A DNA stretch of 64,000 bases, taken from the NCBI RefSeq assembly GCF_013179735.1, contig NZ_JABMEG010000001.1:2914001-2978000 (forward strand), in the 5' to 3' direction. The DNA is from Permianibacter fluminis (GTDB lineage: Bacteria; Pseudomonadota; Gammaproteobacteria; Enterobacterales; Permianibacteraceae). Under the pieces are notes generated by a model that saw nothing but the letters and a program-made list of their open reading frames with translations, searched no databases and was not told where the DNA came from. A program made the translations under genes and the position numbers. Below are positions 1 through 64,000 of this stretch, one piece after another; position 1 is the first letter of the stretch, and each line of letters begins with the position of its first letter.

Positions 1-1
1 A

Positions 2-469
2 GCCACAAGCCCGTTCCTGAACGCCTGCAATTATGATGCGGCTGGCGCGATGCTGCAGTTTCTGCTCGGCCCGCTGAACCCACCCCGTGCAGAATACGCT
101 GGTGGCGTACTGGTGTTCGATCAGGCGAGTTACGCACCGGATGGTGATTTGAGTCTGGCCGAAAAAGGCTACCTTTATGTACCAGCGGGCTGTGCAAAAG
201 GCGAGCGTTGCCGCCTGCACATCGCCTTTCATGGCTGCCAACAAAATGCCGAAACCATTGGCGAACGCTTTGTTCGCGAAGCGGGCTATAACGCTTGGGC
301 GGAGGCCAATCAGCTGGTGATTCTGTATCCGCAGACAACCGCCTCCATGCTGCCGCTTAACCCGAAAGCGTGCTGGGATTGGTGGGGTTACACCGACGCC
401 GATTACGACACCCGGAACGGCAACCAGATTGCGACAGTGGCCAACATGGTTGCTGCAATGCGCCGTTAA
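2..469 (+). CDS. PHB depolymerase-family esterase, C-terminal part
   Basis: This is the 3' end of a gene whose start lies before the window; the frame is open from base 2 and codes 155 residues. The stretch LHIAFHGCQQNAETIGERF is the oxyanion-hole region of the esterase/PHB depolymerase family, which hydrolyses poly(3-hydroxybutyrate) or similar esters, and LVILYPQT follows as in that family. Having the HGC motif near the C-terminus, with the lipase-box part upstream, fits the circularly permuted (type 2) catalytic domain; that is inference because the lipase box is outside the window. The gene is convergent with kdpE and the two stop codons share the same TTAA. The acetoacetyl-CoA-forming and thiolase genes nearby fit polyester metabolism but do not prove it. 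Confidence 0.8.
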   Translation, partial: ATSPFLNACNYDAAGAMLQFLLGPLNPPRAEYAGGVLVFDQASYAPDGDLSLAEKGYLYVPAGCAKGERCRLHIAFHGCQQNAETIGERFVREAGYNAWAEANQLVILYPQTTASMLPLNPKACWDWWGYTDADYDTRNGNQIATVANMVAAMRR

Positions 470-1167
470 GCGTCAGCTACCAGCCGATAGCCAACGCCCA
501 GTTCCGTGCGCAGGTAACGCGGCTGGGCCGGGTCCTGTTCCAGCTTGTGCCGCAGCTGGCCCATGTAAATCCGCAAATAGTGACTGTCTTCGATGTGACT
601 CGGTCCCCACACTTCCTTCAGCAAGTGGCGATGGGTCACCACCATGCCGCTGTGTTTGATGAGCTGCGTCAGCAACTTGAATTCAATTTTGGTCAGATGA
701 ACCGGTTCACTGCCGCGGCTTACCGTGCGTGCCGCCAGATCCACACTGATGTCACCCATTTTGAAGGTACTCTGCTGCGGCGCGCCCGGTATTCGACTGC
801 GATGGCGAATCGCGACCCGCAGGCGCGCTTCCAATTCCGGAACGCTGAACGGCTTGACCAGGTAATCATCAGCGCCAGCATCCAGCGCCGCCACTTTGTC
901 GACTTCCTGATCGCGCGCTGACAGGATGATGATCGGTACATCCGACCATTCGCGCAGCTGGCGTATGAGTTGGACGCCATCGATATCGGGCAAGCCGAGG
1001 TCCAGTATCACGATTTCCGGCTTTTCCCGCGCGATAGTCTTGAGCCCGTCAACACCGGTGCCGGCTTCTTCCATCCGGTAGTGCGCGGGTGTCAGTGAGG
1101 CGCGTAAAAAGCGCCGTATCGGCAATTCGTCCTCGATGAGCACAATCAGCGGCAACAACTCAGTCAC
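466..1167 (-). CDS. kdpE: Potassium-responsive response regulator KdpE
   Basis: OmpR/PhoB-type response regulator of 233 residues, the usual KdpE length. The receiver domain has the acidic pair near residue 12, the phospho-acceptor Asp56 in VILDLGLPDIDG and Lys105 in YLVKPF. The C-terminal winged helix ends in RYLRTELGVGYRL. With KdpD it activates the kdp structural operon when potassium is limiting or osmolarity rises. Its ATG overlaps the kdpD stop codon by 4 bases, so the pair is translationally coupled. It is the last gene of the operon and ends convergently against the esterase gene. Confidence 0.97.
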   Translation of the reverse strand: MTELLPLIVLIEDELPIRRFLRASLTPAHYRMEEAGTGVDGLKTIAREKPEIVILDLGLPDIDGVQLIRQLREWSDVPIIILSARDQEVDKVAALDAGADDYLVKPFSVPELEARLRVAIRHRSRIPGAPQQSTFKMGDISVDLAARTVSRGSEPVHLTKIEFKLLTQLIKHSGMVVTHRHLLKEVWGPSHIEDSHYLRIYMGQLRHKLEQDPAQPRYLRTELGVGYRLVADA

Positions 1168-3920
1168 AGCAACGCTCCGTCATGCTCTATCACCGGCGCC
1201 GGCACTGTCTGCGGCAACACAAATACAAACGCGGCACCACCATCGACAGCGGACTCGGCCCAGATCCGGCCGTGATGCGCCTCGATGATCGCGCGGCAAA
1301 TGGCCAGCCCCAAGCCGACACCCGGTGAGGCACTCTCCGGATTGGCGCGATAGAATTTGTCGAACACCCGCTGTTCGCTACCTGCCGGCAAACCCGGGCC
1401 GTTGTCGGCAATTTGCACCGCCACTTCATCCGGTCCGCGTTTTGCCCGAATACGGATAGTCGAACCGGCAGGCGTGTACTTGACGGCGTTTTCGATCAGA
1501 TTGGCAAACACCCGTTCAATCAGGATCGGGTCCAGCATCACCAAGCCCAGGTCAGCCGGAATCTCGGTGACAATCGTGTGTTGACGCAGTCGTTCTTTGA
1601 GTGAGTTAAGACTGGCGCCGATCACTTCTTCCAGTGTGCTCCACTCCGGTCGCAGCGCGATATTGCCGGCCTCCAGTCGCGCCATGTCGAGCACTTTGGC
1701 GATCAGTTCGGCCATGCGCTCCGCTTCGTCACCAATGTGCAGGGCCAATTCACGACGGGTATCGTCCGACATCTGTTCGGTGCGCGCCAGTACAGACGCA
1801 GAACCAATCAGCGTGGCCAGCGGAGTGCGCAAATCATGCGAGATAGCCGCCAGCAGCGAATTGCGCAAACGCTCGGCTTCGTTGGCCATGCGCGCGGATT
1901 CGGCCTGGGTTGCCAGACTCAACCGTTCCAATGCCAAGGCAACCTGGCTGGCAAACGTATCCAGCTGACGACGTTGCTCCGGATCCCGCAGCCGGTTCCA
2001 ATTGTTCAATCGGATCGCCAGCACACCGATGGTTTTCGCAGACCCCTGCAGTGGCAGGAACAAGGCTTCAGCCGCAGGCAATGTGTCGGTGCTGTGGCCG
2101 GCAGACTGGCCGCGATCAAATACCCATTGCGCGGCCGCCATATCCTGTTCCGGAACAAACAGCTTTGGTGCCGGTAGGGTTTGTGGATAACGAATGCGGC
2201 CGTCGTCATCCGGCAACAACACAATCGACAAGCCACCGAACACGGCGTTGATGTGGCGCATGGCGCACAGGCGAATATCGTCGATGGCGCGTATGTCGGC
2301 CATTTCCCGACTCATGGCATACAGCTCGGATACCCGGCGCTCGCGAAAACCGGCAATGCGTGCCTGCAAACGCAAACCGGAAGCAAGGCGGGAGATCACC
2401 AGCGCCACGGTCAACATGGCAACAAAGGTCAATAAGTATTGGGTATCCGCGACGGCAAAGGTCAGATACGGTGGCACAAAGAAAAAATCAAAACTGGCAA
2501 CGGCCAGCACGGCTGCCACCACCGAAGGCAGCTGGCCGTAACGGACTGCGGCCAAGACGACGCCGAGCAGGTAAATCATGACCAGCACGGCATTGTCGAG
2601 CCGGCTGTGCAGCGGCCAGGCAATGGCGGTGCAGGCGCCGATCACGGCGACTGCAGAGAGAACCCGCCGCCGGGTATTTCGCTTTTTGTCCTCGATGGTG
2701 ACGATGCTGTCGTAACTTTCACTGCGCGCCAGAAATTGCTTGCTTGCGCGTTCCGGCGTGCTCGCGTCCGGTTCACTGCCGATGACGAAAACATCGATCT
2801 GACGCGCTTCTTTGATGATGGTTTCAACAACCGAGCCAAACAGCAAACGCTTCCAGCCAGCGGTCGCCGGCTTGCCGATCAGCAGTTTGGTAATATTGCG
2901 CGCCTGGGCACAGCCGAGGATTTCGGCACTGATTAGCGGCCCGGCAAGCGCAACGGTCTCGGCGCCCAGGGATTCTGCCAGTTCGAGCGTACGCAGCAGT
3001 CGCTCACGGGTCGTTTTGCTGGCTCGCTGCAAGCCGGGCGTTTCCACATAAGCGACCAGCCATTCGCAATTCAGCGCCGTCGCCATGCGTTTTCCAGCGC
3101 GCACCAGACTGTCGGCATCCGCGGTAGGACCGATTGCCACCAGCAAGCGGTCGGCCGCGGCCCATATCTTGCCGATGGCATTGCGATCGCGATAATCGCG
3201 CATCTGGGCATCGACGCGATCGGCTGTGCGACGCAGCGACAGCTCGCGCAGCGCAATCAGGTTGCCCTTGCGGAAGAAATGCTGGGCCGCGCGCTCCGCC
3301 TGCTCCGGCAAATACACTTTGCCTTCTTCCAGGCGCTGCAGCAGTTCGTCGGGTGGCAGGTCGATCAGTTCAACTTCATCGGCCTGTTCAAATATCCGAT
3401 CTGGCACCGTTTCCTGAACGCGAATTCCGGTGATGGAACCGACGATGTCATTGACGCTTTCGAGATGCTGGACATTGACCGTGGTATAGACATCGATACC
3501 CGCATCCAGCAGTTCTTCGACATCCTGCCAGCGCTTGGCATGGCGGGAACCCTCGACATTGCTGTGCGCCAGCTCATCCATCAGGATCAGCGCCGGTCGC
3601 CGTTTCAACGCCACATCGATATCAAACTCGCGCAGCTTGCGGCCTTGATAGAGCTGTTCGCGCGCGGGCAGCAGTTCCAGCCCGGTGGTCAGCGCGGCAG
3701 TCTCGGCGCGCTTGTGCGTCTCGACCACCCCAACGACAACATCCACGCCTTCAACACGCCGCGCCTGTGCCGCCTCCAGCATCGTGTAGGTCTTGCCAAC
3801 ACCGGGCGCCATGCCAAAGAAGATTTTCAGGTGGCCACGGTGCGCGCGCGCCTCGTCAGCTTTGACACGCGCCAGCAAAGCATCGGGATTGGGGCGTTGC
3901 TCGTCCAGATTAGGGCTCAT
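1164..3920 (-). CDS. kdpD: Osmosensitive K+ sensor histidine kinase KdpD
   Basis: Full-length (918 residues) membrane sensor kinase. Visible in order: N-terminal KdpD domain with Walker A GMAPGVGKT (36-44) and Walker B-like LILMDELAHSN; a universal-stress-like domain; four closely spaced membrane segments around residues 420-520 (VLSAVAVIGACTAIAWPL and following); a GAF-like region; the phospho-accepting His near residue 695 in ISHDLRTPL; and an ATPase domain with N (NLIENAVKYTPAG), G1 (ADNGPGLP) and G2 (GVGLGLAI) boxes. It phosphorylates KdpE. It lies 87 bp after kdpC and overlaps kdpE, so the sensor pair is co-transcribed with the pump it controls. Confidence 0.97.
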   Translation of the reverse strand: MSPNLDEQRPNPDALLARVKADEARAHRGHLKIFFGMAPGVGKTYTMLEAAQARRVEGVDVVVGVVETHKRAETAALTTGLELLPAREQLYQGRKLREFDIDVALKRRPALILMDELAHSNVEGSRHAKRWQDVEELLDAGIDVYTTVNVQHLESVNDIVGSITGIRVQETVPDRIFEQADEVELIDLPPDELLQRLEEGKVYLPEQAERAAQHFFRKGNLIALRELSLRRTADRVDAQMRDYRDRNAIGKIWAAADRLLVAIGPTADADSLVRAGKRMATALNCEWLVAYVETPGLQRASKTTRERLLRTLELAESLGAETVALAGPLISAEILGCAQARNITKLLIGKPATAGWKRLLFGSVVETIIKEARQIDVFVIGSEPDASTPERASKQFLARSESYDSIVTIEDKKRNTRRRVLSAVAVIGACTAIAWPLHSRLDNAVLVMIYLLGVVLAAVRYGQLPSVVAAVLAVASFDFFFVPPYLTFAVADTQYLLTFVAMLTVALVISRLASGLRLQARIAGFRERRVSELYAMSREMADIRAIDDIRLCAMRHINAVFGGLSIVLLPDDDGRIRYPQTLPAPKLFVPEQDMAAAQWVFDRGQSAGHSTDTLPAAEALFLPLQGSAKTIGVLAIRLNNWNRLRDPEQRRQLDTFASQVALALERLSLATQAESARMANEAERLRNSLLAAISHDLRTPLATLIGSASVLARTEQMSDDTRRELALHIGDEAERMAELIAKVLDMARLEAGNIALRPEWSTLEEVIGASLNSLKERLRQHTIVTEIPADLGLVMLDPILIERVFANLIENAVKYTPAGSTIRIRAKRGPDEVAVQIADNGPGLPAGSEQRVFDKFYRANPESASPGVGLGLAICRAIIEAHHGRIWAESAVDGGAAFVFVLPQTVPAPVIEHDGALL

Positions 3921-4007
3921 GGCAACCTGCGCAAAAGGAGTTTGCGTACCGATTGATGAAGATTCATCGGGACCTGCTTAGCATAGCGCCAAATCCGGAT
4001 TGCCATG

Positions 4008-4598
4008 TTACGGCGTGCGGTTACCGTTCTGGCTCAATGCATCGAGCGCGAGATTCAGCTTCAGCACATTCACCACCGGTTCGCCGAGCACGCCGAACGT
4101 GCGTGCCTCGGTTTGTCGTTCGATAAGCGATTTGACCGTATCGAGCGGCAGGCCGCGCACACGCGCAATGCGACCGGATTGATACAGCGCTGCCGCCGGA
4201 GAAAGGTGCGGGTCGAGACCCGAGGCAGATGTCGTGACCAAATCCACCGGAACCGGACCGTTCTGATCCGGATGGGCAACACGCATCGCTTCGATGCGGC
4301 CTTTGACCGCATCGTGCAGCGCCGGATTCAACGGGCCGAGGTTGGAACCTCCGGAGGCCGCGGCGTTGTAGGGTTCCGGGCCGGTTGCCGACGGTCGGCC
4401 CCAGAAATAGCGTTCATTCTCGAACCCTTGTCCGATCAGTTCCGAGCCAATCGGTTGGCCATTTTTTTCAATCAGGCTACCGTTGGCCTGATTGGCAAAC
4501 AGGGTTTGCGCGACGCCGGTAACCGTCAGTGGGTAAATCACGCCAGTCAGCAAGGTCAGTCCGCCGAACAGCACCAGCGCAGGTCGTAACAGGTTCAT
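4008..4598 (-). CDS. kdpC: K+-transporting ATPase subunit C
   Basis: 196-residue KdpC, the small subunit needed for assembly of the KdpFABC pump. One N-terminal membrane segment ([21 protein letters not shown]) is followed by a periplasmic domain with the family block [20 protein letters not shown], and [19 protein letters not shown] near the middle. I start it at the ATG giving MNLLRPALV because a GGAG lies 7 bases upstream and E. coli KdpC begins the same way; an 11-codon upstream extension is open but lacks these signals. It follows kdpB after 69 bp. Confidence 0.96.
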
Positions 4599-4667
4599 GT
4601 TGATGCTCCCAGTGTAGAGGCCAGGCTGCATGCAGCCGAGCCTCTGCTTTCTTTGAGAATTCGGCTC

Positions 4668-6740
4668 TTAGATCAGGCCAGCGACCGCCAACAGCACATC
4701 GATCAACTTGATGCCAATGAATGGCACAATGATGCCGCCGAGACCATAAATGACCAGGTTGTCGCGCAGCAATTTGGCGGCGCCAACGGGCCGGTAGGTG
4801 ACGCCTTTCAGCGCCAGCGGAATCAGCGCAACGATGATCAGCGCATTGAAAATGACAGCCGACAGAATGGCACTCCGCGGGCTGGCCAGGTTCATGATGT
4901 TCAGCGTGTTCAGTACCGGATAGGTGCTGGCAAACGCCGCCGGAATGATCGCGAAATACTTGGCGATATCATTGGCAATCGAGAACGTGGTCAGCGAACC
5001 ACGGGTCATCAGCATCTGTTTGCCGATTTCGACAATCTCGATCAGCTTGGTCGGGTTGGAATCGAGATCAACCATGTTGCCGGCTTCTTTCGCGGCCTGC
5101 GTGCCGCTGTTCATCGCCACGGCAACATCGGCCTGAGCGAGGGCAGGGGCATCATTGGTGCCGTCGCCGGTCATCGCCACCAGTTTGCCTTGGGCTTGAT
5201 GCTCGCGTATCAATGCAAGCTTGGTTTCCGGTCTCGCTTCGGCAAGAAAATCATCGACACCAGCTTCAGCGGCAATCGCGGCAGCGGTCAGCGGGTTGTC
5301 GCCGGTGATCATGATGGTCTTGATACCCATCGAGCGCAGCTCGGCAAAGCGCTCCTTGATGCCACCCTTGACGATATCTTTCAGTTCGACAACGCCAAGC
5401 ACGCGCTGGCTTTCAGCAACGACCAACGGTGTCGCGCCGCGTCTTGCCACTTCATCGACAATCTTTTCGACTTCTGCCGGATACCTGCCGCCCTGCTCGG
5501 TTACGAACTGGCGAATCGCATCGGTCGAACCTTTGCGTATCAATCGGCCATCAAGGTTGACGCCGCTCATCCGGGTCTGTGCCGAGAAGTGGACAAAGCT
5601 GGCACCGAGCGCGTGAATATCGCGCTGGCGCAAGCCGTACTTTTCCTTTGCCAATACGACAATCGAGCGGCCTTCCGGTGTTTCGTCGGCAAGCGATGCA
5701 AGCTGCGCAACATCAGCTAGTTCCAGACCGGTTACACCGGATACCGGAATGAGCGCCGAGGCCTGCCGATTGCCGAGGGTGATAGTGCCGGTTTTGTCGA
5801 GCAGCAGCACATCGACATCACCAGCGGCTTCCACCGCACGGCCGGAGGTGGCAATGACATTGGCGCGCAGCAGGCGGCCCATGCCGGCAACGCCAATCGC
5901 CGATAGCAGGCCGCCGATCGTGGTCGGGATCAAGCAAACCAGCAGCGCCACCAATACCGTCACCGTGACCGGCGTGCCGCTACCGGCTTCGTTCGTTGCA
6001 TAAAGCGAGAAGGGCAGCAAGGTGACGGTGGCAAACAGGAACACCAGCGTCAGCGCAACCAACAAAATCGTCAATGCGATTTCATTGGGCGTTTTCTTGC
6101 GCTTGGCGCCTTCGACCATCGCAATCATCCGGTCGAGAAACGCTTCACCGGGATTGACGGTGATTTCGACGATGAGCCAATCCGACAAGACCCGGGTACC
6201 ACCGGTAACCGAGGAGAAATCGCCGCCAGCCTCGCGAATCACCGGTGCCGATTCACCGGTGATGGCCGACTCATCAACCGAGGCAACACCTTCGATCACC
6301 TTGCCATCGCCGGGCACAAAATCACCGGCCTCAACCAATACGGTATCGCCTTTGCGCAACGTGACACTGCTGACCGCTTCCGGTTTGGCACCATAACGAG
6401 CTTCGCGCAGTTTCTTTGCGGTGATGTCACGTTTGGCAGCGCGCAAGCTAGCCGCTTGCGCTTTGCTGCGACCTTCGGCCAGGGCTTCGGCAAAATTGGC
6501 GAACAGCAGCGTGAACCACAGCCAGACAGTAATCGCGACCAGAAACCAGGTCGGCTGTTCGGCATGGCTGACAAGCGACTGCACGGTCAGGCCGGTGGTC
6601 AGTAGCGAGCCGACATAGACGACAAACATGACCGGGTTCTTCAGCTGCGCCAAAGGCGCCAGTTTTTTTACGCTGTCGAGCACAGCCGGTTTTACCAGTG
6701 TCGGCTCAAACAACGACAGATTCTTCAAATGGGAAGACAT
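4668..6740 (-). CDS. kdpB: K+-transporting ATPase ATP-binding subunit B
   Basis: 690-residue P-type ATPase that powers potassium import. Diagnostic motifs: actuator TGESAPVI, phosphorylation site DKTGTITLG, nucleotide-domain [15 protein letters not shown], hinge [21 protein letters not shown], and membrane segments at both ends. The ATG giving MSSHLKNLS is preferred, with a GAGAG upstream, over a TTG six codons earlier. It starts 33 bp after the kdpA stop and forms the pump with KdpA, KdpC and KdpF. Confidence 0.97.
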
Positions 6741-6773
6741 GATTGCGCGTTCTCTCAATGAATGGCGGCGTTG

Positions 6774-8480
6774 TTAACGACCCAGCATCATCAACTGCTC
6801 GACGAATGGCCCCAGTGCCAAGGCGGGAATGAAAGTCAATGCACCAACGAGCAGCACCGAGCCAATCAACAGCGTAATGAACAGCGGACCATGGGTCGGT
6901 AAGGTTCCGGCGCCAGCCGGCACCTGCTTCTTGCTGGCCAGGTTGCCGGCGACTGCCAATACCGCAACAATCGGCAGGAAGCGGCCGAACCAGACCGTAA
7001 TGCCGAGCATCAGGTTATAGAACGGCACGTTGGCTGAAATGCCGGCAAATGCCGAACCGTTGTTGTTGGCTGCCGAGGAGAACGCGTACAGAATTTCCGA
7101 GAAACCATGTGCACCGGGGTTGGCGCGGCTGGCAATGCCGGCATCGGTGACGACCGCAATGGCCGTGCCGACCAGCACCAGCAGCGGCGTGATCAGAATG
7201 GCGACCGATACCATCTTCATGTCGAAAGCTTCGATCTTTTTGCCGATATATTCCGGCGTCCGCCCGATCATCAGGCCGGCGATGAATACCGCAATGATCG
7301 CAAACATCAGCATGCCGTACAGCCCTGAACCGGCACCGCCAAAGATCACTTCGCCAAGCTGTATCAGCATCATCGGAACAAATCCGCCAATCGGCGTGAA
7401 CGAGTCATGCATCGCATTGACCGCACCACAGGAAGCTGCCGTCGTGATAGTGGCAAACAAGGCCGAGTTGGTGATGCCGTAACGCACTTCCTTGCCTTCC
7501 ATGTTGCCGCCCGATTGCAGCGTGCTGACCGTTTGATCGGCGCCAAGCGCGGTCAACACCGGATTGCCCTGTTGCTCGGCGACGGTGACTACGATCAGGA
7601 ATCCGGCAAATGTGATCATCATCGCGGCCAGAATTGCCCAGCCCTGGCGGGTGTCGCCCACCATCCGGCCAAAGACCCAGCACAAGGCGGCAGGAATGGC
7701 GAAGATCGACAACATCTGCAGGAAGTTGCTGAATGCCGTCGGATTCTCGAACGGATGCGCGGAATTGGCATTGAAAAAACCACCGCCATTGGTACCGAGC
7801 ATCTTGATCGCTTCTTGTGACGCAACCGGCCCCATGGCGATGGTTTGTTTGCCACCGTCCAGCGTTTCCACCGTCAGATAATCCGAAAAGTTCTGGATGA
7901 CGCCCTGGCTGACCAGTACCAACGCAAAGACCACGCAGATCGGCAACAGCAAGTACAAAGTGCAGCGTGTCAGGTCAATCCAGGCATTGCCAATGGTGTT
8001 GGCGCTCTTGCGGGCAAATCCGCGGATAAGCGCAATGGCCATCACGATCCCGGTTGCTGCCGAGAGAAAGTTTTGAACGGTGAGCGCCAGCATCTGGGTC
8101 AGATAGCTCATCGTCGTCTCGCCAGCATAGCCTTGCCAGTTGGTGTTGGTAACAAAGCTCAGCGCGGTGTTGAATGAAGAATCGGCTGAGACGGCAGCGA
8201 ACCCGGCGGGATTCAGTGGCAGGGTGTCCTGAAACCGTTGCAGTGCATAAACCGTGATCACCCCAAGCACATTGAAAATAAGCACGGCCAGCGCGTAATG
8301 CTGCCAGCGCATTTCCTCGCCGTCCTTGACGCCAGCCAGTTTGTACAACGGCCTTTCCAACAGCGAGAGAAACCGAACACGGCCATCAAAAATGGCGGTG
8401 ATATAAACGCCAAGCGGTTTGGTGATCAGCAATAACACACCAAAATACAGCGCAATCTGGGCCAAGCCTTGACCAGTCAT
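6774..8480 (-). CDS. kdpA: K+-transporting ATPase potassium-binding subunit A
   Basis: 568-residue polytopic membrane protein, the potassium channel-like subunit of the Kdp pump, related to Trk/Ktr transporters. Recognisable selectivity-loop blocks are TNTNWQGYAGE, GTNGGGFFNANSAHPFENPT and, later, TSAANNNGSAF-type sequence (SSAANNNGSAFAG). Its start codon overlaps the kdpF stop by four bases (ATGA), the usual Kdp arrangement. Confidence 0.97.
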   Translation of the reverse strand: MTGQGLAQIALYFGVLLLITKPLGVYITAIFDGRVRFLSLLERPLYKLAGVKDGEEMRWQHYALAVLIFNVLGVITVYALQRFQDTLPLNPAGFAAVSADSSFNTALSFVTNTNWQGYAGETTMSYLTQMLALTVQNFLSAATGIVMAIALIRGFARKSANTIGNAWIDLTRCTLYLLLPICVVFALVLVSQGVIQNFSDYLTVETLDGGKQTIAMGPVASQEAIKMLGTNGGGFFNANSAHPFENPTAFSNFLQMLSIFAIPAALCWVFGRMVGDTRQGWAILAAMMITFAGFLIVVTVAEQQGNPVLTALGADQTVSTLQSGGNMEGKEVRYGITNSALFATITTAASCGAVNAMHDSFTPIGGFVPMMLIQLGEVIFGGAGSGLYGMLMFAIIAVFIAGLMIGRTPEYIGKKIEAFDMKMVSVAILITPLLVLVGTAIAVVTDAGIASRANPGAHGFSEILYAFSSAANNNGSAFAGISANVPFYNLMLGITVWFGRFLPIVAVLAVAGNLASKKQVPAGAGTLPTHGPLFITLLIGSVLLVGALTFIPALALGPFVEQLMMLGR

Positions 8481-8569
8481 GTAAAACGCTCCGGAAAGAA
8501 CAGGGCAATAACCAGATAAACAAACAGACCTGCGGCCAGACCCGCTCCAATCAGATACAGGATGTTCAT
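8477..8569 (-). CDS. kdpF: K+-transporting ATPase subunit F
   Basis: A 30-residue hydrophobic peptide, MNILYLIGAGLAAGLFVYLV followed by IALFFPERFT, read directly from the sequence. It is a single membrane helix ending in a short charged tail, the same size and pattern as E. coli KdpF (29 residues), which stabilises the Kdp complex. It overlaps kdpA (ATGA) and is itself overlapped by another tiny ORF upstream, so translation of the three is probably coupled. Confidence 0.9.
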   Translation of the reverse strand: MNILYLIGAGLAAGLFVYLVIALFFPERFT

Positions 8570-8658
8570 GTCAGTGATCTCAAGCGTTCAACGACAAAAA
8601 GGAAACCAACGACCACGATAAAAAGGGCAGCGATCAACCCGATGCACAGCGTATCCAT
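8566..8658 (-). CDS. Tiny membrane protein preceding kdpF
   Basis: A second 30-residue ORF, MDTLCIGLIAALFIVVVGFL then FVVERLRSLT. It is one hydrophobic helix with a charged C-terminal tail, and its stop overlaps the kdpF start in an ATGA. Small ORFs of this style (short helix ending in ER-L) sit in front of kdpF in many proteobacterial kdp operons as far as I recall, but I know no function. The ribosome site is weak (ACGGAA about 9 bases upstream). The exact overlap and identical length support a real gene; it could be an ancillary Kdp subunit. Confidence 0.6.
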   Translation of the reverse strand: MDTLCIGLIAALFIVVVGFLFVVERLRSLT

Positions 8659-8750
8659 GACAATTTCCGTTAGCGGGATGGCGTGATGAAAAGTCTAGAC
8701 AGCAGCACATGAGGATTGGGTAAAGATTGCCGGGTAGCGCATAAAGACGG

Positions 8751-8756
8751 TGTCAA
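8751..8756 (-). promoter_or_regulatory. Possible -35 element of the kdp promoter
   Basis: On the minus strand TTGACA stands 93 bases before the first tiny kdp ORF, and two CTTTA tracts follow it (about 8743-8747 and 8720-8724). KdpE of E. coli binds T/A-rich sites upstream of kdpF, so this is the obvious place for the kdp promoter. No good -10 hexamer lies at 17 bp, so the call is weak. Confidence 0.25.
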
Positions 8757-8773
8757 GAATTGGCGGCAGATGT

Positions 8774-8950
8774 TCACTGCTTGGAGTCCGGCGAGTGACC
8801 GGGGGTGGTCGGTGGTGAAGCCACCTGTCTGGCCATCGCTGGTGGATTACGGTCAGACGTATCAGTCGGGCCCAGGCATTTCTGCAGCAGAAAACAGCCG
8901 AGCAAGATAAGCAATGTCGACAACAGAAAAAGGCTCAGGAACTCCAGCAT
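8774..8950 (-). CDS. Possible small single-helix membrane protein upstream of kdp
   Basis: A 58-residue minus-strand ORF beginning MLEFLSLFLLSTLLILLGCF and ending in a polar, Pro/Thr/Ser-rich tail (NPPAMARQVASPPTTPGHSP). The first 23 residues would form a membrane helix or signal anchor, and a Cys at residue 19 after LLG gives a faint lipobox look. The ribosome-binding site is poor. It lies 115 bp upstream of the kdp mini-ORFs, in the same direction. No family recognised; the clear hydrophobic/polar division is the only support. Confidence 0.35.
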   Translation of the reverse strand: MLEFLSLFLLSTLLILLGCFLLQKCLGPTDTSDRNPPAMARQVASPPTTPGHSPDSKQ

Positions 8951-9060
8951 CGGGGTCTACCCATCTCAGGTGGCGCCCCAGCAGTATCCGGAAATACGTG
9001 TAAAAATGGCGTAAAAAAAAGACCGCCAATCGGCGGTCTTCTGATGCGGCGGTGAAGAAC
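8951..9060. other. Intergenic stretch between the kdp and leucine operons
   Basis: Apart from the terminator at 9012-9038 I see no gene or conserved element here. Both flanking operons run on the minus strand, so this holds the end of the leucine operon and any distal part of the kdp promoter region. Confidence 0.5.
9012..9038 (-). terminator. Rho-independent terminator after scoB
   Basis: The perfect stem GACCGCC-AATC-GGCGGTC (9021-9038) is followed, in minus-strand direction, by a run of eight T (complement of the A run at 9013-9020). It closes the leucine-degradation operon 22 bp after scoB. Confidence 0.9.
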
Positions 9061-9720
9061 TTAGTCGAACGTCATTTCCGGGACATGGGCAGGAATCACC
9101 AACTCACCTTCGGTCTTGGCCTGGATTTCCTCGACGGAAACACCGGGTGCCCGCTCCAGCAGATGGAACTTGCCATCGCGAATTTCGACCACTGCCAAAT
9201 CGGTGACCAGCTTCTTGATGCATTTGACACCGGTCAGCGGCAGCGAGCATTGCTTCAGCAATTTCGAGGCGCCGGATTTGTCGGCGTGGGTCATGGTCAC
9301 GACAATATTCTGGGCGCCGGCAACCAGATCCATGGCGCCGCCCATGCCTTTGACCAACTTGCCCGGCACCATCCACGACGCGATATTGCCATTGACGTCC
9401 ACTTCAAAGGCGCCAAGCACGGTCAGGTCGACGTGGCCACCGCGGATCATCGCGAAACTTTCAGCGGAGGAGAAAAACGCCGCGCCGGTAGCGGTGGTAA
9501 CGGTTTGCTTGCCGGCGTTGATTAGGTCGGCGTCGACTTCTTCGTCCGTCGGGAACGGGCCCATGCCGAGCAGACCGTTTTCCGATTGCAGCATCACCTG
9601 CATGCCTTTCGGCACGTAGTTGGCGACCAGGGTCGGAATGCCGATACCGAGGTTGACGTAGTAGCCATCGCGCAGCTCTTTGGCAACGCGCATGGCGATT
9701 TGATCACGATTCAGAGCCAT
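9061..9720 (-). CDS. scoB: 3-oxoacid CoA-transferase subunit B
   Basis: 219-residue beta subunit of succinyl-CoA (or acetyl-CoA):acetoacetate CoA-transferase. It begins with the typical LRDGYYVNLGIGIPTLVANY and carries SENGLLGMGP, whose Glu forms the acyl-CoA thioester intermediate in this family. With ScoA it moves CoA between acetoacetate, the product of the HMG-CoA lyase encoded upstream, and an acyl-CoA, feeding the thiolase. Which CoA donor is used cannot be read from sequence. Confidence 0.93.
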   Translation of the reverse strand: MALNRDQIAMRVAKELRDGYYVNLGIGIPTLVANYVPKGMQVMLQSENGLLGMGPFPTDEEVDADLINAGKQTVTTATGAAFFSSAESFAMIRGGHVDLTVLGAFEVDVNGNIASWMVPGKLVKGMGGAMDLVAGAQNIVVTMTHADKSGASKLLKQCSLPLTGVKCIKKLVTDLAVVEIRDGKFHLLERAPGVSVEEIQAKTEGELVIPAHVPEMTFD

Positions 9721-9743
9721 TATCCAACTCCTGAAGTCTTATT

Positions 9744-9900
9744 CCTCTCCCTCCGGGAGAGGGCGGGGTGAGGGGATCTGCTAGCAGAGATCCGGCTCAA
9801 TACATTTTCAATGTGAGGCGGCGTTTTCCATTGCGCATTCTGCAAACAATATGGCGCGCGGCGAGCCCCTCACCCTAACCCTCTCCCAATGGGAGAGGGG
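9744..9900. repeat. Inverted pair of REP-like GC-rich elements (REPIN-like)
   Basis: Between scoA and scoB, 9744-9775 (hairpin CTCCCTCCGGGAGAG followed by GGCGGGGTGAGGGG) is answered in inverse orientation by 9866-9900 (CCCCTCACCCTAACC then CTCTCCCAATGGGAGAGGGG). The two imperfect hairpins flank about 90 bp of unremarkable sequence. This head-to-head layout is that of REP doublets mobilised by RAYT transposases. Confidence 0.7.
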
Positions 9901-9907
9901 AGACAAA

Positions 9908-10612
9908 CTATGCCTTGCGCACGGTGCGCTGTTCGATGCGCTTCTCGAAATGGGTACCCTTGATCACACGGTGCACATAAATGCCCGGCGTGTGGATGTA
10001 TTGCGGGTCCAGTTCGCCCGGTTCGACGATCTCTTCGACTTCGGCAACAGTGACACGACCGGCAGTCGCCATCATCGGGTTGAAGTTCATCGCGGTCTTG
10101 CGGAACACCAGGTTGCCGAAGCGATCGGCTTTCCAGGCTTTGACCAGTGAAAAGTCCGAGGTCAGCGAGCGCTCGAGCACGTAATCGCGGCCATCGAAAT
10201 TCGCGGTCGGTTTGCCCTCGGCGACTTTGGTGCCGTAACCGGTGGCGGTGTAGAAGGCGGGGATACCCGCACCACCAGCGCGGCATTTTTCTGCCAGCGT
10301 GCCTTGCGGGGTCAGGATCACTTCCATCTCGCCGGACAGCAGCAGCTTTTCGAACAGCGCGTTCTCGCCAACGTAGGAGGCGATCATGGTTTTGATCTGG
10401 CGTTTTTCCAGCCACAGACCCAAACCAAAACCGTCGACGCCGGCGTTGTTCGAGATCACGGTCAGGCCCTTGTTGCCGAGCTCATAAACTTTCTTGATCA
10501 GACCTTCCGGAATCCCGCACAGACCAAAACCGCCGACCATCACGGTCATGCCGTCCTTGAACCCGGCGAGCGCCTCATCGTAGGAATGTACTACCTTGTC
10601 GAAGCCAGCCAT
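9908..10612 (-). CDS. scoA: 3-oxoacid CoA-transferase subunit A
   Basis: 234-residue alpha subunit partner of ScoB. Family blocks seen: [20 protein letters not shown] near the N-terminus (the glycine-rich CoA-transferase signature), [13 protein letters not shown], and [16 protein letters not shown]. The start giving [10 protein letters not shown] is chosen because AGAGGAAGG lies just upstream; an upstream in-frame extension of 44 codons lacks family similarity. It reaches scoB only after the REP doublet, so the pair is not tightly coupled. Confidence 0.93.
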
Positions 10613-10716
10613 TGCCTTCCTCTCAACTGAACGTCTTGCGCTGTGCCCAAAGCGGGCAGGGCAGCGCGCCATTGTAATTGCTGTGTAGCCGTTAGGCAGT
10701 AATGCGAAAGTTTTAC

Positions 10717-10739
10717 TCCCCTTCTTGGCAAGGAGGGGA
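10717..10739. repeat. Hairpin repeat between hmgL and scoA
   Basis: TCCCCTTCTTG and CAAGGAGGGGA are nearly perfect inverse complements (one G/T mismatch) separated by one base, just past the hmgL stop. CCCCTT/AAGGAGGGG hairpins of this kind are common dispersed intergenic repeats in proteobacteria; here it could also stabilise the hmgL mRNA end. Confidence 0.5.
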
Positions 10740-10745
10740 ATCAAA

Positions 10746-11666
10746 TCAGCTCGCGTTCGCTTTCGCCCGCTTCTTCAACGTCGCCAACGCCACTTTCGAA
10801 CTCGGCTCACGGCCCAGCGCAGCGCTGATAAAGGCACCGGCATCGATCAGCTTGTCGAGATTGATGCCATGTTCGATGCCGAGACCATTGAGCAAATACA
10901 CCACATCCTCGGTCGCGACGTTGCCGCTGGCGCCGGCGGCATACGGGCAGCCGCCCAGACCGGAAGTCGAGCTGTCGACCGTGGCGATGCCCATTTCCAA
11001 AACGGCGTAAAGGTTGCCCAGTGCTTGCGCATAAGTGTCGTGGAAATGCGCGGCGATTTTGTCGATGGGCACCTGCTTGGCAACGGCTTCGACCATGCGC
11101 TTGGCCTTGACCGGGGTGCCGGCGCCAATAGTGTCGCCGAGCGACACTTCGTAGCAGCCCATCTGGAACAGTTTGTCGGCGACCCAGGCGACCGCTTCGG
11201 GTTTGATGTCGCCTTCGTAAGGGCAGCCCAGCACACAAGAAACGTAGCCACGCACTTTGATATTGGCGGCTTTTGCTGCCGCCATCACCGGTTCGAACCG
11301 TTCCAGACTTTCGGCGATCGAGCAGTTGATGTTTTTCTGCGAGAAGCTTTCCGAGGCCGCACCGAACACCGCCACCTCTTGCGCGCCGGCAGCCAGCGCC
11401 GCTTCAAAACCTTTCAGGTTCGGCGTCAGCACCGGATATGACACGCCGGGCTTGCGGTTGATACGCGCCATGACCTCGGCGGCGTCCGCCATCTGCGGCA
11501 CCCACTTCGGCGACACAAAACTGGTGGCTTCGACTACCGACAGACCGGTATCAGCCAAGCGGTTGATCAACTCAACCTTGATCTCGGTCGGGACGATGAT
11601 CTTTTCGTTTTGCAGGCCATCACGCGGGCCGACATCAACGATTTTGACGAATTTTGGCAATGCCAT
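10746..11666 (-). CDS. hmgL: Hydroxymethylglutaryl-CoA lyase
   Basis: 306-residue TIM-barrel lyase that splits HMG-CoA into acetoacetate and acetyl-CoA, the last specific step of leucine breakdown. It opens with [15 protein letters not shown], contains the metal-binding [12 protein letters not shown], and ends with the catalytic-loop signature [19 protein letters not shown] including the active-site Cys. It lies between mccA and scoA, matching the pathway order (also called mvaB or liuE). Confidence 0.96.
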
Positions 11667-11680
11667 GCTGTAGTCCTCTG

Positions 11681-11759
11681 CTGTAGGAGTGCAGCTTACT
11701 CGCGATTCTGGCGCACTGAGCGATGTCAGCTAATCGCGAGCTAGCTCGCTCCTACAGGA
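11681..11759. repeat. REPIN of the Pseudomonas TGTAGGAGC type
   Basis: CTGTAGGAGTGCAGCTTACT then CGCGATT (11681-11707) and its inverse AATCGCGAGCTAGCTCGCTC then CTACAG (11732-11757) face each other across about 24 bp. The palindrome core TGTAGGAGCGAGC..GCTCGCGATT is the classic repetitive extragenic palindrome of pseudomonads and relatives. It sits between mccA and hmgL. Confidence 0.85.
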
Positions 11760-11762
11760 ACA

Positions 11763-13790
11763 TTATTCCTTGCGCGCGAAGCGCACCAACTCGGCACCAT
11801 CAGCCACCAGATCACCCTGCGCGTACAGCACATCGGCGATCTCGCCCTCGGCCGGGGCACGGATGGTGTGTTCCATCTTCATTGCTTCCAGCACAAGCAG
11901 TGCTTGGCCACGTGCAACCTTATCGCCTTTTTTGACGTTGACGGCAATGATGGTGCCCGGCATTGGCGCGGTAAGTGCCGGCACGCCACCAGCGGCGTCA
12001 GCATTGGCATCGACTGACTTCAGCCAGAGCTTGCGGCTCCAGCCGTGGCCGATCAGCGTCAGTTGCTTGCCTTGCTGCGTCTGTTGTTGAGTTCCTTGTT
12101 GAACCACACGGACCTGCTGTTTCTTGCCGTCAATCGTTACCGCCAACAGATGGTCGGGCAGGGCCGTAACCGATGCGCTCAGCGTTTGCCCATTGACCGA
12201 AACGGCAAAGCCGTCGTTGCGGAACTGGGCAATGACTTTGTGCTCCGGGCCATTTTCTGATTCCAGGAAAACCAGCGCGTGATGGTTATCTTCATTCAAG
12301 CGCCAGCCCGACACCTGATTCCACGGTGAATGCCGGTCAGCATGATGCACCGCAACCTGTTCGGCGTGGCGAAGCTGTTCGGCGATCAGATGCAGCGCCG
12401 CTATCGCCAGCTCTTCCGCCGTCAGTTCCGGTGCGGCCGGGAACAGCACATCGTTGTGACGTTTGATAAAGCCGGTATCGACGTTGCCGGCAATAAACTC
12501 CGGATGCGAGCCGAGCGCGTGCAGGAATTTGATGTTATGAGTCAAGCCAACGATTTCATATTCGGCCAGCGCGCCACGCAGGCGGGCGAGGGCGCGTTCG
12601 CGGCTTTCATCCCAGACGATCAGCTTGGCGATCATTGGATCGTAATACATGCTGACGCTGTCGCCTTCGCGGACACCGGTATCAATGCGGACATTGGCAT
12701 TCGGTTCCGGCTGCCGCAAATGCACGAGCTTGCCGATCGATGGCAGGAAATCGTTGTCCGGATCTTCGGCGTAAATGCGGGCCTCGAACGCATGGCCATT
12801 GATGCGCAGCTCGTCCTGCTTTTTCGGTAGCGGCTCACCATTGGCAACACGAAGCTGCCACTCGACCAGATCCTGGCCGGTGATCATCTCGGTGACCGGA
12901 TGCTCAACCTGCAGACGGGTATTCATTTCCATGAAATAGAACGAACCGTCTTCGTCATACAGGAATTCGCAAGTGCCAGCGCCGACATAACCGACGGCCT
13001 TGGCGGCACGCACCGCTGCTTCGCCCATGGCTTTGCGGATCTCCGGCTTCATCTGCGGTGCCGGTGCTTCTTCGATGACTTTCTGGTGCCGGCGCTGCAC
13101 CGAGCAATCGCGCTCAAACAGGTATACGGCGTTGCCGAGCTTGTCGGCAAAAACTTGAATCTCGACGTGACGCGGCTTGGTCAGGTATTTCTCAACCAGC
13201 ACGCGCTCGTCACCGAAAGACGATTTTGCTTCACGTTGGCAGGAGCTGAGGTTCTCGGCGAACTCACCAGCGTTGAACACCATCCGCATGCCCTTGCCAC
13301 CACCGCCCGCGGTCGCTTTGATCAAGACCGGATAGCCGATCTCATCGGCCGCTTTCTGCAGCGTTGCCACGGCCTGATCGGCACCGTGATAGCTTTTGAC
13401 CAACGGCACGCCGGCCGGGCCCATGATTTCCTTGGCACCTGCTTTCGAGCCCATGGCGCGAATGGCCGAAGCCGGCGGACCAATGAATTCGATACCAGCC
13501 TGCGCGCACTTCTCGGCGAAATCGGCATTCTCGGACAGGAAACCGTAACCCGGGTGCACGGCTTGGGCGCCACTCTTCTTGGCGACTTCGATAATCTTGT
13601 CGGCGAGCAGGTAGCTTTCGCGCGCCGGTGCGGCGCCGATGTGATACGCCTCATCCGCCATCACGACATGCATGGCATTGGCGTCAGCATCGGAGTAAAC
13701 GGCAACGCAACGAATGCCAAGCCGGTGGGCGGTGCGGATAACGCGACAGGCGATTTCGCCGCGGTTGGCAATCAGGATTTTCTCGAACAT
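11763..13790 (-). CDS. mccA: Methylcrotonoyl-CoA carboxylase biotin-carrying alpha subunit
   Basis: 675-residue acyl-CoA carboxylase alpha subunit (liuD in Pseudomonas). The biotin carboxylase part starts FEKILIANRGEIACRVIRTA, has the ATP-grasp glycine loop KATAGGGGKGMR and FMEMNTRLQVEHPVTE; the C-terminus carries the biotinyl domain with the target lysine in EAMKMEH and upstream TAPMPGTI. With MccB it carboxylates 3-methylcrotonyl-CoA to 3-methylglutaconyl-CoA using ATP and bicarbonate. Its place among ivd, liuC and hmgL makes the leucine-pathway substrate much more likely than propionyl- or geranyl-CoA. Confidence 0.94.
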   Translation of the reverse strand: MFEKILIANRGEIACRVIRTAHRLGIRCVAVYSDADANAMHVVMADEAYHIGAAPARESYLLADKIIEVAKKSGAQAVHPGYGFLSENADFAEKCAQAGIEFIGPPASAIRAMGSKAGAKEIMGPAGVPLVKSYHGADQAVATLQKAADEIGYPVLIKATAGGGGKGMRMVFNAGEFAENLSSCQREAKSSFGDERVLVEKYLTKPRHVEIQVFADKLGNAVYLFERDCSVQRRHQKVIEEAPAPQMKPEIRKAMGEAAVRAAKAVGYVGAGTCEFLYDEDGSFYFMEMNTRLQVEHPVTEMITGQDLVEWQLRVANGEPLPKKQDELRINGHAFEARIYAEDPDNDFLPSIGKLVHLRQPEPNANVRIDTGVREGDSVSMYYDPMIAKLIVWDESRERALARLRGALAEYEIVGLTHNIKFLHALGSHPEFIAGNVDTGFIKRHNDVLFPAAPELTAEELAIAALHLIAEQLRHAEQVAVHHADRHSPWNQVSGWRLNEDNHHALVFLESENGPEHKVIAQFRNDGFAVSVNGQTLSASVTALPDHLLAVTIDGKKQQVRVVQQGTQQQTQQGKQLTLIGHGWSRKLWLKSVDANADAAGGVPALTAPMPGTIIAVNVKKGDKVARGQALLVLEAMKMEHTIRAPAEGEIADVLYAQGDLVADGAELVRFARKE

Positions 13791-13884
13791 GCTATCTGTG
13801 TATCCCAGTCGGATCGCTAACTCATGATCCTGCTCAATGGCAGGAGCGCTTCAACTATCAAGCTCGGTCAGGTGTCAGGTTTGA

Positions 13885-14697
13885 TCAGCTGTCCAGCTCA
13901 GTGCTGTCCTTGACGTTCCAGTTCGGCGGCCGCTTTTCCAGAAACGCCGTAACGCCTTCACGCCCTTCTGCAGATGCCCGCATGTCAGCAATTTTTTGCG
14001 CGGTGGAGCGGACCAGCTCTTCATCAATCGGCTTGTTGGCCACGCGCTCAATCAAACGCTTGGCTTCCTGAACCGCACGCGGACCATTGGCCAGCAGCGC
14101 GGCAATCAGCTTGTCAGCTTCGGCATCGAGCTGATCGGCCGCATGAAGATCATGGACCAGCCCCAGGCGCAATGCGGTATCGGCGGTGAATTTCTCGGCG
14201 GTGACAAAATAGCGACGCGCTGCACGCTCACCGATAGCAGCAACCACATAGGGAGAAATCACTGACGGAATCAAGCCCAGCTTTACTTCTGACAGGCAAA
14301 AACTGGCGGTTTCTGCTGCCAGTGCGATGTCGCAGCAGGCAACCAGACCAACACCGCCACCGAACGCAGAGCCCTGCACGACCGCGAATGTCGGTTTGTT
14401 CATCGAGGCAAGCGTTTGCATCAGCGTCGCGAGCCCCAGTGAGTCCTGATAATTTTGCTGCCAGGAGTAGCTGGCCATGCGCTTCATCCAGTTCAGATCC
14501 GCACCGGCTGAAAAACTTTTGCCGGTTGACCGGACAACGACCAGCCGCACGCTGTCATCCTTGTCGAAAACCTGCAGCGTTTCGGTCATTTCCCGAATCA
14601 GGACATCATCAAAGGCATTGTGCAATTCGGCGCGGTTCAGCGTGATCGTGCCGACGCCGCGATCATCTTTATTGACCAGAATGGTGGTGGTTTCCAT
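13885..14697 (-). CDS. liuC: Methylglutaconyl-CoA hydratase (enoyl-CoA hydratase family)
   Basis: 270-residue crotonase-fold protein. Visible are the first oxyanion segment STGKSFSAGADLNWMKRMA and the second VVQGSAFGGGVGLVACCDIALA, followed by FCLSEVKLGLIPSVISPYV. In this operon it should hydrate 3-methylglutaconyl-CoA to HMG-CoA. It is placed between mccB and mccA, exactly as in known liu clusters. Function assigned by family and context; general enoyl-CoA hydratase activity is the alternative. Confidence 0.9.
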   Translation of the reverse strand: METTTILVNKDDRGVGTITLNRAELHNAFDDVLIREMTETLQVFDKDDSVRLVVVRSTGKSFSAGADLNWMKRMASYSWQQNYQDSLGLATLMQTLASMNKPTFAVVQGSAFGGGVGLVACCDIALAAETASFCLSEVKLGLIPSVISPYVVAAIGERAARRYFVTAEKFTADTALRLGLVHDLHAADQLDAEADKLIAALLANGPRAVQEAKRLIERVANKPIDEELVRSTAQKIADMRASAEGREGVTAFLEKRPPNWNVKDSTELDS

Positions 14698-14769
14698 GGC
14701 GCTGTTTCCTTCTTTTATTTTCGCAGGCTGACGTCTGCCGATCTCAATCTCGCTGTGGCCGGACCCGGC

Positions 14770-16377
<1,608 letters not shown>

Positions 16378-16418
16378 CTTCTATATTTCCGTTTTCAGTG
16401 TCTTTTCATCAACTGTAA

Positions 16419-16730
16419 TTAGCAATCATCAAGTGCACGAATGACGGCAGAATTGCATTGTCCTGATTGCCGAATATAGTCTCTAACATCTGCAGCCATT
16501 ATCTGATCCGGGTCGATTTTCGAAAGCGCTACGAGTTTCAATAGACAATCTGAATCAGGATTCTTCCGCAGCCACCAATGAAAAGCTCCATTTCGGTCAT
16601 GCTCTGAGCCCAGTTCGTTACCGGGCTCGTAGCTGGAAACCTGTGCTTCGAAAAGTGCATTGGGATACATCTGCAAAGTCTCCCATTGTGGGGGAAACTG
16701 CATCAGCTCCATAAATGCTTTCTTATTCAA
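16419..16730 (-). CDS. Uncharacterised 103-residue protein
   Basis: Small soluble protein starting MNKKAFMELMQFPPQWETLQ and containing GSEHDRNGAFHWWLRKNPDS then CLLKLVALSKIDPDQIMAAD. No membrane segment, signal peptide or known motif. The frame opens with TTG preceded by GGAG at 7 bases; the next ATG (codon 7) has no suitable ribosome site. It lies in the same direction between the acyl-CoA dehydrogenase and mccB, with 15 and 41 bp gaps, so is probably co-transcribed, but its base composition is more AT-rich than its neighbours. Function unknown. Confidence 0.65.
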   Translation of the reverse strand: MNKKAFMELMQFPPQWETLQMYPNALFEAQVSSYEPGNELGSEHDRNGAFHWWLRKNPDSDCLLKLVALSKIDPDQIMAADVRDYIRQSGQCNSAVIRALDDC

Positions 16731-16745
16731 TGCGCAGCTCCGAGA

Positions 16746-17879
16746 TCAATTGACCAATGCCCGGGCAATCACCAGCTTCTGCACTTCGCTGGTGCCTTCG
16801 TAGATCTGGCAGACGCGGGCATCGCGATAATACTTCTCGACCGGGAAGTCGGACAAATAGCCGTAGCCGCCGTGTACCTGAATCGCCGCCGAGCAGGCGC
16901 GTTCAGCGGCTTGGCTGGCGAACAGCTTGGCCATTGATGCTTCCTTGAGGCAGGGCTGGCCGGCTTCGCGCAGCATGGCTGCCTGAATATAGAGCAAGCG
17001 GGCGGCTTCGATCTCGGTGGCGACGTCGGCGAGCGAGAAGGCGACGGCCTGATGCTGCATCAGTTCCTTGCCGAACGCCTTACGTTCCTGAGCATATTTG
17101 ATACCAGCCTCCAGTGCGGCACGGGCAATGCCGACCGACTGTGCGGCGATACCGATACGACCGCCTTCGAGGTTCGACAGCGCGATCTTGTAACCTTCGC
17201 CTTCCTTGCCGAGCAGGTTGGCGGCCGGAATGCGGCAGTTCTCGAACACGATCTGGCAGGTATCGGAGGCGTGCTGGCCGAGCTTTTCTTCGACCCGCGC
17301 CACTTGATAGCCGGGCGTATTGGTCGGGACGATGAAGGCGCTGATACCTTTCTTGCCAGCAGTCGGATCGGTCACCGCAAAGACTATTGCGACACCGGCA
17401 TTCTTGCCGGAGGTGATGAACTGCTTGCTGCCGTTCAGCACATAGAAATCGCCATCACGCACGGCGCGGGTTTTCAGATCCGAAGCATCGGAACCAGCAT
17501 GCGGTTCGGTCAGGCAGAACGCACCGAGATATTCACCGCGCGCCATCGGCTTCAGGAATTTTTCTTTCTGCGCGTCGTTGCCGAAATTCAGAATCGGCAT
17601 GCAGCCGACCGAGTTGGTGACGCTGACAATGGTGCCGGTGGCGGCATCGCCAGCCGAAATTTCTTCCAGCACCAGCGCGGCGGCGACGTAACCGATATTC
17701 GAGCCGCCCCATTGCTCCGGCACCGTCATGCCGAGAAAACCGAGCTCACCGAGGCCCTTGATGGCATCGTACGGGAATTGTGCGTCGCGATCCCATTGGG
17801 CGGCAAACGGAACGATGCGTTCCTGGACAAAGCCGCGCGCCATGTCGCGGATCATGCGTTGTTCTTCGGTCAGCAACAT
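16746..17879 (-). CDS. Acyl-CoA dehydrogenase, short/branched chain
   Basis: 377-residue flavoprotein of the short-chain acyl-CoA dehydrogenase type. Motifs: [20 protein letters not shown] (FAD/substrate loop) and the C-terminal [20 protein letters not shown] with YEGTSEVQ, whose Glu is the catalytic base in the butyryl/isobutyryl branch. It passes electrons to ETF. Isovaleryl-CoA dehydrogenase is encoded separately upstream, so this one may act on isobutyryl-CoA, 2-methylbutyryl-CoA or butyryl-CoA; sequence alone does not settle it. Confidence 0.9.
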
Positions 17880-17966
17880 AATCTCTTCCTGACAGTCTCA
17901 TAACTGAATGTCATCGCCGTGGCGATGACTGACGACGTTCATCGCTGCGCAGTTTCTGCCCAGCGC

Positions 17967-17997
17967 TTAAAACAGCCATGCCCGCAGAGGCGGGCAT
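17967..17997 (-). terminator. Probable terminator/attenuator after the thiolase gene
   Basis: ATGCCCGC-AGAG-GCGGGCAT is a perfect 8-bp stem; read on the minus strand it is followed after four bases by TGTTTTAAG. It sits 77 bp past the thiolase stop and before the next dehydrogenase gene, so it may reduce rather than stop read-through. A second perfect inverted repeat GTCATCGCC-GT-GGCGATGAC is at 17910-17929. Confidence 0.5.
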
Positions 17998-18074
17998 TGG
18001 GTCTTGCGCTCGTTGGTAGCATCGAGCGTCCGTTCCCCCTCCGGCGAGCGTAGGGCGAACGGAGGTGAAAGCAT

Positions 18075-19259
18075 TTAGATAAGCTCGATCGCCATCGCGG
18101 TGGCTTCGCCGCCACCGATGCACAGGCTGGCAACACCGCGCTTTTTGTTCTGCCGACGCAGCGCGCCGATCAGCGTGACGACGAGGCGGGCGCCCGAGGC
18201 ACCGATCGGATGGCCCAGCGCGCAAGCGCCGCCGTTGACGTTGACCTTGTCATGCGACAGGCCCAGATCTTTCATTGCGGCCATGGCGACCACGGCAAAG
18301 GCTTCGTTGATTTCGTACAAATCAACGTCTTTGTCGCTCCAACCGGTCTTGGCGAACAGCGCCTGCATCGCGCCAACCGGGGCGGTAGTGAACTGGGCTG
18401 GCTGACGAGCGTGCCCCGAGTGGCCAACTATTTTTGCCAGCGGTTTCAAGCCGCGCTTTTGCGCTTCGCTCTGACGCATCAACACCAGCGCGGCCGAGCC
18501 ATCGGAAATCGACGACGAGTTGGCAGCGGTGACGGTACCGTCTTTGGCGAAGGCCGGCTTCAGGGTCGGGATCTTGTCGATCTTGGCGTTGCCCGGCTGC
18601 TCGTCGATTTTGACCAGCACTTCACCGGCTTTGCTGGCGATAGCAACCGGCGCGATTTCCCATTCGAATGCGCCGTCGGCGATCGCTTTCTGCGCACGCA
18701 CGGTCGAGGTGATGGCGTATTCATCTTGCTGCTGGCGAGTGAAACCGTAAGCCTTGGCGGTTTCTTCGGCGAAGGTGCCCATCAGGCGGCCTTTTTCATA
18801 GGCATCTTCCAAGCCGTCGAAGAACATATGGTCGAGCACTTGGCCATGACCGAGACGCATGCCGCCGCGTGCTTTTGGCAGCAGATACGGCGCGTTGGTC
18901 ATGCTTTCCATACCACCGGCAACCATCACGTCATTTGTGCCAACGGCGATTAAGTCATGCGCGAGCATCAGCGCTTTCATGCCCGAACCGCAGACTTTCG
19001 AAATGGTAGTGCAGGGCACCGATTGCGGCAGGCCGGCACCGAGCGCCGCTTGACGGGCTGGGGCCTGGCCGAGGCCTGCGTGCAGCACGCAGCCCATGAG
19101 CACTTCCTGCACATCATCGGCTTTAAGGCCGGCGCGCTCGACCGCGGCCTTGATCGACACCGCACCGAGTTCCGGTGCGGTGAGGCTGCTCAGTGCGCCC
19201 TGAAAACCGCCCATCGCAGTGCGGGCTACGGAAACAATGACAACCGGATCGTGCGACAT
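18075..19259 (-). CDS. Acetyl-CoA acetyltransferase (thiolase)
   Basis: 394-residue degradative/biosynthetic-type thiolase. The nucleophilic Cys is in TISKVCGSGMKALMLAHDLI, the His/Asn active-site block in NVNGGACALGHPIGASGAR, and the second Cys in SLCIGGGEATAMAIE. It should interconvert acetoacetyl-CoA and two acetyl-CoA, joining the ScoAB step to central metabolism. The related names atoB, phaA or thlA cannot be separated by sequence inspection. Confidence 0.94.
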   Translation of the reverse strand: MSHDPVVIVSVARTAMGGFQGALSSLTAPELGAVSIKAAVERAGLKADDVQEVLMGCVLHAGLGQAPARQAALGAGLPQSVPCTTISKVCGSGMKALMLAHDLIAVGTNDVMVAGGMESMTNAPYLLPKARGGMRLGHGQVLDHMFFDGLEDAYEKGRLMGTFAEETAKAYGFTRQQQDEYAITSTVRAQKAIADGAFEWEIAPVAIASKAGEVLVKIDEQPGNAKIDKIPTLKPAFAKDGTVTAANSSSISDGSAALVLMRQSEAQKRGLKPLAKIVGHSGHARQPAQFTTAPVGAMQALFAKTGWSDKDVDLYEINEAFAVVAMAAMKDLGLSHDKVNVNGGACALGHPIGASGARLVVTLIGALRRQNKKRGVASLCIGGGEATAMAIELI

Positions 19260-19347
19260 GCTGAAAGCTCCATTTTGGTCATGGGCCCGGACTGGAATCG
19301 GGCCACGGTAAATGCTGGGTCAGTATTGTCCGCCATCCGTGGCAGAA

Positions 19348-19377
19348 CGGTGAATCCGACTTGTGCCGGATTCACCG
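19348..19377. repeat. Perfect 11-bp inverted repeat between ivd and thiolase genes
   Basis: CGGTGAATCCG and CGGATTCACCG are separated by eight bases in the 188-bp gap. No T run follows on the minus strand, so it is more likely an mRNA-stabilising hairpin or REP remnant than a terminator. Confidence 0.5.
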
Positions 19378-19447
19378 CTGGCGCGATTTGCGCTAGCTAT
19401 CGCGCTGGTTATGCCGTTCTGATTTTTTTGGCATAGGCCGGAACGCG

Positions 19448-20608
19448 TTACATCGTCTCTTTGAACAGCTCGCGGCCGATCAACATACGACGGATTTCGC
19501 TGGTGCCGGCGCCAATCTCGTACAGCTTGGCGTCGCGCAGCAGGCGGCCGGTCGAGTATTCGTTGATGTAGCCGTTGCCGCCGAGGATCTGGATGGCGTC
19601 GAGCGCCATCTGGGTGGCTTTTTCGGCGGCGTACAGAATCACGCCGGCGGCATCCTTGCGGGTGGTCTCGCCACGGTCGCAGGCCTTGGCGACGGTGTAC
19701 ACATACGCGCGGCAGGCGTTCAGCGTGGTGTACATGTCGGCAACCTTGCCCTGAATCAGCTGGAACTCACCGATTGCCTGGCCGAACTGTTTGCGTTCGT
19801 GAATGTAGGGGACGACGACATCCATACAGGCCTGCATGATGCCGAGCGGACCAGCCGACAGTACCACGCGCTCGTAATCGAGGCCGCTCATCAGCACTTT
19901 GACGCCTTCGTTGAGCTTGCCAAGGATCTGGCTTTCCGGCACTTCGCAATCGACGAACACCAGCTCGCAGGTATCCGAACCGCGCATGCCGAGTTTGTCG
20001 AGCTTCTGCGCCGTGCTGAAACCCTTCATGCCTTTTTCGATGATGAAGGCGGTGATGCCTTTCGGACCGGCATTGAGATCGGTTTTGGCATACACCACCA
20101 GCGTATCAGCATGCGGACCGTTGGTGATCCACATCTTGTTGCCATTCAGCACGTAAACGTCGCCACGTTTGTCAGCGCGCAGCTTCATGCTGACGACATC
20201 CGAACCGGCGCCCGGCTCGGACATGGCAAGCGCACCGACATGCTCGCCGCTGATCAGTTTTGGCAGGTATTTGGCGCGCTGGGCATCGTTACCGTTTTTG
20301 CGAATCTGGTTGACGCAAAGATTCGAATGCGCGCCGTAGGCGAGCCCAACCGACGCCGAGGCGCGGCTGATTTCTTCCATCGCAACGACGTGTTCGAGAT
20401 AGCCCATGCCAGCGCCGCCGTATTTGTCCTCAACGGTGATGCCGAGTACGCCAAGCTCGCCGAGTTTGCGCCACAGCGGCATCGGGAAGGCATTCTTGTG
20501 GTCGACGTCATTGGCAATGGGAGCGATTTCCTTTTCGGCAAAGGCGCGCACAGAATCCCGAATCATGTCGGCGGTGTCGCCGAGGGCGAAATTGAGGTTG
20601 GGGTACAT
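19448..20608 (-). CDS. ivd: Isovaleryl-CoA dehydrogenase
   Basis: 386-residue acyl-CoA dehydrogenase (liuA) that oxidises isovaleryl-CoA to 3-methylcrotonyl-CoA. Besides the general motifs ([40 protein letters not shown]) it has [19 protein letters not shown], in which the Glu is the displaced catalytic base typical of isovaleryl- and long-chain dehydrogenases, with Gly replacing the Glu at the usual site ([12 protein letters not shown]). It is the first enzyme gene after liuR. Confidence 0.95.
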
Positions 20609-20658
20609 GCTTGCTGAAGCTCCTGAAATGATGAAGCGCGGCGGCTGAAGTCTAGTTC

Positions 20659-21033
20659 TCAGCCGTTGGCGGCGTCGGTGGAGATACGGGTTTCGATGGC
20701 ATCCAGTTCGGCCAGCATGTGGTCGATGTCTGCCTTTTGCTGCAGGAGCTGATTGCGCCGGCGCAACACCTTGGCGCGCAACACCTGCGCCTGCAGCTCG
20801 GCACCATGGGGGAGGTCATAGAGATCGATGATTTCGCGGATCTCGGCCAGCGAGAACCCCACACTTTTACCGCGCAGGATCAACGCCACCCGCACCCGAT
20901 CCCGGCTGCTATAGATGCGCTGCTGACCAACTCGCTCGGGAGAAAGCAGGCCTTCGTCCTCGTAATGACGCAGCGAACGCGGCGTGACATCGAATTCACG
21001 GGCGAGATCGGTGATGGAAAAGGTCTGGTTCAT
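20659..21033 (-). CDS. liuR: MerR-family regulator of leucine degradation
   Basis: 124-residue MerR-type activator. The N-terminal helix-turn-helix is [20 protein letters not shown] with [14 protein letters not shown], followed by [20 protein letters not shown] and a long coiled-coil helix at the C-terminus; there is no cysteine-rich metal site. First gene of the liu operon with a perfect LiuR-type palindrome 38 bp upstream, so it most likely controls itself and the downstream genes in response to a branched-chain acyl-CoA or related signal. Confidence 0.92.
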
Positions 21034-21377
21034 AAAGGCCGTCCCAAATGGTGCGAAAAGGTTAACCGAGCTTTACGTTAACGTAAAGGTAACCCATGCT
21101 GCTCGGACCAGAAAAGACTTTTCGATAAGTCCTTGATTCCCGGCCAAAGAGAGCGCTTTCGAGAGGTGCGCAGCTTATTTTTTATTTAAATAAATCAAAT
21201 AGATAAGTTCGTTATTTAATGTATAGCTCAAGTAATGCCTGAGCTTCTCTTTATAGCCAATTTGTCGTTGCGGCCAGCTAGCGGCTGTACTACGGTTGAT
21301 TCAGGAAACGGCTGCTTGCGGGCGGCTTTGCCCGGGCGTCGCTTCCGGTTTTCTAGCCGAACTTTGAGGTGAGCATC
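21034..21377. other. Divergent regulatory region between liuR and rmf
   Basis: 344 bp without a gene. It contains the LiuR operator near liuR, then a strongly AT-rich tract at about 21176-21230 (TTTTTTATTTAAATAAATC and following) that could be an UP element or promoter for rmf, which is usually stress- and growth-rate-controlled. No ORF of note. Confidence 0.5.
21071..21088. promoter_or_regulatory. LiuR operator
   Basis: CTTTACGTTAACGTAAAG is a perfect 18-bp palindrome matching the known proteobacterial LiuR motif (TTTACGT..ACGTAAA). It lies 38 bp before the liuR ATG, the expected place for a MerR-type regulator to act between -35 and -10. Confidence 0.92.
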
Positions 21378-21551
21378 ATGAAGAGACAAAAGCGTGATCG
21401 CATGAGCCGTGCCCATACCCGGGGCTATCAGGCAGGTTTGGAAGGCAAGTCAAGAGAGGCTTGTCCCTACGCCGTGACTGATGTCCGCGAGCATTGGATA
21501 GGCGGTTGGCGCGAGGCACGAATGAGTCTCGGTGGTGAAAATCTGCTCTGA
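21378..21551 (+). CDS. rmf: Ribosome modulation factor
   Basis: 57-residue basic protein that starts MKRQKRDRMSRAHTRGYQAG and ends with the family core CPYAVTDVREHWIGGWREAR, closely matching E. coli RMF (55 residues). RMF joins 70S ribosomes into inactive 100S dimers in stationary phase. The ATG at 21378 has GAGGTGA six bases before it; a GTG three codons earlier is less likely. Followed directly by a strong terminator, so monocistronic. Confidence 0.96.
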   Translation: MKRQKRDRMSRAHTRGYQAGLEGKSREACPYAVTDVREHWIGGWREARMSLGGENLL

Positions 21552-21582
21552 TCGGCAGGAATCTGCATCTCCAGTCACCTTG

Positions 21583-21607
21583 ACGCGGCCTTCGGGCCGC
21601 GTTTTTT
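21583..21607 (+). terminator. Rho-independent terminator of rmf
   Basis: Stem GCGGCC-TTC-GGGCCGC followed by GTTTTTTA, 32 bp after the rmf stop. Confidence 0.92.
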
Positions 21608-21662
21608 ATGTCTTGACGCTTCATCCGCACAAAAGCTTCCGGTATTCTTGCCGCCCCGCGCC

Positions 21663-21752
21663 GGAGAGATGGCAGAGCGGTTGAATGCACCGGTCTTGAA
21701 AACCGGCGACGGCGTAAGTCGTCCGTGGGTTCGAATCCCACTCTCTCCGCCA
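21663..21752 (+). tRNA. tRNA-Ser (anticodon TGA)
   Basis: Acceptor GGAGAGA pairs with TCTCTCC, the anticodon stem-loop is CCGGT-CTTGAAA-ACCGG giving anticodon TGA, a long variable arm (GACGGCGTAAGTCGTC) marks a class II tRNA, and GGTTCGAATCC is the T arm. CCA is encoded. Confidence 0.96.
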
Positions 21753-22060
21753 CCCTTGTTTTGTATTACCTCCAAATTAATTATCAGCGCTTGCTGCCAA
21801 CTCAGCATTTCGCCGGTATCAGTGCCTGCCCAAATCGTTCAAAGTTTCATCAAATCGCTGATAAAACGGCCGGTCCCTGCATGACCGTTCGTTTCGTTGA
21901 CCGGGGTACCCGGTCAACGGCGATCTCTTGTGCTTGTCACTCGTCGCCGGGCGCAGTAACGTAGCCCGACCGGCACGATGGTCTTCCGCACGAAAATGAC
22001 CCCGTTGTTCTGCCGGTGCATGCCGTTCATGAAGTCCATTTGCATCAGGGGAGAATCATT
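21753..22060. other. Intergenic region with strong inverted repeat before uvrY
   Basis: 308 bp with no gene seen. The only clear structure is a perfect 11-bp inverted repeat with a 3-base loop at 21895-21919 (CGTTGACCGGG-GTA-CCCGGTCAACG), without a T run. It could be an operator or an RNA hairpin in the uvrY leader. Confidence 0.5.
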
Positions 22061-22705
22061 GTGATCAAAGTGCTGCTCGCAGACGATCACGATTTAGTGC
22101 GGACCGGTGTCAAACGTCTGCTGGAAGACGCGGGCGATATCAAAGTCATTGGCGAAGCGGCAACCGGTGAGGATGCCATCAAGCTTGCGCGCGAACTGAA
22201 ACCGCAAGTCGTGCTGATGGATGCCAACATGCCCGGCATCGGTGGTCTGGAAGCGACCAAGCGCATTTTGCGACAAGTGCCGGAGGCCAAAGTTATTGCC
22301 TTGACCGTGCACGGTGACGAACCATTTCCGTCGAAATTCCTGCAGGCTGGCGCGCACGGTTATCTGACCAAGGGCGCGGATGTGCAGGAGATGGTGCGGG
22401 CGATTCGGCAGGTTGCCGGCGGCCGTCGTTATATTGCGGCGGATGTCGCTCAGCAAATGGCGTTGCGCCAAGTGACCGACGACACCGAGAGCCCGTTCGA
22501 GTTGCTGTCCGAGCGGGAAACCCAGGTGATGCTGATGGTTACGCAGGGCTGCAAGGTTCAAGACATTGCTGACAAACTTTGCCTGTCACCAAAAACCGTC
22601 AACAGCTATCGCTATCGTCTGTTTGAAAAACTGAAAGTCACCAGCGATGTCGAATTGACCCACCTGGCCATTCGTCATGGCGTGGTCCAGACCCAGGCCG
22701 GCTAG
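22061..22705 (+). CDS. uvrY: LuxR-type response regulator UvrY/GacA
   Basis: 214-residue response regulator. The receiver starts VIKVLLADDHDLVRTGVKRL with phospho-Asp in VVLMDANMPGIGGLEA and Lys in YLTKGA; the C-terminal LuxR helix-turn-helix is LSERETQVMLMVTQGCKVQD with LSPKTVNSYRYR. A GTG at 22061 with AGGGGAG upstream fits the family N-terminus. Known homologues, with BarA/GacS, drive csrB/rsm small RNAs and carbon storage control. It is followed by uvrC, the arrangement conserved in gammaproteobacteria. Confidence 0.95.
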   Translation: MIKVLLADDHDLVRTGVKRLLEDAGDIKVIGEAATGEDAIKLARELKPQVVLMDANMPGIGGLEATKRILRQVPEAKVIALTVHGDEPFPSKFLQAGAHGYLTKGADVQEMVRAIRQVAGGRRYIAADVAQQMALRQVTDDTESPFELLSERETQVMLMVTQGCKVQDIADKLCLSPKTVNSYRYRLFEKLKVTSDVELTHLAIRHGVVQTQAG

Positions 22706-22735
22706 CGACTCCCCGATTTTGCCTCACGGCCAGCC

Positions 22736-22768
22736 AACACCAGCGCTCTTCAGCGCTGGTGTTGTTTT
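22736..22768 (+). terminator. Terminator hairpin between uvrY and uvrC
   Basis: AACACCAGCGCT-CTTC-AGCGCTGGTGTT is a perfect 12-bp stem followed by GTTTTC. It lies 31 bp after uvrY and argues against starting uvrC at the TTG inside it. Confidence 0.8.
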
Positions 22769-22836
22769 CACAGACCGAATTTTCAGAGACCGAAATTTCG
22801 GAAGCCGTAACTTGTGACTCCACCCACACTGACATC

Positions 22837-24690
22837 ATGGCTGACGAGCTGACTCAACCCAAACCGATCCTGATGGATGATCCGGAACGCTTGCGCGAGC
22901 TGTTGAAACTGCTCACCAGCGAGCCCGGCGTCTATCGCATGCTGGCGGCCTCAGGCGAGGTGCTTTATGTCGGCAAGGCCAAGAACCTCAAGAAACGGGT
23001 CAGCAGCTATTTCCGTCGCGAACACGACAGCGTCAAGACCGAGGTGCTGGTCAGCCAGATTGCCGATGTCAGCATCACCATCACGCATTCGGAAAGCGAA
23101 GCGCTGGTGTTGGAATACAACCTGATTCAGGAATTGCAGCCGCACTTCAACATCCTGTTGCGCGATGACAAATCCTATCCGTATGTTTTTCTGTCTGGCG
23201 AAACTTATCCGCGGCTGGCGATTCATCGTGGCCCGCGCAAGGAAAAAGGCCGCTATTTTGGCCCGTTTCCCAGCGCGGGCGCGGTCCGACAAAGCCTGTT
23301 GTTACTGCAAAAACTGTTCAAGGTCCGGCAATGCGAGAACAGTTATTTTGCCAACCGGACCCGGCCCTGCCTGCAATATCAGATTGGCCGCTGTACCGCG
23401 CCCTGCGTGGGCTATGTCACACCGGAAGAATATGACCGCGATGTCCGCCTGACGGCGATGTTTTACGAGGGCCGTAATCAGGATGTGATCAGCGAGCTTG
23501 CCCAGCGCATGGAGCAATCGGCCGCCGCGCTAGAATTTGAGAAAGCCGCGCAGCTGCGCGATCAGATTGGTCAGTTGCGCCGCGTGCTGGACCGGCAGCG
23601 AGTCTCGGCCGACAGCGGCGATGTCGATGTGGTCGCCGGCGTGATCGAAAAAGGCCTGGCTTGCGTCTATGTGTTGTACGTGCGCGATGGCCGGGTCAGC
23701 GGCAGCCATTGTGCGATGCCGAGCTTGCCGGCCGGCGCCGATGTCGATGATCTGATCGACGCCTTCCTGAACCAGTTTTATCTGGCCGAGCGCGATATTC
23801 CCCGCGAAATCATTCACAACGCCAGCGAATTTGATGGCGAATCGCTGACCGTGCTGCTGGAGCAACGCGCTGGCCGCAAATTGCGGATCGCCAACTCCGT
23901 TCGTGGTGATCGGGCCGCCTGGCTGCAGATGGCGGAAAAGAATGCCCAGAACAGCATCGCCAGCCGGTTTGCCCAGCAAGCCGAAGGCCAGAAGCGGGGC
24001 GAGCAGATGCGCGAACTGTTTGCGCTGGATGTGGTGCCACAACGGTTTGAGTGCTTCGACATCAGTCACACGATGGGCGAGCAGACGGTCGCTTCCTGCG
24101 TGGTGTTTGATTTGAACGGCCCGCGCAAAAGCGATTATCGCCGATTCAATATCGAAGGCATTACCGGCGGCGATGATTACGCCGCCATGTATCAGGCGCT
24201 GTCACGTCGTTACGCCCGGCTCAAACGTGGCGAAGGGCAGTTGCCTGACGTCTTGTTCATCGACGGTGGCCCGGGCCAGTTGGCGCAGGCGGAAAAAATC
24301 CTCGAAGAAATGCAAATTGAAAATGTGCTGGCGGTTGGCATCAGCAAAGGGCCGGATCGCCGGGCCGGGCAGGAAGAACTGCACCTGTCGGGTCAGGCCG
24401 CGCCAATCCAGCTGCCGCCAGACGCCATGCTGCTGCATTTCATTCAGCAGATCCGCGATGAGGCGCATCGCTTTGCCATCACTGGGCACCGCGCCCGCCG
24501 TGACAAGAAGCGCAGCCGCTCGCCGCTGGAGGGCATCGACGGCGTCGGCCCGCAGCGACGGCGTGAGCTGTTGCGCCGTTTTGGTGGCCTGCAGGAACTG
24601 TTGAAGGCGGGGGTCGATGACATTGCCGCAGTGCCGGGCATCAGCCGCACGCTGGCCGAGCGCATCCATGCGGCGCTGCATGCCAGCTGA
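22837..24690 (+). CDS. uvrC: Excinuclease ABC subunit C
   Basis: 617-residue UvrC, which makes both incisions in nucleotide-excision repair. Domains: GIY-YIG nuclease (TSEPGVYRMLAASGEVLYVG with KAKNLKKRVSSYF), a Cys-rich YQIGRCTAPCVGYV segment, UVR motif (EFEKAAQLRDQIGQLRRVLD), an RNase H-like endonuclease half (FDISHTMGEQTVASCVVF; DVLFIDGGPGQL), and C-terminal tandem helix-hairpin-helix (LEGIDGVGPQRRRELLRRFG; VPGISRTLAERIH). The frame is open further upstream, but that part runs into a terminator; ATG at 22837 is the best compromise, with 22873 the alternative. Confidence 0.96.
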   Translation: MADELTQPKPILMDDPERLRELLKLLTSEPGVYRMLAASGEVLYVGKAKNLKKRVSSYFRREHDSVKTEVLVSQIADVSITITHSESEALVLEYNLIQELQPHFNILLRDDKSYPYVFLSGETYPRLAIHRGPRKEKGRYFGPFPSAGAVRQSLLLLQKLFKVRQCENSYFANRTRPCLQYQIGRCTAPCVGYVTPEEYDRDVRLTAMFYEGRNQDVISELAQRMEQSAAALEFEKAAQLRDQIGQLRRVLDRQRVSADSGDVDVVAGVIEKGLACVYVLYVRDGRVSGSHCAMPSLPAGADVDDLIDAFLNQFYLAERDIPREIIHNASEFDGESLTVLLEQRAGRKLRIANSVRGDRAAWLQMAEKNAQNSIASRFAQQAEGQKRGEQMRELFALDVVPQRFECFDISHTMGEQTVASCVVFDLNGPRKSDYRRFNIEGITGGDDYAAMYQALSRRYARLKRGEGQLPDVLFIDGGPGQLAQAEKILEEMQIENVLAVGISKGPDRRAGQEELHLSGQAAPIQLPPDAMLLHFIQQIRDEAHRFAITGHRARRDKKRSRSPLEGIDGVGPQRRRELLRRFGGLQELLKAGVDDIAAVPGISRTLAERIHAALHAS

Positions 24691-24863
24691 AGACTCACGC
24701 TGCTGCCAACAGCTAACCACGCCATAACAGACAGCAGGCCGCGCCGACGAACCACAGGATTGCCAGCCTTTCCCGAGCAAAACCGGGCTTGAACTGGCAT
24801 ACTGAATAGCACTACAAGTCGTGCTTGCGGATGCAGCGAGCCGGCCCAGAAATACGGACCTGT

Positions 24864-25424
24864 ATGACCATCCCGAACATCCTGACGCTGTTGCGCATTG
24901 CGCTGATCCCGGCGTTCGTCATCTGCTTTTACCTGCCCTGGCAATGGCATTACCTGCTGACCGCCTCGATTTTCGCCTTGGCCAGCGCCACCGACTGGCT
25001 CGATGGTTACATTGCCCGCAAACTGGGCCAGACCTCGCCGCTCGGCGCGTTTCTGGACCCAGTCGCCGACAAATTGATGGTTGCCGTGGCTCTGGTCATG
25101 CTGGTCGAACGCCATGCCAGCCCCTGGCTGGCAGTGCCGGCCTATGTGATCATTTCGCGGGAAATCACCATTTCGGCGCTGCGGGAATGGATGGCCGAGC
25201 TCGGCAATCGGGCAATGGTCAAAGTCTCGATGATTGGCAAAATAAAGACAGCGTGCCAGATGCTGGCCATTGTTATCCTGCTGGCCAATCCGCCGGGCTG
25301 GGATCACTGGTGGGTGCGGGTCGGCCATGTGTTATTGGATGTCGCGGTGGTTTTCACCCTGTGGTCGATGTTTGTCTACCTGCGCGCGGCTTGGCCAACA
25401 CTGCGCGCAAATGCTGGAAAATAA
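24864..25424 (+). CDS. pgsA: CDP-diacylglycerol-glycerol-3-phosphate phosphatidyltransferase
   Basis: 186-residue integral membrane enzyme making phosphatidylglycerol phosphate. The CDP-alcohol phosphotransferase motif is complete: ATDWLDGYIARKLGQTSPLG with AFLDPVADK (D-G-x2-A-R-x8-G-x3-D-x3-D). Start MTIPNILTLLR matches E. coli PgsA. The tRNA cluster follows 86 bp downstream, as in E. coli pgsA-glyW-cysT-leuZ. Confidence 0.96.
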   Translation: MTIPNILTLLRIALIPAFVICFYLPWQWHYLLTASIFALASATDWLDGYIARKLGQTSPLGAFLDPVADKLMVAVALVMLVERHASPWLAVPAYVIISREITISALREWMAELGNRAMVKVSMIGKIKTACQMLAIVILLANPPGWDHWWVRVGHVLLDVAVVFTLWSMFVYLRAAWPTLRANAGK

Positions 25425-25510
25425 AGCTGTTTATGCTTTAACCAGCCGGAAAAAATCCCTGTAACTTCGCTTGACAGGGGACCGGCAACCAGTAAAATGC
25501 GCCCCGCATT

Positions 25511-25586
<76 letters not shown>

Positions 25587-25719
25587 GAATTTTCGGTAGT
25601 TGCCGGCTGTTGGCCGACGCTACTGGCAGAAACCTCGGCACCGAGACGAATGCAGCACAAGTCCACGCCGGGGTTTTTTATTTGAGTACGGCAGTAAAGT
25701 TGGAAACATAGCGTGCCAC

Positions 25720-25793
25720 GGCGGGGTGGCAGAGTGGTCATGCAGCGGACTGCAAATCCGTGTACGCCGGTTCGATTCCGACCTCCGCCTCCA
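25720..25793 (+). tRNA. tRNA-Cys (anticodon GCA)
   Basis: 74 nt with encoded CCA. Acceptor GGCGGGG/CTCCGCC (one G-T pair), anticodon stem-loop GGACTGCAAATCC giving GCA, T loop GGTTCGATTCC. Confidence 0.97.
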
Positions 25794-25877
25794 TGTTTTT
25801 CAACAAAATCCGGTTTTCAGCAGTACCCGGCGCTATGCTGTAGCAATACAGATGAAAGCCGAATGACCAAGCAGTTT

Positions 25878-25953
<76 letters not shown>

Positions 25954-26195
25954 AATTCAGCATCGAACGATGCCGACACAAAGCCCCGTTGATCGGGGCT
26001 TTGTGCTTTCTGTGGTTGGCATTGCCAATGTTGTCCGCGTGGTCTGTGCGCAACGGCTGGTTCAAACCAATCGTGACGTAACACCGACAGAGCAATCGCC
26101 GGCATCCAGACCTCTCGGTGATTGCGGTAAGTTTCCCGACAAAATTGCGTTAGTGATTGCCGCAATCAGATGGCCTGATTATCATGCCTGCGCGT

Positions 26196-26286
26196 GCCCG
26201 GGTGGCGAAATAGGTAGACGCAACGGACTTAAAATCCGTCACCGCCTCATAGCGGTATACCGGTTCGATTCCGGTCCCGGGCACCA
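26196..26286 (+). tRNA. tRNA-Leu (anticodon TAA)
   Basis: Class II tRNA of 91 nt with encoded CCA: acceptor GCCCGGG/CCCGGGC, anticodon arm CGGACTTAAAATCCG giving TAA, variable arm CACCGCCTCATAGCGGT, T arm CCGGTTCGATTCCGG. Confidence 0.96.
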
Positions 26287-26305
26287 TCTCCTTCATTTGC
26301 TTTCG

Positions 26306-26845
26306 TTAACGCCGCAGCAAATCCACCGCATCCAGAACCCGCAATTCACGCTCGCGGTCATCGTGTTCATCTTCCAGATCATCACGTTCGCGACGCAGCT
26401 GACGACGCTTGTCATCGCTTAAATCTTTTTGCGCCAATTCACTGTCTATCGCGGCAATGCGACTGTCGATCTGTTCGAGCGCTTGCTCGACTTCAAAAAT
26501 CTTGTAGCCAAACCGGTACTGGCGCAGAAACTCGGCGTCGAGACCCGCCGGGCACACATTGCCGTAGCTGCCGCCACTGCGACCAACGCGAGCGCCATTT
26601 TCTGGCGTGCAGTATTTCAGCAGGCCCTGATCTCGACCTTGCCGGTAACGTTCGCCATCAATGTTGATCCCAAACTCTGAACACGCCTCGCGATGCTCAC
26701 TCAGGCGCGACAAGCTTTGGCCATTTTCGCCATCCTGCAGACCGACGCCATACCAGTCGCCGCTACGGCAGTCAGTTTCCGACAATGTCGCGCAACCGGA
26801 CAGGGCGAGCAGCAGCAACAGGCCTAGACAGAACATACGCTTCAC
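26306..26845 (-). CDS. DUF2799-like lipoprotein
   Basis: 179-residue predicted outer-membrane lipoprotein. The signal peptide MKRMFCLGLLLLLALSGC ends in the lipobox LSGC with the acylated Cys at residue 18. The mature part has GDWYGVGLQDGENGQSLSRL and CSEFGINIDGERYRQGRDQG, a repeated pattern I associate with DUF2799 proteins, and the last 60 residues form a strongly charged coiled coil (LAQKDLSDDKRRQLRRERDD). Function unknown. It is convergent with the tRNA cluster. Confidence 0.85.
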   Translation of the reverse strand: MKRMFCLGLLLLLALSGCATLSETDCRSGDWYGVGLQDGENGQSLSRLSEHREACSEFGINIDGERYRQGRDQGLLKYCTPENGARVGRSGGSYGNVCPAGLDAEFLRQYRFGYKIFEVEQALEQIDSRIAAIDSELAQKDLSDDKRRQLRRERDDLEDEHDDRERELRVLDAVDLLRR

Positions 26846-26974
26846 GATAAGAACGCTCCATGTGATTGGCCGGCGAGGACATCAGTAATGGTCGCCGGCG
26901 GCGGCTGCCAATGTAGCAGAACCGAAATGGGAACCCGATAGGCCGTTGCCTGAGAGTTGCGGCATTCACCTGAA

Positions 26975-26988
26975 CTGATGCGGATCAA
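26975..26988. promoter_or_regulatory. FNR/ANR box before the chorismate mutase-DGC gene
   Basis: CTGATGCGGATCAA differs from the FNR consensus TTGAT-N4-ATCAA only at the first base. A -10-like TACCAT lies at 27011-27016, the exact spacing of a class II FNR promoter (site centred at -41.5), which would put the start of transcription at or next to the ATG at 27023. Confidence 0.75.
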
Positions 26989-27022
26989 CTACCGCCGTGT
27001 TGGCCGTCTTTACCATATCGAC

Positions 27023-27712
27023 ATGACGACCCATCATCCCGACCCCGAGCCGCTACGTGCATTGCGACAGCGTATCGATCAGCTGGACCAACAGCTACTC
27101 GCGCTGCTGGTTGAGCGGTTCGCGCTGGTTCGGCAAATCGGGCCATTGAAAGCCAGCGCAGCGGCAATCCCAGCATACGAGCGTTTGCTGCCCATGCTCA
27201 CGCAGCGAGGCGAGCAGGCCGTCAGTCTGGGCTTGAGTCGCGAATTTGCCGTCAAACTGTTTGAACACATTGCCCATCACGCCATGGCGGTACAACGCCA
27301 GCAGCGGACGGAAACCACCTCCGGCCCGACCGCGACAGTCCTGCCGCTGGTTTACAGCTGCTCCGGCTGCTCAAGCTCCGCGCAATTGGCGAATGATCTG
27401 GCGTTGGCGCTGGACCGTGAACAGGTCGCGGAAATGTCCTGCATTGCTGGGGTCGGTGGCGATGTGCCGGCTTTGGTCAAGACGGCAAGCACCGGCCGTC
27501 CGATACTGGCGATCGATGGCTGCTCGCGGCACTGTGTTCGCAAATGCCTGCAGCGCCACGGCATCTCGCCGGAGCAACACCTTGTGCTCAGCAAGCTGGG
27601 CATCGGCAAACGACTGCATCAGCATTATCACGCCGATGAAATGCTGCTCGCCAAACAGCAGCTCATCGCCATGCTGAAACCAGCAACCGATGAGAGTGAA
27701 GCCACGACATGA
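27023..27712 (+). CDS. Chorismate mutase-like/DGC-domain fusion protein
   Basis: 229-residue two-domain protein. Residues 8-95 look like an AroQ chorismate mutase: RALRQRIDQLDQQLLALLVE with active-site counterparts Arg15, Arg32, Lys43, Arg54 and Gln91/93; Asp48/Glu52 of the E. coli enzyme have no obvious match, so activity is uncertain. Residues 108-215 are a DGC domain, a putative zinc-binding fold: CSGCSSS, MSCIAGVGG and IDGCSRHCVRKC (Cys113, 116, 140, 167, 171, 175). I recognise no named gene for this fusion. It lies 46 bp before ubiT and divergent from nothing; ubiV/ubiU converge from the other side. An FNR box sits just upstream. A role in supplying prephenate to UbiUV is inference. Confidence 0.75.
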   Translation: MTTHHPDPEPLRALRQRIDQLDQQLLALLVERFALVRQIGPLKASAAAIPAYERLLPMLTQRGEQAVSLGLSREFAVKLFEHIAHHAMAVQRQQRTETTSGPTATVLPLVYSCSGCSSSAQLANDLALALDREQVAEMSCIAGVGGDVPALVKTASTGRPILAIDGCSRHCVRKCLQRHGISPEQHLVLSKLGIGKRLHQHYHADEMLLAKQQLIAMLKPATDESEATT

Positions 27713-27758
27713 TCGCGCAGGGGCCGAGCCGGCCATGAATTGACACAAAGAGGCACCA

Positions 27759-28238
27759 GTGTCCGCAAGACATATCGAACAGGCGCTGCCCGTGCTGACG
27801 CAACTGCTGCCACCGCTGCTGGTGCAGCAGGTGGTCGGTACCGTGTTGAATCGGGTATTGGCGCCGGCATTGGCGGCCAATGCACTGGCTGAATTGCAGG
27901 GCCGCTGGTTGGCGATTGACTGTCGTGAATTTGCTTATCCCATCCGCATCAGCCGTACTCCATCGGAGCTATCGGCTCCAATACAATCGACCCCGGCGCA
28001 ATCACCCCCAACGCTATTGGTCTCAACAAGACAGGGTCCGACTGATGCCAGCATCCGTGGCGATCTGGCTGCGTTTCTGAGTTTGCTACGCCAGGACTGC
28101 GATCCGGATACCTTGTTTTTTCAGCGCAAACTGGTCATGCAGGGGGATACCGAGTTGGCATTGTCCGTGAAGAATTTTCTCGATACCGTCGATCGCGACC
28201 AGCTACCGGTGTGGTTACGCAAGCCGCTTGGCATGTAG
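27759..28238 (+). CDS. ubiT: SCP2-domain accessory factor UbiT
   Basis: 159-residue SCP2 sterol-binding fold protein (LPVLTQLLPPLLVQQVVGTV at the start; SIRGDLAAFLSLLRQDCDPD, then LFFQRKLVMQGDTELALSVK near the end), the YhbT family. UbiT is needed with UbiU and UbiV for oxygen-independent ubiquinone synthesis and is thought to bind the lipid intermediates. It starts with GTG after AGAGG. It is slightly shorter than E. coli UbiT. Co-transcribed with the mutase-DGC gene. Confidence 0.9.
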   Translation: MSARHIEQALPVLTQLLPPLLVQQVVGTVLNRVLAPALAANALAELQGRWLAIDCREFAYPIRISRTPSELSAPIQSTPAQSPPTLLVSTRQGPTDASIRGDLAAFLSLLRQDCDPDTLFFQRKLVMQGDTELALSVKNFLDTVDRDQLPVWLRKPLGM

Positions 28239-28357
28239 TTCGTTTTACTGTTTGGAATTTTGTTTCGAATTTTGCTAGGTGTCTCGACAGGCATATTGCT
28301 AAGCCAGCCACTGCGGAACTTGATCAGTGCCAAGCGCAGCCGATCAAAATCAGCCGA

Positions 28358-29269
28358 TCAAACTTCCGCGACATGAATCATGCCCGGCTTGCCAAACCAA
28401 TAGCCATTGCAATCGTCAGTGCCACCTGCGTTCTGATCAGGCGAGGTTTGTGCCTTCATGCTGGCAGCAAAGTCGCGTATCCGTTGCAGGCAGCCAGTTG
28501 AGGTGGGGCTGAAGCGAAACGCGCTTACGCCGCGTTGCTGCATGTCTTGCCAGCTGGCACGCAAATCCAGACAACGCGCCGATTGGGTTTGAATACCGTT
28601 TAAGGTAAACAGCGCTTCACCGTCCTGACTGTAGACCGGCAGACCATCCGGGTCTGCAAGGCAGCGAAATTCGCAGCGGTCTTTCGGCAGGTTGTGGTGG
28701 CGCGCCGTGAAGCAACGCGCGGAATGCGCCAGCGGCATCAGGCCATGGCCAAACACCTCCAGTTCGGGCAGCGCTTCCTGACTCAGCGCTTGCGCTTCCT
28801 GCTGAATCTGCTGCAACTGTTCGCGCGACAGCTCCAGTGGCAGCAGCCAGCGGCACAAGCCTTGTTTCTGTAGAAATCGCAGTGCGCGGCCGTTGTACAG
28901 ATTGATGTGCGGACCGCTGACAAACGGCAGGCCGCGCTCACTGCAAAATTGCACGGCGGCCATGTCATTGGCTTCAACGAGGAATTCTCCGTTGTGACAG
29001 GCACGCTCGACGCTGCTCAATTCGGATTGCGCTTCAATCAACGTCAAGGTCGACATCACAACCTGCTTACCGGCAGCGCTCAGTTGCCCGGCGAGCTCCA
29101 GCCATTCGCCCCAGCGCAGGCTGCGACGTTTGCTGCACACCACCTCACCCAAATAGACCGTAGTCAACGGCAGGTCGGCAACCGCCGCGTAAAACGACTG
29201 CAGCTGCGGTTTGTCCCAGTAATACAGCACCGGGCCGAGGCTGATTTGCAGGGCAGGGATATGACTCAT
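28358..29269 (-). CDS. ubiV: O2-independent ubiquinone hydroxylation protein UbiV
   Basis: 303-residue U32 'peptidase'-family protein (YhbV). Four cysteines at 45, 186, 199 and 203 have the same spacing as the 4Fe-4S ligands of E. coli UbiV (39, 180, 193, 197). Also seen are LGPVLYYWDKPQLQSFYAAV and LPFVSGPHINLYNGRAL. With UbiU it forms the complex that hydroxylates the ring without oxygen. Start MSHIPALQIS has GAGGA upstream and lies 7 bp after ubiU. Confidence 0.94.
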   Translation of the reverse strand: MSHIPALQISLGPVLYYWDKPQLQSFYAAVADLPLTTVYLGEVVCSKRRSLRWGEWLELAGQLSAAGKQVVMSTLTLIEAQSELSSVERACHNGEFLVEANDMAAVQFCSERGLPFVSGPHINLYNGRALRFLQKQGLCRWLLPLELSREQLQQIQQEAQALSQEALPELEVFGHGLMPLAHSARCFTARHHNLPKDRCEFRCLADPDGLPVYSQDGEALFTLNGIQTQSARCLDLRASWQDMQQRGVSAFRFSPTSTGCLQRIRDFAASMKAQTSPDQNAGGTDDCNGYWFGKPGMIHVAEV

Positions 29270-29276
29270 GAAATCC

Positions 29277-30275
29277 TCATTGCCAGGTACGGTGATAGGC
29301 GCCAAAGGTGGTTTGCGTACCTTCCGACAACTCCGCCAGACTTTGCTGCCAGTGCTGCTCAGGGATGAAGTCATCAGGTGCTTTTTTTGCCGCATCGATT
29401 GCCGCGCGCCAGATCCGGGCCACTTGCGCGACATAGGCAGGGCTGCGCTGACGGCCCTCGATTTTGATTGCCGAAATACCCATCTTGTTCAGCACAGGTA
29501 ACAGCTCCAGAGTATTCAGACTAACTGGCTCTTCCAGCGCGTGATAGCGCTTGCCGTTGACCACGAAACGGCCTTTGCACAAAGTCGGGTAACCGGCCCG
29601 TTCGCCCGGTGCAAAGCGATCAATCAAGCGCTCATTGAGTCGCGATTCCAGCACGCCGTTGCCGTGTTCCTGCCAGCGAACGAAGCGAGCTGGTGAGCAG
29701 GCCCCGCAGGTGTTTGGTGCCTCACCAGTCACATAAGATGAAAGTTGGCAACGGCCTTCGGCCATGATGCAAAGGGAACCAAAACCGAACACCTCGATGG
29801 CACAGGGCGCTTGCTCGGAAACGGCACGAACCTGCGCCAGCGATAGCACGCGCGGCAAGACGGCTCGATTGATGCCAAAGTGCCGGTGATAGAACTGCAG
29901 ACTGACGTGACTGGTTGCCGATGCCTGCACGGACAGATGCAGCGGCAACGAGGGGTGGCGAGCAGCGGCATATTCCAGCACAGCGATATCGGCGGCGATC
30001 AGCGCATCGACACCGAGTGCAGCGGCCTGATCGACCGCGCGCTGCCAGCGTGACCAGCCGCCGGCCTGGGCGTAGGTGTTGATGGCAATGAACAGGCGCC
30101 GCTGATGGCGCTGCACCAGCGCCACGGCTTGCTGCAATTCGGCTTCGGTGAAATTCAGGCCGGCGAAATGACGGGCATTGGTGTCATCACGAAAACCAAC
30201 GTAAATCGCATCGGCACCATGCTCAACCGCCACCTTTAGTGACGGCAAGTTTCCGGCAGGACAAACCAATTCCAT
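29277..30275 (-). CDS. ubiU: O2-independent ubiquinone hydroxylation protein UbiU
   Basis: 332-residue U32-family protein (YhbU; E. coli 331). Begins MELVCPAGNLPSLKVAVEHG with ADAIYVGFRD; cluster ligands are Cys169, Cys176, Cys193 and Cys233 (GSLCIMAEGRCQLSS; NTCGACSPARF; TLCKGRF), as in E. coli. Acts with UbiV and UbiT for ubiquinone synthesis under anoxia, which denitrification with quinol NO reductase would need. It lies 30 bp after the ThDP enzyme and probably belongs to the same transcript as nrdD. Confidence 0.95.
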   Translation of the reverse strand: MELVCPAGNLPSLKVAVEHGADAIYVGFRDDTNARHFAGLNFTEAELQQAVALVQRHQRRLFIAINTYAQAGGWSRWQRAVDQAAALGVDALIAADIAVLEYAAARHPSLPLHLSVQASATSHVSLQFYHRHFGINRAVLPRVLSLAQVRAVSEQAPCAIEVFGFGSLCIMAEGRCQLSSYVTGEAPNTCGACSPARFVRWQEHGNGVLESRLNERLIDRFAPGERAGYPTLCKGRFVVNGKRYHALEEPVSLNTLELLPVLNKMGISAIKIEGRQRSPAYVAQVARIWRAAIDAAKKAPDDFIPEQHWQQSLAELSEGTQTTFGAYHRTWQ

Positions 30276-30305
30276 CGTCTGAATTCTCGCGCTGAATGGA
30301 CTGGA

Positions 30306-32129
30306 CTATTGGGCGTGTTGCGGGGACCCCAACATGGCCCATTGCTTGATTGCGTCGGCATCGCCGTTACGGGAACGGATAAACAGATTCAGCAGGCGTA
30401 TTTCCGGACTCTGGAACTCGCTGCCTGATCGGCATGGCACTTCAAGCAACGTGATACCGTGATAACGGTTAACCGCCTGCTGAAAATGGCGCCGAAACTC
30501 GCCGACGGTCGCACAGGAATAGGCGGTGCCACCGTAGGCACGCACCAGCATCTGGACATCAAACTCGGCGTCGGAGCAGTGGTAAATCGGACCATCACCA
30601 GATTTTCCGAGTTCAAAGATATTGTTGCGCATGTAGACGATGATCAGCGGTAGCTGCTGTTTCTGGAAATGGATCAGTTCATTGAGTTGAAAATGAAAGC
30701 CGCCATCTCCGGTCAGCAATACCACCCGATCGGAGGCCTGCATGGCTTGCACCCGTTCGCTGGCAACCCGAGCGTAGGGCAGGCTGGTGCCCATCGCGGC
30801 ATACCAGGGATTGGTCAGCCAGCTGCGGCCCAACTGGCTGGCGCGGGTTTGCAAACCACAACTGGCAAAGAACGAGTTACCCACCTCGGGCACATAGATA
30901 TAGGCCCGCTCGTCCGATGCCTGCAGCGAATTCAATACCGCAGCCAGATTGTTGAACTCAAGTGGCGCCTGCTCGGCGAGCTCAACCGGTGCCGTGCTTT
31001 GACTGGACGCTGTCGACTGCAGTGCTGGCGCATTATAGGTCGCTGGCAGCAAGTACAGCACTTGTTCAATCAGCGTCAGCAAGTCCTGCTCGCGCGCCAG
31101 CGTGCTCTTGACCACGGTGCGGTTTTCGATCTGCTCAATGCGGTGCGTGCCGGTCTGAAAGGCGTGACCGGTATCCTGAGTGAAAATACTGGTGCCGATA
31201 TCGAGCACGTAATCGACAGCAGACTCGATGTAACGCCGGCGCTCGGCCGCAGTGAAGATGCCGTTGTAACCACCTAGGCAGAGCGGGTCATAGTCATCGA
31301 ACAAGCCCTTGGCGAACCAGCTGGTGGCATAGGGGATGTGGTGACGCTGGCAAAGCGTTTGAATCTGCTGGCGCAAGGCGGAGTTGAGTTTGACTTGCTC
31401 GCCAACATAAATCAGTGGAGCCTGCGCCTGCTGCAGTTTCTCGGCGATGGTCGTGGCAATGACTGGGGCACCGGAGAAGAGCATCGGACTGTTCAGCTGC
31501 TCATTGCAATTGGCCGGTAGTGCCAGCGCCTGAGTTTTGGTGAATACCAAATCGCGCGGCACTTCGATGAATACCGGTTCGCGCTTTAACCAGGCATGTC
31601 GCACCAGTTCATAAAAGTGATACGCCGCGACATTGGGCTGACCGGGGTGGCGGGCACCTTGCAACCGTTCGGCCCGGATACCGAGCCCGGCAAACGCACG
31701 CAGGGCGGCATCATAGTCCGCGCACCAGGCACCACTCGGATGCACCGTATGGTGAATGGCATTGCGGTGCACTTCCGCTTCGCCAGGCGCGCCCGACAGG
31801 AAAATGACCGGAAGGCTCTCGGTCTTGGCCAGTGCCGCCGCTGACATGCACGGCAAACTGCCAACCGTGTACGTTGTCAGGCAGACACCGATGCCAGTAA
31901 TTTCCGCACCGGCACAGGCGCAAAACGCTGCATGCATTTCATTGCTGGAGGGCAACACATCCAGCTTGCTGTCAAAGGCGGCAATCAGGTTGGCAGCAAA
32001 ATCGCCACCGACACCGTAAACACAATCCGCGCCAAAATGACGCAGGATGGCCACCATGGCCTCACCCAGTGCAGGCAGTTGTTGCTGATAGGCTTCGCCG
32101 AAATTGTCTTCATAGCGACAGGCGGGCAT
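30306..32129 (-). CDS. ThDP-dependent 2-oxoacid decarboxylase-like enzyme
   Basis: Thiamine-diphosphate enzyme of about 607 residues. The cofactor Glu is Glu64 in SSNEMHAAFCACAGAE; the catalytic His pair typical of pyruvate/indolepyruvate/phenylpyruvate decarboxylases is His126-His127 (GEAEVHRNAIHHTVHPSG); the C-terminal binding motif is GDGGFHFQLNELIHF to MRNN. These point to a 2-oxoacid decarboxylase rather than acetolactate synthase. Start is uncertain: ATG at 32129 has GGAAG upstream; ATG at 32177 (MASDNAVIRLP) is the alternative. It lies between nrdG and ubiU; the substrate is unknown, but an aromatic 2-oxoacid is plausible from context. Confidence 0.8.
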   Translation of the reverse strand: MPACRYEDNFGEAYQQQLPALGEAMVAILRHFGADCVYGVGGDFAANLIAAFDSKLDVLPSSNEMHAAFCACAGAEITGIGVCLTTYTVGSLPCMSAAALAKTESLPVIFLSGAPGEAEVHRNAIHHTVHPSGAWCADYDAALRAFAGLGIRAERLQGARHPGQPNVAAYHFYELVRHAWLKREPVFIEVPRDLVFTKTQALALPANCNEQLNSPMLFSGAPVIATTIAEKLQQAQAPLIYVGEQVKLNSALRQQIQTLCQRHHIPYATSWFAKGLFDDYDPLCLGGYNGIFTAAERRRYIESAVDYVLDIGTSIFTQDTGHAFQTGTHRIEQIENRTVVKSTLAREQDLLTLIEQVLYLLPATYNAPALQSTASSQSTAPVELAEQAPLEFNNLAAVLNSLQASDERAYIYVPEVGNSFFASCGLQTRASQLGRSWLTNPWYAAMGTSLPYARVASERVQAMQASDRVVLLTGDGGFHFQLNELIHFQKQQLPLIIVYMRNNIFELGKSGDGPIYHCSDAEFDVQMLVRAYGGTAYSCATVGEFRRHFQQAVNRYHGITLLEVPCRSGSEFQSPEIRLLNLFIRSRNGDADAIKQWAMLGSPQHAQ

Positions 32130-32233
32130 GACGTTGCTTCCGACAGGCAATCGAATGACCGCATTGTCCGATGCCATCCGATTGCGGATCTTGACTCGGG
32201 TCAACTCGGTGCCGTGCTGTGCGATGCGGTATC

Positions 32234-32278
32234 GTGCTGCGAAGTTCCTTGCTGCGAAGTACCATGCTGTGAAGTGCC
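32234..32278. repeat. Three tandem 15-bp repeats upstream of the ThDP enzyme gene
   Basis: Three consecutive copies of a 15-bp unit of the form NTGCTG(C/T)GAAGT(T/A/G)CC lie in the 177-bp gap between nrdG and the ThDP gene. Being 15 bp they would keep frame if translated, but no start favours that. Could be protein-binding iterons or slippage. Confidence 0.65.
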
Positions 32279-32306
32279 GTGCCATGAGACGACACCGGCG
32301 GCCGGC

Positions 32307-33014
32307 TTATTCACGCAGTTCAAAGTGTGCAAACTGCGGCGCAATCTGCTGCAGGACAAACTGTCGATCACTGTCAGTCCAGACGTTGCTCGGCAATCGC
32401 CGGGAATACCCCTGATCGGTATGGCAGAGTTGCACGGCCCAATGTTGGACACCACGGTAGCGCAGCTGCTCGGCAAGATTGAGCAAACGCTGCGCCGACA
32501 ATAAATGCCAATGTACCGTGGTGCGCACTTCATAACGGATGCCGAGCGACAGCACATGCTGCAGACTTTGCCAGGCACGGGCACCGGAGCCGGGCGTCAC
32601 AGTCAGCAAATCGTAGTGTTCCGGAACGGTCTTCAGATCCAGACCGACCCAGTCACAGAGCGGCAACAACTGGCGCAGCCGATCAGGATAGGCACCGCCG
32701 GTATGCAAACCGATTTTGAAGCCGAGCACTTTCAGTTCGGCCGCCACTTGCAGGCAGGCCGCCTGCGCAGTCGGTTCGCCGCCGCTCAGGACCACCGCAT
32801 CGAGCAAACCACGCCGCTGCTCCAGATGCCGACGGATGTCCGGCCATTGATAGGGCGTGGCGGCGCCGGCATCGAGCAGATGCTCATTCTGGCAATACGC
32901 GCAGCGCCATGGGCAGCCCTGACAAAAAATCACCGCGGCCAGCTCACCCGGGTAATCAATGGTCGTCAGCGGCGTATAGCCACCGATGCGAAGCTGGTCA
33001 GCGGATTTGTGCAC
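32307..33014 (-). CDS. nrdG: Anaerobic ribonucleotide reductase activating protein
   Basis: 235-residue radical-SAM activase. The iron-sulphur motif CxxxCxxC is Cys34-Cys38-Cys41 in CQGCPWRCAYCQNEH, then GGEP (VVLSGGEPTAQ). It generates the glycyl radical on NrdD. The family start region is LRIGGYTPLTTIDYPGELAA; the nearest in-frame start is GTG (33014), although the frame remains open upstream through the small NrdD-like gene. The weak ribosome site and the hairpin at 33064-33086 suggest its translation may be restrained. Confidence 0.9.
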   Translation of the reverse strand: MHKSADQLRIGGYTPLTTIDYPGELAAVIFCQGCPWRCAYCQNEHLLDAGAATPYQWPDIRRHLEQRRGLLDAVVLSGGEPTAQAACLQVAAELKVLGFKIGLHTGGAYPDRLRQLLPLCDWVGLDLKTVPEHYDLLTVTPGSGARAWQSLQHVLSLGIRYEVRTTVHWHLLSAQRLLNLAEQLRYRGVQHWAVQLCHTDQGYSRRLPSNVWTDSDRQFVLQQIAPQFAHFELRE

Positions 33015-33063
33015 GGCCGTCGGCGCAGTGGCAGTTTCGACAATGACAGCTGACGCAGAAGAA

Positions 33064-33086
33064 GCCCCCTCGCTAGACGAGGGGGC
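33064..33086 (-). promoter_or_regulatory. Strong hairpin between the small NrdD-like gene and nrdG
   Basis: GCCCCCTCG-CTAGA-CGAGGGGGC is a perfect 9-bp GC-rich stem beginning 8 bp past the upstream stop codon. On the minus strand it is followed by TTCTTCT, so it may act as a partial terminator or as a 3'-end stabiliser that sets the NrdD:NrdG ratio. Confidence 0.55.
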
Positions 33087-33093
33087 CCAGCCA

Positions 33094-33270
33094 TCAGCTG
33101 TAATGGCCACAGTGCTTTTCAACGAAATGTTTACGTTCACGGTGCTCACTTTTCTTGCCGACATTGAACTCGGCAACCGGGCGGTGATAGCCCATCACCC
33201 GGGTCCAGACTTCACAGCGGGTGCGTTCTTCCGAATTCAGATCCGTGCGGCTGGCTTCTGCAGTTGTCAT
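33094..33270 (-). CDS. Small NrdD-associated protein
   Basis: 58-residue protein, MTTAEASRTDLNSEERTRCE then VWTRVMGYHRPVAEFNVGKK and SEHRERKHFVEKHCGHYS. The RCEVWTRVMGYHRPV..FN.GKK core is the short NrdD-like family often encoded next to nrdD and annotated as an anaerobic reductase C-terminal piece. Two Cys and several His could bind zinc. AAGGAGACAAT precedes the ATG. Located 63 bp after nrdD and before nrdG, in one operon. Exact role unknown. Confidence 0.88.
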   Translation of the reverse strand: MTTAEASRTDLNSEERTRCEVWTRVMGYHRPVAEFNVGKKSEHRERKHFVEKHCGHYS

Positions 33271-33333
33271 ATTGTCTCCTTGCGATTACGGTCAACGTCT
33301 TTGCGATACCACGGCAGCGATCTGGCCTTGCCA

Positions 33334-35370
33334 TCAATTGCAGCAGGCCGATTCGTTGCGCTTTTTCTGCAGCAATGCTTCATCGCATTTCGGGCAGAAT
33401 TCATGCTCGCCAGCCAGATAGCCGTGTTTCGGGCAAATGGAGAAGGTTGGCGTAATGGTGATATAGGGCAGCCGGAAGTTTTCCAGCGAGCGCTTGACCA
33501 GTTTTTTGCAGGCCTCGGCCGAGGAAATCTTCTCACTCATGTACAAATGCAACACGGTGCCACCGGTGTATTTGCATTGCAGCGCATCCTGCCGGATCAA
33601 GGCTTCGAAGGCATCATCAGTGAAGCCGACCGGCAACTGCGAGGAATTGGTGTAGTAGGGCGACTGCCGGGAACCGGCCTGGAGGATTTCCGGAAAACGC
33701 TTCTGATCTTCCTTGGCGAAGCGGTAGGTGGTGCCTTCGGCGGGCGTAGCTTCGAGGTTGTACAGGTTGCCGGTCTGTTCCTGAAAATCGGTCATCTTGG
33801 CGCGGACATGGTCCAGCAAGCGGATGGCCAGCTGATGCCCGTCATCGTGGGTGATGTCATAGGCATCGCCAGTGAAATTGCGGATCATTTCGTTGATGCC
33901 GTTGACGCCAATGGTCGAGAAGTGATTGCGCAGTGTGCCGAGGTAGCGCTTGGTGTAGGGATACAATCCCATGTCGATGAATTGCTGAATCACCTTGCGC
34001 TTGATTTCAAGCGACTCCCGCGCCAGTTCCATCAGCTCATCCAGCCGGGCCAGCAATGCCGCTTCATCACCCTTGTAGAGGTAGCCCAGGCGGGCGCAGT
34101 TGATAGTGACCACGCCGACCGAACCGGTTTGTTCCGCGGAGCCGAACAGGCCGTTGCCGCGCTTCAACAGCTCGCGCAGATCCAGTTGCAGGCGGCAACA
34201 CATCGAGCGGATCTGGTTCGGTTTCATGTCGGAATTGATGAAGTTCTGGAAGTAGGGCAGGCCGTACTTGGCAGTCATTTCAAACAGCAACGTGGCGTTT
34301 TCAGAGTCCCAGTCAAAATCTTCGGTGATGTTGTAGGTCGGGATCGGGAAGGTGAAGACCCGTCCCTTGGCATCGCCCTTGGTCATGATCTCGATATAGG
34401 CCCGGTTGATCAGATCCATTTCCGGTTTCAGATCGCCGTAGCTGAACGGCATTTCTTCACCGCCGATCACCGGAATCTGATCGCGCAGGTCTTCCGGGCA
34501 AACCCAGTCAAAGGTCAGGTTGGTGAACGGCGTCTGTGTACCCCAGCGCGATGGCACGTTCAGGTTGTAGATCAACTCCTGAATACATTGTTTGATCGCC
34601 TCGTAGCTCATGTTGTCCTTGCGGACGAAGGCGGCCATGTAGGTATCGAATGATGAGAACGCCTGGGCGCCGGCCCATTCGTTTTGCAGCGTGCCGAGAA
34701 AATTGACGATCTGGCCGACCGCACTCGACATGTGTTTCGGTGGCGCGGCTTCGACTTTGCCGGGCACACCATTGAGACCTTCCTGCAGCAGCGTTCGCAA
34801 TGACCAGCCGGCGCAATAGCCGGACAGCATGTCGAGATCATGCACATGCAGATCCGCTTCCCGGTGGGCGATACCGATCTCAGGCGGATAAACATGGTTG
34901 AGCCAGTAATTGGCAATGACCTTGCCGGCGGTGTTCAGGATCAAACCACCGAGCGAATAGCCCTGATTGGCGTTGGCATTGACCCGCCAGTCATTGCGGG
35001 TCAGGTATTCATTGATCGATTTCTCGACCTCGATCACGGTGCGTCGGTCGGCGCGCAGACGCGCGCGTTGTTCGCGATAGACGATGTAGGCGCGGGCAGT
35101 GGCGACAAAGTCATTGCCGATTAACACCTGCTCGACGATGTCCTGCACTTGCTCTACGGTCGGGATATCACCACTGCCGTAGCGGTGGTTGATGACTTTC
35201 AGCACAGCCTCAGTCAGCGTGTTTGCCCGGCTCTCATCAAATTCGCCGGTCACGCGTCCGGCCTTGGTCAATGCCTGCTGAATCCGCTCCGCGGCGAAGC
35301 CGACCAGCTCACCAGAGCGCTTGCGGATGACACGGGGCAGTGCGGTCGGACGGTTTACGGTTTGCTCCAT
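33334..35370 (-). CDS. nrdD: Anaerobic ribonucleoside-triphosphate reductase
   Basis: 678-residue class III reductase that makes dNTPs without oxygen. N-terminal ATP-cone (LPRVIRKRSGELVGFAAERI); catalytic region with LHVHDLDMLSGYCAGWSLRT; the C-terminal zinc site CPKHGYLAGEHEFCPKCDEA. A canonical RVCGY glycyl-radical loop is not seen; the protein ends LLQKKRNESACCN, soon after the zinc motif. The adjacent short protein (33094-33270) contains TRVMGYHRPV, so the glycyl-radical part may be encoded there or be altered; this needs alignment. An FNR box, an NrdR-like box and a palindrome lie upstream. Confidence 0.92.
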   Translation of the reverse strand: MEQTVNRPTALPRVIRKRSGELVGFAAERIQQALTKAGRVTGEFDESRANTLTEAVLKVINHRYGSGDIPTVEQVQDIVEQVLIGNDFVATARAYIVYREQRARLRADRRTVIEVEKSINEYLTRNDWRVNANANQGYSLGGLILNTAGKVIANYWLNHVYPPEIGIAHREADLHVHDLDMLSGYCAGWSLRTLLQEGLNGVPGKVEAAPPKHMSSAVGQIVNFLGTLQNEWAGAQAFSSFDTYMAAFVRKDNMSYEAIKQCIQELIYNLNVPSRWGTQTPFTNLTFDWVCPEDLRDQIPVIGGEEMPFSYGDLKPEMDLINRAYIEIMTKGDAKGRVFTFPIPTYNITEDFDWDSENATLLFEMTAKYGLPYFQNFINSDMKPNQIRSMCCRLQLDLRELLKRGNGLFGSAEQTGSVGVVTINCARLGYLYKGDEAALLARLDELMELARESLEIKRKVIQQFIDMGLYPYTKRYLGTLRNHFSTIGVNGINEMIRNFTGDAYDITHDDGHQLAIRLLDHVRAKMTDFQEQTGNLYNLEATPAEGTTYRFAKEDQKRFPEILQAGSRQSPYYTNSSQLPVGFTDDAFEALIRQDALQCKYTGGTVLHLYMSEKISSAEACKKLVKRSLENFRLPYITITPTFSICPKHGYLAGEHEFCPKCDEALLQKKRNESACCN

Positions 35371-35390
35371 TGCAGAGGCTCCCTGTTGTG

Positions 35391-35410
35391 TGTCGAAATC
35401 AATTTCGACA
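35391..35410. promoter_or_regulatory. 20-bp perfect palindrome in the nrdD leader
   Basis: TGTCGAAAT-CA-ATTTCGACA has 9-bp perfect arms, 21 bp upstream of the nrdD ATG, overlapping the NrdR-like box by three bases. It matches no operator I can name. Confidence 0.6.
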
Positions 35411-35423
35411 CTAGATGTTGTGG
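35408..35423. promoter_or_regulatory. NrdR-like box
   Basis: ACACTAGATGTTGTGG agrees with the NrdR consensus acaCwAtATaTwgtgt at about 13 of 16 positions. NrdR represses ribonucleotide reductase genes; pairs of boxes about 31 bp apart are usual, and only a half-match (TGTTGTGTG, near 35384) is present at that distance. Confidence 0.55.
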
Positions 35424-35746
35424 AGGGAGCTTACGACCAGGTTCGCCCTAGCGAGCTTGACCGCGATCAACAATCGATGGGGTTGGCAGGAATGGGGAAC
35501 AACGCGTCAAAACAGAAAGGAGCGGGACGAAGACAGGGCACAGCGAGGTCGGTAAACGTGCGAGCGAAACGGCAACCGCTCAGAAATCAGGGCAGAACAT
35601 AAATCGGGCCAACACATAAACCACAACAACTGTCGTGATCAGAAAGTGGCAGCAGCAGTTTGATCAGAACGGCTATCGGTTAGTCGGTACAGACGTGTTG
35701 GCCTGACAAAAATCAAACAGCGTCTGGTTAACCCCACAGCAAGCAC
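35424..35746. other. Non-coding stretch between the hemerythrin gene and nrdD
   Basis: About 320 bp with no convincing ORF or RNA gene on either strand. The FNR box at 35457-35470 lies in it; the rest (35471-35746) shows no repeat or terminator that I can support. It is longer than needed for a simple promoter. Confidence 0.5.
35457..35470. promoter_or_regulatory. FNR/ANR box upstream of nrdD
   Basis: TTGACCGCGATCAA differs at one base from TTGAT-N4-ATCAA. Centred 93 bp before the nrdD ATG; at -41.5 spacing the transcription start would fall on the NrdR-like box near 35422, although the -10 there is poor (CGTAAG). Confidence 0.72.
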
Positions 35747-36211
35747 TCAGGCGGCCAAAAACATCAGGCCAGCACGCTTCCGAATCGACAAGGCATCCTG
35801 CCAAATCCGGTTCAACTCCATTTCTGACAGACCGGACATGACCATCGGATACAGGTGTTCCTGCTCATACATTTCCAGCCGCTGCAGATCCTGCCAAAGC
35901 TGGGTGGCTTCGAAATTGAAACGGGTCCAATCGCGATTGACCAGGGAACCGGCCAGCAAGCCGAGCGCATGCCGGAGCTGACGGTGTTCGGAACGCATCC
36001 GGACGATCGGCAGCTGCTTTTGTTGGCGCTCCAGCACGGGAAACAGGACTTCATCCTCGATGCTGAGATGGGCATCAAGATGGCGCTGCAATCGGCGCAG
36101 CACCGAACAGCAACCGGCATCCAGCTGCGGTTTGCCACAATCTGACAACCACTTCGACAACTGCAACACGGCGTGATGATCCCGATGTAACCAACTCAGC
36201 AAATCTTTCAT
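35747..36211 (-). CDS. Hemerythrin-like HHE domain protein
   Basis: 154-residue four-helix di-iron protein. Ligand-type residues appear in order: LLSWLHRDHHAVLQL, LDAHLSIEDEVLFPVLE, MRSEHRQLR and YEQEHLYPMV. Such proteins bind O2 or NO or act in iron-sulphur repair (YtfE/DnrN/NorA types are longer with a Cys-rich N-terminus, absent here). The ATG at 36211 has GGGGAG 9 bases upstream; a TTG start at 36268 would add 19 residues. Its place beside nnrS/norB suggests a nitric-oxide role. Confidence 0.82.
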   Translation of the reverse strand: MKDLLSWLHRDHHAVLQLSKWLSDCGKPQLDAGCCSVLRRLQRHLDAHLSIEDEVLFPVLERQQKQLPIVRMRSEHRQLRHALGLLAGSLVNRDWTRFNFEATQLWQDLQRLEMYEQEHLYPMVMSGLSEMELNRIWQDALSIRKRAGLMFLAA

Positions 36212-36314
36212 GTCGGTGAGCTCCCCGAGACCGTTCATCGCTGGATAGTCCATTTCTGGCCTGCTCAATGCAGCACAACGGGAATCAGTGTGAACTCAGC
36301 CAGATGACTCCAGC

Positions 36315-36328
36315 TTGCGCAATATCAA
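36315..36328. promoter_or_regulatory. Degenerate FNR-like box before the hemerythrin gene
   Basis: On the minus strand TTGATATTGCGCAA matches 8 of 10 conserved FNR positions, and a CACACT at the class II -10 distance resembles the GACACT and TACACT found after the nirK and hemN boxes. Confidence 0.45.
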
Positions 36329-36494
36329 CGCTTTGGTCTGTAGAGAGTTCTGGATTCATCGAGACGGTCAAGCGAGCCGTCGCAGCCGCAATGACTGAGT
36401 CGGCTGTACCAGCTGAGCCGACCCGGCTTTTGTCGATCAGGCATTACCGGCTCTGTTTTTTGGCGAACCGCCAATGCCGTCCCGCCACAGTCGA

Positions 36495-37790
36495 TCAGTC
36501 AGGTCGGCCATCGGCACGCGGCTGACACAGCCACGGCAGATAGATTGCGAAATAGATCGCGAATGCGGCAATGGCAAGCAAACCTGACAGGCTGGCCCAG
36601 AGCCGGTAGTGCGATGGCAACAGCAGCGGCAACAACACCCGGAGCACGGCGGCCAGCACGATCAAAACATAGGCTGTCGTTTCCGCGCGGCCTACTTGCA
36701 AGGCGCGACCGGTGTGACCGCGAGCGGTGCGCGTCATCATGCCGAGGCAGAGGCCGGTGATGAGGCCCAGCGTCAGTGCATGAGTGGCGAGCAGGGCGTT
36801 CATCGGTTGCCAGCTTGCTGACGCACGCAGCAGAAATGAGATTGGCAACCAGAGGTAACTGCCATGCAAGATCCAGAGAATCGGTTTACCTAGAGTCCAG
36901 TGCGGCGCCCAGAGCCACCAACGCCACAGGTGAATCGCTGCGGCCACAATGCAAACCAGAGGAGTGACCGGGCTGGATGAGAACAACGCGACCACCAGAC
37001 CAACGGCGATCACGCTGACAACAGCGGCCTGCTCCAGATGCGGCAATTTTTTCACCGGCGCACCGGCAACGGCATTGCTGGTGAACATCGGGATCACCCG
37101 ACCGGTAATCACGGTAATAATCACGGCAATGATGGTCAAGGCCAGTTGCACCACCTGATCCGTGCGCAGCACCGGTGCGCTGCTCAGCGCGGCGTAGTGA
37201 TGCAAAGCCGACAAGCTGCCGAGCAACAGCAGCAAACCGATGAAGAAGACATTGCGACGATTGCCGGAACGCAGCAACGGAATGGCAATGCCGACTGCTG
37301 CCAGAACAAAAAAGGCGATATCGAAAATCATGCCAAGCTTGCTGAGCGAGGTCAGCAGCAGCACCCGCGCCAGCAGCCAGACACCAGCGATGACCAGCAG
37401 CGGCAAGCCGCGCGGTGTCGGTTGTCCGGTCCAGTTCTTGACGGCAGTAAATAAAAAGCCGGTGATGACCGCAGGAGTGAAACCGAACACCATTTCATGG
37501 GCATGCCAGTTGACGCCTTGCAGGTGACTGGCCATGACTGCGCCGTGACCAAACATCACCAGCCAGACCGGCAACGCGACAATCATCCAGGCTGCAGCAA
37601 GCAGATAAAATGGGCGAAAGCCGAGCGCGAGCCAAGCCGGATAACGCGGCGCGCTGGCATCGTGGATGCTGGCGAGCGGAATGAACACGGATCGGGCGGT
37701 ATCGGAACGAGACGCACCAGAAGGTGGCCCTTCAGAAGGCGGCATAGGGGAGCGATTCACCCCGGAAGGATTCGAACCCGAATGGCTCAT
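36495..37790 (-). CDS. nnrS: NnrS family membrane protein
   Basis: 431-residue haem-copper membrane protein of the NO-response family with about 12 membrane helices. Family blocks: ALGFRPFYLLAAAWMIVALP, GVNWHAHEMVFGFTPAVITG, TGQPTPRGLPLLV, GRVIPMFTSNAVAG, and the C-terminal LATHALTLGLITGLCLGMMT with RTARGHTGR. NnrS protects against nitrosative stress. Start MSHSGSNPSG has GGAG upstream. It follows norB after 82 bp on the same strand. Confidence 0.94.
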   Translation of the reverse strand: MSHSGSNPSGVNRSPMPPSEGPPSGASRSDTARSVFIPLASIHDASAPRYPAWLALGFRPFYLLAAAWMIVALPVWLVMFGHGAVMASHLQGVNWHAHEMVFGFTPAVITGFLFTAVKNWTGQPTPRGLPLLVIAGVWLLARVLLLTSLSKLGMIFDIAFFVLAAVGIAIPLLRSGNRRNVFFIGLLLLLGSLSALHHYAALSSAPVLRTDQVVQLALTIIAVIITVITGRVIPMFTSNAVAGAPVKKLPHLEQAAVVSVIAVGLVVALFSSSPVTPLVCIVAAAIHLWRWWLWAPHWTLGKPILWILHGSYLWLPISFLLRASASWQPMNALLATHALTLGLITGLCLGMMTRTARGHTGRALQVGRAETTAYVLIVLAAVLRVLLPLLLPSHYRLWASLSGLLAIAAFAIYFAIYLPWLCQPRADGRPD

Positions 37791-37813
37791 GGCAATCTCC
37801 ACACTAGCAAGAA

Positions 37814-37853
37814 CAGTGCGTGGCAAGCCGAAAATTTGGCGTGCCACGCACTG
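37814..37853. repeat. Long hairpin between norB and nnrS
   Basis: CAGTGCGTGGCA and TGCCACGCACTG are a perfect 12-bp inverted repeat; the 16-base loop itself contains CCGAAAATTTGG, which can extend the stem. No T run. Probably an mRNA-processing or stabilising element between the two genes. Confidence 0.7.
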
Positions 37854-37872
37854 TCTGGTTCAATCAACGGCT

Positions 37873-40158
37873 TCAGCTTTCGTTGCCAAGCGCAGCGCCT
37901 GCTGACGCCACCGCTGCCGCGCGACGAGCCCGCGCCTTCCAGGCCAGCGAGGCAACAAATGCGATCAAGGTAAATGCGCCAAGCGAGAACACGATATCAC
38001 CGGGCACTCGCAACCAGACCAGCGTTTCCATGACCGAGGAATGAATCACATCCGGCGAACGGGCATACCAGTAGCCGACGTCGATGCTGGCGACAGCCTG
38101 ATAGATGCCGGCAGGAACCAGGGTCATGAAAACCATGCCAACCAAGCCGAGATTGAGCAGCCAGAAGCAGGCTTTCAACGCTTTCTCATTCCACTCGATG
38201 CTGCCAGCCAAACCGCGCAGACAGAACAGCATCAGGCCGATACCGAGCATGCCGTAGACACCAAACAGCGCAGCGTGACCGTGTGCGGCCGTCGAATTCA
38301 GGCCCTGAATGTAGTACAGCGAAATCGGCGGGTTGATGAAGAAGCCGAGCAAACCGGCACCGACCAGATTCCAGAACGCGACCGCAACAAAGAACAGAAT
38401 CGGCCAGCGATACTTGGCAACCCATGGTGCGGCTTGGGTGTGACGATAGGTTTCATAGGCTTCAAATCCCACCAGCGCCAATGGCACGACTTCCAGTGCA
38501 CTGAACATGGCGCCAACCGCGATGATGGACGTCGGCGCACCGGTGAAGTACAGGTGATGCAAGGTGCCGAGAATGCCGCCGAACAGGAACACGGTGGTGG
38601 CAAACAGCACTGCGCTGCTGGCCGTCTTTGCCCGCACCAAACCGAGCCGGACAAAGATCAGCGAGATTACAGCCGTGGCGAACACTTCAAAGAAGCCTTC
38701 AACCCACAGATGGACAACCCACCAGCGGAAGTATTCAATCATCGCGAGATGGGTATGCTTGCCCCAGGTCAGGCCGGCGCCGTAGAACAAACCAATCGCA
38801 ACAGTCGACAGGAAAACGAGGCCGATCAACGGACGTTGTTCCGACTTTTCCTTCAACGCCGGCCACAGCGCGCGACCGACCAGGAACAGCCAGAACATCA
38901 AACCGATGAACAACAGGATCTGCCAGAACCGGCCCAGATCGACGTATTCATAGCCTTGATGACCGAACCAGAAGTTCATGTCCGGATGCAGTTTTTGCAT
39001 CACGCCAAACCATTCACCGACAAACGAGCCGACCACGACAATCAGCAAGGCGCCGAACAACGCATTGACGCCCCATTTCTGATATTTCGGCTCATGTCCC
39101 GACAGCGCTGGCGCAATGTACAAGCCAGTGGCGAGCCACGCGGTGGCAATCCAGAAAATGCCGAGCTGGGTATGCCAAGTGCGCACCAGCGAGTAGGGCA
39201 GGATGTCGGCGAGTTGGAAGCCATAGAACGAATGGCCTTCAACGGCGTAGTGCGCGGTGATGCCACCGAGTGTGATCTGTCCGACAAACAGCGCGGCAAC
39301 GGTCAGAAAATATTTGCCGGTGGCACGCATCGAGGCAGTCGGCTTCAAACCCCCGAGCGGATCACTGCTTGGCACCGTCAAAGACTCTTCATGCTTGGAC
39401 TTGCCGTGATGCCAAACCAGCAGACCGACACCGGCAATCAACAGGATCACGCTGCCAATCGACCAGAGCACTGTACCTGAGCTCGGCTTGTTGTCGATCA
39501 AAGGTTCGTGTGGCCAGTTGCTGGTATAACTGATGTCGTCATTCGGTCGGTTGGTGCCGGCCGACCAGGCGGTCCAGAAGAAGAACGCCGTCATCGCCTG
39601 CCGGTAATCGGCATTCGGCACGGCGTTGTTGCGGATGGCGTATTGCTCGCGCAGTTTTTCCAGCGCCGGAGCATCGCCGAACAGATCGACGTAGTGCGCT
39701 GCGACCAACTTGATCGCCTGCGCGCGCTCCGCTGACACCGTGATGGTGCCGTTGGTCGCATCGTAAGTGTTCGTGCGCATGGCCTCGACCAGCCGGGCTT
39801 TCAACGCGCCTTGGGCACCCACGCCGAGCGCGCCGAAGTCGCTGCCGTATTCGGCCTTGGCCCAGATGTCGAGCAAGGTGCTGGCTTCACGGTGCAGCCA
39901 GTCGGCCGACCAGTCCGGTGCGACATAGCCGCCGTGGCCCCAGATGGAGCCGAGCTGCTGGCCACCGACGGTCTGCCAGACCTGACGACCGAGGTCGAGA
40001 TCGGCACGGGTGTAGAGGGTTTCGCCGGCACTAGTGACAACACGTTCCGGCATTGGCGGCGCTTCGCGGTAAATCTCGCCACCGAGGTAGATCAGCACGC
40101 CGAAGCTGACCAGGAACATCAGGGCGAAGTACAGCCCAAGTCGTTTAATGTTTTGCAT
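37873..40158 (-). CDS. norB: Quinol-dependent nitric oxide reductase
   Basis: 761-residue single-subunit qNor (norZ type), reducing 2 NO to N2O with electrons from quinol. The N-terminal extension fused to the haem-copper core has GRQVWQTVGGQQLGSIWGHG and YVAPDWSADWLHREA; the core has HTQLGIFWIATAWLATGL and VVHLWVEGFFEVFATAVI with the non-haem-iron Glu. The extension has no CxxCH, so no haem c. Start MQNIKRLGLYF with GGGAG upstream. Two NsrR operators overlap its promoter. Electrons from quinol link it to the anaerobic ubiquinone genes. Confidence 0.95.
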   Translation of the reverse strand: MQNIKRLGLYFALMFLVSFGVLIYLGGEIYREAPPMPERVVTSAGETLYTRADLDLGRQVWQTVGGQQLGSIWGHGGYVAPDWSADWLHREASTLLDIWAKAEYGSDFGALGVGAQGALKARLVEAMRTNTYDATNGTITVSAERAQAIKLVAAHYVDLFGDAPALEKLREQYAIRNNAVPNADYRQAMTAFFFWTAWSAGTNRPNDDISYTSNWPHEPLIDNKPSSGTVLWSIGSVILLIAGVGLLVWHHGKSKHEESLTVPSSDPLGGLKPTASMRATGKYFLTVAALFVGQITLGGITAHYAVEGHSFYGFQLADILPYSLVRTWHTQLGIFWIATAWLATGLYIAPALSGHEPKYQKWGVNALFGALLIVVVGSFVGEWFGVMQKLHPDMNFWFGHQGYEYVDLGRFWQILLFIGLMFWLFLVGRALWPALKEKSEQRPLIGLVFLSTVAIGLFYGAGLTWGKHTHLAMIEYFRWWVVHLWVEGFFEVFATAVISLIFVRLGLVRAKTASSAVLFATTVFLFGGILGTLHHLYFTGAPTSIIAVGAMFSALEVVPLALVGFEAYETYRHTQAAPWVAKYRWPILFFVAVAFWNLVGAGLLGFFINPPISLYYIQGLNSTAAHGHAALFGVYGMLGIGLMLFCLRGLAGSIEWNEKALKACFWLLNLGLVGMVFMTLVPAGIYQAVASIDVGYWYARSPDVIHSSVMETLVWLRVPGDIVFSLGAFTLIAFVASLAWKARARRAAAVASAGAALGNES

Positions 40159-40268
40159 ACGGGAGCTCCCGAGCAGGTTTGATGGACCTTTTGAACAGGG
40201 CCTTTGGCATTTGCGCCTTTGGCAACAGAGCCTTGGCTTCCGGCCCGAGAATGAGGGCATTGGAAGTT

Positions 40269-40291
40269 AAGATTCAGACTAAATGAATCTT
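40269..40291. promoter_or_regulatory. NsrR operator 1 (norB-nsrR intergenic)
   Basis: 23-bp dyad with perfect arms AAGATTCA...TGAATCTT in the 11-1-11 form of NsrR sites. It covers the likely norB -10 (minus-strand TAGTCT), so NsrR should block norB when NO is absent. Confidence 0.8.
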
Positions 40292-40295
40292 TTAA

Positions 40296-40318
40296 AAGAT
40301 GCAATACAGATGTATCTT
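40296..40318. promoter_or_regulatory. NsrR operator 2 (norB-nsrR intergenic)
   Basis: 23-bp dyad AAGATGCA...TGTATCTT, one base from perfect and very close to the consensus AAGATGyA...TrCATCTT. It overlaps the minus-strand -35 TTGCAT of norB (17 bp from TAGTCT) and faces nsrR on the other side, suggesting joint control. Confidence 0.88.
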
Positions 40319-40332
40319 TAAATGCACAAGCC

Positions 40333-40346
40333 TTGAGGCAGGTCAA
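40333..40346. promoter_or_regulatory. Weak FNR-like box before nsrR
   Basis: TTGAGGCAGGTCAA keeps 8 of 10 conserved FNR/DNR bases, 36 bp before the nsrR start. It could serve norB or nsrR; no well-placed -10 supports either. Confidence 0.35.
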
Positions 40347-40381
40347 ACGGCAGAGCAGGTTGACCCAGAGGAGCGGTTGCA

Positions 40382-40834
40382 ATGCGCATTACCCAGTACA
40401 CCGATTACGCCTTGCGGGTCCTGATTTACCTGGGCTTGCAGCCGGACCGGCTGGCAACCATCGGCGAGATTGCCGAGCGCTACGCCATTTCGCGCAGCCA
40501 CTTGATGAAAGTGGTCAACCAGCTGGTTCAGGAAGGCTTTGTCGAGGGCGTCCGCGGCAAAGGCGGCGGCATCCGGCTGGCGCTGCCGGCCGGCGAGATC
40601 CGGGTTGGCGACGTGGTCCGGAAAATCGAACCCGACCTGATCCTGGTGGAATGTTTCGGGCCCGGTAACCATTGCGTGATCACCCCGGCGTGCGACCTGA
40701 AACGGGCGCTGTATGAGGCGCTGCAGGCCTTTCTGAAAGTGTTGGATAGCTACACGTTGGCCGATTTTCTCGGCAAACAGCGGGGTCCTTTGCTCAGTTT
40801 GCTGCAGTTGGAAGACGGCCCGGCCGCTTCTTGA
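40382..40834 (+). CDS. nsrR: NO-sensing Rrf2-family repressor NsrR
   Basis: 150-residue Rrf2 regulator. N-terminal winged helix MRITQYTDYALRVLIYLGLQ with SRSHLMKVVNQL and GFVEGVRGKGGGIRLA; cluster Cys91, Cys98 and Cys104 in VECFGPGNHCVITPACDLKR, the NsrR spacing. The iron-sulphur cluster reacts with NO and the protein leaves DNA. It is divergent from norB with two operators between them, so it is autoregulated. Confidence 0.95.
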   Translation: MRITQYTDYALRVLIYLGLQPDRLATIGEIAERYAISRSHLMKVVNQLVQEGFVEGVRGKGGGIRLALPAGEIRVGDVVRKIEPDLILVECFGPGNHCVITPACDLKRALYEALQAFLKVLDSYTLADFLGKQRGPLLSLLQLEDGPAAS

Positions 40835-40967
40835 TTGCGCCCGGGGCAAGGCGTGGACCGATCTTGGTCAAGGTTTGCTGCGGCAGCGTTCGAGGGAAAA
40901 TCGCGGCAGAACCACGGCAATGCCCCCTTGCTGCTCCGCACAATAGATTCACAATAAATGCATGTTA

Positions 40968-40981
40968 TTGACAATGATCAA
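40968..40981. promoter_or_regulatory. FNR/DNR box of nirK
   Basis: TTGACAATGATCAA, one mismatch to TTGAT-N4-ATCAA. GACACT at 41004-41009 sits at exact class II spacing, predicting a start near 41016 and a 34-nt leader to nirK. Confidence 0.85.
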
Positions 40982-41049
40982 TTCGGCCACGACGGCCGGG
41001 GCAGACACTGGCGGCGATGGTTCAATTTACCTCGCTCAAGGAGTCTGAC

Positions 41050-42465
41050 ATGCGTCGCACCCTGCCTCATGCCCTGTTGGCCCTACCGATGCTCTGGAGC
41101 GCATTTGCTGCCGCTGAGCTGCCGGTAGAAAACGCCGTGCTGACCGAAGCACCGCAAGTGCCGGCACCGATCACCCGCACCAACAATGCCAAAGTCGTGG
41201 TCAAGCTGGAGACCAAGGAAGTGGTCAAGCGCATGGCCGATGGTGTCGATTACACCTTCTGGACCTTTGGCGGCAACGTGCCCGGCAGTTTCATCCGTAT
41301 CAAGGAAGGCGACGAAGTCGAATTCCATCTGTCGAATCACCCGTCCAGCAAAATGCCGCACAACATCGACTTGCATGCGGTCACCGGTCCCGGTGGCGGC
41401 GCGGCATCCTCGTTCACCGCACCGGGACACAGCTCGCAATTCAGTTTCAAGGCACTCAATCCCGGCCTCTATGTCTATCACTGCGCAACCGCACCGGTGG
41501 GCATGCACATCGCCAATGGCATGTACGGTCTGATTCTGGTGGAACCGCGCGCCGGTCTGCCGAAAGTGGACAAAGAGTTTTACGTGATGCAGGGCGACTT
41601 CTACACCAAGGGCGCTTACGGTGAAGCCGGTCTGCAACCGTTCGACATGGAAAAAGCGATCAAGGAACAACCGGATTATGTCGTCTTCAACGGCTCGGTG
41701 GGTGCGCTGACCGGCGACAAGGCAATCACTGCCAATGTCGGTGAAACGGTTCGCCTTTTTGTCGGTAACGGCGGCCCGAACCTGATCTCCAGTTTTCACG
41801 TGATCGGCGAAATTTTCGATCGCGTCTTTATCGAAGGCGGCACCGCGACCAACAGCAACGTCGAAACCGAATTGCTGGCCGCTGGCAGCGCGGCGATTGT
41901 CGACTTCAAACTGGAAGTGCCGGGCACCTTTATCATGGTCGACCACTCAATCTTCCGCGCGTTCAACAAAGGCGCGCTCGGCATGCTGAAAGTCAGCGGC
42001 CCGGAAGACAAGGAAATTTACTCCGGCAAACAATCCGATACGGTCTATCTGCCGGAAGGTGGCGCGGTGCAGACCCTGTCCGAGCCGGTCAAGAAAGTCA
42101 CTGCGAAAAACCTGAACGAGCAAATCGCCATGGGTCAGCGCGTGTTTGATCAAAACTGTGCCGCCTGTCACCAACCGAACGGCGAGGGCATTCCGGCCGC
42201 GTTCCCGCCACTGGCCAAGTCTGACTTTCTGCTGAAAGACAAGCTGCGTGCGGTGGGTATCGTCCTGAATGGTCGTCAAGGTGCGATTGAAGTGAACGGC
42301 AAGACTTTCGTCGGTGCGATGCCCGCCATCAAACTGGATGACGAGTCGACTGCCAACGTCGTCAACTACATCCTGAACAGCTGGGGTAACAAAGGCGGCA
42401 GCGTGACCGTGGAAGATGTGGCCAAAGTGCGCGCCACCAGTAAACCCGCTGCGGAAGCTCACTAA
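41050..42465 (+). CDS. nirK: Copper nitrite reductase with fused cytochrome c domain
   Basis: 471-residue periplasmic enzyme reducing nitrite to NO. Signal peptide [22 protein letters not shown]. Type 1 copper ligands His104, His/Cys pair 144-145 (VYHCATAP), His153 and Met158; type 2 ligands His109, His144 and the late His in [17 protein letters not shown]-terminal haem c domain carries [20 protein letters not shown], so electrons may pass within the chain. AAGGAG is 7 bases before the ATG. Followed by nirV and a SCO gene in the same direction, with an FNR box upstream. Confidence 0.96.
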
Positions 42466-42579
42466 AACCACAGGCGACCGGTGGCAACGGCCACCGGTCG
42501 CGTTCTCATGAAGCGAATCTTACTGATACCAGTTTTATTGACACCTGTTTTGCTGAAACCTCGCTGCCGAGACCACATC

Positions 42580-43377
42580 ATGACCCATACCGATCTGCGC
42601 AGGATCATCGCGCTGCTGGCGGCGCTCTGTACTGGAGCGTTGCTGGCGGCCGAGCGGGTCAGCATTCCGGCCGGCGAATACCGGCCGCTGTTTGCCAGCG
42701 CCACCGCTGCAAAACAGCAAGTCGCCGGTTTTCAGCTGGACCGTTTGCCGGTCAGTAATCAACAGTTTGCGACGTTTGTCAGCAAAGCGGTGCGCTGGCA
42801 GCCAGAGCGGATCAATCCGCTGTTTGCTGATGAACACTATCTGCAACACTGGCAAAAAAATGCCACCACCGTGGCAGCGCCGCGGCCGGAAGAATTGCAG
42901 GCGCCGGTCACCAATGTGTCCTGGTTTGCTGCCAAAGCCTATTGCCAAGCGCAAGGTGGTCGTTTGCCAACCACAGCTGAGTGGGAATATGTGGCCAGCG
43001 CTGGCAGTGTTGATCCGCAAGCAGATGAAAAATTGATTCTTGGCTGGTATTCCGCGACAACGCCGGCATTCATGCCGGCCGCTGGCCAACGCGCTGCGAA
43101 TGCTTTTGGCGTACATGATCTGCATGGCCTGATTTGGGAATGGACCCAGGATTTCAGCGCCTCGATGACCACCGGCGAATCGCGCGGCGATAGCGCACTC
43201 GACAATCAATTCTTCTGTGGTTCGGCTGCCGCTGGGAGCGCGGATCCGAGTCAATACGCAGCTTTCATGCGGTACGCGCTGCGCTCGTCCTTGCAGGGGC
43301 GCTATACGGTCGCCAACCTTGGCTTTCGCTGCGCTTACAGTCCGTCCTCACTTAACGCCATCGAGACCACACCATGA
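42580..43377 (+). CDS. nirV: NirV-like formylglycine-generating-enzyme family protein
   Basis: 265-residue exported protein of the FGE/SUMF1 fold. Signal peptide MTHTDLRRIIALLAALCTGA; family blocks VSIPAGEYRPLF, FQLDRLPVSNQQFATFVSKA, VTNVSWFAAKAYCQAQGGRL with PTTAEWEYVA, and VHDLHGLIWEWTQDF. NirV accompanies nirK in many denitrifiers; its biochemical role is unsettled. An ATG 24 codons upstream (42508) is possible. Stop overlaps the SCO gene (ATGA). Confidence 0.88.
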   Translation: MTHTDLRRIIALLAALCTGALLAAERVSIPAGEYRPLFASATAAKQQVAGFQLDRLPVSNQQFATFVSKAVRWQPERINPLFADEHYLQHWQKNATTVAAPRPEELQAPVTNVSWFAAKAYCQAQGGRLPTTAEWEYVASAGSVDPQADEKLILGWYSATTPAFMPAAGQRAANAFGVHDLHGLIWEWTQDFSASMTTGESRGDSALDNQFFCGSAAAGSADPSQYAAFMRYALRSSLQGRYTVANLGFRCAYSPSSLNAIETTP

Positions 43378-43964
43378 AACTTCGCACACTCGCCCTGGCC
43401 AGTTTGCTGGTTTGCGGCATTGCTTCCGGCGCCACTGCAGCCACAACATCGGCCGCCGCATCGAGCGGTGCGCTACCGACCGACTCGCTTTATCACAGTG
43501 AAACGCACTGGCAGGACATGAATAATCAGTCGGTGCTGCTGCCGACGCTACAAGGCAAGGTCCAGCTGGTCGCGTTTGTCTATACCCATTGCGTCAGCAT
43601 GTGTCCGGTCATTGTCGCGGATCTGCAGCGCGTGGAAGCCATGCTGACGGATACCGAGCGTCAGCAAGTTCACTTCACGCTGATTTCACTGGATCCGGAA
43701 CGCGACCTGCCCGAGACCATGCTGGCTTTCATGCAAACCCACAAGCTCGATACCGAACATTGGCAGTTCATGCGCGGCAACGATGACGACACCCGCGAGT
43801 TGGCTATGCTGTTCAATATCCGTTATCGGCAGGAAGGCGAGGAGATTGTTCACTCGAACACCATCAGCGTGTTGGACGGATCCGGCCGATTGATTCATCA
43901 GCGGCTCGGCGCTGGCGGTCTGGATGCGGTGATGACCGCCATCCGCCAACAGCTGCGGCACTGA
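43374..43964 (+). CDS. SCO1/SenC-family copper chaperone
   Basis: 196-residue exported thioredoxin-fold protein. Signal peptide MKLRTLALASLLVCGIASGA; copper/redox CxxxC motif in YTHCVSMCPVIVADLQRVEA, and the SCO block TLISLDPERDLPETM; a late His in HSNTISVLDG is a likely third ligand. SCO proteins insert copper in CuA or other copper sites. Translationally coupled to nirV in the nirK operon, so maturation of NirK copper is a likely job; delivery to the cbb3 oxidase is the alternative. Confidence 0.9.
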   Translation: MKLRTLALASLLVCGIASGATAATTSAAASSGALPTDSLYHSETHWQDMNNQSVLLPTLQGKVQLVAFVYTHCVSMCPVIVADLQRVEAMLTDTERQQVHFTLISLDPERDLPETMLAFMQTHKLDTEHWQFMRGNDDDTRELAMLFNIRYRQEGEEIVHSNTISVLDGSGRLIHQRLGAGGLDAVMTAIRQQLRH

Positions 43965-44044
43965 ACCGGAAAACATTCACCGCAAAATTGCCATCGCCAT
44001 CGTTTGGCTTTGCAGCGGCAAAGTGTGCCGCGGCGGTCATGGAG

Positions 44045-44072
44045 AAACAAAAAGACCGGCGCGAAGCCGGTC
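44045..44072 (-). terminator. Terminator of the fnr gene
   Basis: GACCGGC-GCGAA-GCCGGTC stem; on the minus strand it is followed by TTTTTGTTT, 31 bp after the fnr stop. It may also stop transcripts coming from the nirK side (TCTCTTGTTC). Confidence 0.85.
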
Positions 44073-44102
44073 TCTTGTTCATGCCACGCAGTGGGGCGGC
44101 GT

Positions 44103-44846
44103 TTAGTCAGAATGCACGGTACAGTTGATGCCCGCCATCTCGCTCATGGTCTTCATGTCGAGAATACTGACTTCCTTGCCTTGGGCCTGGATCAATTCAG
44201 CTTTTTGATAACGGGTAAACAAACGACTGACCGTTTCAATGGTCAGGCCAAGATAATTACCGATGTCACCGCGGGTCATTGGCAGCAGAAAGCGCTGTGC
44301 CGAACGGCCGCGACGGGCGTAACGGGTGGACAGGTTAATCAGAAAGGCAGCCAGCCGCTCTTCGGCATTTTTTTTGTTCAGCAGCAGCAAGAGTTCCTGA
44401 TCTTCAAGAATTTCCCGACTCATCACTTTCAGCAGCTGCTGACGCAGCCCGGGGATGCTGCCGGACAATTCTTCCAGTTGCTCAAACGGCAGCTCGCACA
44501 CCATGGTGGTTTCCAGCGCCATGGCAAAACTCGGGTGCGATTGCTTGTAGACCGCATCAAGGCCAATCACTTCACCGGCCAGATGAAAGCCGGTGATTTG
44601 CTCTTCGCCATCCGGCGAGACGGTATAGGTCTTCAAGCTGCCACTGCGAATGGCATACAACGACTGAAAGGAATCGCCAGCGCGAAACATATGCTCGCCG
44701 CGCTGCAAGGGACGGTTGCGCTTGATGATGCTGTCGAGGTGTTCGACTTCGGCTTCGGCCAAGCTGACCGGCAGGCAAAGCTGACTGATGCTGCATTGCT
44801 GGCAAGAAATTTTTGGCATAGGACTTGCCACTTCATTGATGCGCAT
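44103..44846 (-). CDS. fnr: FNR/ANR-type oxygen-sensing regulator
   Basis: 247-residue CRP/FNR-family activator. N-terminal cluster Cys15, Cys18, Cys24 ([15 protein letters not shown]) plus Cys117 match the four 4Fe-4S ligands of FNR. The recognition helix has [10 protein letters not shown] with Glu204, Ser207 and Arg208, the residues that read TTGAT...ATCAA. It should activate nirK, hemN, ccoN, nrdD and the ubi fusion gene under low oxygen. Called anr, etrA or fnrA in other genera. Confidence 0.96.
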
Positions 44847-44926
44847 GCGTCATGCTCCTGAAAGGGACTGGTGACAAGCATAGGGCAGTGCCGGTACCAG
44901 TTCAATGAAAGCTTGTAGGGAAAGCT

Positions 44927-44950
44927 CGACTGTTGGCCATCCAACAGTCG
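44927..44950. terminator. Palindromic hairpin between hemN and fnr
   Basis: CGACTGTTGG-CCAT-CCAACAGTCG is a perfect 10-bp stem. It follows hemN on the minus strand without a good T tract (GAGCTTT) but has GTTTTC on the plus side. A weak terminator of hemN or an operator for fnr are both possible. Confidence 0.5.
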
Positions 44951-44969
44951 TTTTCATAGCTGGTCCGTC

Positions 44970-46376
44970 TTAAATCAGGCGGGAGAAGCGCCCTTCTGCC
45001 ATATCGGACAGGTAGCGGTCAAAGGTCGTGCAGATATTGCGAATCAGCAAGCGGCCGAGCGGGGTCACCTCCATGCCTTCGTCATGCACCAGTAACAATC
45101 CGTCATCAACAAACTCTTGCAGCCGCTCCAACTCACGCTTGAAGTAGTCGCGGAAGACAATACCAAAGCCGCTTTCAATCTTGGCGAACTCCAGATGGAA
45201 GTGACAGATCAGCTGCATGATCACCGCGCGGCGGATGCGATCATCCTCATCCAGTTTGACCCCGCGCCACAGCGGCAGTTTGTGTTGATCGAGCATGGCG
45301 TAATAGCTGTCCAGATCCTTGACGTTCTGGAAATAGCTGTCGCTGATCTGACTAATGGCAGAGACGCCCAGGCTCAGCAGCTCACAGTCACCGTGGGTGG
45401 AGTAGCCCTGGAAATTGCGTTGCAGTTTGCCTTCGCGCTGGGCAATGGCCAGTTCGTCGTCCGGCTTGGCGAAATGATCCATGCCGATATGGGCGTAACC
45501 TGACCGGGTCAGAAAACCGACCGTGTATTCCATGATGCGCAGCTTTTCTTCCGGACTTGGCAGGGCATAGGTGGGAATCGCCTGCTGCGGTTTGAAATGG
45601 GTGGGCAAATGAGCGTAATTGAAAATCGACAACCGATCCGGATTCAGTTCCAGCACCCGTTCCAGCGTATGGCGGAAACTTTCTTCGGTCTGGAACGGCA
45701 AGCCGTAAATCAGATCGATGTTCAGCGAGCGGAAGCCATTGGCCCGCGATTGCAGCACTGCTTGCTCGGTTTGCTCAAATGACTGGATGCGATTGACTGC
45801 CCGTTGCACCCGCTCATCAAAGTCCTGTACACCGAGGCTGATGCGGTTGAAGCCGAGACTGGCCAAGAACGCCAGGGTATCGGATTGAATCGAGCGCGGA
45901 TCGATCTCGATGGCATATTCGCCTTCGTCACGTGGGGCAAAATCAAAATGCTGATGCAGCGTTTTGACCACAGCCGCCATTTCCGGATGACTCAGGAAAG
46001 TCGGCGTACCACCACCCCAATGCATCTGCTTGACCTTTGGCTTGCGACCCAGCGTCTTCGCATGCAAGGCAATTTCCCGTTTCAGGTATTCGATATAGGT
46101 GCCGCTCTTGCTGCGATCCTTGGTGACAATCTTGTTGCAGGCGCAGTAATAGCAGAGAGTGGCACAGAACGGCATGTGCAAATACAACGACAGCGGTGTT
46201 TCCGGCTTCAACCGGGCCAACGCATCCTGATAATCCGCGACGGTGAAGTCGTCACGGAATTGCAGCGCGGTCGGGTACGAGGTATAGCGCGGACCGCTGA
46301 GGTTGTAACGCGAGATCAGGTCGCGATTGATTGCGGTCGGTACCTGCTGGATAGGGAAATTGAGTATCAGTGACAT
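44970..46376 (-). CDS. hemN: Oxygen-independent coproporphyrinogen III oxidase
   Basis: 468-residue radical-SAM enzyme for haem synthesis without oxygen. The cluster motif CATLCYYCAC gives Cys71, Cys75, Cys78 and the extra Cys80 typical of true HemN; YLHMPF precedes it and MHWGGGTPTFLSHPEM follows. The start giving MSLILNFPIQQ is chosen because the family begins here; an open extension of 87 codons crosses the FNR promoter region. FNR control is shared with ccoN. Confidence 0.95.
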   Translation of the reverse strand: MSLILNFPIQQVPTAINRDLISRYNLSGPRYTSYPTALQFRDDFTVADYQDALARLKPETPLSLYLHMPFCATLCYYCACNKIVTKDRSKSGTYIEYLKREIALHAKTLGRKPKVKQMHWGGGTPTFLSHPEMAAVVKTLHQHFDFAPRDEGEYAIEIDPRSIQSDTLAFLASLGFNRISLGVQDFDERVQRAVNRIQSFEQTEQAVLQSRANGFRSLNIDLIYGLPFQTEESFRHTLERVLELNPDRLSIFNYAHLPTHFKPQQAIPTYALPSPEEKLRIMEYTVGFLTRSGYAHIGMDHFAKPDDELAIAQREGKLQRNFQGYSTHGDCELLSLGVSAISQISDSYFQNVKDLDSYYAMLDQHKLPLWRGVKLDEDDRIRRAVIMQLICHFHLEFAKIESGFGIVFRDYFKRELERLQEFVDDGLLLVHDEGMEVTPLGRLLIRNICTTFDRYLSDMAEGRFSRLI

Positions 46377-46514
46377 GAGCCTGGCTCCGGTGGCCATCGC
46401 TGCGGCAGGCACTGGCGCGGAAACTATCCGCGCAGCACCCTGTTTGCAGCAAAATTTCAGGATGAAAACCCGTCTTTGATGGCGACAGTGTACGGAGCAG
46501 GGGCAGTAGGAGGA

Positions 46515-46528
46515 TTGACCTTGATCAA
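46515..46528. promoter_or_regulatory. FNR/ANR box of hemN
   Basis: TTGACCTTGATCAA has one mismatch to consensus. On the minus strand TACACT follows at exact class II -10 spacing, giving a start near 46480 and a leader of about 105 nt. The box overlaps the stop codon of the upstream safE-like gene. Confidence 0.82.
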
Positions 46529-47319
46529 GACCTGTTCGGGTGTTGGTGCTGATGCGCTTGATGTGGATCACTGCTGTCCGTACCGGTTTGTTCAACCGGT
46601 ACGTTTTGCTGGTGATGGTGCTGATGCGGCTGACCATCCGCCTGCAGCATTTGCAGGCTCATGATGCAGACCCAGACTCCGAGCCCCATCATCAGCAAGC
46701 CGGCACTGAGCCGCAATGCCGCCGGCAGCGGCTTGCTGCGCGGTGTCGCCGCCAATCCGGCCATGGTCAGCGCCGGCAGCGTGCCGAGCCCGAACGCGGT
46801 CATGAACAGGGCCGCCTCATTGGCATCGGCGCGGGTCGCGGCAGTGGCCAGTGCGCTATACACCAGCCCGCAGGGCAACAGGCCCCAGATAGCGCCAGCG
46901 AACAGTGCCTGACCGGGATGCCGAATGGCGCGCACGGCTTGCAGCATGGGCTGCAAGCGCGGCCACAGTTTGCTACCGAGTCGCTCCAGTTTGGTTAAAC
47001 CAAACCAGAACCGAGCGACATACAATCCCATCAGGATCAGCAACAAGCCGGACAGCAGCCGCAGCGCGGCGGCCAGCAGTTGCCACCCGGTGCCGACCAC
47101 AATGCCCTGCACCATCACGCCTAGGCCGAGACCGAGCACGGTATAAATGGCAATGCGGCCAATACTGAATGACAACACCAACAACAAGCGCGCGCCAAAC
47201 GATTTGCCGGCCACGCCCTGCGCCAGTAGCGTCACCAAACCGCCACACATCGGCAGGCAATGACCCACACTGAATAGCCCAGTAAGAAATGCGGCCAACA
47301 ACCAACTGCTGCTAGTCAC
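46525..47319 (-). CDS. SafE/TauE-like membrane protein with His-rich tail
   Basis: 264-residue membrane protein with six or so helices, of the family found after ccoS and annotated as sulphite exporter TauE/SafE or a cytochrome biogenesis-type transporter. Core motifs: LTGLFSVGHCLPMCGGLVTL with the paired Cys and GAIWGLLPCGLVYSALATAA. The last 35 residues are very rich in His (QPHQHHHQQNVPVEQ; HQAHQHQHP), a likely metal buffer. The GTG start overlaps the ccoS stop by eight bases. A role in copper handling for the cbb3 oxidase is inferred from context. Confidence 0.85.
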   Translation of the reverse strand: MTSSSWLLAAFLTGLFSVGHCLPMCGGLVTLLAQGVAGKSFGARLLLVLSFSIGRIAIYTVLGLGLGVMVQGIVVGTGWQLLAAALRLLSGLLLILMGLYVARFWFGLTKLERLGSKLWPRLQPMLQAVRAIRHPGQALFAGAIWGLLPCGLVYSALATAATRADANEAALFMTAFGLGTLPALTMAGLAATPRSKPLPAALRLSAGLLMMGLGVWVCIMSLQMLQADGQPHQHHHQQNVPVEQTGTDSSDPHQAHQHQHPNRS

Positions 47320-47500
47320 GAGGCGACGACTCCCGGACTGACGCCGGTTTGCCAACCGGTTTGTCATCATCAAGCAAAATGGCATGTGCCGGGCTGTCGA
47401 GATCATCAAACTGGCCGCGCTTGACCGCCCAGAAAAAAAGCCAGATGGAAACGGCCAGCACCAGCATCGCCAGCGGGATCAACAAATAAATTGCACTCAT
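47312..47500 (-). CDS. ccoS: cbb3 oxidase maturation protein CcoS
   Basis: 62-residue protein with one N-terminal membrane helix (MSAIYLLIPLAMLVLAVSIW) and the family block FFWAVKRGQFDDLDSPAHAI then LLDDD. CcoS is needed to insert haem and copper in CcoN. Its ATG overlaps the ccoI stop (ATGA). Confidence 0.95.
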   Translation of the reverse strand: MSAIYLLIPLAMLVLAVSIWLFFWAVKRGQFDDLDSPAHAILLDDDKPVGKPASVRESSPRD

Positions 47501-50004
47501 GCCGGTTGCTCGATGAGGGAAGCGGATGGTGGCAGCGTGGCGGCCACAGTTTTACCGCGCAGCAAGCGCAGGGAATTGACCGTGACCAGCAAGGACGACA
47601 GCGACATGCCAACGGCCGCCTGCCACGGTGTCAGCACGCCGCTGATCGCAGCTGGCAGCGCCACAGCGTTGTAGACCAGCGCCCACATCAGATTCTCGCG
47701 CACGATACGGCGCGTTTGCCGGGCCAGCGCCAGCGCGTCATCAATGCTCGCCAGCTGACTGTGCAACAATACGGCATCGGCCGCGCGACGGGCAAAATCG
47801 GCACCACTACCGATCGCGATTGACACATCCGCCGCCGCCAGCACCGGCCCATCGTTGATGCCATCGCCCAGCATCAGCACGCGTCGGCCTTGCTGCTGCA
47901 GCGCTTGCACGCGATCACGTTTGTCCGCCGGCGATTGCCGCGCATGCGCATCGGCGATCCCGAGTGCCTGCGCGCAGGCACGGACGGCTTCAGCATGATC
48001 GCCACTGGCAAGATGCAGCTGCAAACCGCGCGCCTGCAAACGCCGGCACAGCAGCGCTGCATCAGGACGTAGCTCGTCTTGCAGACAAAACGATGCCAGC
48101 CAACCACTGTCGTCGGCCAAGGCAATTTCACCTTCCTGCACAGCGCTGCGGGCATTTGCCGGCAACCAGTTGGCTTGACCCAGCCAATAACGCGTGCCAT
48201 CGACCAAGCCCACTACACCCAGTCCTGCCGTTTCGTTGACTTCGCTGGCATGCAGACGAGCAGCAGACTGTTGTTGGGCAACACTTTGTTTGGCGGTACC
48301 GTGTTGATCTGTACGATGCGGTTCGCAATAAGCATGAAACGCCTTGGCAATCGGATGCGAGGAGTGCTGCTCCAGGGCGGCCGCAATAGCCAGTGCCTGA
48401 TCGGAGAAATGCACCGAGCGGGTCCGCACACCGGTGATTTGCAACTGCCCCGTGGTCAGGGTGCCGGTTTTGTCGAACACCACATCGGTCAAGTTCGCGA
48501 GTTTTTCCAACACTGCAGCGCGACGCAGCAACACACCGTCCTGCAACAATTGATGAGTCGCGGCTGCCCACGCGGTCGGCAAGGCCAGCGACAGTGCACA
48601 AGGGCAGGTCACCACCAGCACGGCCAGCGTGACATCGAATGCGCGCGTCGCATCAACCGGATACCAACCAGCAAAAACCAGCACCGCCAACAACAGTACG
48701 CCGGCAACAAACCAGCGAGCCAAACGATCCGCCTGCAATTGCAGCGGCGGCCGTTGCGCCAAGGCTTCGTCCTGCAGTCGGGTCAGCTTGGCGACATAGG
48801 TATCACTGCCGCTATTGGTTACAGTGATTTCCAGCGCGCCGCCGCTGATGACACTGCCAGCCAACACCGCATCGCCAACCCGTTTGGCCACTAGCGCCGG
48901 CTCACCATTGAGCAGACTTTCATCGGCGCCCGCGCTGCCGCTGACGACGGCCGCATCGACCGGCACGGTTTCACCCGACTGCACCAGCAAGCGCTCACCG
49001 GTTTTGACTTCCGCCAGCGCAACAGTGTGCCATTCATTGTCGTGCCAACGCCGTGCCGTGCGCGGCAACAAGCGCTGTTGCAAACCGGCCGCGCGTGTCG
49101 CCCGTTGCCGGACTTTCAATTCCAGAAAACGGCCCAGTAGCAGCAGAAAAGCAAACATGCTGACCGATTCAAAATACACCGCACCGGATTGCATCACGGT
49201 GTTCCAGCTGCTGGCGACAAACGCCAGCAGCATCGCTGCCGCCACTGGCACATTCATATTCAGGCTGCGCAGTTTCAGCGCGCTCCAGGCATTGCGGAAA
49301 AACGGCTGACAGCTGTAGAGCAGAACGGGCAGGGCGACCAGCAGCGAACTCCAGCGCAGCCACAATTCATGGCTACGCTCAAGATCACCGATCACACCCA
49401 GATAAAGCCCCACCGCATACATCATGGCCTGCATCATGCCGAAACCGGCAACCGCCAACCGTTTCAGCAGATCGCGGCTTTCCTGCTCCAGTTGCTGCTC
49501 GACTTGATCGGGACTGAAGGGAGTTGCCTGATAACCGATATGCTGCAGCTCGGCGAGCATCTGCTGCAGCGACGATTGCCGATGATCCCAGCGCAGCAAA
49601 AGGCGCCGGGCAGTCAATTGAATCTGGACATCGTGCACGCCGGCTTGCTGGCGCAAATGCCGTTCCAGCAACCAGCTGCAGGCCGGGCAGTTCAGCCCTT
49701 CGACAAACAAGGCCACCCGGCTTTCGTCCGCGCTTTCCTGCAAACAGGCCGTGGCGCGCGCACTCTGCTCCAGCGCGGCCAACAGTTCACGCGGCAGCTC
49801 GGCCGACTGACGCTTGGCCGGGGCCTGTCGAAACTGGTAGTAATTGCCGAGACCGGAGGCGTAAATGGTCTGCGCCACGGCCAGACAACCGGCGCAACAA
49901 AATGCCCGCGTTTCGCCGGCCAAGTCGGCACGAAACGTGGCATCTGATCCGGTACCAGTTTCAGCACCAGCCGGCAGCGGCTCAGCACAATGGTAGCAAT
50001 TCAC
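47497..50004 (-). CDS. ccoI: Copper-exporting P-type ATPase CcoI/FixI
   Basis: 835-residue heavy-metal P1B-ATPase supplying copper to the cbb3 oxidase. N-terminal Cys-rich segments (MNCYHCAEPLPAG; AFCCAGCLAVAQTIYASGLG), an HMA domain with GLNCPACSWLLERHL, membrane CPC in VTCPCALSLALPTAWAA, DKTGTLTTGQLQ, HP dipeptide in EQHSSHPIAKAF and MLGDGINDGPVLAAADVSIA. The Cys-rich N-terminus plus neighbours ccoS, fixH and ccoG distinguish it from a CopA exporter. Confidence 0.95.
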   Translation of the reverse strand: MNCYHCAEPLPAGAETGTGSDATFRADLAGETRAFCCAGCLAVAQTIYASGLGNYYQFRQAPAKRQSAELPRELLAALEQSARATACLQESADESRVALFVEGLNCPACSWLLERHLRQQAGVHDVQIQLTARRLLLRWDHRQSSLQQMLAELQHIGYQATPFSPDQVEQQLEQESRDLLKRLAVAGFGMMQAMMYAVGLYLGVIGDLERSHELWLRWSSLLVALPVLLYSCQPFFRNAWSALKLRSLNMNVPVAAAMLLAFVASSWNTVMQSGAVYFESVSMFAFLLLLGRFLELKVRQRATRAAGLQQRLLPRTARRWHDNEWHTVALAEVKTGERLLVQSGETVPVDAAVVSGSAGADESLLNGEPALVAKRVGDAVLAGSVISGGALEITVTNSGSDTYVAKLTRLQDEALAQRPPLQLQADRLARWFVAGVLLLAVLVFAGWYPVDATRAFDVTLAVLVVTCPCALSLALPTAWAAATHQLLQDGVLLRRAAVLEKLANLTDVVFDKTGTLTTGQLQITGVRTRSVHFSDQALAIAAALEQHSSHPIAKAFHAYCEPHRTDQHGTAKQSVAQQQSAARLHASEVNETAGLGVVGLVDGTRYWLGQANWLPANARSAVQEGEIALADDSGWLASFCLQDELRPDAALLCRRLQARGLQLHLASGDHAEAVRACAQALGIADAHARQSPADKRDRVQALQQQGRRVLMLGDGINDGPVLAAADVSIAIGSGADFARRAADAVLLHSQLASIDDALALARQTRRIVRENLMWALVYNAVALPAAISGVLTPWQAAVGMSLSSLLVTVNSLRLLRGKTVAATLPPSASLIEQPA

Positions 50005-50054
50005 TTCAGAACATTCCTTGCACGTGCAGGTGTCTGCTCAGACTGAAGCCAGAC

Positions 50055-50588
50055 TCACAGAATTTCTGGTTGCAGCTGGGCAGCAGCGCCACTTTGCCAA
50101 CGGCCACGCAGCCGCCAGCTATCATCTTCCGGGTGCAACTGAACATACCAATTGGTCTCGACGAGCGCCGACACGGTAGCCGCATACTGCTGGCCCGATT
50201 GCCGGGTAAACGTGATTTGCTGATCGACGGATTTGTCGGTTGGATGTGAAAGCTGCAGCAACAGCACTTCTGGCAAGACTGGCATTTTCTCGGCACTGAG
50301 GGTCAACAGCCATTGACTATTGACTGGCACCAGCATCGCGCGCAGATGCAGATCAGCAGCCTGGCGATCCGCCTGTTGCTGAACGTTGTAGGCAAGGCCC
50401 TGCTTGTAGTAATCGTCCTTGACCATGCTGTCGCCGTAGCGAACGGCGATGTAAACGGTGGTCAAGCCGGCAACCACGGCAAGCGCGGGCAGCAACCACA
50501 ACAAAAGCCACGGCAGTTTCAGCCAATTGACTGGCTGCGCATCCTGCATCACGGCAGCACCGTTTTCCTGAGTCTGCAGTTTGCTCAT
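50055..50588 (-). CDS. ccoH: FixH/CcoH family assembly protein
   Basis: 177-residue protein with one membrane helix (LPWLLLWLLPALAVVAGLTT) followed by GDSMVKDDYYKQGLAYN, the FixH hallmark, and a periplasmic beta domain. Required for stable cbb3 assembly. Its ATG overlaps the ccoG stop. Confidence 0.93.
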   Translation of the reverse strand: MSKLQTQENGAAVMQDAQPVNWLKLPWLLLWLLPALAVVAGLTTVYIAVRYGDSMVKDDYYKQGLAYNVQQQADRQAADLHLRAMLVPVNSQWLLTLSAEKMPVLPEVLLLQLSHPTDKSVDQQITFTRQSGQQYAATVSALVETNWYVQLHPEDDSWRLRGRWQSGAAAQLQPEIL

Positions 50589-51976
50589 CAGCGCGCTCCA
50601 GTATTGGCGGGCTTGATAAAACTGGAGGTCTCATCAACCACCACATCCTGCTTGTCCAATGACTCGATGCGGAAATGCACGGTGCTGGTCACCTCTGACA
50701 ATTCATAGGGGTCGATTTCCAACCGTACCGGCACATTGACAATCTCACCGCCCGGCACCACAAATTCGGTCTCGGCTTTGACGGTGACTGGCGCCTCAGC
50801 ACTGGCCTGCAAGCGATAGCGATGGGCATCCTGATCCAGGTTCATCACTTTCAGCGTGTAGACATTCTCGATGGTGCCGAGCGAGGTCATCGAATACAGC
50901 CGGCCACGATCACGCAGGACGTCGACCCGCAGCGGCATCCGCACCGACAGCGCATAAATGAACAGGACAAAAAGACCGAGCAGCAGCGCGCCGTAGAGCA
51001 AGATGCGCGGCCGCAGCACATGCGTTTCTTTGCCGCTGTCACGATGTTCGGTGGTGTATTTGATCAGCCCTTTCGGGTAATCCATTTTCACCATCACTTC
51101 ATCGCAGGCATCGATGCAGGCGGCGCAAGCAATGCAGGCGACCTGCAAGCCATCGCGAATATCGATACCAGTCGGGCAGACATGCACGCATTGCATACAA
51201 TCAATGCAATCGCCAAGCCCGTCATGGCCGCGCGGCACATCCTTGCGGCGGGCACCACGGGGTTCGCCACGCTTGCTGTCATAGGCAATGATCAGCGTAT
51301 CGCGATCAAACATGGCGCCCTGGAATCGCGCGTAGGGGCACATGTAAATACAGACTTGCTCGCGCAGCTTGCCGGCATTGCCATAGGTGGCAAAGCTGTA
51401 GAACAGCACCCAGAACCAGCCCCAACCGCCGAGACTGCCGTTGAGCATGTCGGCAGAGAGCTCACGAATCGGGACAAAAAATCCGACAAAGGTAAAGCCG
51501 GTGAACAAGGCAAACACAATCCACAGACTGTGCTTGGCGGTTTTCTTGCGGATTTTTTCAAAGCTCAGTGGCTGCTTGTCGAGCTTCATCCGGGCATTGC
51601 GTTCGCCTTCGGTGATGCGCTCCATCCACATGAATGCCTTGGTCCAGACCGTTTGCGGACAGGCATAACCACACCACAAACGACCGGAAACGGCGGTAAA
51701 GAAGAACAGTGCCAGCGCCGCCAGAATCAGCAACCAAGTCAGGAAAATGAAATCCTGTGGCCACAACGTCAAACCGAACAGATGAAACTTGCGCCCCGGC
51801 AAATCAAACAGGATGGCCTGACGATTATCCCAGGTCAGCCAGGGCGCAAGGTAATACCAGCCCAGCAACAACCACATTGCGGCAACGCGCAGTTTGGCAA
51901 ACACCCCGCCGACCGGCTTGACGTAGATCTTCGGTGCTTTGACATACAGCTGTTGAACCGGAATGTCACCGGGCAT
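50588..51976 (-). CDS. ccoG: cbb3 oxidase accessory iron-sulphur protein CcoG
   Basis: 462-residue membrane ferredoxin-like protein (RdxA/FixG) thought to reduce copper for the oxidase. Helices include VAAMWLLLGWYYLAPWLTWD and FIFLTWLLILAALALFFF; WCGYACPQTVW carries the C-x3-C, CIYMCPYARFQGAMF a second, and the 4Fe-4S motifs are DCIDCMQCVHVCPTGIDIRD and CIACAACIDACDEVM. The C-terminal third is an immunoglobulin-like domain ending near SSFIKPANTGAR. Follows ccoP by 23 bp. Confidence 0.96.
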   Translation of the reverse strand: MPGDIPVQQLYVKAPKIYVKPVGGVFAKLRVAAMWLLLGWYYLAPWLTWDNRQAILFDLPGRKFHLFGLTLWPQDFIFLTWLLILAALALFFFTAVSGRLWCGYACPQTVWTKAFMWMERITEGERNARMKLDKQPLSFEKIRKKTAKHSLWIVFALFTGFTFVGFFVPIRELSADMLNGSLGGWGWFWVLFYSFATYGNAGKLREQVCIYMCPYARFQGAMFDRDTLIIAYDSKRGEPRGARRKDVPRGHDGLGDCIDCMQCVHVCPTGIDIRDGLQVACIACAACIDACDEVMVKMDYPKGLIKYTTEHRDSGKETHVLRPRILLYGALLLGLFVLFIYALSVRMPLRVDVLRDRGRLYSMTSLGTIENVYTLKVMNLDQDAHRYRLQASAEAPVTVKAETEFVVPGGEIVNVPVRLEIDPYELSEVTSTVHFRIESLDKQDVVVDETSSFIKPANTGAR

Positions 51977-51999
51977 GCTTGAACTCCTGCGTTGGTTGG

Positions 52000-52887
52000 C
52001 TATTGCTTGGCCGACAATGACAGCACATAAGCCGCCAGCACGTGTATGCGCGACTCACCGAGCAACTCGCCGTGCGCGGGCATGACACCGTTGCGACCAT
52101 TTTTGATGGTGTCGGCAATGGCGCCCTGAGTGCCACCGTACAACCAGACATCGTCGGTGAGATTCAGCGCCCCGAGCATCGGATTGCCTTTGCCTTCCAG
52201 GCCGTGGCAGGCCGCGCAAATGGTTTCGAATGTTGCCTTGCCCTGACCGGCCAGATCCTTGTCGTGGTCGCGACCACTGAGTGACAGCACGTAGTGACGC
52301 ACGGCCAGCTGAGTCGGCTCATCCAGCGAACTGCCGAATGCCGGCATCATGCCTTGGCGACCGCCAGTAATGGTCAGCTTGATCGTGTCGGCATCGCCGC
52401 CGTAGATCCAGTCCTTGTCGGTCAGATTCGGAAAGCCCGGTGCACCTTTGGCATCGGCACCATGACAGGTCGCGCAATTGTTGCCAAACAACCGGCTGCC
52501 AACCGCAAGCGCCGCCGGATCCTGACTCAACTCGGTGACCGACTTGGCTGCAAAACCGGCATAAAGCGGCGCCACTTTTTCTTCAGCCGCTTTCACTTCC
52601 TGCTCATGCTGAGCCGCCTGACTCCAGCCAAGCACGCCGGGCAGGTGACCAAAGCCCGGGTACAGCACCAGATAACCAATGGCGAAAAAAATGGTGATGT
52701 AGAACAGCCAGAGCCACCAACGCGGCAGCGGCTTGTTGTATTCCTCAATGCCGTCATAGCTGTGCTGGACTTTGCCATTGGCGTCTTCATCGGCGCGCAG
52801 ATTTTTGGTCTTTGCCAGCAACCACCAGCAGCCGCCGATGTTCAGCACCACAAGTGCCATGATGTAGAGACTGATCGTCAGACTCAT
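52000..52887 (-). CDS. ccoP: cbb3 cytochrome c oxidase dihaem subunit CcoP
   Basis: 295-residue subunit III. N-terminal helix MSLTISLYIMALVVLNIGGC and FIX-type second helix (PRWWLWLFYITIFFAIGYLV), then two haem c domains with NNCATCHGADAKGAPGFPNL and ETICAACHGLEGKGNPMLG. Takes electrons from soluble cytochromes to CcoO. GGAGCGGT precedes the ATG, 2 bp after ccoQ. Confidence 0.96.
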   Translation of the reverse strand: MSLTISLYIMALVVLNIGGCWWLLAKTKNLRADEDANGKVQHSYDGIEEYNKPLPRWWLWLFYITIFFAIGYLVLYPGFGHLPGVLGWSQAAQHEQEVKAAEEKVAPLYAGFAAKSVTELSQDPAALAVGSRLFGNNCATCHGADAKGAPGFPNLTDKDWIYGGDADTIKLTITGGRQGMMPAFGSSLDEPTQLAVRHYVLSLSGRDHDKDLAGQGKATFETICAACHGLEGKGNPMLGALNLTDDVWLYGGTQGAIADTIKNGRNGVMPAHGELLGESRIHVLAAYVLSLSAKQ

Positions 52888-52889
52888 GA

Positions 52890-53063
52890 TTACCGCTCCG
52901 AATCAGTTTGTTTGCCATCGCGTGCAGGCTGGTCATCAAACACCAGTTGGGCTGCTTCCTCGAAACGCGCCTTGCGCCGCGGGCTGTAGGCCCACCAGAC
53001 CACGCCGAGAAAAATCAGCAACCAGACCGCAGTCATCGCGCCACGAAACCAGTTCATGTCCAT
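52890..53063 (-). CDS. ccoQ: cbb3 oxidase subunit CcoQ
   Basis: 57-residue single-helix subunit, MDMNWFRGAMTAVWLLIFLG then VVWWAYSPRRKARFEEAAQL. The WWAYSPRRKxRFEEAA block is diagnostic for CcoQ/FixQ. GGAGGT lies 7 bases upstream of the ATG. It sits between ccoO (5 bp gap) and ccoP (2 bp gap); it stabilises the CcoNOP complex. Confidence 0.94.
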   Translation of the reverse strand: MDMNWFRGAMTAVWLLIFLGVVWWAYSPRRKARFEEAAQLVFDDQPARDGKQTDSER

Positions 53064-53068
53064 CGCGC

Positions 53069-53677
53069 TTACCTCCGGGTCTTGATGACGGTACCGAGGC
53101 CTTGCAGATAGGCAATCACGGCATCCATTTCGGTTTTGCCGGCGACATCGGTTTTGGCGCTGGCAATTTGCTCATCGGTGTAGGGCACGCCTACCATGCG
53201 CAGGGCTTTCATCTTGGCGGCGGTGTCTTCACCATCGAGCACATTCTTGCTGAGCCAGGGGAAGCCCGGCATGTTCGACTCCGGCACCACTACCCGCGGA
53301 TTGGTCAGGTGCACGCGATGCCATTCGTCGGAATAGCGAGCACCGACCCGGGCCAGATCCGGACCGGTTCGCTTCGAGCCCCACAGGAAGGGATGTTCGT
53401 AGATCTGCTCGCCAGCCAGCGTGTAGTGGCCGTAGCGTTCGGTTTCGGCACGGAACGGCCGAATCATCTGGGTGTGGCAAACGTGACAACCTTCGCGGAT
53501 ATACACATCGCGACCTTCCAGCTGCAACGCATTCCACGGCTGCAGACCAGCGACCGGCTCCGTGGTGTCCTTGACGAAATACAGCGGGACAATTTCCGCG
53601 AGACCGCCAAAGCTGACCACGATGATGATCAGAATCGCCATCAGGCCAACGTTTTTCTCGACTTTTTCATGATTCAT
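53069..53677 (-). CDS. ccoO: cbb3 cytochrome c oxidase monohaem subunit CcoO
   Basis: 202-residue subunit II: one membrane anchor ([20 protein letters not shown]) and a haem c site CHVCH in [20 protein letters not shown], followed by the conserved [20 protein letters not shown] and axial Met in SNMPGFPWL. Start [11 protein letters not shown] has GAGGAG upstream; the open frame extends 15 codons further without support. Confidence 0.96.
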
Positions 53678-53690
53678 GGCGTTGCGCTCC

Positions 53691-55127
53691 TCAGGCAGCT
53701 TGCAACGACGGCTGCTTGGCAACCGCGGCAGAAGGTGAGGTCAGGGTTTTGATCACGTTGTACACCATGATCAACATGCCACTCAGGAACATCAGGCCGC
53801 CAACAAGACGCACGATGTAGTAGGGGTGTTTGGCTTTCAGCGCCTCAACGAAGGTGTAGGTCAGCGTGCCGTCAGCATTGACCGCGCGCCACATCAGACC
53901 TTCCATGACCCCGGCGATCCACAGCGAAGCGATGTAAAGCACGACGCCGAGCGTAGCGATCCAGAAATGCCAGCTGATCAATTTCAGGCTGTACATCCGC
54001 TCCTTGCCGAACAGTGTCGGGATCAGGGCATACATCGAGCCGATGGTGATGAACGCGACCCAACCGAGCGCACCGGAGTGAACGTGGCCAACGGTCCATT
54101 CGGTGTTGTGCGACAGGGCATTGACCGTCTTGATCGACATCATCGGCCCTTCAAAAGTCGACATCATGTAGAACGACAGCGAGACGATCAGAAAACGCAG
54201 AATGGGATCAGTGCGCAGCTTGTCCCAGGCACCGGACAGAGTCATCACGCCGTTGATGGCACCGCCCCAGCTTGGCGCCAGCAAAATCAGCGAGAACACC
54301 ATGCCAAGTGATTGCGCCCAGTCGGGCAGGGCAGAGTAGTGCAGGTGATGCGGGCCGGCCCACATATACACCGCGATCAGCGCCCAGAAGTGCACGACGG
54401 ACAAACGATAGGAGTAGACCGGTCGACCAGCCTGTTTCGGCACGAAGTAATACATCATGCCGAGGAAGCCGGCGGTCAGAAAGAAACCGACCGCGTTGTG
54501 ACCATACCACCATTGCACCATCGCATCGACCGCGCCGCCATAAGCCGAATACGACTTGGTCAGCGTCACGGGAATCGCGGCACTGTTGACGATGTGCAGG
54601 ATGGCAATGGTCAGAATGTAGGCGCCAAAAAACCAGTTGGCGACGTAGATGTGCGAGGTGTTGCGCCGACGTATCGTTTCAAAAAATACGATGGCATAAG
54701 CGACCCACACCACAGCGATCAAAATGTCGATTGGCCATTCCAACTCGGCGTATTCCTTTGCCGAGGTGTAGCCCAGCGGCAGTGTGATGGCCGCCAGCAC
54801 AATCACCAGCTGCCAACCCCAAAAGGTAAACGCGGCAAGCTTGGGAAACGCCAGTTTGACATGGCAGGTCCGCTGCACGACCCAGTACGAGGTCGCAAAC
54901 AGGGCACAGCCGCCAAATGCAAAAATCACCGCGTTGGTATGCAGCGGTCGCAAGCGGCCATAAGACAGCCAAGGAATATTGAAATTGAGTTCCGGCCAAA
55001 TCAGCTGGGCGGCGATGATGACACCGACCAACATGCCGACAACTCCCCACAGGATGGTGGCAAGGGCAAATTGACGTACGACACGATATTCGTAGTCAAC
55101 GCCTGCCGGAGCGCTGTTGTTCCCCAT
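53691..55127 (-). CDS. ccoN: cbb3 cytochrome c oxidase catalytic subunit CcoN
   Basis: 478-residue haem-copper subunit I with 12 helices. Haem and copper ligands lie in [60 protein letters not shown] and [15 protein letters not shown]. High-affinity terminal oxidase for low oxygen. First gene of ccoNOQP; upstream lie an FNR box and an NsrR operator. Confidence 0.97.
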
Positions 55128-55234
55128 GAAGCCTCCACGTTAGATGGTCGCCGTAGGCCAGCGCTGCTAGCGCCGCGCCCTTTCGACCGGTTTATTGTCC
55201 TTACAAATTGTCGAGGTTTGGCGCGTCCGCACCT

Positions 55235-55248
55235 TTGATGAAGATCAA
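55235..55248. promoter_or_regulatory. FNR/ANR box of ccoN
   Basis: TTGATGAAGATCAA is a perfect match to TTGAT-N4-ATCAA. On the minus strand GACAAT occupies the class II -10 position, predicting a start near 55200 and a leader of about 73 nt. Confidence 0.93.
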
Positions 55249-55316
55249 GGGGCCAGCGATGCTCGCCTGCCGCCGGTATACATGCCGATCAACAACAGGT
55301 TAAAGTAGCCGGCCAG

Positions 55317-55339
55317 AAGATGCAAACTAAATGAATCTT
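55317..55339. promoter_or_regulatory. NsrR operator upstream of ccoN
   Basis: 23-bp dyad AAGATGCA...TGAATCTT, combining the two half-site forms found at norB. Minus-strand TTGCAT inside it pairs with TAACCT 17 bp on (55297-55302), so it could repress a second, upstream ccoN promoter. It also lies 11 bp after the kinase gene stop. Confidence 0.75.
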
Positions 55340-55350
55340 TATGGTCGCCG

Positions 55351-57570
55351 TCATTGCACCATCCGCTCAAGGCCGGGCAAGGTAAAGCGGAAACTGGCGC
55401 CCTTGCCTGGCGCACTTTCGGCCCAGATCCGGCCGCCATGGCGCTCAATGATTCGACGACACAGCGCGAGACCGACCCCGGTCCCCTCGAATTCCTCCGC
55501 CCGATGCAGGCGCTGGAACACACCGAACAGCTTGTCAGCATAGGCCATGCTAAAGCCGACGCCATTGTCACGGACCACGTAAACCGTTTCGTCGTCGACC
55601 TGCTCGGAATACACCTCAATGCGACGCGGATCGGCATCGCGAGTGAACTTGACGGCATTTGCCAACAAATTGAACAGCACCTGTTTCAGCAGGCTGCGAT
55701 CGGCGTAGCAAGACGGCAGACTGCCGAATTCAGGTTTGCCGATTGGCTGTTCGTGAATGTCCTCCAGCTCCTGCCAAATCTGTTCGATCAAGGCGGACAT
55801 ATCGACGACTTCACGGATCATCTCGGTTCGTGACAGCCGCGAAAAGCGCAGCAGATCATCAATGAGCATGCCCATACGCTGGCTGGCCGCCATCATGCGG
55901 TCCAGATACAGTTGGCCTTCTTCATCCAGCTTGTTGCGATAATCCTGCACCAGCGCCGCACCAAAGCCGCTGATGGCACGTAGCGGTGCACGCAAGTCAT
56001 GCGAAACGGAATAGCTGAAGCCTTCCAGTTCGCGGTTGGCGATTTCCAGCTCTTCCGTGCGCTGTCTGACCCGATTCTCGAGCTCTTCGTTCAGCTGGCG
56101 AATTTCCCGTTCAGCCCGTTTACGCTCGGTCAAATCCAGCGCAATGACCAGACGCCGTTCGCCAATCAGCTGACTGCTGAACTCAATGACGCGATCGCTG
56201 CCATCGCGGCAGCGGACGATGACTTCCATCGGCTCAAAAGGTTCGCCAGTGGATTCGGAATGTTCTATCCGGTGCCGCCATTCCGTTGCCACACTGCTGC
56301 GGTATTCCGGATCCGGGTAGGCCAGTGGCCACCATTGCGATACGTTACTGATATCAGCTGTGGAATAACCAAACAGCCGGACAAACTGATCATTGATCAG
56401 ATTGATGTCGTTGTTTTTGTCGGTCACGGACATGGCAACCGGCGAATGGATCACCAGTTGCCGGAACTGCGCCTCCCGTTCGCGCAACACCTGCTCGGCT
56501 ATAATCGGATCGGTGACATCGCGAACCACACCGCGGACGATGCGACCTGCCGATGACTCAGCATTGAACAATTTGCCGACCAGCTGCAAATAGCGTTCAC
56601 CGCGGTCCAGATGATGCCAGCGAAAAGTGATCGACTCGGCGTTGCCATTCTGCAAAAGCCTGACCAGTGTTTCAGCCAGCGTGGCAGCATCATCTGGCGA
56701 CAGCAGCTGCAGAAAACCGCTCCATGTCGGGGCAAAATTCTCCCGTAACAAACCGGTAATGCGGTAAGACGTGTCGTCCCAAATCATTGCGCCCGACGCG
56801 GGATCCAGCTCCCAAACCCCTTGCTGGGCCGCGGAAAGCGCCAGTTGCATTCGCGCCTGCTGCTCCCGCAGCGATGCTTCACGCCGACCGATGGCGGCAA
56901 GCATGCGCTCGAAATCCACTTGCAACTGCTCGATTTCGTTTTCCGGCAGATCGACATCGCCGCCTTCATCGGCAGCCATGATCCGGGCGCGCGATGCCAA
57001 CTGCCGCGCCGGCTTGGCGATCAGGCGTTCGGCAAACATGAACAGCAGAACGGCCATGATGCCAAGCGCCACCACAACCGCCGACAACACCACGACATAT
57101 TGCGCCAGGCGAGAGCTCAGTGGTGGCAATGCGTAATAGGCATTGATCTCGCCGAGCACTTCGTCTTCATAGAAAATGGTCTGCGTTATTGGCAACAATT
57201 CTTCTGTGCCAAACGGCAGCAAACCGCTAGCCGGCTGTTCGGGAAAGACAAAGCTCTGGGCCAGTGGCGATTTTAGCGATGCAAACAGGCCGTCACGCTT
57301 GCGTAGCACCTGAACGGCGCGAAAGCGCGGGTCCAGTGACAACGTGCGCAGCGTTTCCAGAGCGGCTTCCCGATCATCAAAATCGAGCGAGGCCTGCAAA
57401 TTGAGCGCGACCACACTCAATTGAGAGCCCACTTCCTGTTCAACACGCGATTGGTGGGTTCTGGCCTCGTACGTCAAAATGGCCAGCGCGACCAGCGCGA
57501 CCGCGATAATGGCAGTCACGCCGAGCAGGCGGAGCAGGGACTGGCGCAGACTGATGCCACCGGACTTCAT
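55351..57570 (-). CDS. CHASE8/PAS sensor histidine kinase
   Basis: 739-residue membrane kinase. First helix about 17-33, periplasmic CHASE8-like sensor to about 155 (SLDFDDREAALETLRTLSLD), second helix about 160-180 (VVVLSAVVVALGIMAVLLFM), HAMP, two PAS domains (about 250-365 and 370-495), a coiled coil (ELENRVRQRTEELEIANREL), HisKA His in YSVSHDLRAPLRAIS, and ATPase boxes NLLANAVKFT, RDNGVGFS and GTGVGLALC. No receiver domain; its regulator partner is not in the window. ATG overlaps the yfiR stop. CHASE8 domains pair with YfiR-type periplasmic proteins. Confidence 0.9.
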   Translation of the reverse strand: MKSGGISLRQSLLRLLGVTAIIAVALVALAILTYEARTHQSRVEQEVGSQLSVVALNLQASLDFDDREAALETLRTLSLDPRFRAVQVLRKRDGLFASLKSPLAQSFVFPEQPASGLLPFGTEELLPITQTIFYEDEVLGEINAYYALPPLSSRLAQYVVVLSAVVVALGIMAVLLFMFAERLIAKPARQLASRARIMAADEGGDVDLPENEIEQLQVDFERMLAAIGRREASLREQQARMQLALSAAQQGVWELDPASGAMIWDDTSYRITGLLRENFAPTWSGFLQLLSPDDAATLAETLVRLLQNGNAESITFRWHHLDRGERYLQLVGKLFNAESSAGRIVRGVVRDVTDPIIAEQVLREREAQFRQLVIHSPVAMSVTDKNNDINLINDQFVRLFGYSTADISNVSQWWPLAYPDPEYRSSVATEWRHRIEHSESTGEPFEPMEVIVRCRDGSDRVIEFSSQLIGERRLVIALDLTERKRAEREIRQLNEELENRVRQRTEELEIANRELEGFSYSVSHDLRAPLRAISGFGAALVQDYRNKLDEEGQLYLDRMMAASQRMGMLIDDLLRFSRLSRTEMIREVVDMSALIEQIWQELEDIHEQPIGKPEFGSLPSCYADRSLLKQVLFNLLANAVKFTRDADPRRIEVYSEQVDDETVYVVRDNGVGFSMAYADKLFGVFQRLHRAEEFEGTGVGLALCRRIIERHGGRIWAESAPGKGASFRFTLPGLERMVQ

Positions 57571-58205
57571 GGTTTGGCCCCAGCCTTGTCAGATGAACTG
57601 GCGTCATTTGCATCAAGATCCGTTGCATCGAATTTGCCGATTACCGTATCGGCATGACGCAGCAATTTCGAACTAATGGATATGTGCTGGGCCCGGGCAT
57701 TATCGAGATTGACGGAAAAATGCACGGTACCTGCCGCCAGATGGAACTGGATGGCACCGCCATCAGCCAGAAAATTGCTGGCATCCCCAACCAGCAAGGT
57801 TGGCTTTTCCCGCACTGACGCAATGATTTGTTGTTGAAGACTTGTGCCGGCGTCTGCGCCGATATAGACGACCCGACAATTGTCGGTCAGTCCGTCGGAC
57901 AGCTCGGCGACCTTTATCTCACGCTCATGCAGCTGCCGACCCGTCACATTGCGGAGCAGAATGCTGACCAGCTGAGGCTGCTGCGCGATGCAAAACTCGA
58001 ACGGTAAATTCTGCAGAGACTCCGGTGGCCACTCGCCATATTTGGCAAAGTTGAACAAGAAAGCGGCTTTGACCTGAAATTCCCGATCGACCGTCGCGGC
58101 TTCAGAACGAGCCAACGACGGCAGCAGGCAGGCTGCCGCAAGCGCAAGCCGCAACGAAGGCAGACCCGCGCAACAACCCGCAGCAGTTCGAACTGAATGC
58201 GCCAA
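57567..58205 (-). CDS. yfiR: YfiR-family periplasmic protein
   Basis: About 212 residues: a signal region (SLRLALAAACLLPSLARSEA) then the YfiR core REFQVKAAFLFNFAKYGEWP, CRVVYIGADAG, LLVGDASNFLADGGAIQFHL and VNLDNARAQHISISSKLLRH. YfiR in Pseudomonas binds the periplasmic part of its membrane partner and holds it inactive under non-stress redox conditions. Here the partner is the overlapping CHASE8 kinase. Start uncertain: TTG at 58205 after AGGGA, or a GTG at 58292. Confidence 0.85.
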   Translation of the reverse strand: MAHSVRTAAGCCAGLPSLRLALAAACLLPSLARSEAATVDREFQVKAAFLFNFAKYGEWPPESLQNLPFEFCIAQQPQLVSILLRNVTGRQLHEREIKVAELSDGLTDNCRVVYIGADAGTSLQQQIIASVREKPTLLVGDASNFLADGGAIQFHLAAGTVHFSVNLDNARAQHISISSKLLRHADTVIGKFDATDLDANDASSSDKAGAKP

Positions 58206-58480
58206 CCGACGAATCCCTAAACAACAAGGTTTGAATAAGAATAGGTAACTCTGGCCAAAATGCCCGGACGCTGCCGCCCAAAGTTCAGCCACTACAGCGT
58301 TCAGCCGTTTAGCGTCCAGCCGTAATGGCCGGGCACGGCGGGCTAAATGCCAAACCAGCCGGAGTCCGGTTTGCGGCTACAGACTCGCTAAAAGCAGAGT
58401 CAGCGGTAGAACCATGGAAAGCGCCAGCAAGGCAGGGATTCCCAACGCGGTAACCAGTAAACCTGGGAAAAGTCCGGGGA
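58206..58480. other. Sequence between yfiR and the transposon end
   Basis: About 275 bp with no gene recognised. It should contain the yfiR promoter, now lying directly next to the inserted element. Short repeats GTTCAGCCGTTTAGC and GTCCAGCCGTAAT near 58300-58325 are imperfect. Confidence 0.4.
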
Positions 58481-58484
58481 TGTC

Positions 58485-58622
58485 CGCGGAAGTAAATCTG
58501 CACCATCCAATCGCAATCTAAGTGTCTGATTTATAATGCCAAAATTTCATGCCTGATACTTATTTACTTCGCGAAGAAACGAAGTAAATTTGCCCCATTA
58601 CATATCTCGCGAAGTAAATTTG
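58485..58622. repeat. TnsB-site-like repeats of the left end
   Basis: Four copies of a unit close to CGCGAAGTAAATTTG: 58485-58500 (CGCGGAAGTAAATCTG), 58562-58573 inverted (ATTTACTTCGCG), 58580-58592 (CGAAGTAAATTTG) and 58608-58622 (CGCGAAGTAAATTTG). The first and last are both followed by CACC or TACCACC. A perfect TATAAT at 58532-58537 between them may be the tns promoter -10. Confidence 0.7.
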
Positions 58623-58695
58623 TACCACCGAGAAGAGACGATCTCGAGCCGTTTCGCCCCATCCCGGCGGTTTCCCTGTGGACGGGAGCCTGCCT

Positions 58696-59370
58696 GTGCC
58701 AAAACCCAGAATCGGCCTTCCCCAAGAGAGTGACGGGACCTTTTCCGTGCCCTTGGCGCGCCCGCTGCCGCAAAAGCAGCATGTCTTCTACGTTTGGAGC
58801 CCAAAGCTCAAGCGTCAGCTGCGGCTGTTCAGCCGTCTGGAGCTGGAAGCATGGGTCCTGCTCGAGGCCGACCCATCGGTCAAAACGTTCTGCGAGTATC
58901 CCTCCCGCTTCACCCTGAATGGACGCATCTATTACGTTTCGTTCTGGGTGTCCTCAGCCGGTGCCGCCACCTTCTGGTTTGTCGTGCCATCCGATGAAAG
59001 TCTCAGTCTCCGAACCACTCTTGGAAACGCTGCTGACCTAGTGTCGTGGGGAGCCCGCAATGGTATTGGGCTCAAGGTCGTAGACGAGACCGACACACGA
59101 AAGCATCCCGTTGGATTAGATAACTGGATACAGATCATTCACCACCTGGCTGCTAATGGCCAGTACGTAACCGAGCCGTTGCTCGAAGGCGTGCTGATCG
59201 CCGCAAAGGCTGGCCCTGTGTCTGTTGATGCCATTGTGAATCATCAGCAAGGCGTTGACCGGGAGATCTGCCTTGCGGCCATTTTTCAGCTGATACAAAA
59301 CGCCAAGCTGAAGTGTGAGGATCTGATGAGTTATCCGCTCAGCAATTCGCTGTTAGTGGCGGCCGCATGA
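58696..59370 (+). CDS. tnsA: TnsA-like protein, catalytic residues apparently lost
   Basis: 224-residue protein with the TnsA N-terminal fold: SPKLKRQLRLFSRLELEAWV with LLEADPSVKTFCEYP matches the first catalytic region. Further on the expected PDF...EVK core is replaced: RIYYVSFWV has Ser82 where the catalytic Asp belongs and TFWFVVPSDE has Phe95 and Val97 where Glu/Gln and Lys belong. TnsA normally cuts the 5' strand so the element moves by cut-and-paste. The C-terminal half has a TnsC-binding-like helical region. The GTG at 58696 has GGGAG upstream. Stop overlaps tnsB (ATGA). Confidence 0.78.
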   Translation: MPKPRIGLPQESDGTFSVPLARPLPQKQHVFYVWSPKLKRQLRLFSRLELEAWVLLEADPSVKTFCEYPSRFTLNGRIYYVSFWVSSAGAATFWFVVPSDESLSLRTTLGNAADLVSWGARNGIGLKVVDETDTRKHPVGLDNWIQIIHHLAANGQYVTEPLLEGVLIAAKAGPVSVDAIVNHQQGVDREICLAAIFQLIQNAKLKCEDLMSYPLSNSLLVAAA

Positions 59371-61364
59371 AAACCTTCGACTCCGCAGACAGGAACTTCA
59401 CGCGCGGGACGATTCCCAGCGAACTCGGCGATCTGAGTCTGTGGCCAACCGTTGATCAAACAGCACTTCCAGAAGAGGTGCTGGCGTCGTTCTGCAATCG
59501 CGTTGAGGCAATTCGGCTTTTTGTAGAACACTCATCGGTGAGCCTTGCTGATATCGAAAGGAAAACTGGAGTGCCTCGCCAGCGTATCGAGGGTCTATTC
59601 GCGAAATGTATCGCGGAGTCGTCTGATGGAAGGATGTGGGGCTTTCGCGCACTGATCCCTTACAAGTTCCGCAAGGGTTACGAGCGGAGGAAGAAGGCGT
59701 CGATAACACGAAGTGGTTCAGGTGGCGATTCCGGACTTTTTGCTCAATTGTTGCTGCGCCACGGTGTGCTTGTTGAATTTATTGACAAGGAGATTAGAAA
59801 TCGGGCTGTCCCTATCAAATCATTGCGGCAGGTCCGCATCTACCTGATTGATTTGCATAGCAAGTTCATCGAACTGTGCAGAGGGTTGAACATCAAAAGC
59901 AGTGAATACCCGTTTAACCGAGACGAGATGGGATTGCGATCGCTCCAACAGTACGTCAAAAAGAGACTGAGCAGCTCATTCGAACTGGCGGCAAGAAGTG
60001 AGGGCGCAACCTACGTCCGGCCAGCGAGGCATGGCCATGAGCTACAAAGGAGCCGACCAGCCATCAGGCTGCTGGATGAAGTGCAGATCGACGGGCATCG
60101 CATAGATCTCCGCCTTTCCATCGCGATTGCCGACCCGTTCGGCATGGAAACGATAATTGAAATCGAAAGAGTCTGGATCTTGGTGGTGGTGGATGTCGCG
60201 ACACGATCCGCGCTTGGCTATAGCCTTGCAATTGCACGGCAATACAGCGCCAACGACGTGGTCAATGCGATATGCAACGCGCTGATACCCCAAGCCCCCC
60301 GAAAACTCACCATTCCCATGCTGGCATATCCTGCGGGCTCAGAATTTCCCAATTTCCGGTTTCCGGAGATGGCATACGCCTGTTGGCGAGTACTGGCACT
60401 TGATCGTGCGAGTACACACCTTGCACAGAACACGTTGGCACTGGTGACTCGTACCGTCGGATGCTGGACAGACGCCGGGCCGGTTGGCGAGCCGATCGTA
60501 CGAGGTGTTGTGGAACGTTTCTTCCATCTGCTGAGTCAGCACTTTGCTCACAAGCTACCAGGAACGACAGGGCGCAGCCCGGACGATATTGCCAGAGTGC
60601 TGGCAGATCCAGACAACAATATCAAATGGCTGATGCGGCTGAACGAGCTCGAGGAACTGATTGATGTCGTCATTGCTGAGCACAACTGTTCGCCGACCAT
60701 AGGGCTCGGCGCCAGAACGCCGCTTGAGGCGGTCGACTTCCATCTGCGCAAGCTCAAGGAGTCAAACCAGGAGTTGCGTCATATTCCCTCCTCGAAGCGC
60801 TCCGATCTCTATCTGCTCCACAACGAGAAAGTGGTTACGGTGCGGGGGAGCCTCAAAAAAGGGGATCGACCTCATATCAACTTTCACGGCGCAGAATACA
60901 CCAACTCGACCATGGAGAAGTTGCCGCAGCTGATAGGGACGGAGCTACGCATACGCTATAACGAAAACGACATATCCAGCATGAAGGCGTTCTACATGGA
61001 TGGCGCGGAGTTCGGAATCATCATTGCAGAACATCCATGGAGCAGCACACCACACTCGTTGAAGCTGCGCAAAGCCATTCTTCGCGCGCAGCGACTTGGT
61101 CGATTCAAGATCCGACCTGGCCAGAACCCCATTGCTGCGTATCTTGAATTCAAAGAGGCCCAGGTGACCGGATCAAGACAGGCGGCAACCAGCTATGCCT
61201 GGGCGTTGAAACAGGTATCTGCAAGCCAAGCTAGCCGGCCGGGCGCATTTCCAGATCATCCGGGCGAAAGTGAGCCGCTTACCGTTGAGCCACGGCAACC
61301 AACCGCGGACGGCATACCAGCGGTCAAAACACTTCGCATCAAGCAAACATTTCATTCCCGATAA
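59367..61364 (+). CDS. tnsB: Tn7-like transposase TnsB (DDE integrase)
   Basis: 665-residue retroviral-integrase-fold transposase. N-terminal helix-turn-helix (SVSLADIERKTGVPRQRIEG), DDE triad Asp242 (DEVQIDGHRIDL), Asp346 (LALDRASTHLA) and Glu383 (GVVERFFHLL) with a D-36-E spacing, then a Mu-type beta-barrel (RGSLKKGDRPHINFHGAEYT) and a basic C-terminal tail that should contact TnsC. It cuts and joins the 3' ends. The triad looks intact. Confidence 0.92.
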   Translation: MKTFDSADRNFTRGTIPSELGDLSLWPTVDQTALPEEVLASFCNRVEAIRLFVEHSSVSLADIERKTGVPRQRIEGLFAKCIAESSDGRMWGFRALIPYKFRKGYERRKKASITRSGSGGDSGLFAQLLLRHGVLVEFIDKEIRNRAVPIKSLRQVRIYLIDLHSKFIELCRGLNIKSSEYPFNRDEMGLRSLQQYVKKRLSSSFELAARSEGATYVRPARHGHELQRSRPAIRLLDEVQIDGHRIDLRLSIAIADPFGMETIIEIERVWILVVVDVATRSALGYSLAIARQYSANDVVNAICNALIPQAPRKLTIPMLAYPAGSEFPNFRFPEMAYACWRVLALDRASTHLAQNTLALVTRTVGCWTDAGPVGEPIVRGVVERFFHLLSQHFAHKLPGTTGRSPDDIARVLADPDNNIKWLMRLNELEELIDVVIAEHNCSPTIGLGARTPLEAVDFHLRKLKESNQELRHIPSSKRSDLYLLHNEKVVTVRGSLKKGDRPHINFHGAEYTNSTMEKLPQLIGTELRIRYNENDISSMKAFYMDGAEFGIIIAEHPWSSTPHSLKLRKAILRAQRLGRFKIRPGQNPIAAYLEFKEAQVTGSRQAATSYAWALKQVSASQASRPGAFPDHPGESEPLTVEPRQPTADGIPAVKTLRIKQTFHSR

Positions 61365-61373
61365 GGGGGGCTT

Positions 61374-62387
61374 ATGGAGGCAGTGGCCGAGATTACCCAG
61401 TCCATGGATCTGATACGCCCCATGGCTATTGCAAATCATCCCTTGACGAACAAGGACTATACGATACCCACGCCTGCGATTGATGCGATGGTGTCAATGG
61501 CCATGCGTTGTATCGAGCAACGCATCCCTGGTGCGATCTTGGAAGGGATTAACCGCAGCGGCAAGACCACCGGAATTGGTTATACGGTGCAAACCTTGAA
61601 AAAAGAGGTGCCAGACGCTGCTGTTTATCGATTCTCCTGCACACGGGACCTCACAGACAATCCCAGCGACTTCTTCTCGCACCTGTTGTACTCCTTTAAT
61701 CATCCGGACCCGTTCAGCGGAAAAAGCCGACAGAAAAGAGTGCGTCTGACCGAAATGCTGAGAAAAAATGCCGGCAAAGGCCGGCGAGGGCTTGTCGTCC
61801 TTTTTGCGGATGAAGCGCAGCGTCTGTCCTACAACATGTATTCGTGGCTGGCTGACATTTACAATGAACTGGACGCGAAGCGAGTGACGGTCATTACCTT
61901 TCTTGTCGGTCAGCCCGATCTCGCCAACCAGAAGGTTGCGCTCATCAAAGCCAACAAGATGGAAATTGTTGGCCGATTCATGGTCCAGCACCTTCGTTTC
62001 AATGGCCTGACGTCTGCATCTGACGTCGCGACCTGTTTGAACGCCTACGACGAATCCTGCTGCCCTGAAGAGTCGGGTTGGAGTTATACCCGATTTTTCT
62101 TTCCCAAGGCCTATCTGTGCGGGCTGCGCGCGGTCAATTCGGCGACGACATTGTGGAATGTCTTTCAGAAGCATCATGAGGTTGCGGGTTCACCAGGCGA
62201 GCTCGAAATTCCCATGCAGTACTTTGCTGGTGCAGTTGAGCACATCTTTCGCAACTACTCCGGTGAAGACAATGCAGATTTCGGGGTCAGTGAGCGCATG
62301 TGGGCCGGTGCCGTCGAAGAAACCGGATTCAAGGAGCAGGAAGAAAATCTGCGTCTGCGCATGACCATGTCGGTGCAAGATGTCTGA
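61374..62387 (+). CDS. tnsC: Transposition AAA+ ATPase TnsC
   Basis: 337-residue AAA+ regulator. Walker A GINRSGKTT (58-66), Walker B LVVLFADEAQ with Asp146-Glu147, sensor region VITFLVGQPDLANQK. It links target selection (TniQ) to TnsB through ATP-dependent filaments on DNA. AAGGGGGG precedes the ATG, 9 bp after tnsB. Confidence 0.92.
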   Translation: MEAVAEITQSMDLIRPMAIANHPLTNKDYTIPTPAIDAMVSMAMRCIEQRIPGAILEGINRSGKTTGIGYTVQTLKKEVPDAAVYRFSCTRDLTDNPSDFFSHLLYSFNHPDPFSGKSRQKRVRLTEMLRKNAGKGRRGLVVLFADEAQRLSYNMYSWLADIYNELDAKRVTVITFLVGQPDLANQKVALIKANKMEIVGRFMVQHLRFNGLTSASDVATCLNAYDESCCPEESGWSYTRFFFPKAYLCGLRAVNSATTLWNVFQKHHEVAGSPGELEIPMQYFAGAVEHIFRNYSGEDNADFGVSERMWAGAVEETGFKEQEENLRLRMTMSVQDV

Positions 62388-63990
62388 GCGCAGGGTTCGC
62401 AAGCCTCTTCAGATCCAGGTGGCACAACCGGAAGCGGTGGAGTCTCGATACACCTGGCGAACGGACTGGGTAAACCGCTATGAGTCTAGCTATGGCTTAC
62501 TCAGCAAATTTGCCTATCTGAATGGACTGGGTCTGCAGCAGCTGGTTACTCTGTTTGTCCGGCGAGAGCCAAGAGGGAAGGTGACGACTGCACGGAATAG
62601 CGGTATCGATCTGATCTCGATGGGCGTGATATCCACTTCGGCTTTGTCGACACATGCAGAGCTGTCCGGGCAACAGGTCCAGCAGGCTTCTCTGGAAGGC
62701 TCGTGGGACAAAACCATGTATCCGTGGACTGCGGATTTTCGGTTTTGCCCCGCCTGCTTGGCAGCGTGCTACCACAGCACGCTGCACCAATTGGTGTTTC
62801 TTGCCAAGTGCCCCGCACACAACCGCCGGCTGCAAACCCACTGCCCGCAGTGTCACGCCGTCATGCCGTATCGCTTCACGGCCGCAGTAGCCGCCAATCC
62901 TTTTTGCTGCCCACACTGCGAACTGCCCTGGGCGCCAGCACTTTTCGAAAAAGCTAAAGGCTATCCGCTGCTTCATCAACGCCACGTGGAGCGGCTGAGC
63001 AAAACTTGGAAGGTCCTGTCTGGCGACCGCAGGCGCTTTGGTGTGCTGGTCAATTGCTCAACCCATCCGGCCTTTGCAAGGGACTTGGAGAACGGTCACC
63101 AGTTGGCATTGATGGCACGCCGTCGAGAGGAGTTTTTCAGTTTCTTGGCAAGGCTGGACCGGGCCGTTGCTCAAGATGCAGCCCAACTGCACATGGACGA
63201 TCAGGACCTACTGCAATTGCATTCGGGCCCCATGGCCTCGCATGCTGGCCATGGGCCTGCCGAGAAAGGCACCAAGATCACTCGGCCTTGGTTCGAGAAT
63301 GACAGCAAGTTCTGGTCTGTACTCCCCATCTACAAAGCCATCTGCCGGCATTTTTTTCACCATGTCGTTGCGTCACATCGCGATTGCATCGCTGCCACGG
63401 TGCGACACCTTTGGTGGCACATGGAGGGGCGAGCGTCCGAGCCGATCTGTCCGGTGGCGTATGCATTCGTGATGTGGCGCATGTTCTGGGAGGAATGTGG
63501 AACGCCACATCAGCTGATGGAGCCACCACGTCATGCACCCTATCGCATCCTCGCGTGGTTGTCCGACGCGGCACCCTATTGTCCAGCGACATGGCCTACT
63601 GAAACGCAGGAATGGCTGCGGCACCGTGTGTTTGCAGCGGATTGTCTTGCGACCTTTGAGCACTGGTTGGCTCGGGCCGCCCATGTCTCGGCCAAGCGTC
63701 AGATGTGGCAATGGAACCGACATGTAGGCTGCGGACACATGATCACCTATTGGGCTGCCCTCGAATCGAAAACGACACCCCGCGAGGTCACAGTACTCAT
63801 GGAACCACTGGTAGGCTGCCATCTGCCCCCCAGCGCGGAGACGGGCCGGCCGCATTATCAGCGACATCTGGAAACCCTGAAGGGAATGACACCCTATAAA
63901 CCGGAGCGCCATCGTCAGTGGTCATCGCGCAATCCAAAACGGTTCAAGATAGGGCATTATGCCAACAGCGAGCCGAGGCTTGAGCGGTAA
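62380..63990 (+). CDS. tniQ: TniQ/TnsD-family target selector
   Basis: 536-residue protein overlapping tnsC by eight bases. N-terminal TniQ region (NRYESSYGLLSKFAYLNGLG) with zinc-finger pairs FCPACLAACYHSTLHQLVFL, CPAHNRRLQTHCPQCHAVMP and NPFCCPHCELPW; the C-terminal half is unlike anything I recognise and may read the target DNA, as in TnsD. Length fits TnsD (about 500) more than the short CRISPR-associated TniQ. Confidence 0.88.
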   Translation: MSERRVRKPLQIQVAQPEAVESRYTWRTDWVNRYESSYGLLSKFAYLNGLGLQQLVTLFVRREPRGKVTTARNSGIDLISMGVISTSALSTHAELSGQQVQQASLEGSWDKTMYPWTADFRFCPACLAACYHSTLHQLVFLAKCPAHNRRLQTHCPQCHAVMPYRFTAAVAANPFCCPHCELPWAPALFEKAKGYPLLHQRHVERLSKTWKVLSGDRRRFGVLVNCSTHPAFARDLENGHQLALMARRREEFFSFLARLDRAVAQDAAQLHMDDQDLLQLHSGPMASHAGHGPAEKGTKITRPWFENDSKFWSVLPIYKAICRHFFHHVVASHRDCIAATVRHLWWHMEGRASEPICPVAYAFVMWRMFWEECGTPHQLMEPPRHAPYRILAWLSDAAPYCPATWPTETQEWLRHRVFAADCLATFEHWLARAAHVSAKRQMWQWNRHVGCGHMITYWAALESKTTPREVTVLMEPLVGCHLPPSAETGRPHYQRHLETLKGMTPYKPERHRQWSSRNPKRFKIGHYANSEPRLER

Positions 63991-64000
63991 TGATTTCGTG
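63990..64000 (+). CDS. Possible next transposon gene, start only
   Basis: TAATG overlaps the tniQ stop with an ATG (ATGATTTCGTG to the window end). The tight overlap continues the pattern of the four preceding genes, so a fifth element gene is likely, but only three codons are visible. Confidence 0.35.

Follow-up and report, generated by a model that had tools for sequence, protein, structure and literature searches.

How does a Tn7-like element move when its TnsA has lost the residues that cut DNA, and why would it keep the protein at all? The locus considered here lies near the end of a 64,000-nucleotide stretch of Permianibacter fluminis (the window; G000:C1:2914001-2978000). A preliminary description of it proposed that TnsA had lost its nuclease motifs in an otherwise intact element, had perhaps become structural, and would leave transposition to yield cointegrates. 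The evidence assembled below suggests that TnsA is probably kept as a non-catalytic subunit in an ancient nuclease-less clade, whose members transpose replicatively through cointegrates.

The element and its transposition genes

The features are listed by position in the window, except those prefixed G000:C1, which are contig coordinates:
58476..58480, no strand assigned: target-site duplication GGGGA, left copy, 5 bp
58481..58504, + strand: left terminal repeat TGTCCGCGGAAGTAAATCTGCACC, containing TnsB-like site 1 (58489-58504)
58581..58596, + strand: TnsB-like site 2 (spacing 92)
58611..58626, + strand: TnsB-like site 3 (spacing 30)
58696..59370, + strand: tnsA-like gene, predicted nuclease-dead (longest frame from 58678)
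58840..58842, + strand: codon of Glu55, equivalent to Glu63 of Tn7 TnsA, retained
58939..58941, + strand: codon of Ser88, at the place of Asp114 of Tn7 TnsA
58984..58986, + strand: codon of Val103, at the place of Lys132 of Tn7 TnsA
59367..61364, + strand: tnsB-like DDE transposase, 665 aa
61374..62387, + strand: tnsC-like AAA+ ATPase, Walker A and B intact
62380..63990, + strand: tniQ/tnsD-like target selector, 536 aa, TniQ domain
G000:C1:3042529 (final position): right end TGTCCACGGAAGTAATTTTGTACC (reverse complement)
G000:C1:3042530-3042534: GGGGA duplication, right copy, beyond the window

All four transposition genes are full length and tightly packed. The longest tnsA frame (58678-59370) begins with GTG and encodes 230 aa; the GTG at 58696, 3' of a GGGAG, is the more plausible start, and residues are numbered here from 58678. 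The tnsA stop overlaps the tnsB ATG (ATGA, 59367). In TnsB the catalytic Asp242 (60090), Asp346 (60402) and Glu383 (60513) are intact and invariant across 11 sequences. TnsC carries GINRSGKT as Walker A, LVVLFADEA as Walker B and an AAA_22 domain (E 5.5e-12), and the last gene product a TniQ domain (E 6.3e-7), both above the curated cut-offs. The TnsB and TnsC motifs are thus intact, as initially described, with the DDE residues and both Walker motifs kept. The assignment as Tn7-like is also borne out, by the intact DDE TnsB, the adjoining TnsC and TniQ/TnsD, the TnsB sites at the ends and the 5-bp duplication.

The element ends in TGTCCGCGG.../...CCGTGGACA, with GGGGA on either side and a length of 70,049 bp. 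The termini read TGTCC.../...GGACA, and three TnsB-like sites on the left face three inverted sites on the right, 70 kb away. This left-end plan (three sites with spacings of about 80-96 and 29-30 bp) recurs across the clade. Most clade elements start 5'-CGT and finish ACG-3' (L012, L019, L020, L022, L058, L062, L067, L083, L121 and others), and the window element and that of Robbsia keep TGT ends, as in Tn7-like TGT/ACA. The joined flanks of the island are absent from all 40 related genomes examined, so that the boundaries rest on the ends and the duplication. The genome holds one copy of the element.

The cargo is mainly metal resistance: MerR regulators, an FTR1/cytochrome lead-type uptake gene, P-type ATPases and RND efflux sets, named by eye from sequence except where a domain matched. 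This mostly metal-resistance cargo spans about 57 kb (G000:C1:2985050-3042084), with mercury-type genes at the right end. Near tniQ lies a gene for an SMC-like ATPase (2978669-2981332). A tyrosine recombinase follows 9 kb into the island (G000:C1:2981912-2983312; Phage_integrase domain, E 5e-17), and its neighbours are an Xre/ParS-type gene on the upstream side and a divergent KfrA_N gene.

TnsA in the window and across the clade

Is the first protein of the operon a TnsA? Searched against Pfam, NCBIfam and PDB sequences it gives no match, and Pfam TnsA_N fails to recognise it. With no hit in the sequence databases to start from, homology was established in steps. Profile-profile alignment (hhalign) of the catalytically dead TnsA rows with intact relatives covers 191 columns (Prob 99.3, E 1.9e-20), and the intact relatives, together with canonical TnsA, align to solved TnsA chains. 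An AlphaFold model built on 63 natural sequences reaches a pLDDT of 91.7. Its best PDB matches, clear of all others, are Tn7 TnsA (1f1z/1t0f) and the TnsABCD-DNA transpososome (9bw1), with Foldseek E values of about 1e-7 and Z of 10.8-10.9 (1f1z: E 1.1e-7, Z 10.9). The window protein is a member of the TnsA-fold family, and the structure model that had been proposed as a check shows a confident TnsA fold.

The motifs VSF and FVV read as first described, where TnsA has (P)DF and E/Q-x-K. The profile alignment places Ser88 on the Asp, Val103 on the Lys and Glu55 on the Glu of intact relatives; the counterparts in Tn7 TnsA we take, partly from the known Tn7 sequence, to be Asp114, Lys132 and Glu63. 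The retained third residue, Glu55 (in FSRLELEAW), was absent from the preliminary description. The PD-(D/E)XK pattern is accordingly broken, with Glu kept, Ser for Asp and Val for Lys, so that two of the three catalytic residues are gone. A catalytic Asp or Lys elsewhere in the fold was to be the counter-evidence, and the sequence offers no conserved substitute Lys near the active site. Two motifs lost in frame within a full-length protein, with the Lys missing from 86 other rows as well, go far beyond chance or sequencing error. Judged by its residues, the window TnsA is very probably nuclease-dead.

How widespread is this state? Scanning genomes with back-translated TnsA by itself gave no match, nor did a DNA similarity search of plasmids with the operon or a search of viral contigs, and there were no close relatives among 394 genomes of the host's order. 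Loci were gathered by TnsB similarity alone, 80 in all, and 79 of them have a TnsA-like frame immediately upstream of tnsB. In L056 and L087 TnsA and TnsB seem to be fused, which looks like the result of a frameshift in a draft or decayed copy. TnsA homologues occur in 41 plasmid records, nearly all from Burkholderiales, and are mostly annotated as "hypothetical protein" or not at all; one Klebsiella relative, with a full catalytic triad, is annotated TnsA. Equal TnsB bit scores in four genomes of genus g231 (G712:C3:38945, G727:C3:217178, G641 and G704) suggest recent spread of one element.

No clade row (0/87) has the full Glu/Asp/Lys set, against all four intact outgroup rows. None has a Lys at the place of Lys132, and a Lys within two residues of it occurs in six rows, at differing spots. 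The Glu equivalent to Tn7 Glu63 is lost in 85 of the 87. The E/Q position of the E-x-K strand is L, V or I in 81, turning the strand hydrophobic. The Asp is kept in 83 rows, with a conservative Glu in three and Ser in the window alone, so that some residual TnsA activity may persist in most clade members. Outside the triad, Lys43, Arg46, Glu63, Glu73 and Asn149 (window numbering) are invariant.

In the TnsB tree, a 98% branch separates the 90 clade rows with dead TnsA from the four intact ones; the branch leading to the window TnsB is long (1.73), and the exact position of that TnsB is unsure. The loss, initially described as an event in this element, is instead a property of the whole clade. 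The dN/dS of tnsA is 0.10-0.39, near the TnsB values, over 27 pairs with a computable ratio, which include one intact pair and one from a second dead lineage (Bacillaceae); the window TnsA has no close relative, and the selection figures come from its relatives. Clade-wide retention, purifying selection and the confident fold agree with the suggestion that TnsA is retained as a structural subunit. Dead TnsA is almost certainly clade-wide and retained under selection. Degenerate TnsA is also seen in the Bacillaceae lineage (L106, L113, G477, G480, G482 and G483), with Asp replaced by Asn and the Lys lost, probably an independent loss.

Transposition mode and its products

How would such an element transpose? 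TnsB would cut and join the 3' ends, while the dead TnsA would still help assemble the complex by docking on TnsB, on the ends of the DNA and/or on TnsC. With the 5' strands left uncut, replication running across the joined ends would give a cointegrate, as happens in Tn7 engineered to carry a catalytic mutation in TnsA. The cointegrate might later be resolved by the element's tyrosine recombinase (candidate 2981912-2983312) or by host recombination, or never. The island's own recombinase is a possible resolvase, proposed tentatively from its sequence.

The window copy, being single with a perfect GGGGA duplication, fits a resolved cointegrate and cut-and-paste alike, and the product evidence comes from relatives. 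Fifteen copies with a clear terminal pair lie on complete plasmids; two of them (L020 and L118) are identical and from one strain, leaving 14 distinct elements, and matching 5-bp flanks were found at none of the 14. Duplications are present at L067 and L083, which are compact elements with dead TnsA from draft genomes. The intact-TnsA control (L014) likewise has no matching flanks; its ends are guessed and it is the sole such element, making it a weak control, and the Bacillaceae intact-TnsA elements, whose ends are not callable, fall outside the comparison. In L014 (4302-8790, on a Klebsiella plasmid), nucleotidyltransferase, ThiF, Mov34/MPN and SAVED genes (CBASS-like) adjoin the element.

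Paraburkholderia PGU19 carries 100% identical copies on plasmids p3 and p1 (L020 8787-13467 and L118 4001-8681), flanked as ACGAG-E-GATGC and ATTGA-E-ACGAG, so that ACGAG is shared reciprocally, one side each. The sequence rebuilt across ACGAG from both plasmids aligns unbroken in P. terrae, and P. largidicola has the same gene order as the rebuilt locus. Each of the two remaining flanks matches a separate locus in other plasmids. A single ancestral SET-HU locus is divided between L020 and L118, each holding one half. Such a pattern is left by replicative events or by recombination between copies, and not by simple insertion alone. Homologous recombination between copies can be another source of missing duplications and split targets. 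Taking these products from relatives together, we infer that replicative transposition is likely the main route.

Are resolvases carried along? In L097 and Robbsia L016 the element itself includes a tyrosine-recombinase gene, placed immediately behind tniQ. In 66 loci the sequence extends 7.6 kb or more upstream of tnsA; 18 of them have a tyrosine-recombinase gene within the first 3 kb (16 of these antisense), against two in the following 4.5 kb. At loci with a callable left end (L012, L015, L043, L044, L046, L048 and L101), the left-end sites place these genes beyond the element or right at its border, and they were rejected as element-borne resolvases. Their position suggests that the elements favour such genes as targets, much as Tn5053 hunts res sites.

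Could TnsA still cut after all? If its nuclease centre had moved or were unconventional, built for instance around the invariant Glu63/Lys43 of the window protein, transposition could still be cut-and-paste, and this would suit the Asp in 83 of 87 rows, the invariant Glu (Glu71 in Tn7 numbering) with Lys43/Arg46, and the clean 5-bp duplication of the window copy. However, the window has lost the Asp too, no conserved Lys takes the place of Lys132 and the E-x-K strand is now hydrophobic. Glu71, the Lys and the Arg have counterparts in intact TnsA and are thus not a replacement, and we consider such a centre improbable. Alternatively, another nuclease of the host or the island might cut the 5' strands to give a simple insertion, with TnsA structural only. 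Mu-type elements can complete insertion with host functions, and the single window copy with its clean duplication would fit. Yet compact relatives of about 4.6 kb encode little beyond tnsABC-tniQ, with no conserved nuclease and scarcely room for one, and the missing duplications and the split PGU19 target fit cointegrate-type events better, making this route unlikely.

It is also conceivable that the element has lost or is losing its activity, with tnsA a pseudogene in decay, as the long TnsB branch (1.73) and the want of a close relative might hint. The four full-length packed genes with their DDE and Walker residues, the intact ends and duplication, and a loss common to a whole clade under purifying selection make decay very improbable.

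For the preferred reading, a retained non-catalytic TnsA and replicative transposition, the history may be broader: one ancient loss of the nuclease would have founded a large, mainly Burkholderiales clade, from 4.6-kb IS-like elements to 70-kb metal islands, in which TnsA is obligatory and transposition replicative-only, partly beside tyrosine-recombinase genes. To this history we give slightly less than even credence. On the preferred reading itself, the two jobs of TnsA are separated in nature, with end cutting lost and the protein kept for very long times; the dead-TnsA clade makes the structural role directly testable, and replicon fusions and rearrangements are predicted from a family common on Burkholderiales megaplasmids.

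Comparison with known systems

The literature searched, a limited collection, holds no report of a natural, retained, catalytically dead TnsA. The Pfam TnsA model matches 5 of 63 rows and misses nearly all dead-TnsA genes, so that HMM surveys may have scored such elements as TnsA-less; TnsA calls came from Pfam models in two studies (PMC8649781, which added CAST-made models, and PMC10293859).

The nearest intact-TnsA relatives found, Klebsiella grimontii CP079755 and Bacillaceae elements (L014, L108, L109 and L112), have the same operon order but complete Glu, Asp and Glu-x-Lys. The Tn6022 element (TnsA, TnsB, TnsC, TniQ, TnsF and TnsE) shares the TnsABC-TniQ core and gives mixed products, simple insertions and cointegrates (PMC10293859); it inserts in comM with TnsF, whereas the window island lies between two other genes.

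Tn5053/Tn402 (TniA-TniB-TniQ-TniR) and type V-K CAST share the predicted cointegrate pathway and the absence of an active TnsA, and Tn5053 also has a resolvase in the element. Those systems have no TnsA gene at all, while the window keeps a full-length TnsA homologue and so falls outside the Tn5053/Tn402 family as defined by absence of TnsA and presence of TniABQR. Branches lacking tnsA tend to gain resolvases, and replicative transposition is predicted for them (PMC8649781).

With Tn7 of E. coli (TnsABCD) the window element shares the tnsA-tnsB-tnsC-tniQ/tnsD order, the TnsA fold, TnsB-site arrays at TGT.../...ACA ends and the 5-bp duplication. It differs in a TnsA without Asp114 and Lys132, a much shorter TnsC and no tnsE seen. 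Mutations in the TnsA catalytic site end cut-and-paste and spare replicative transposition (PMC8649781). Engineered Tn7 of this kind is in the same state as predicted here (TnsA present, nuclease dead, replicative products), except that in the window this state is natural, ancient and common to a clade.
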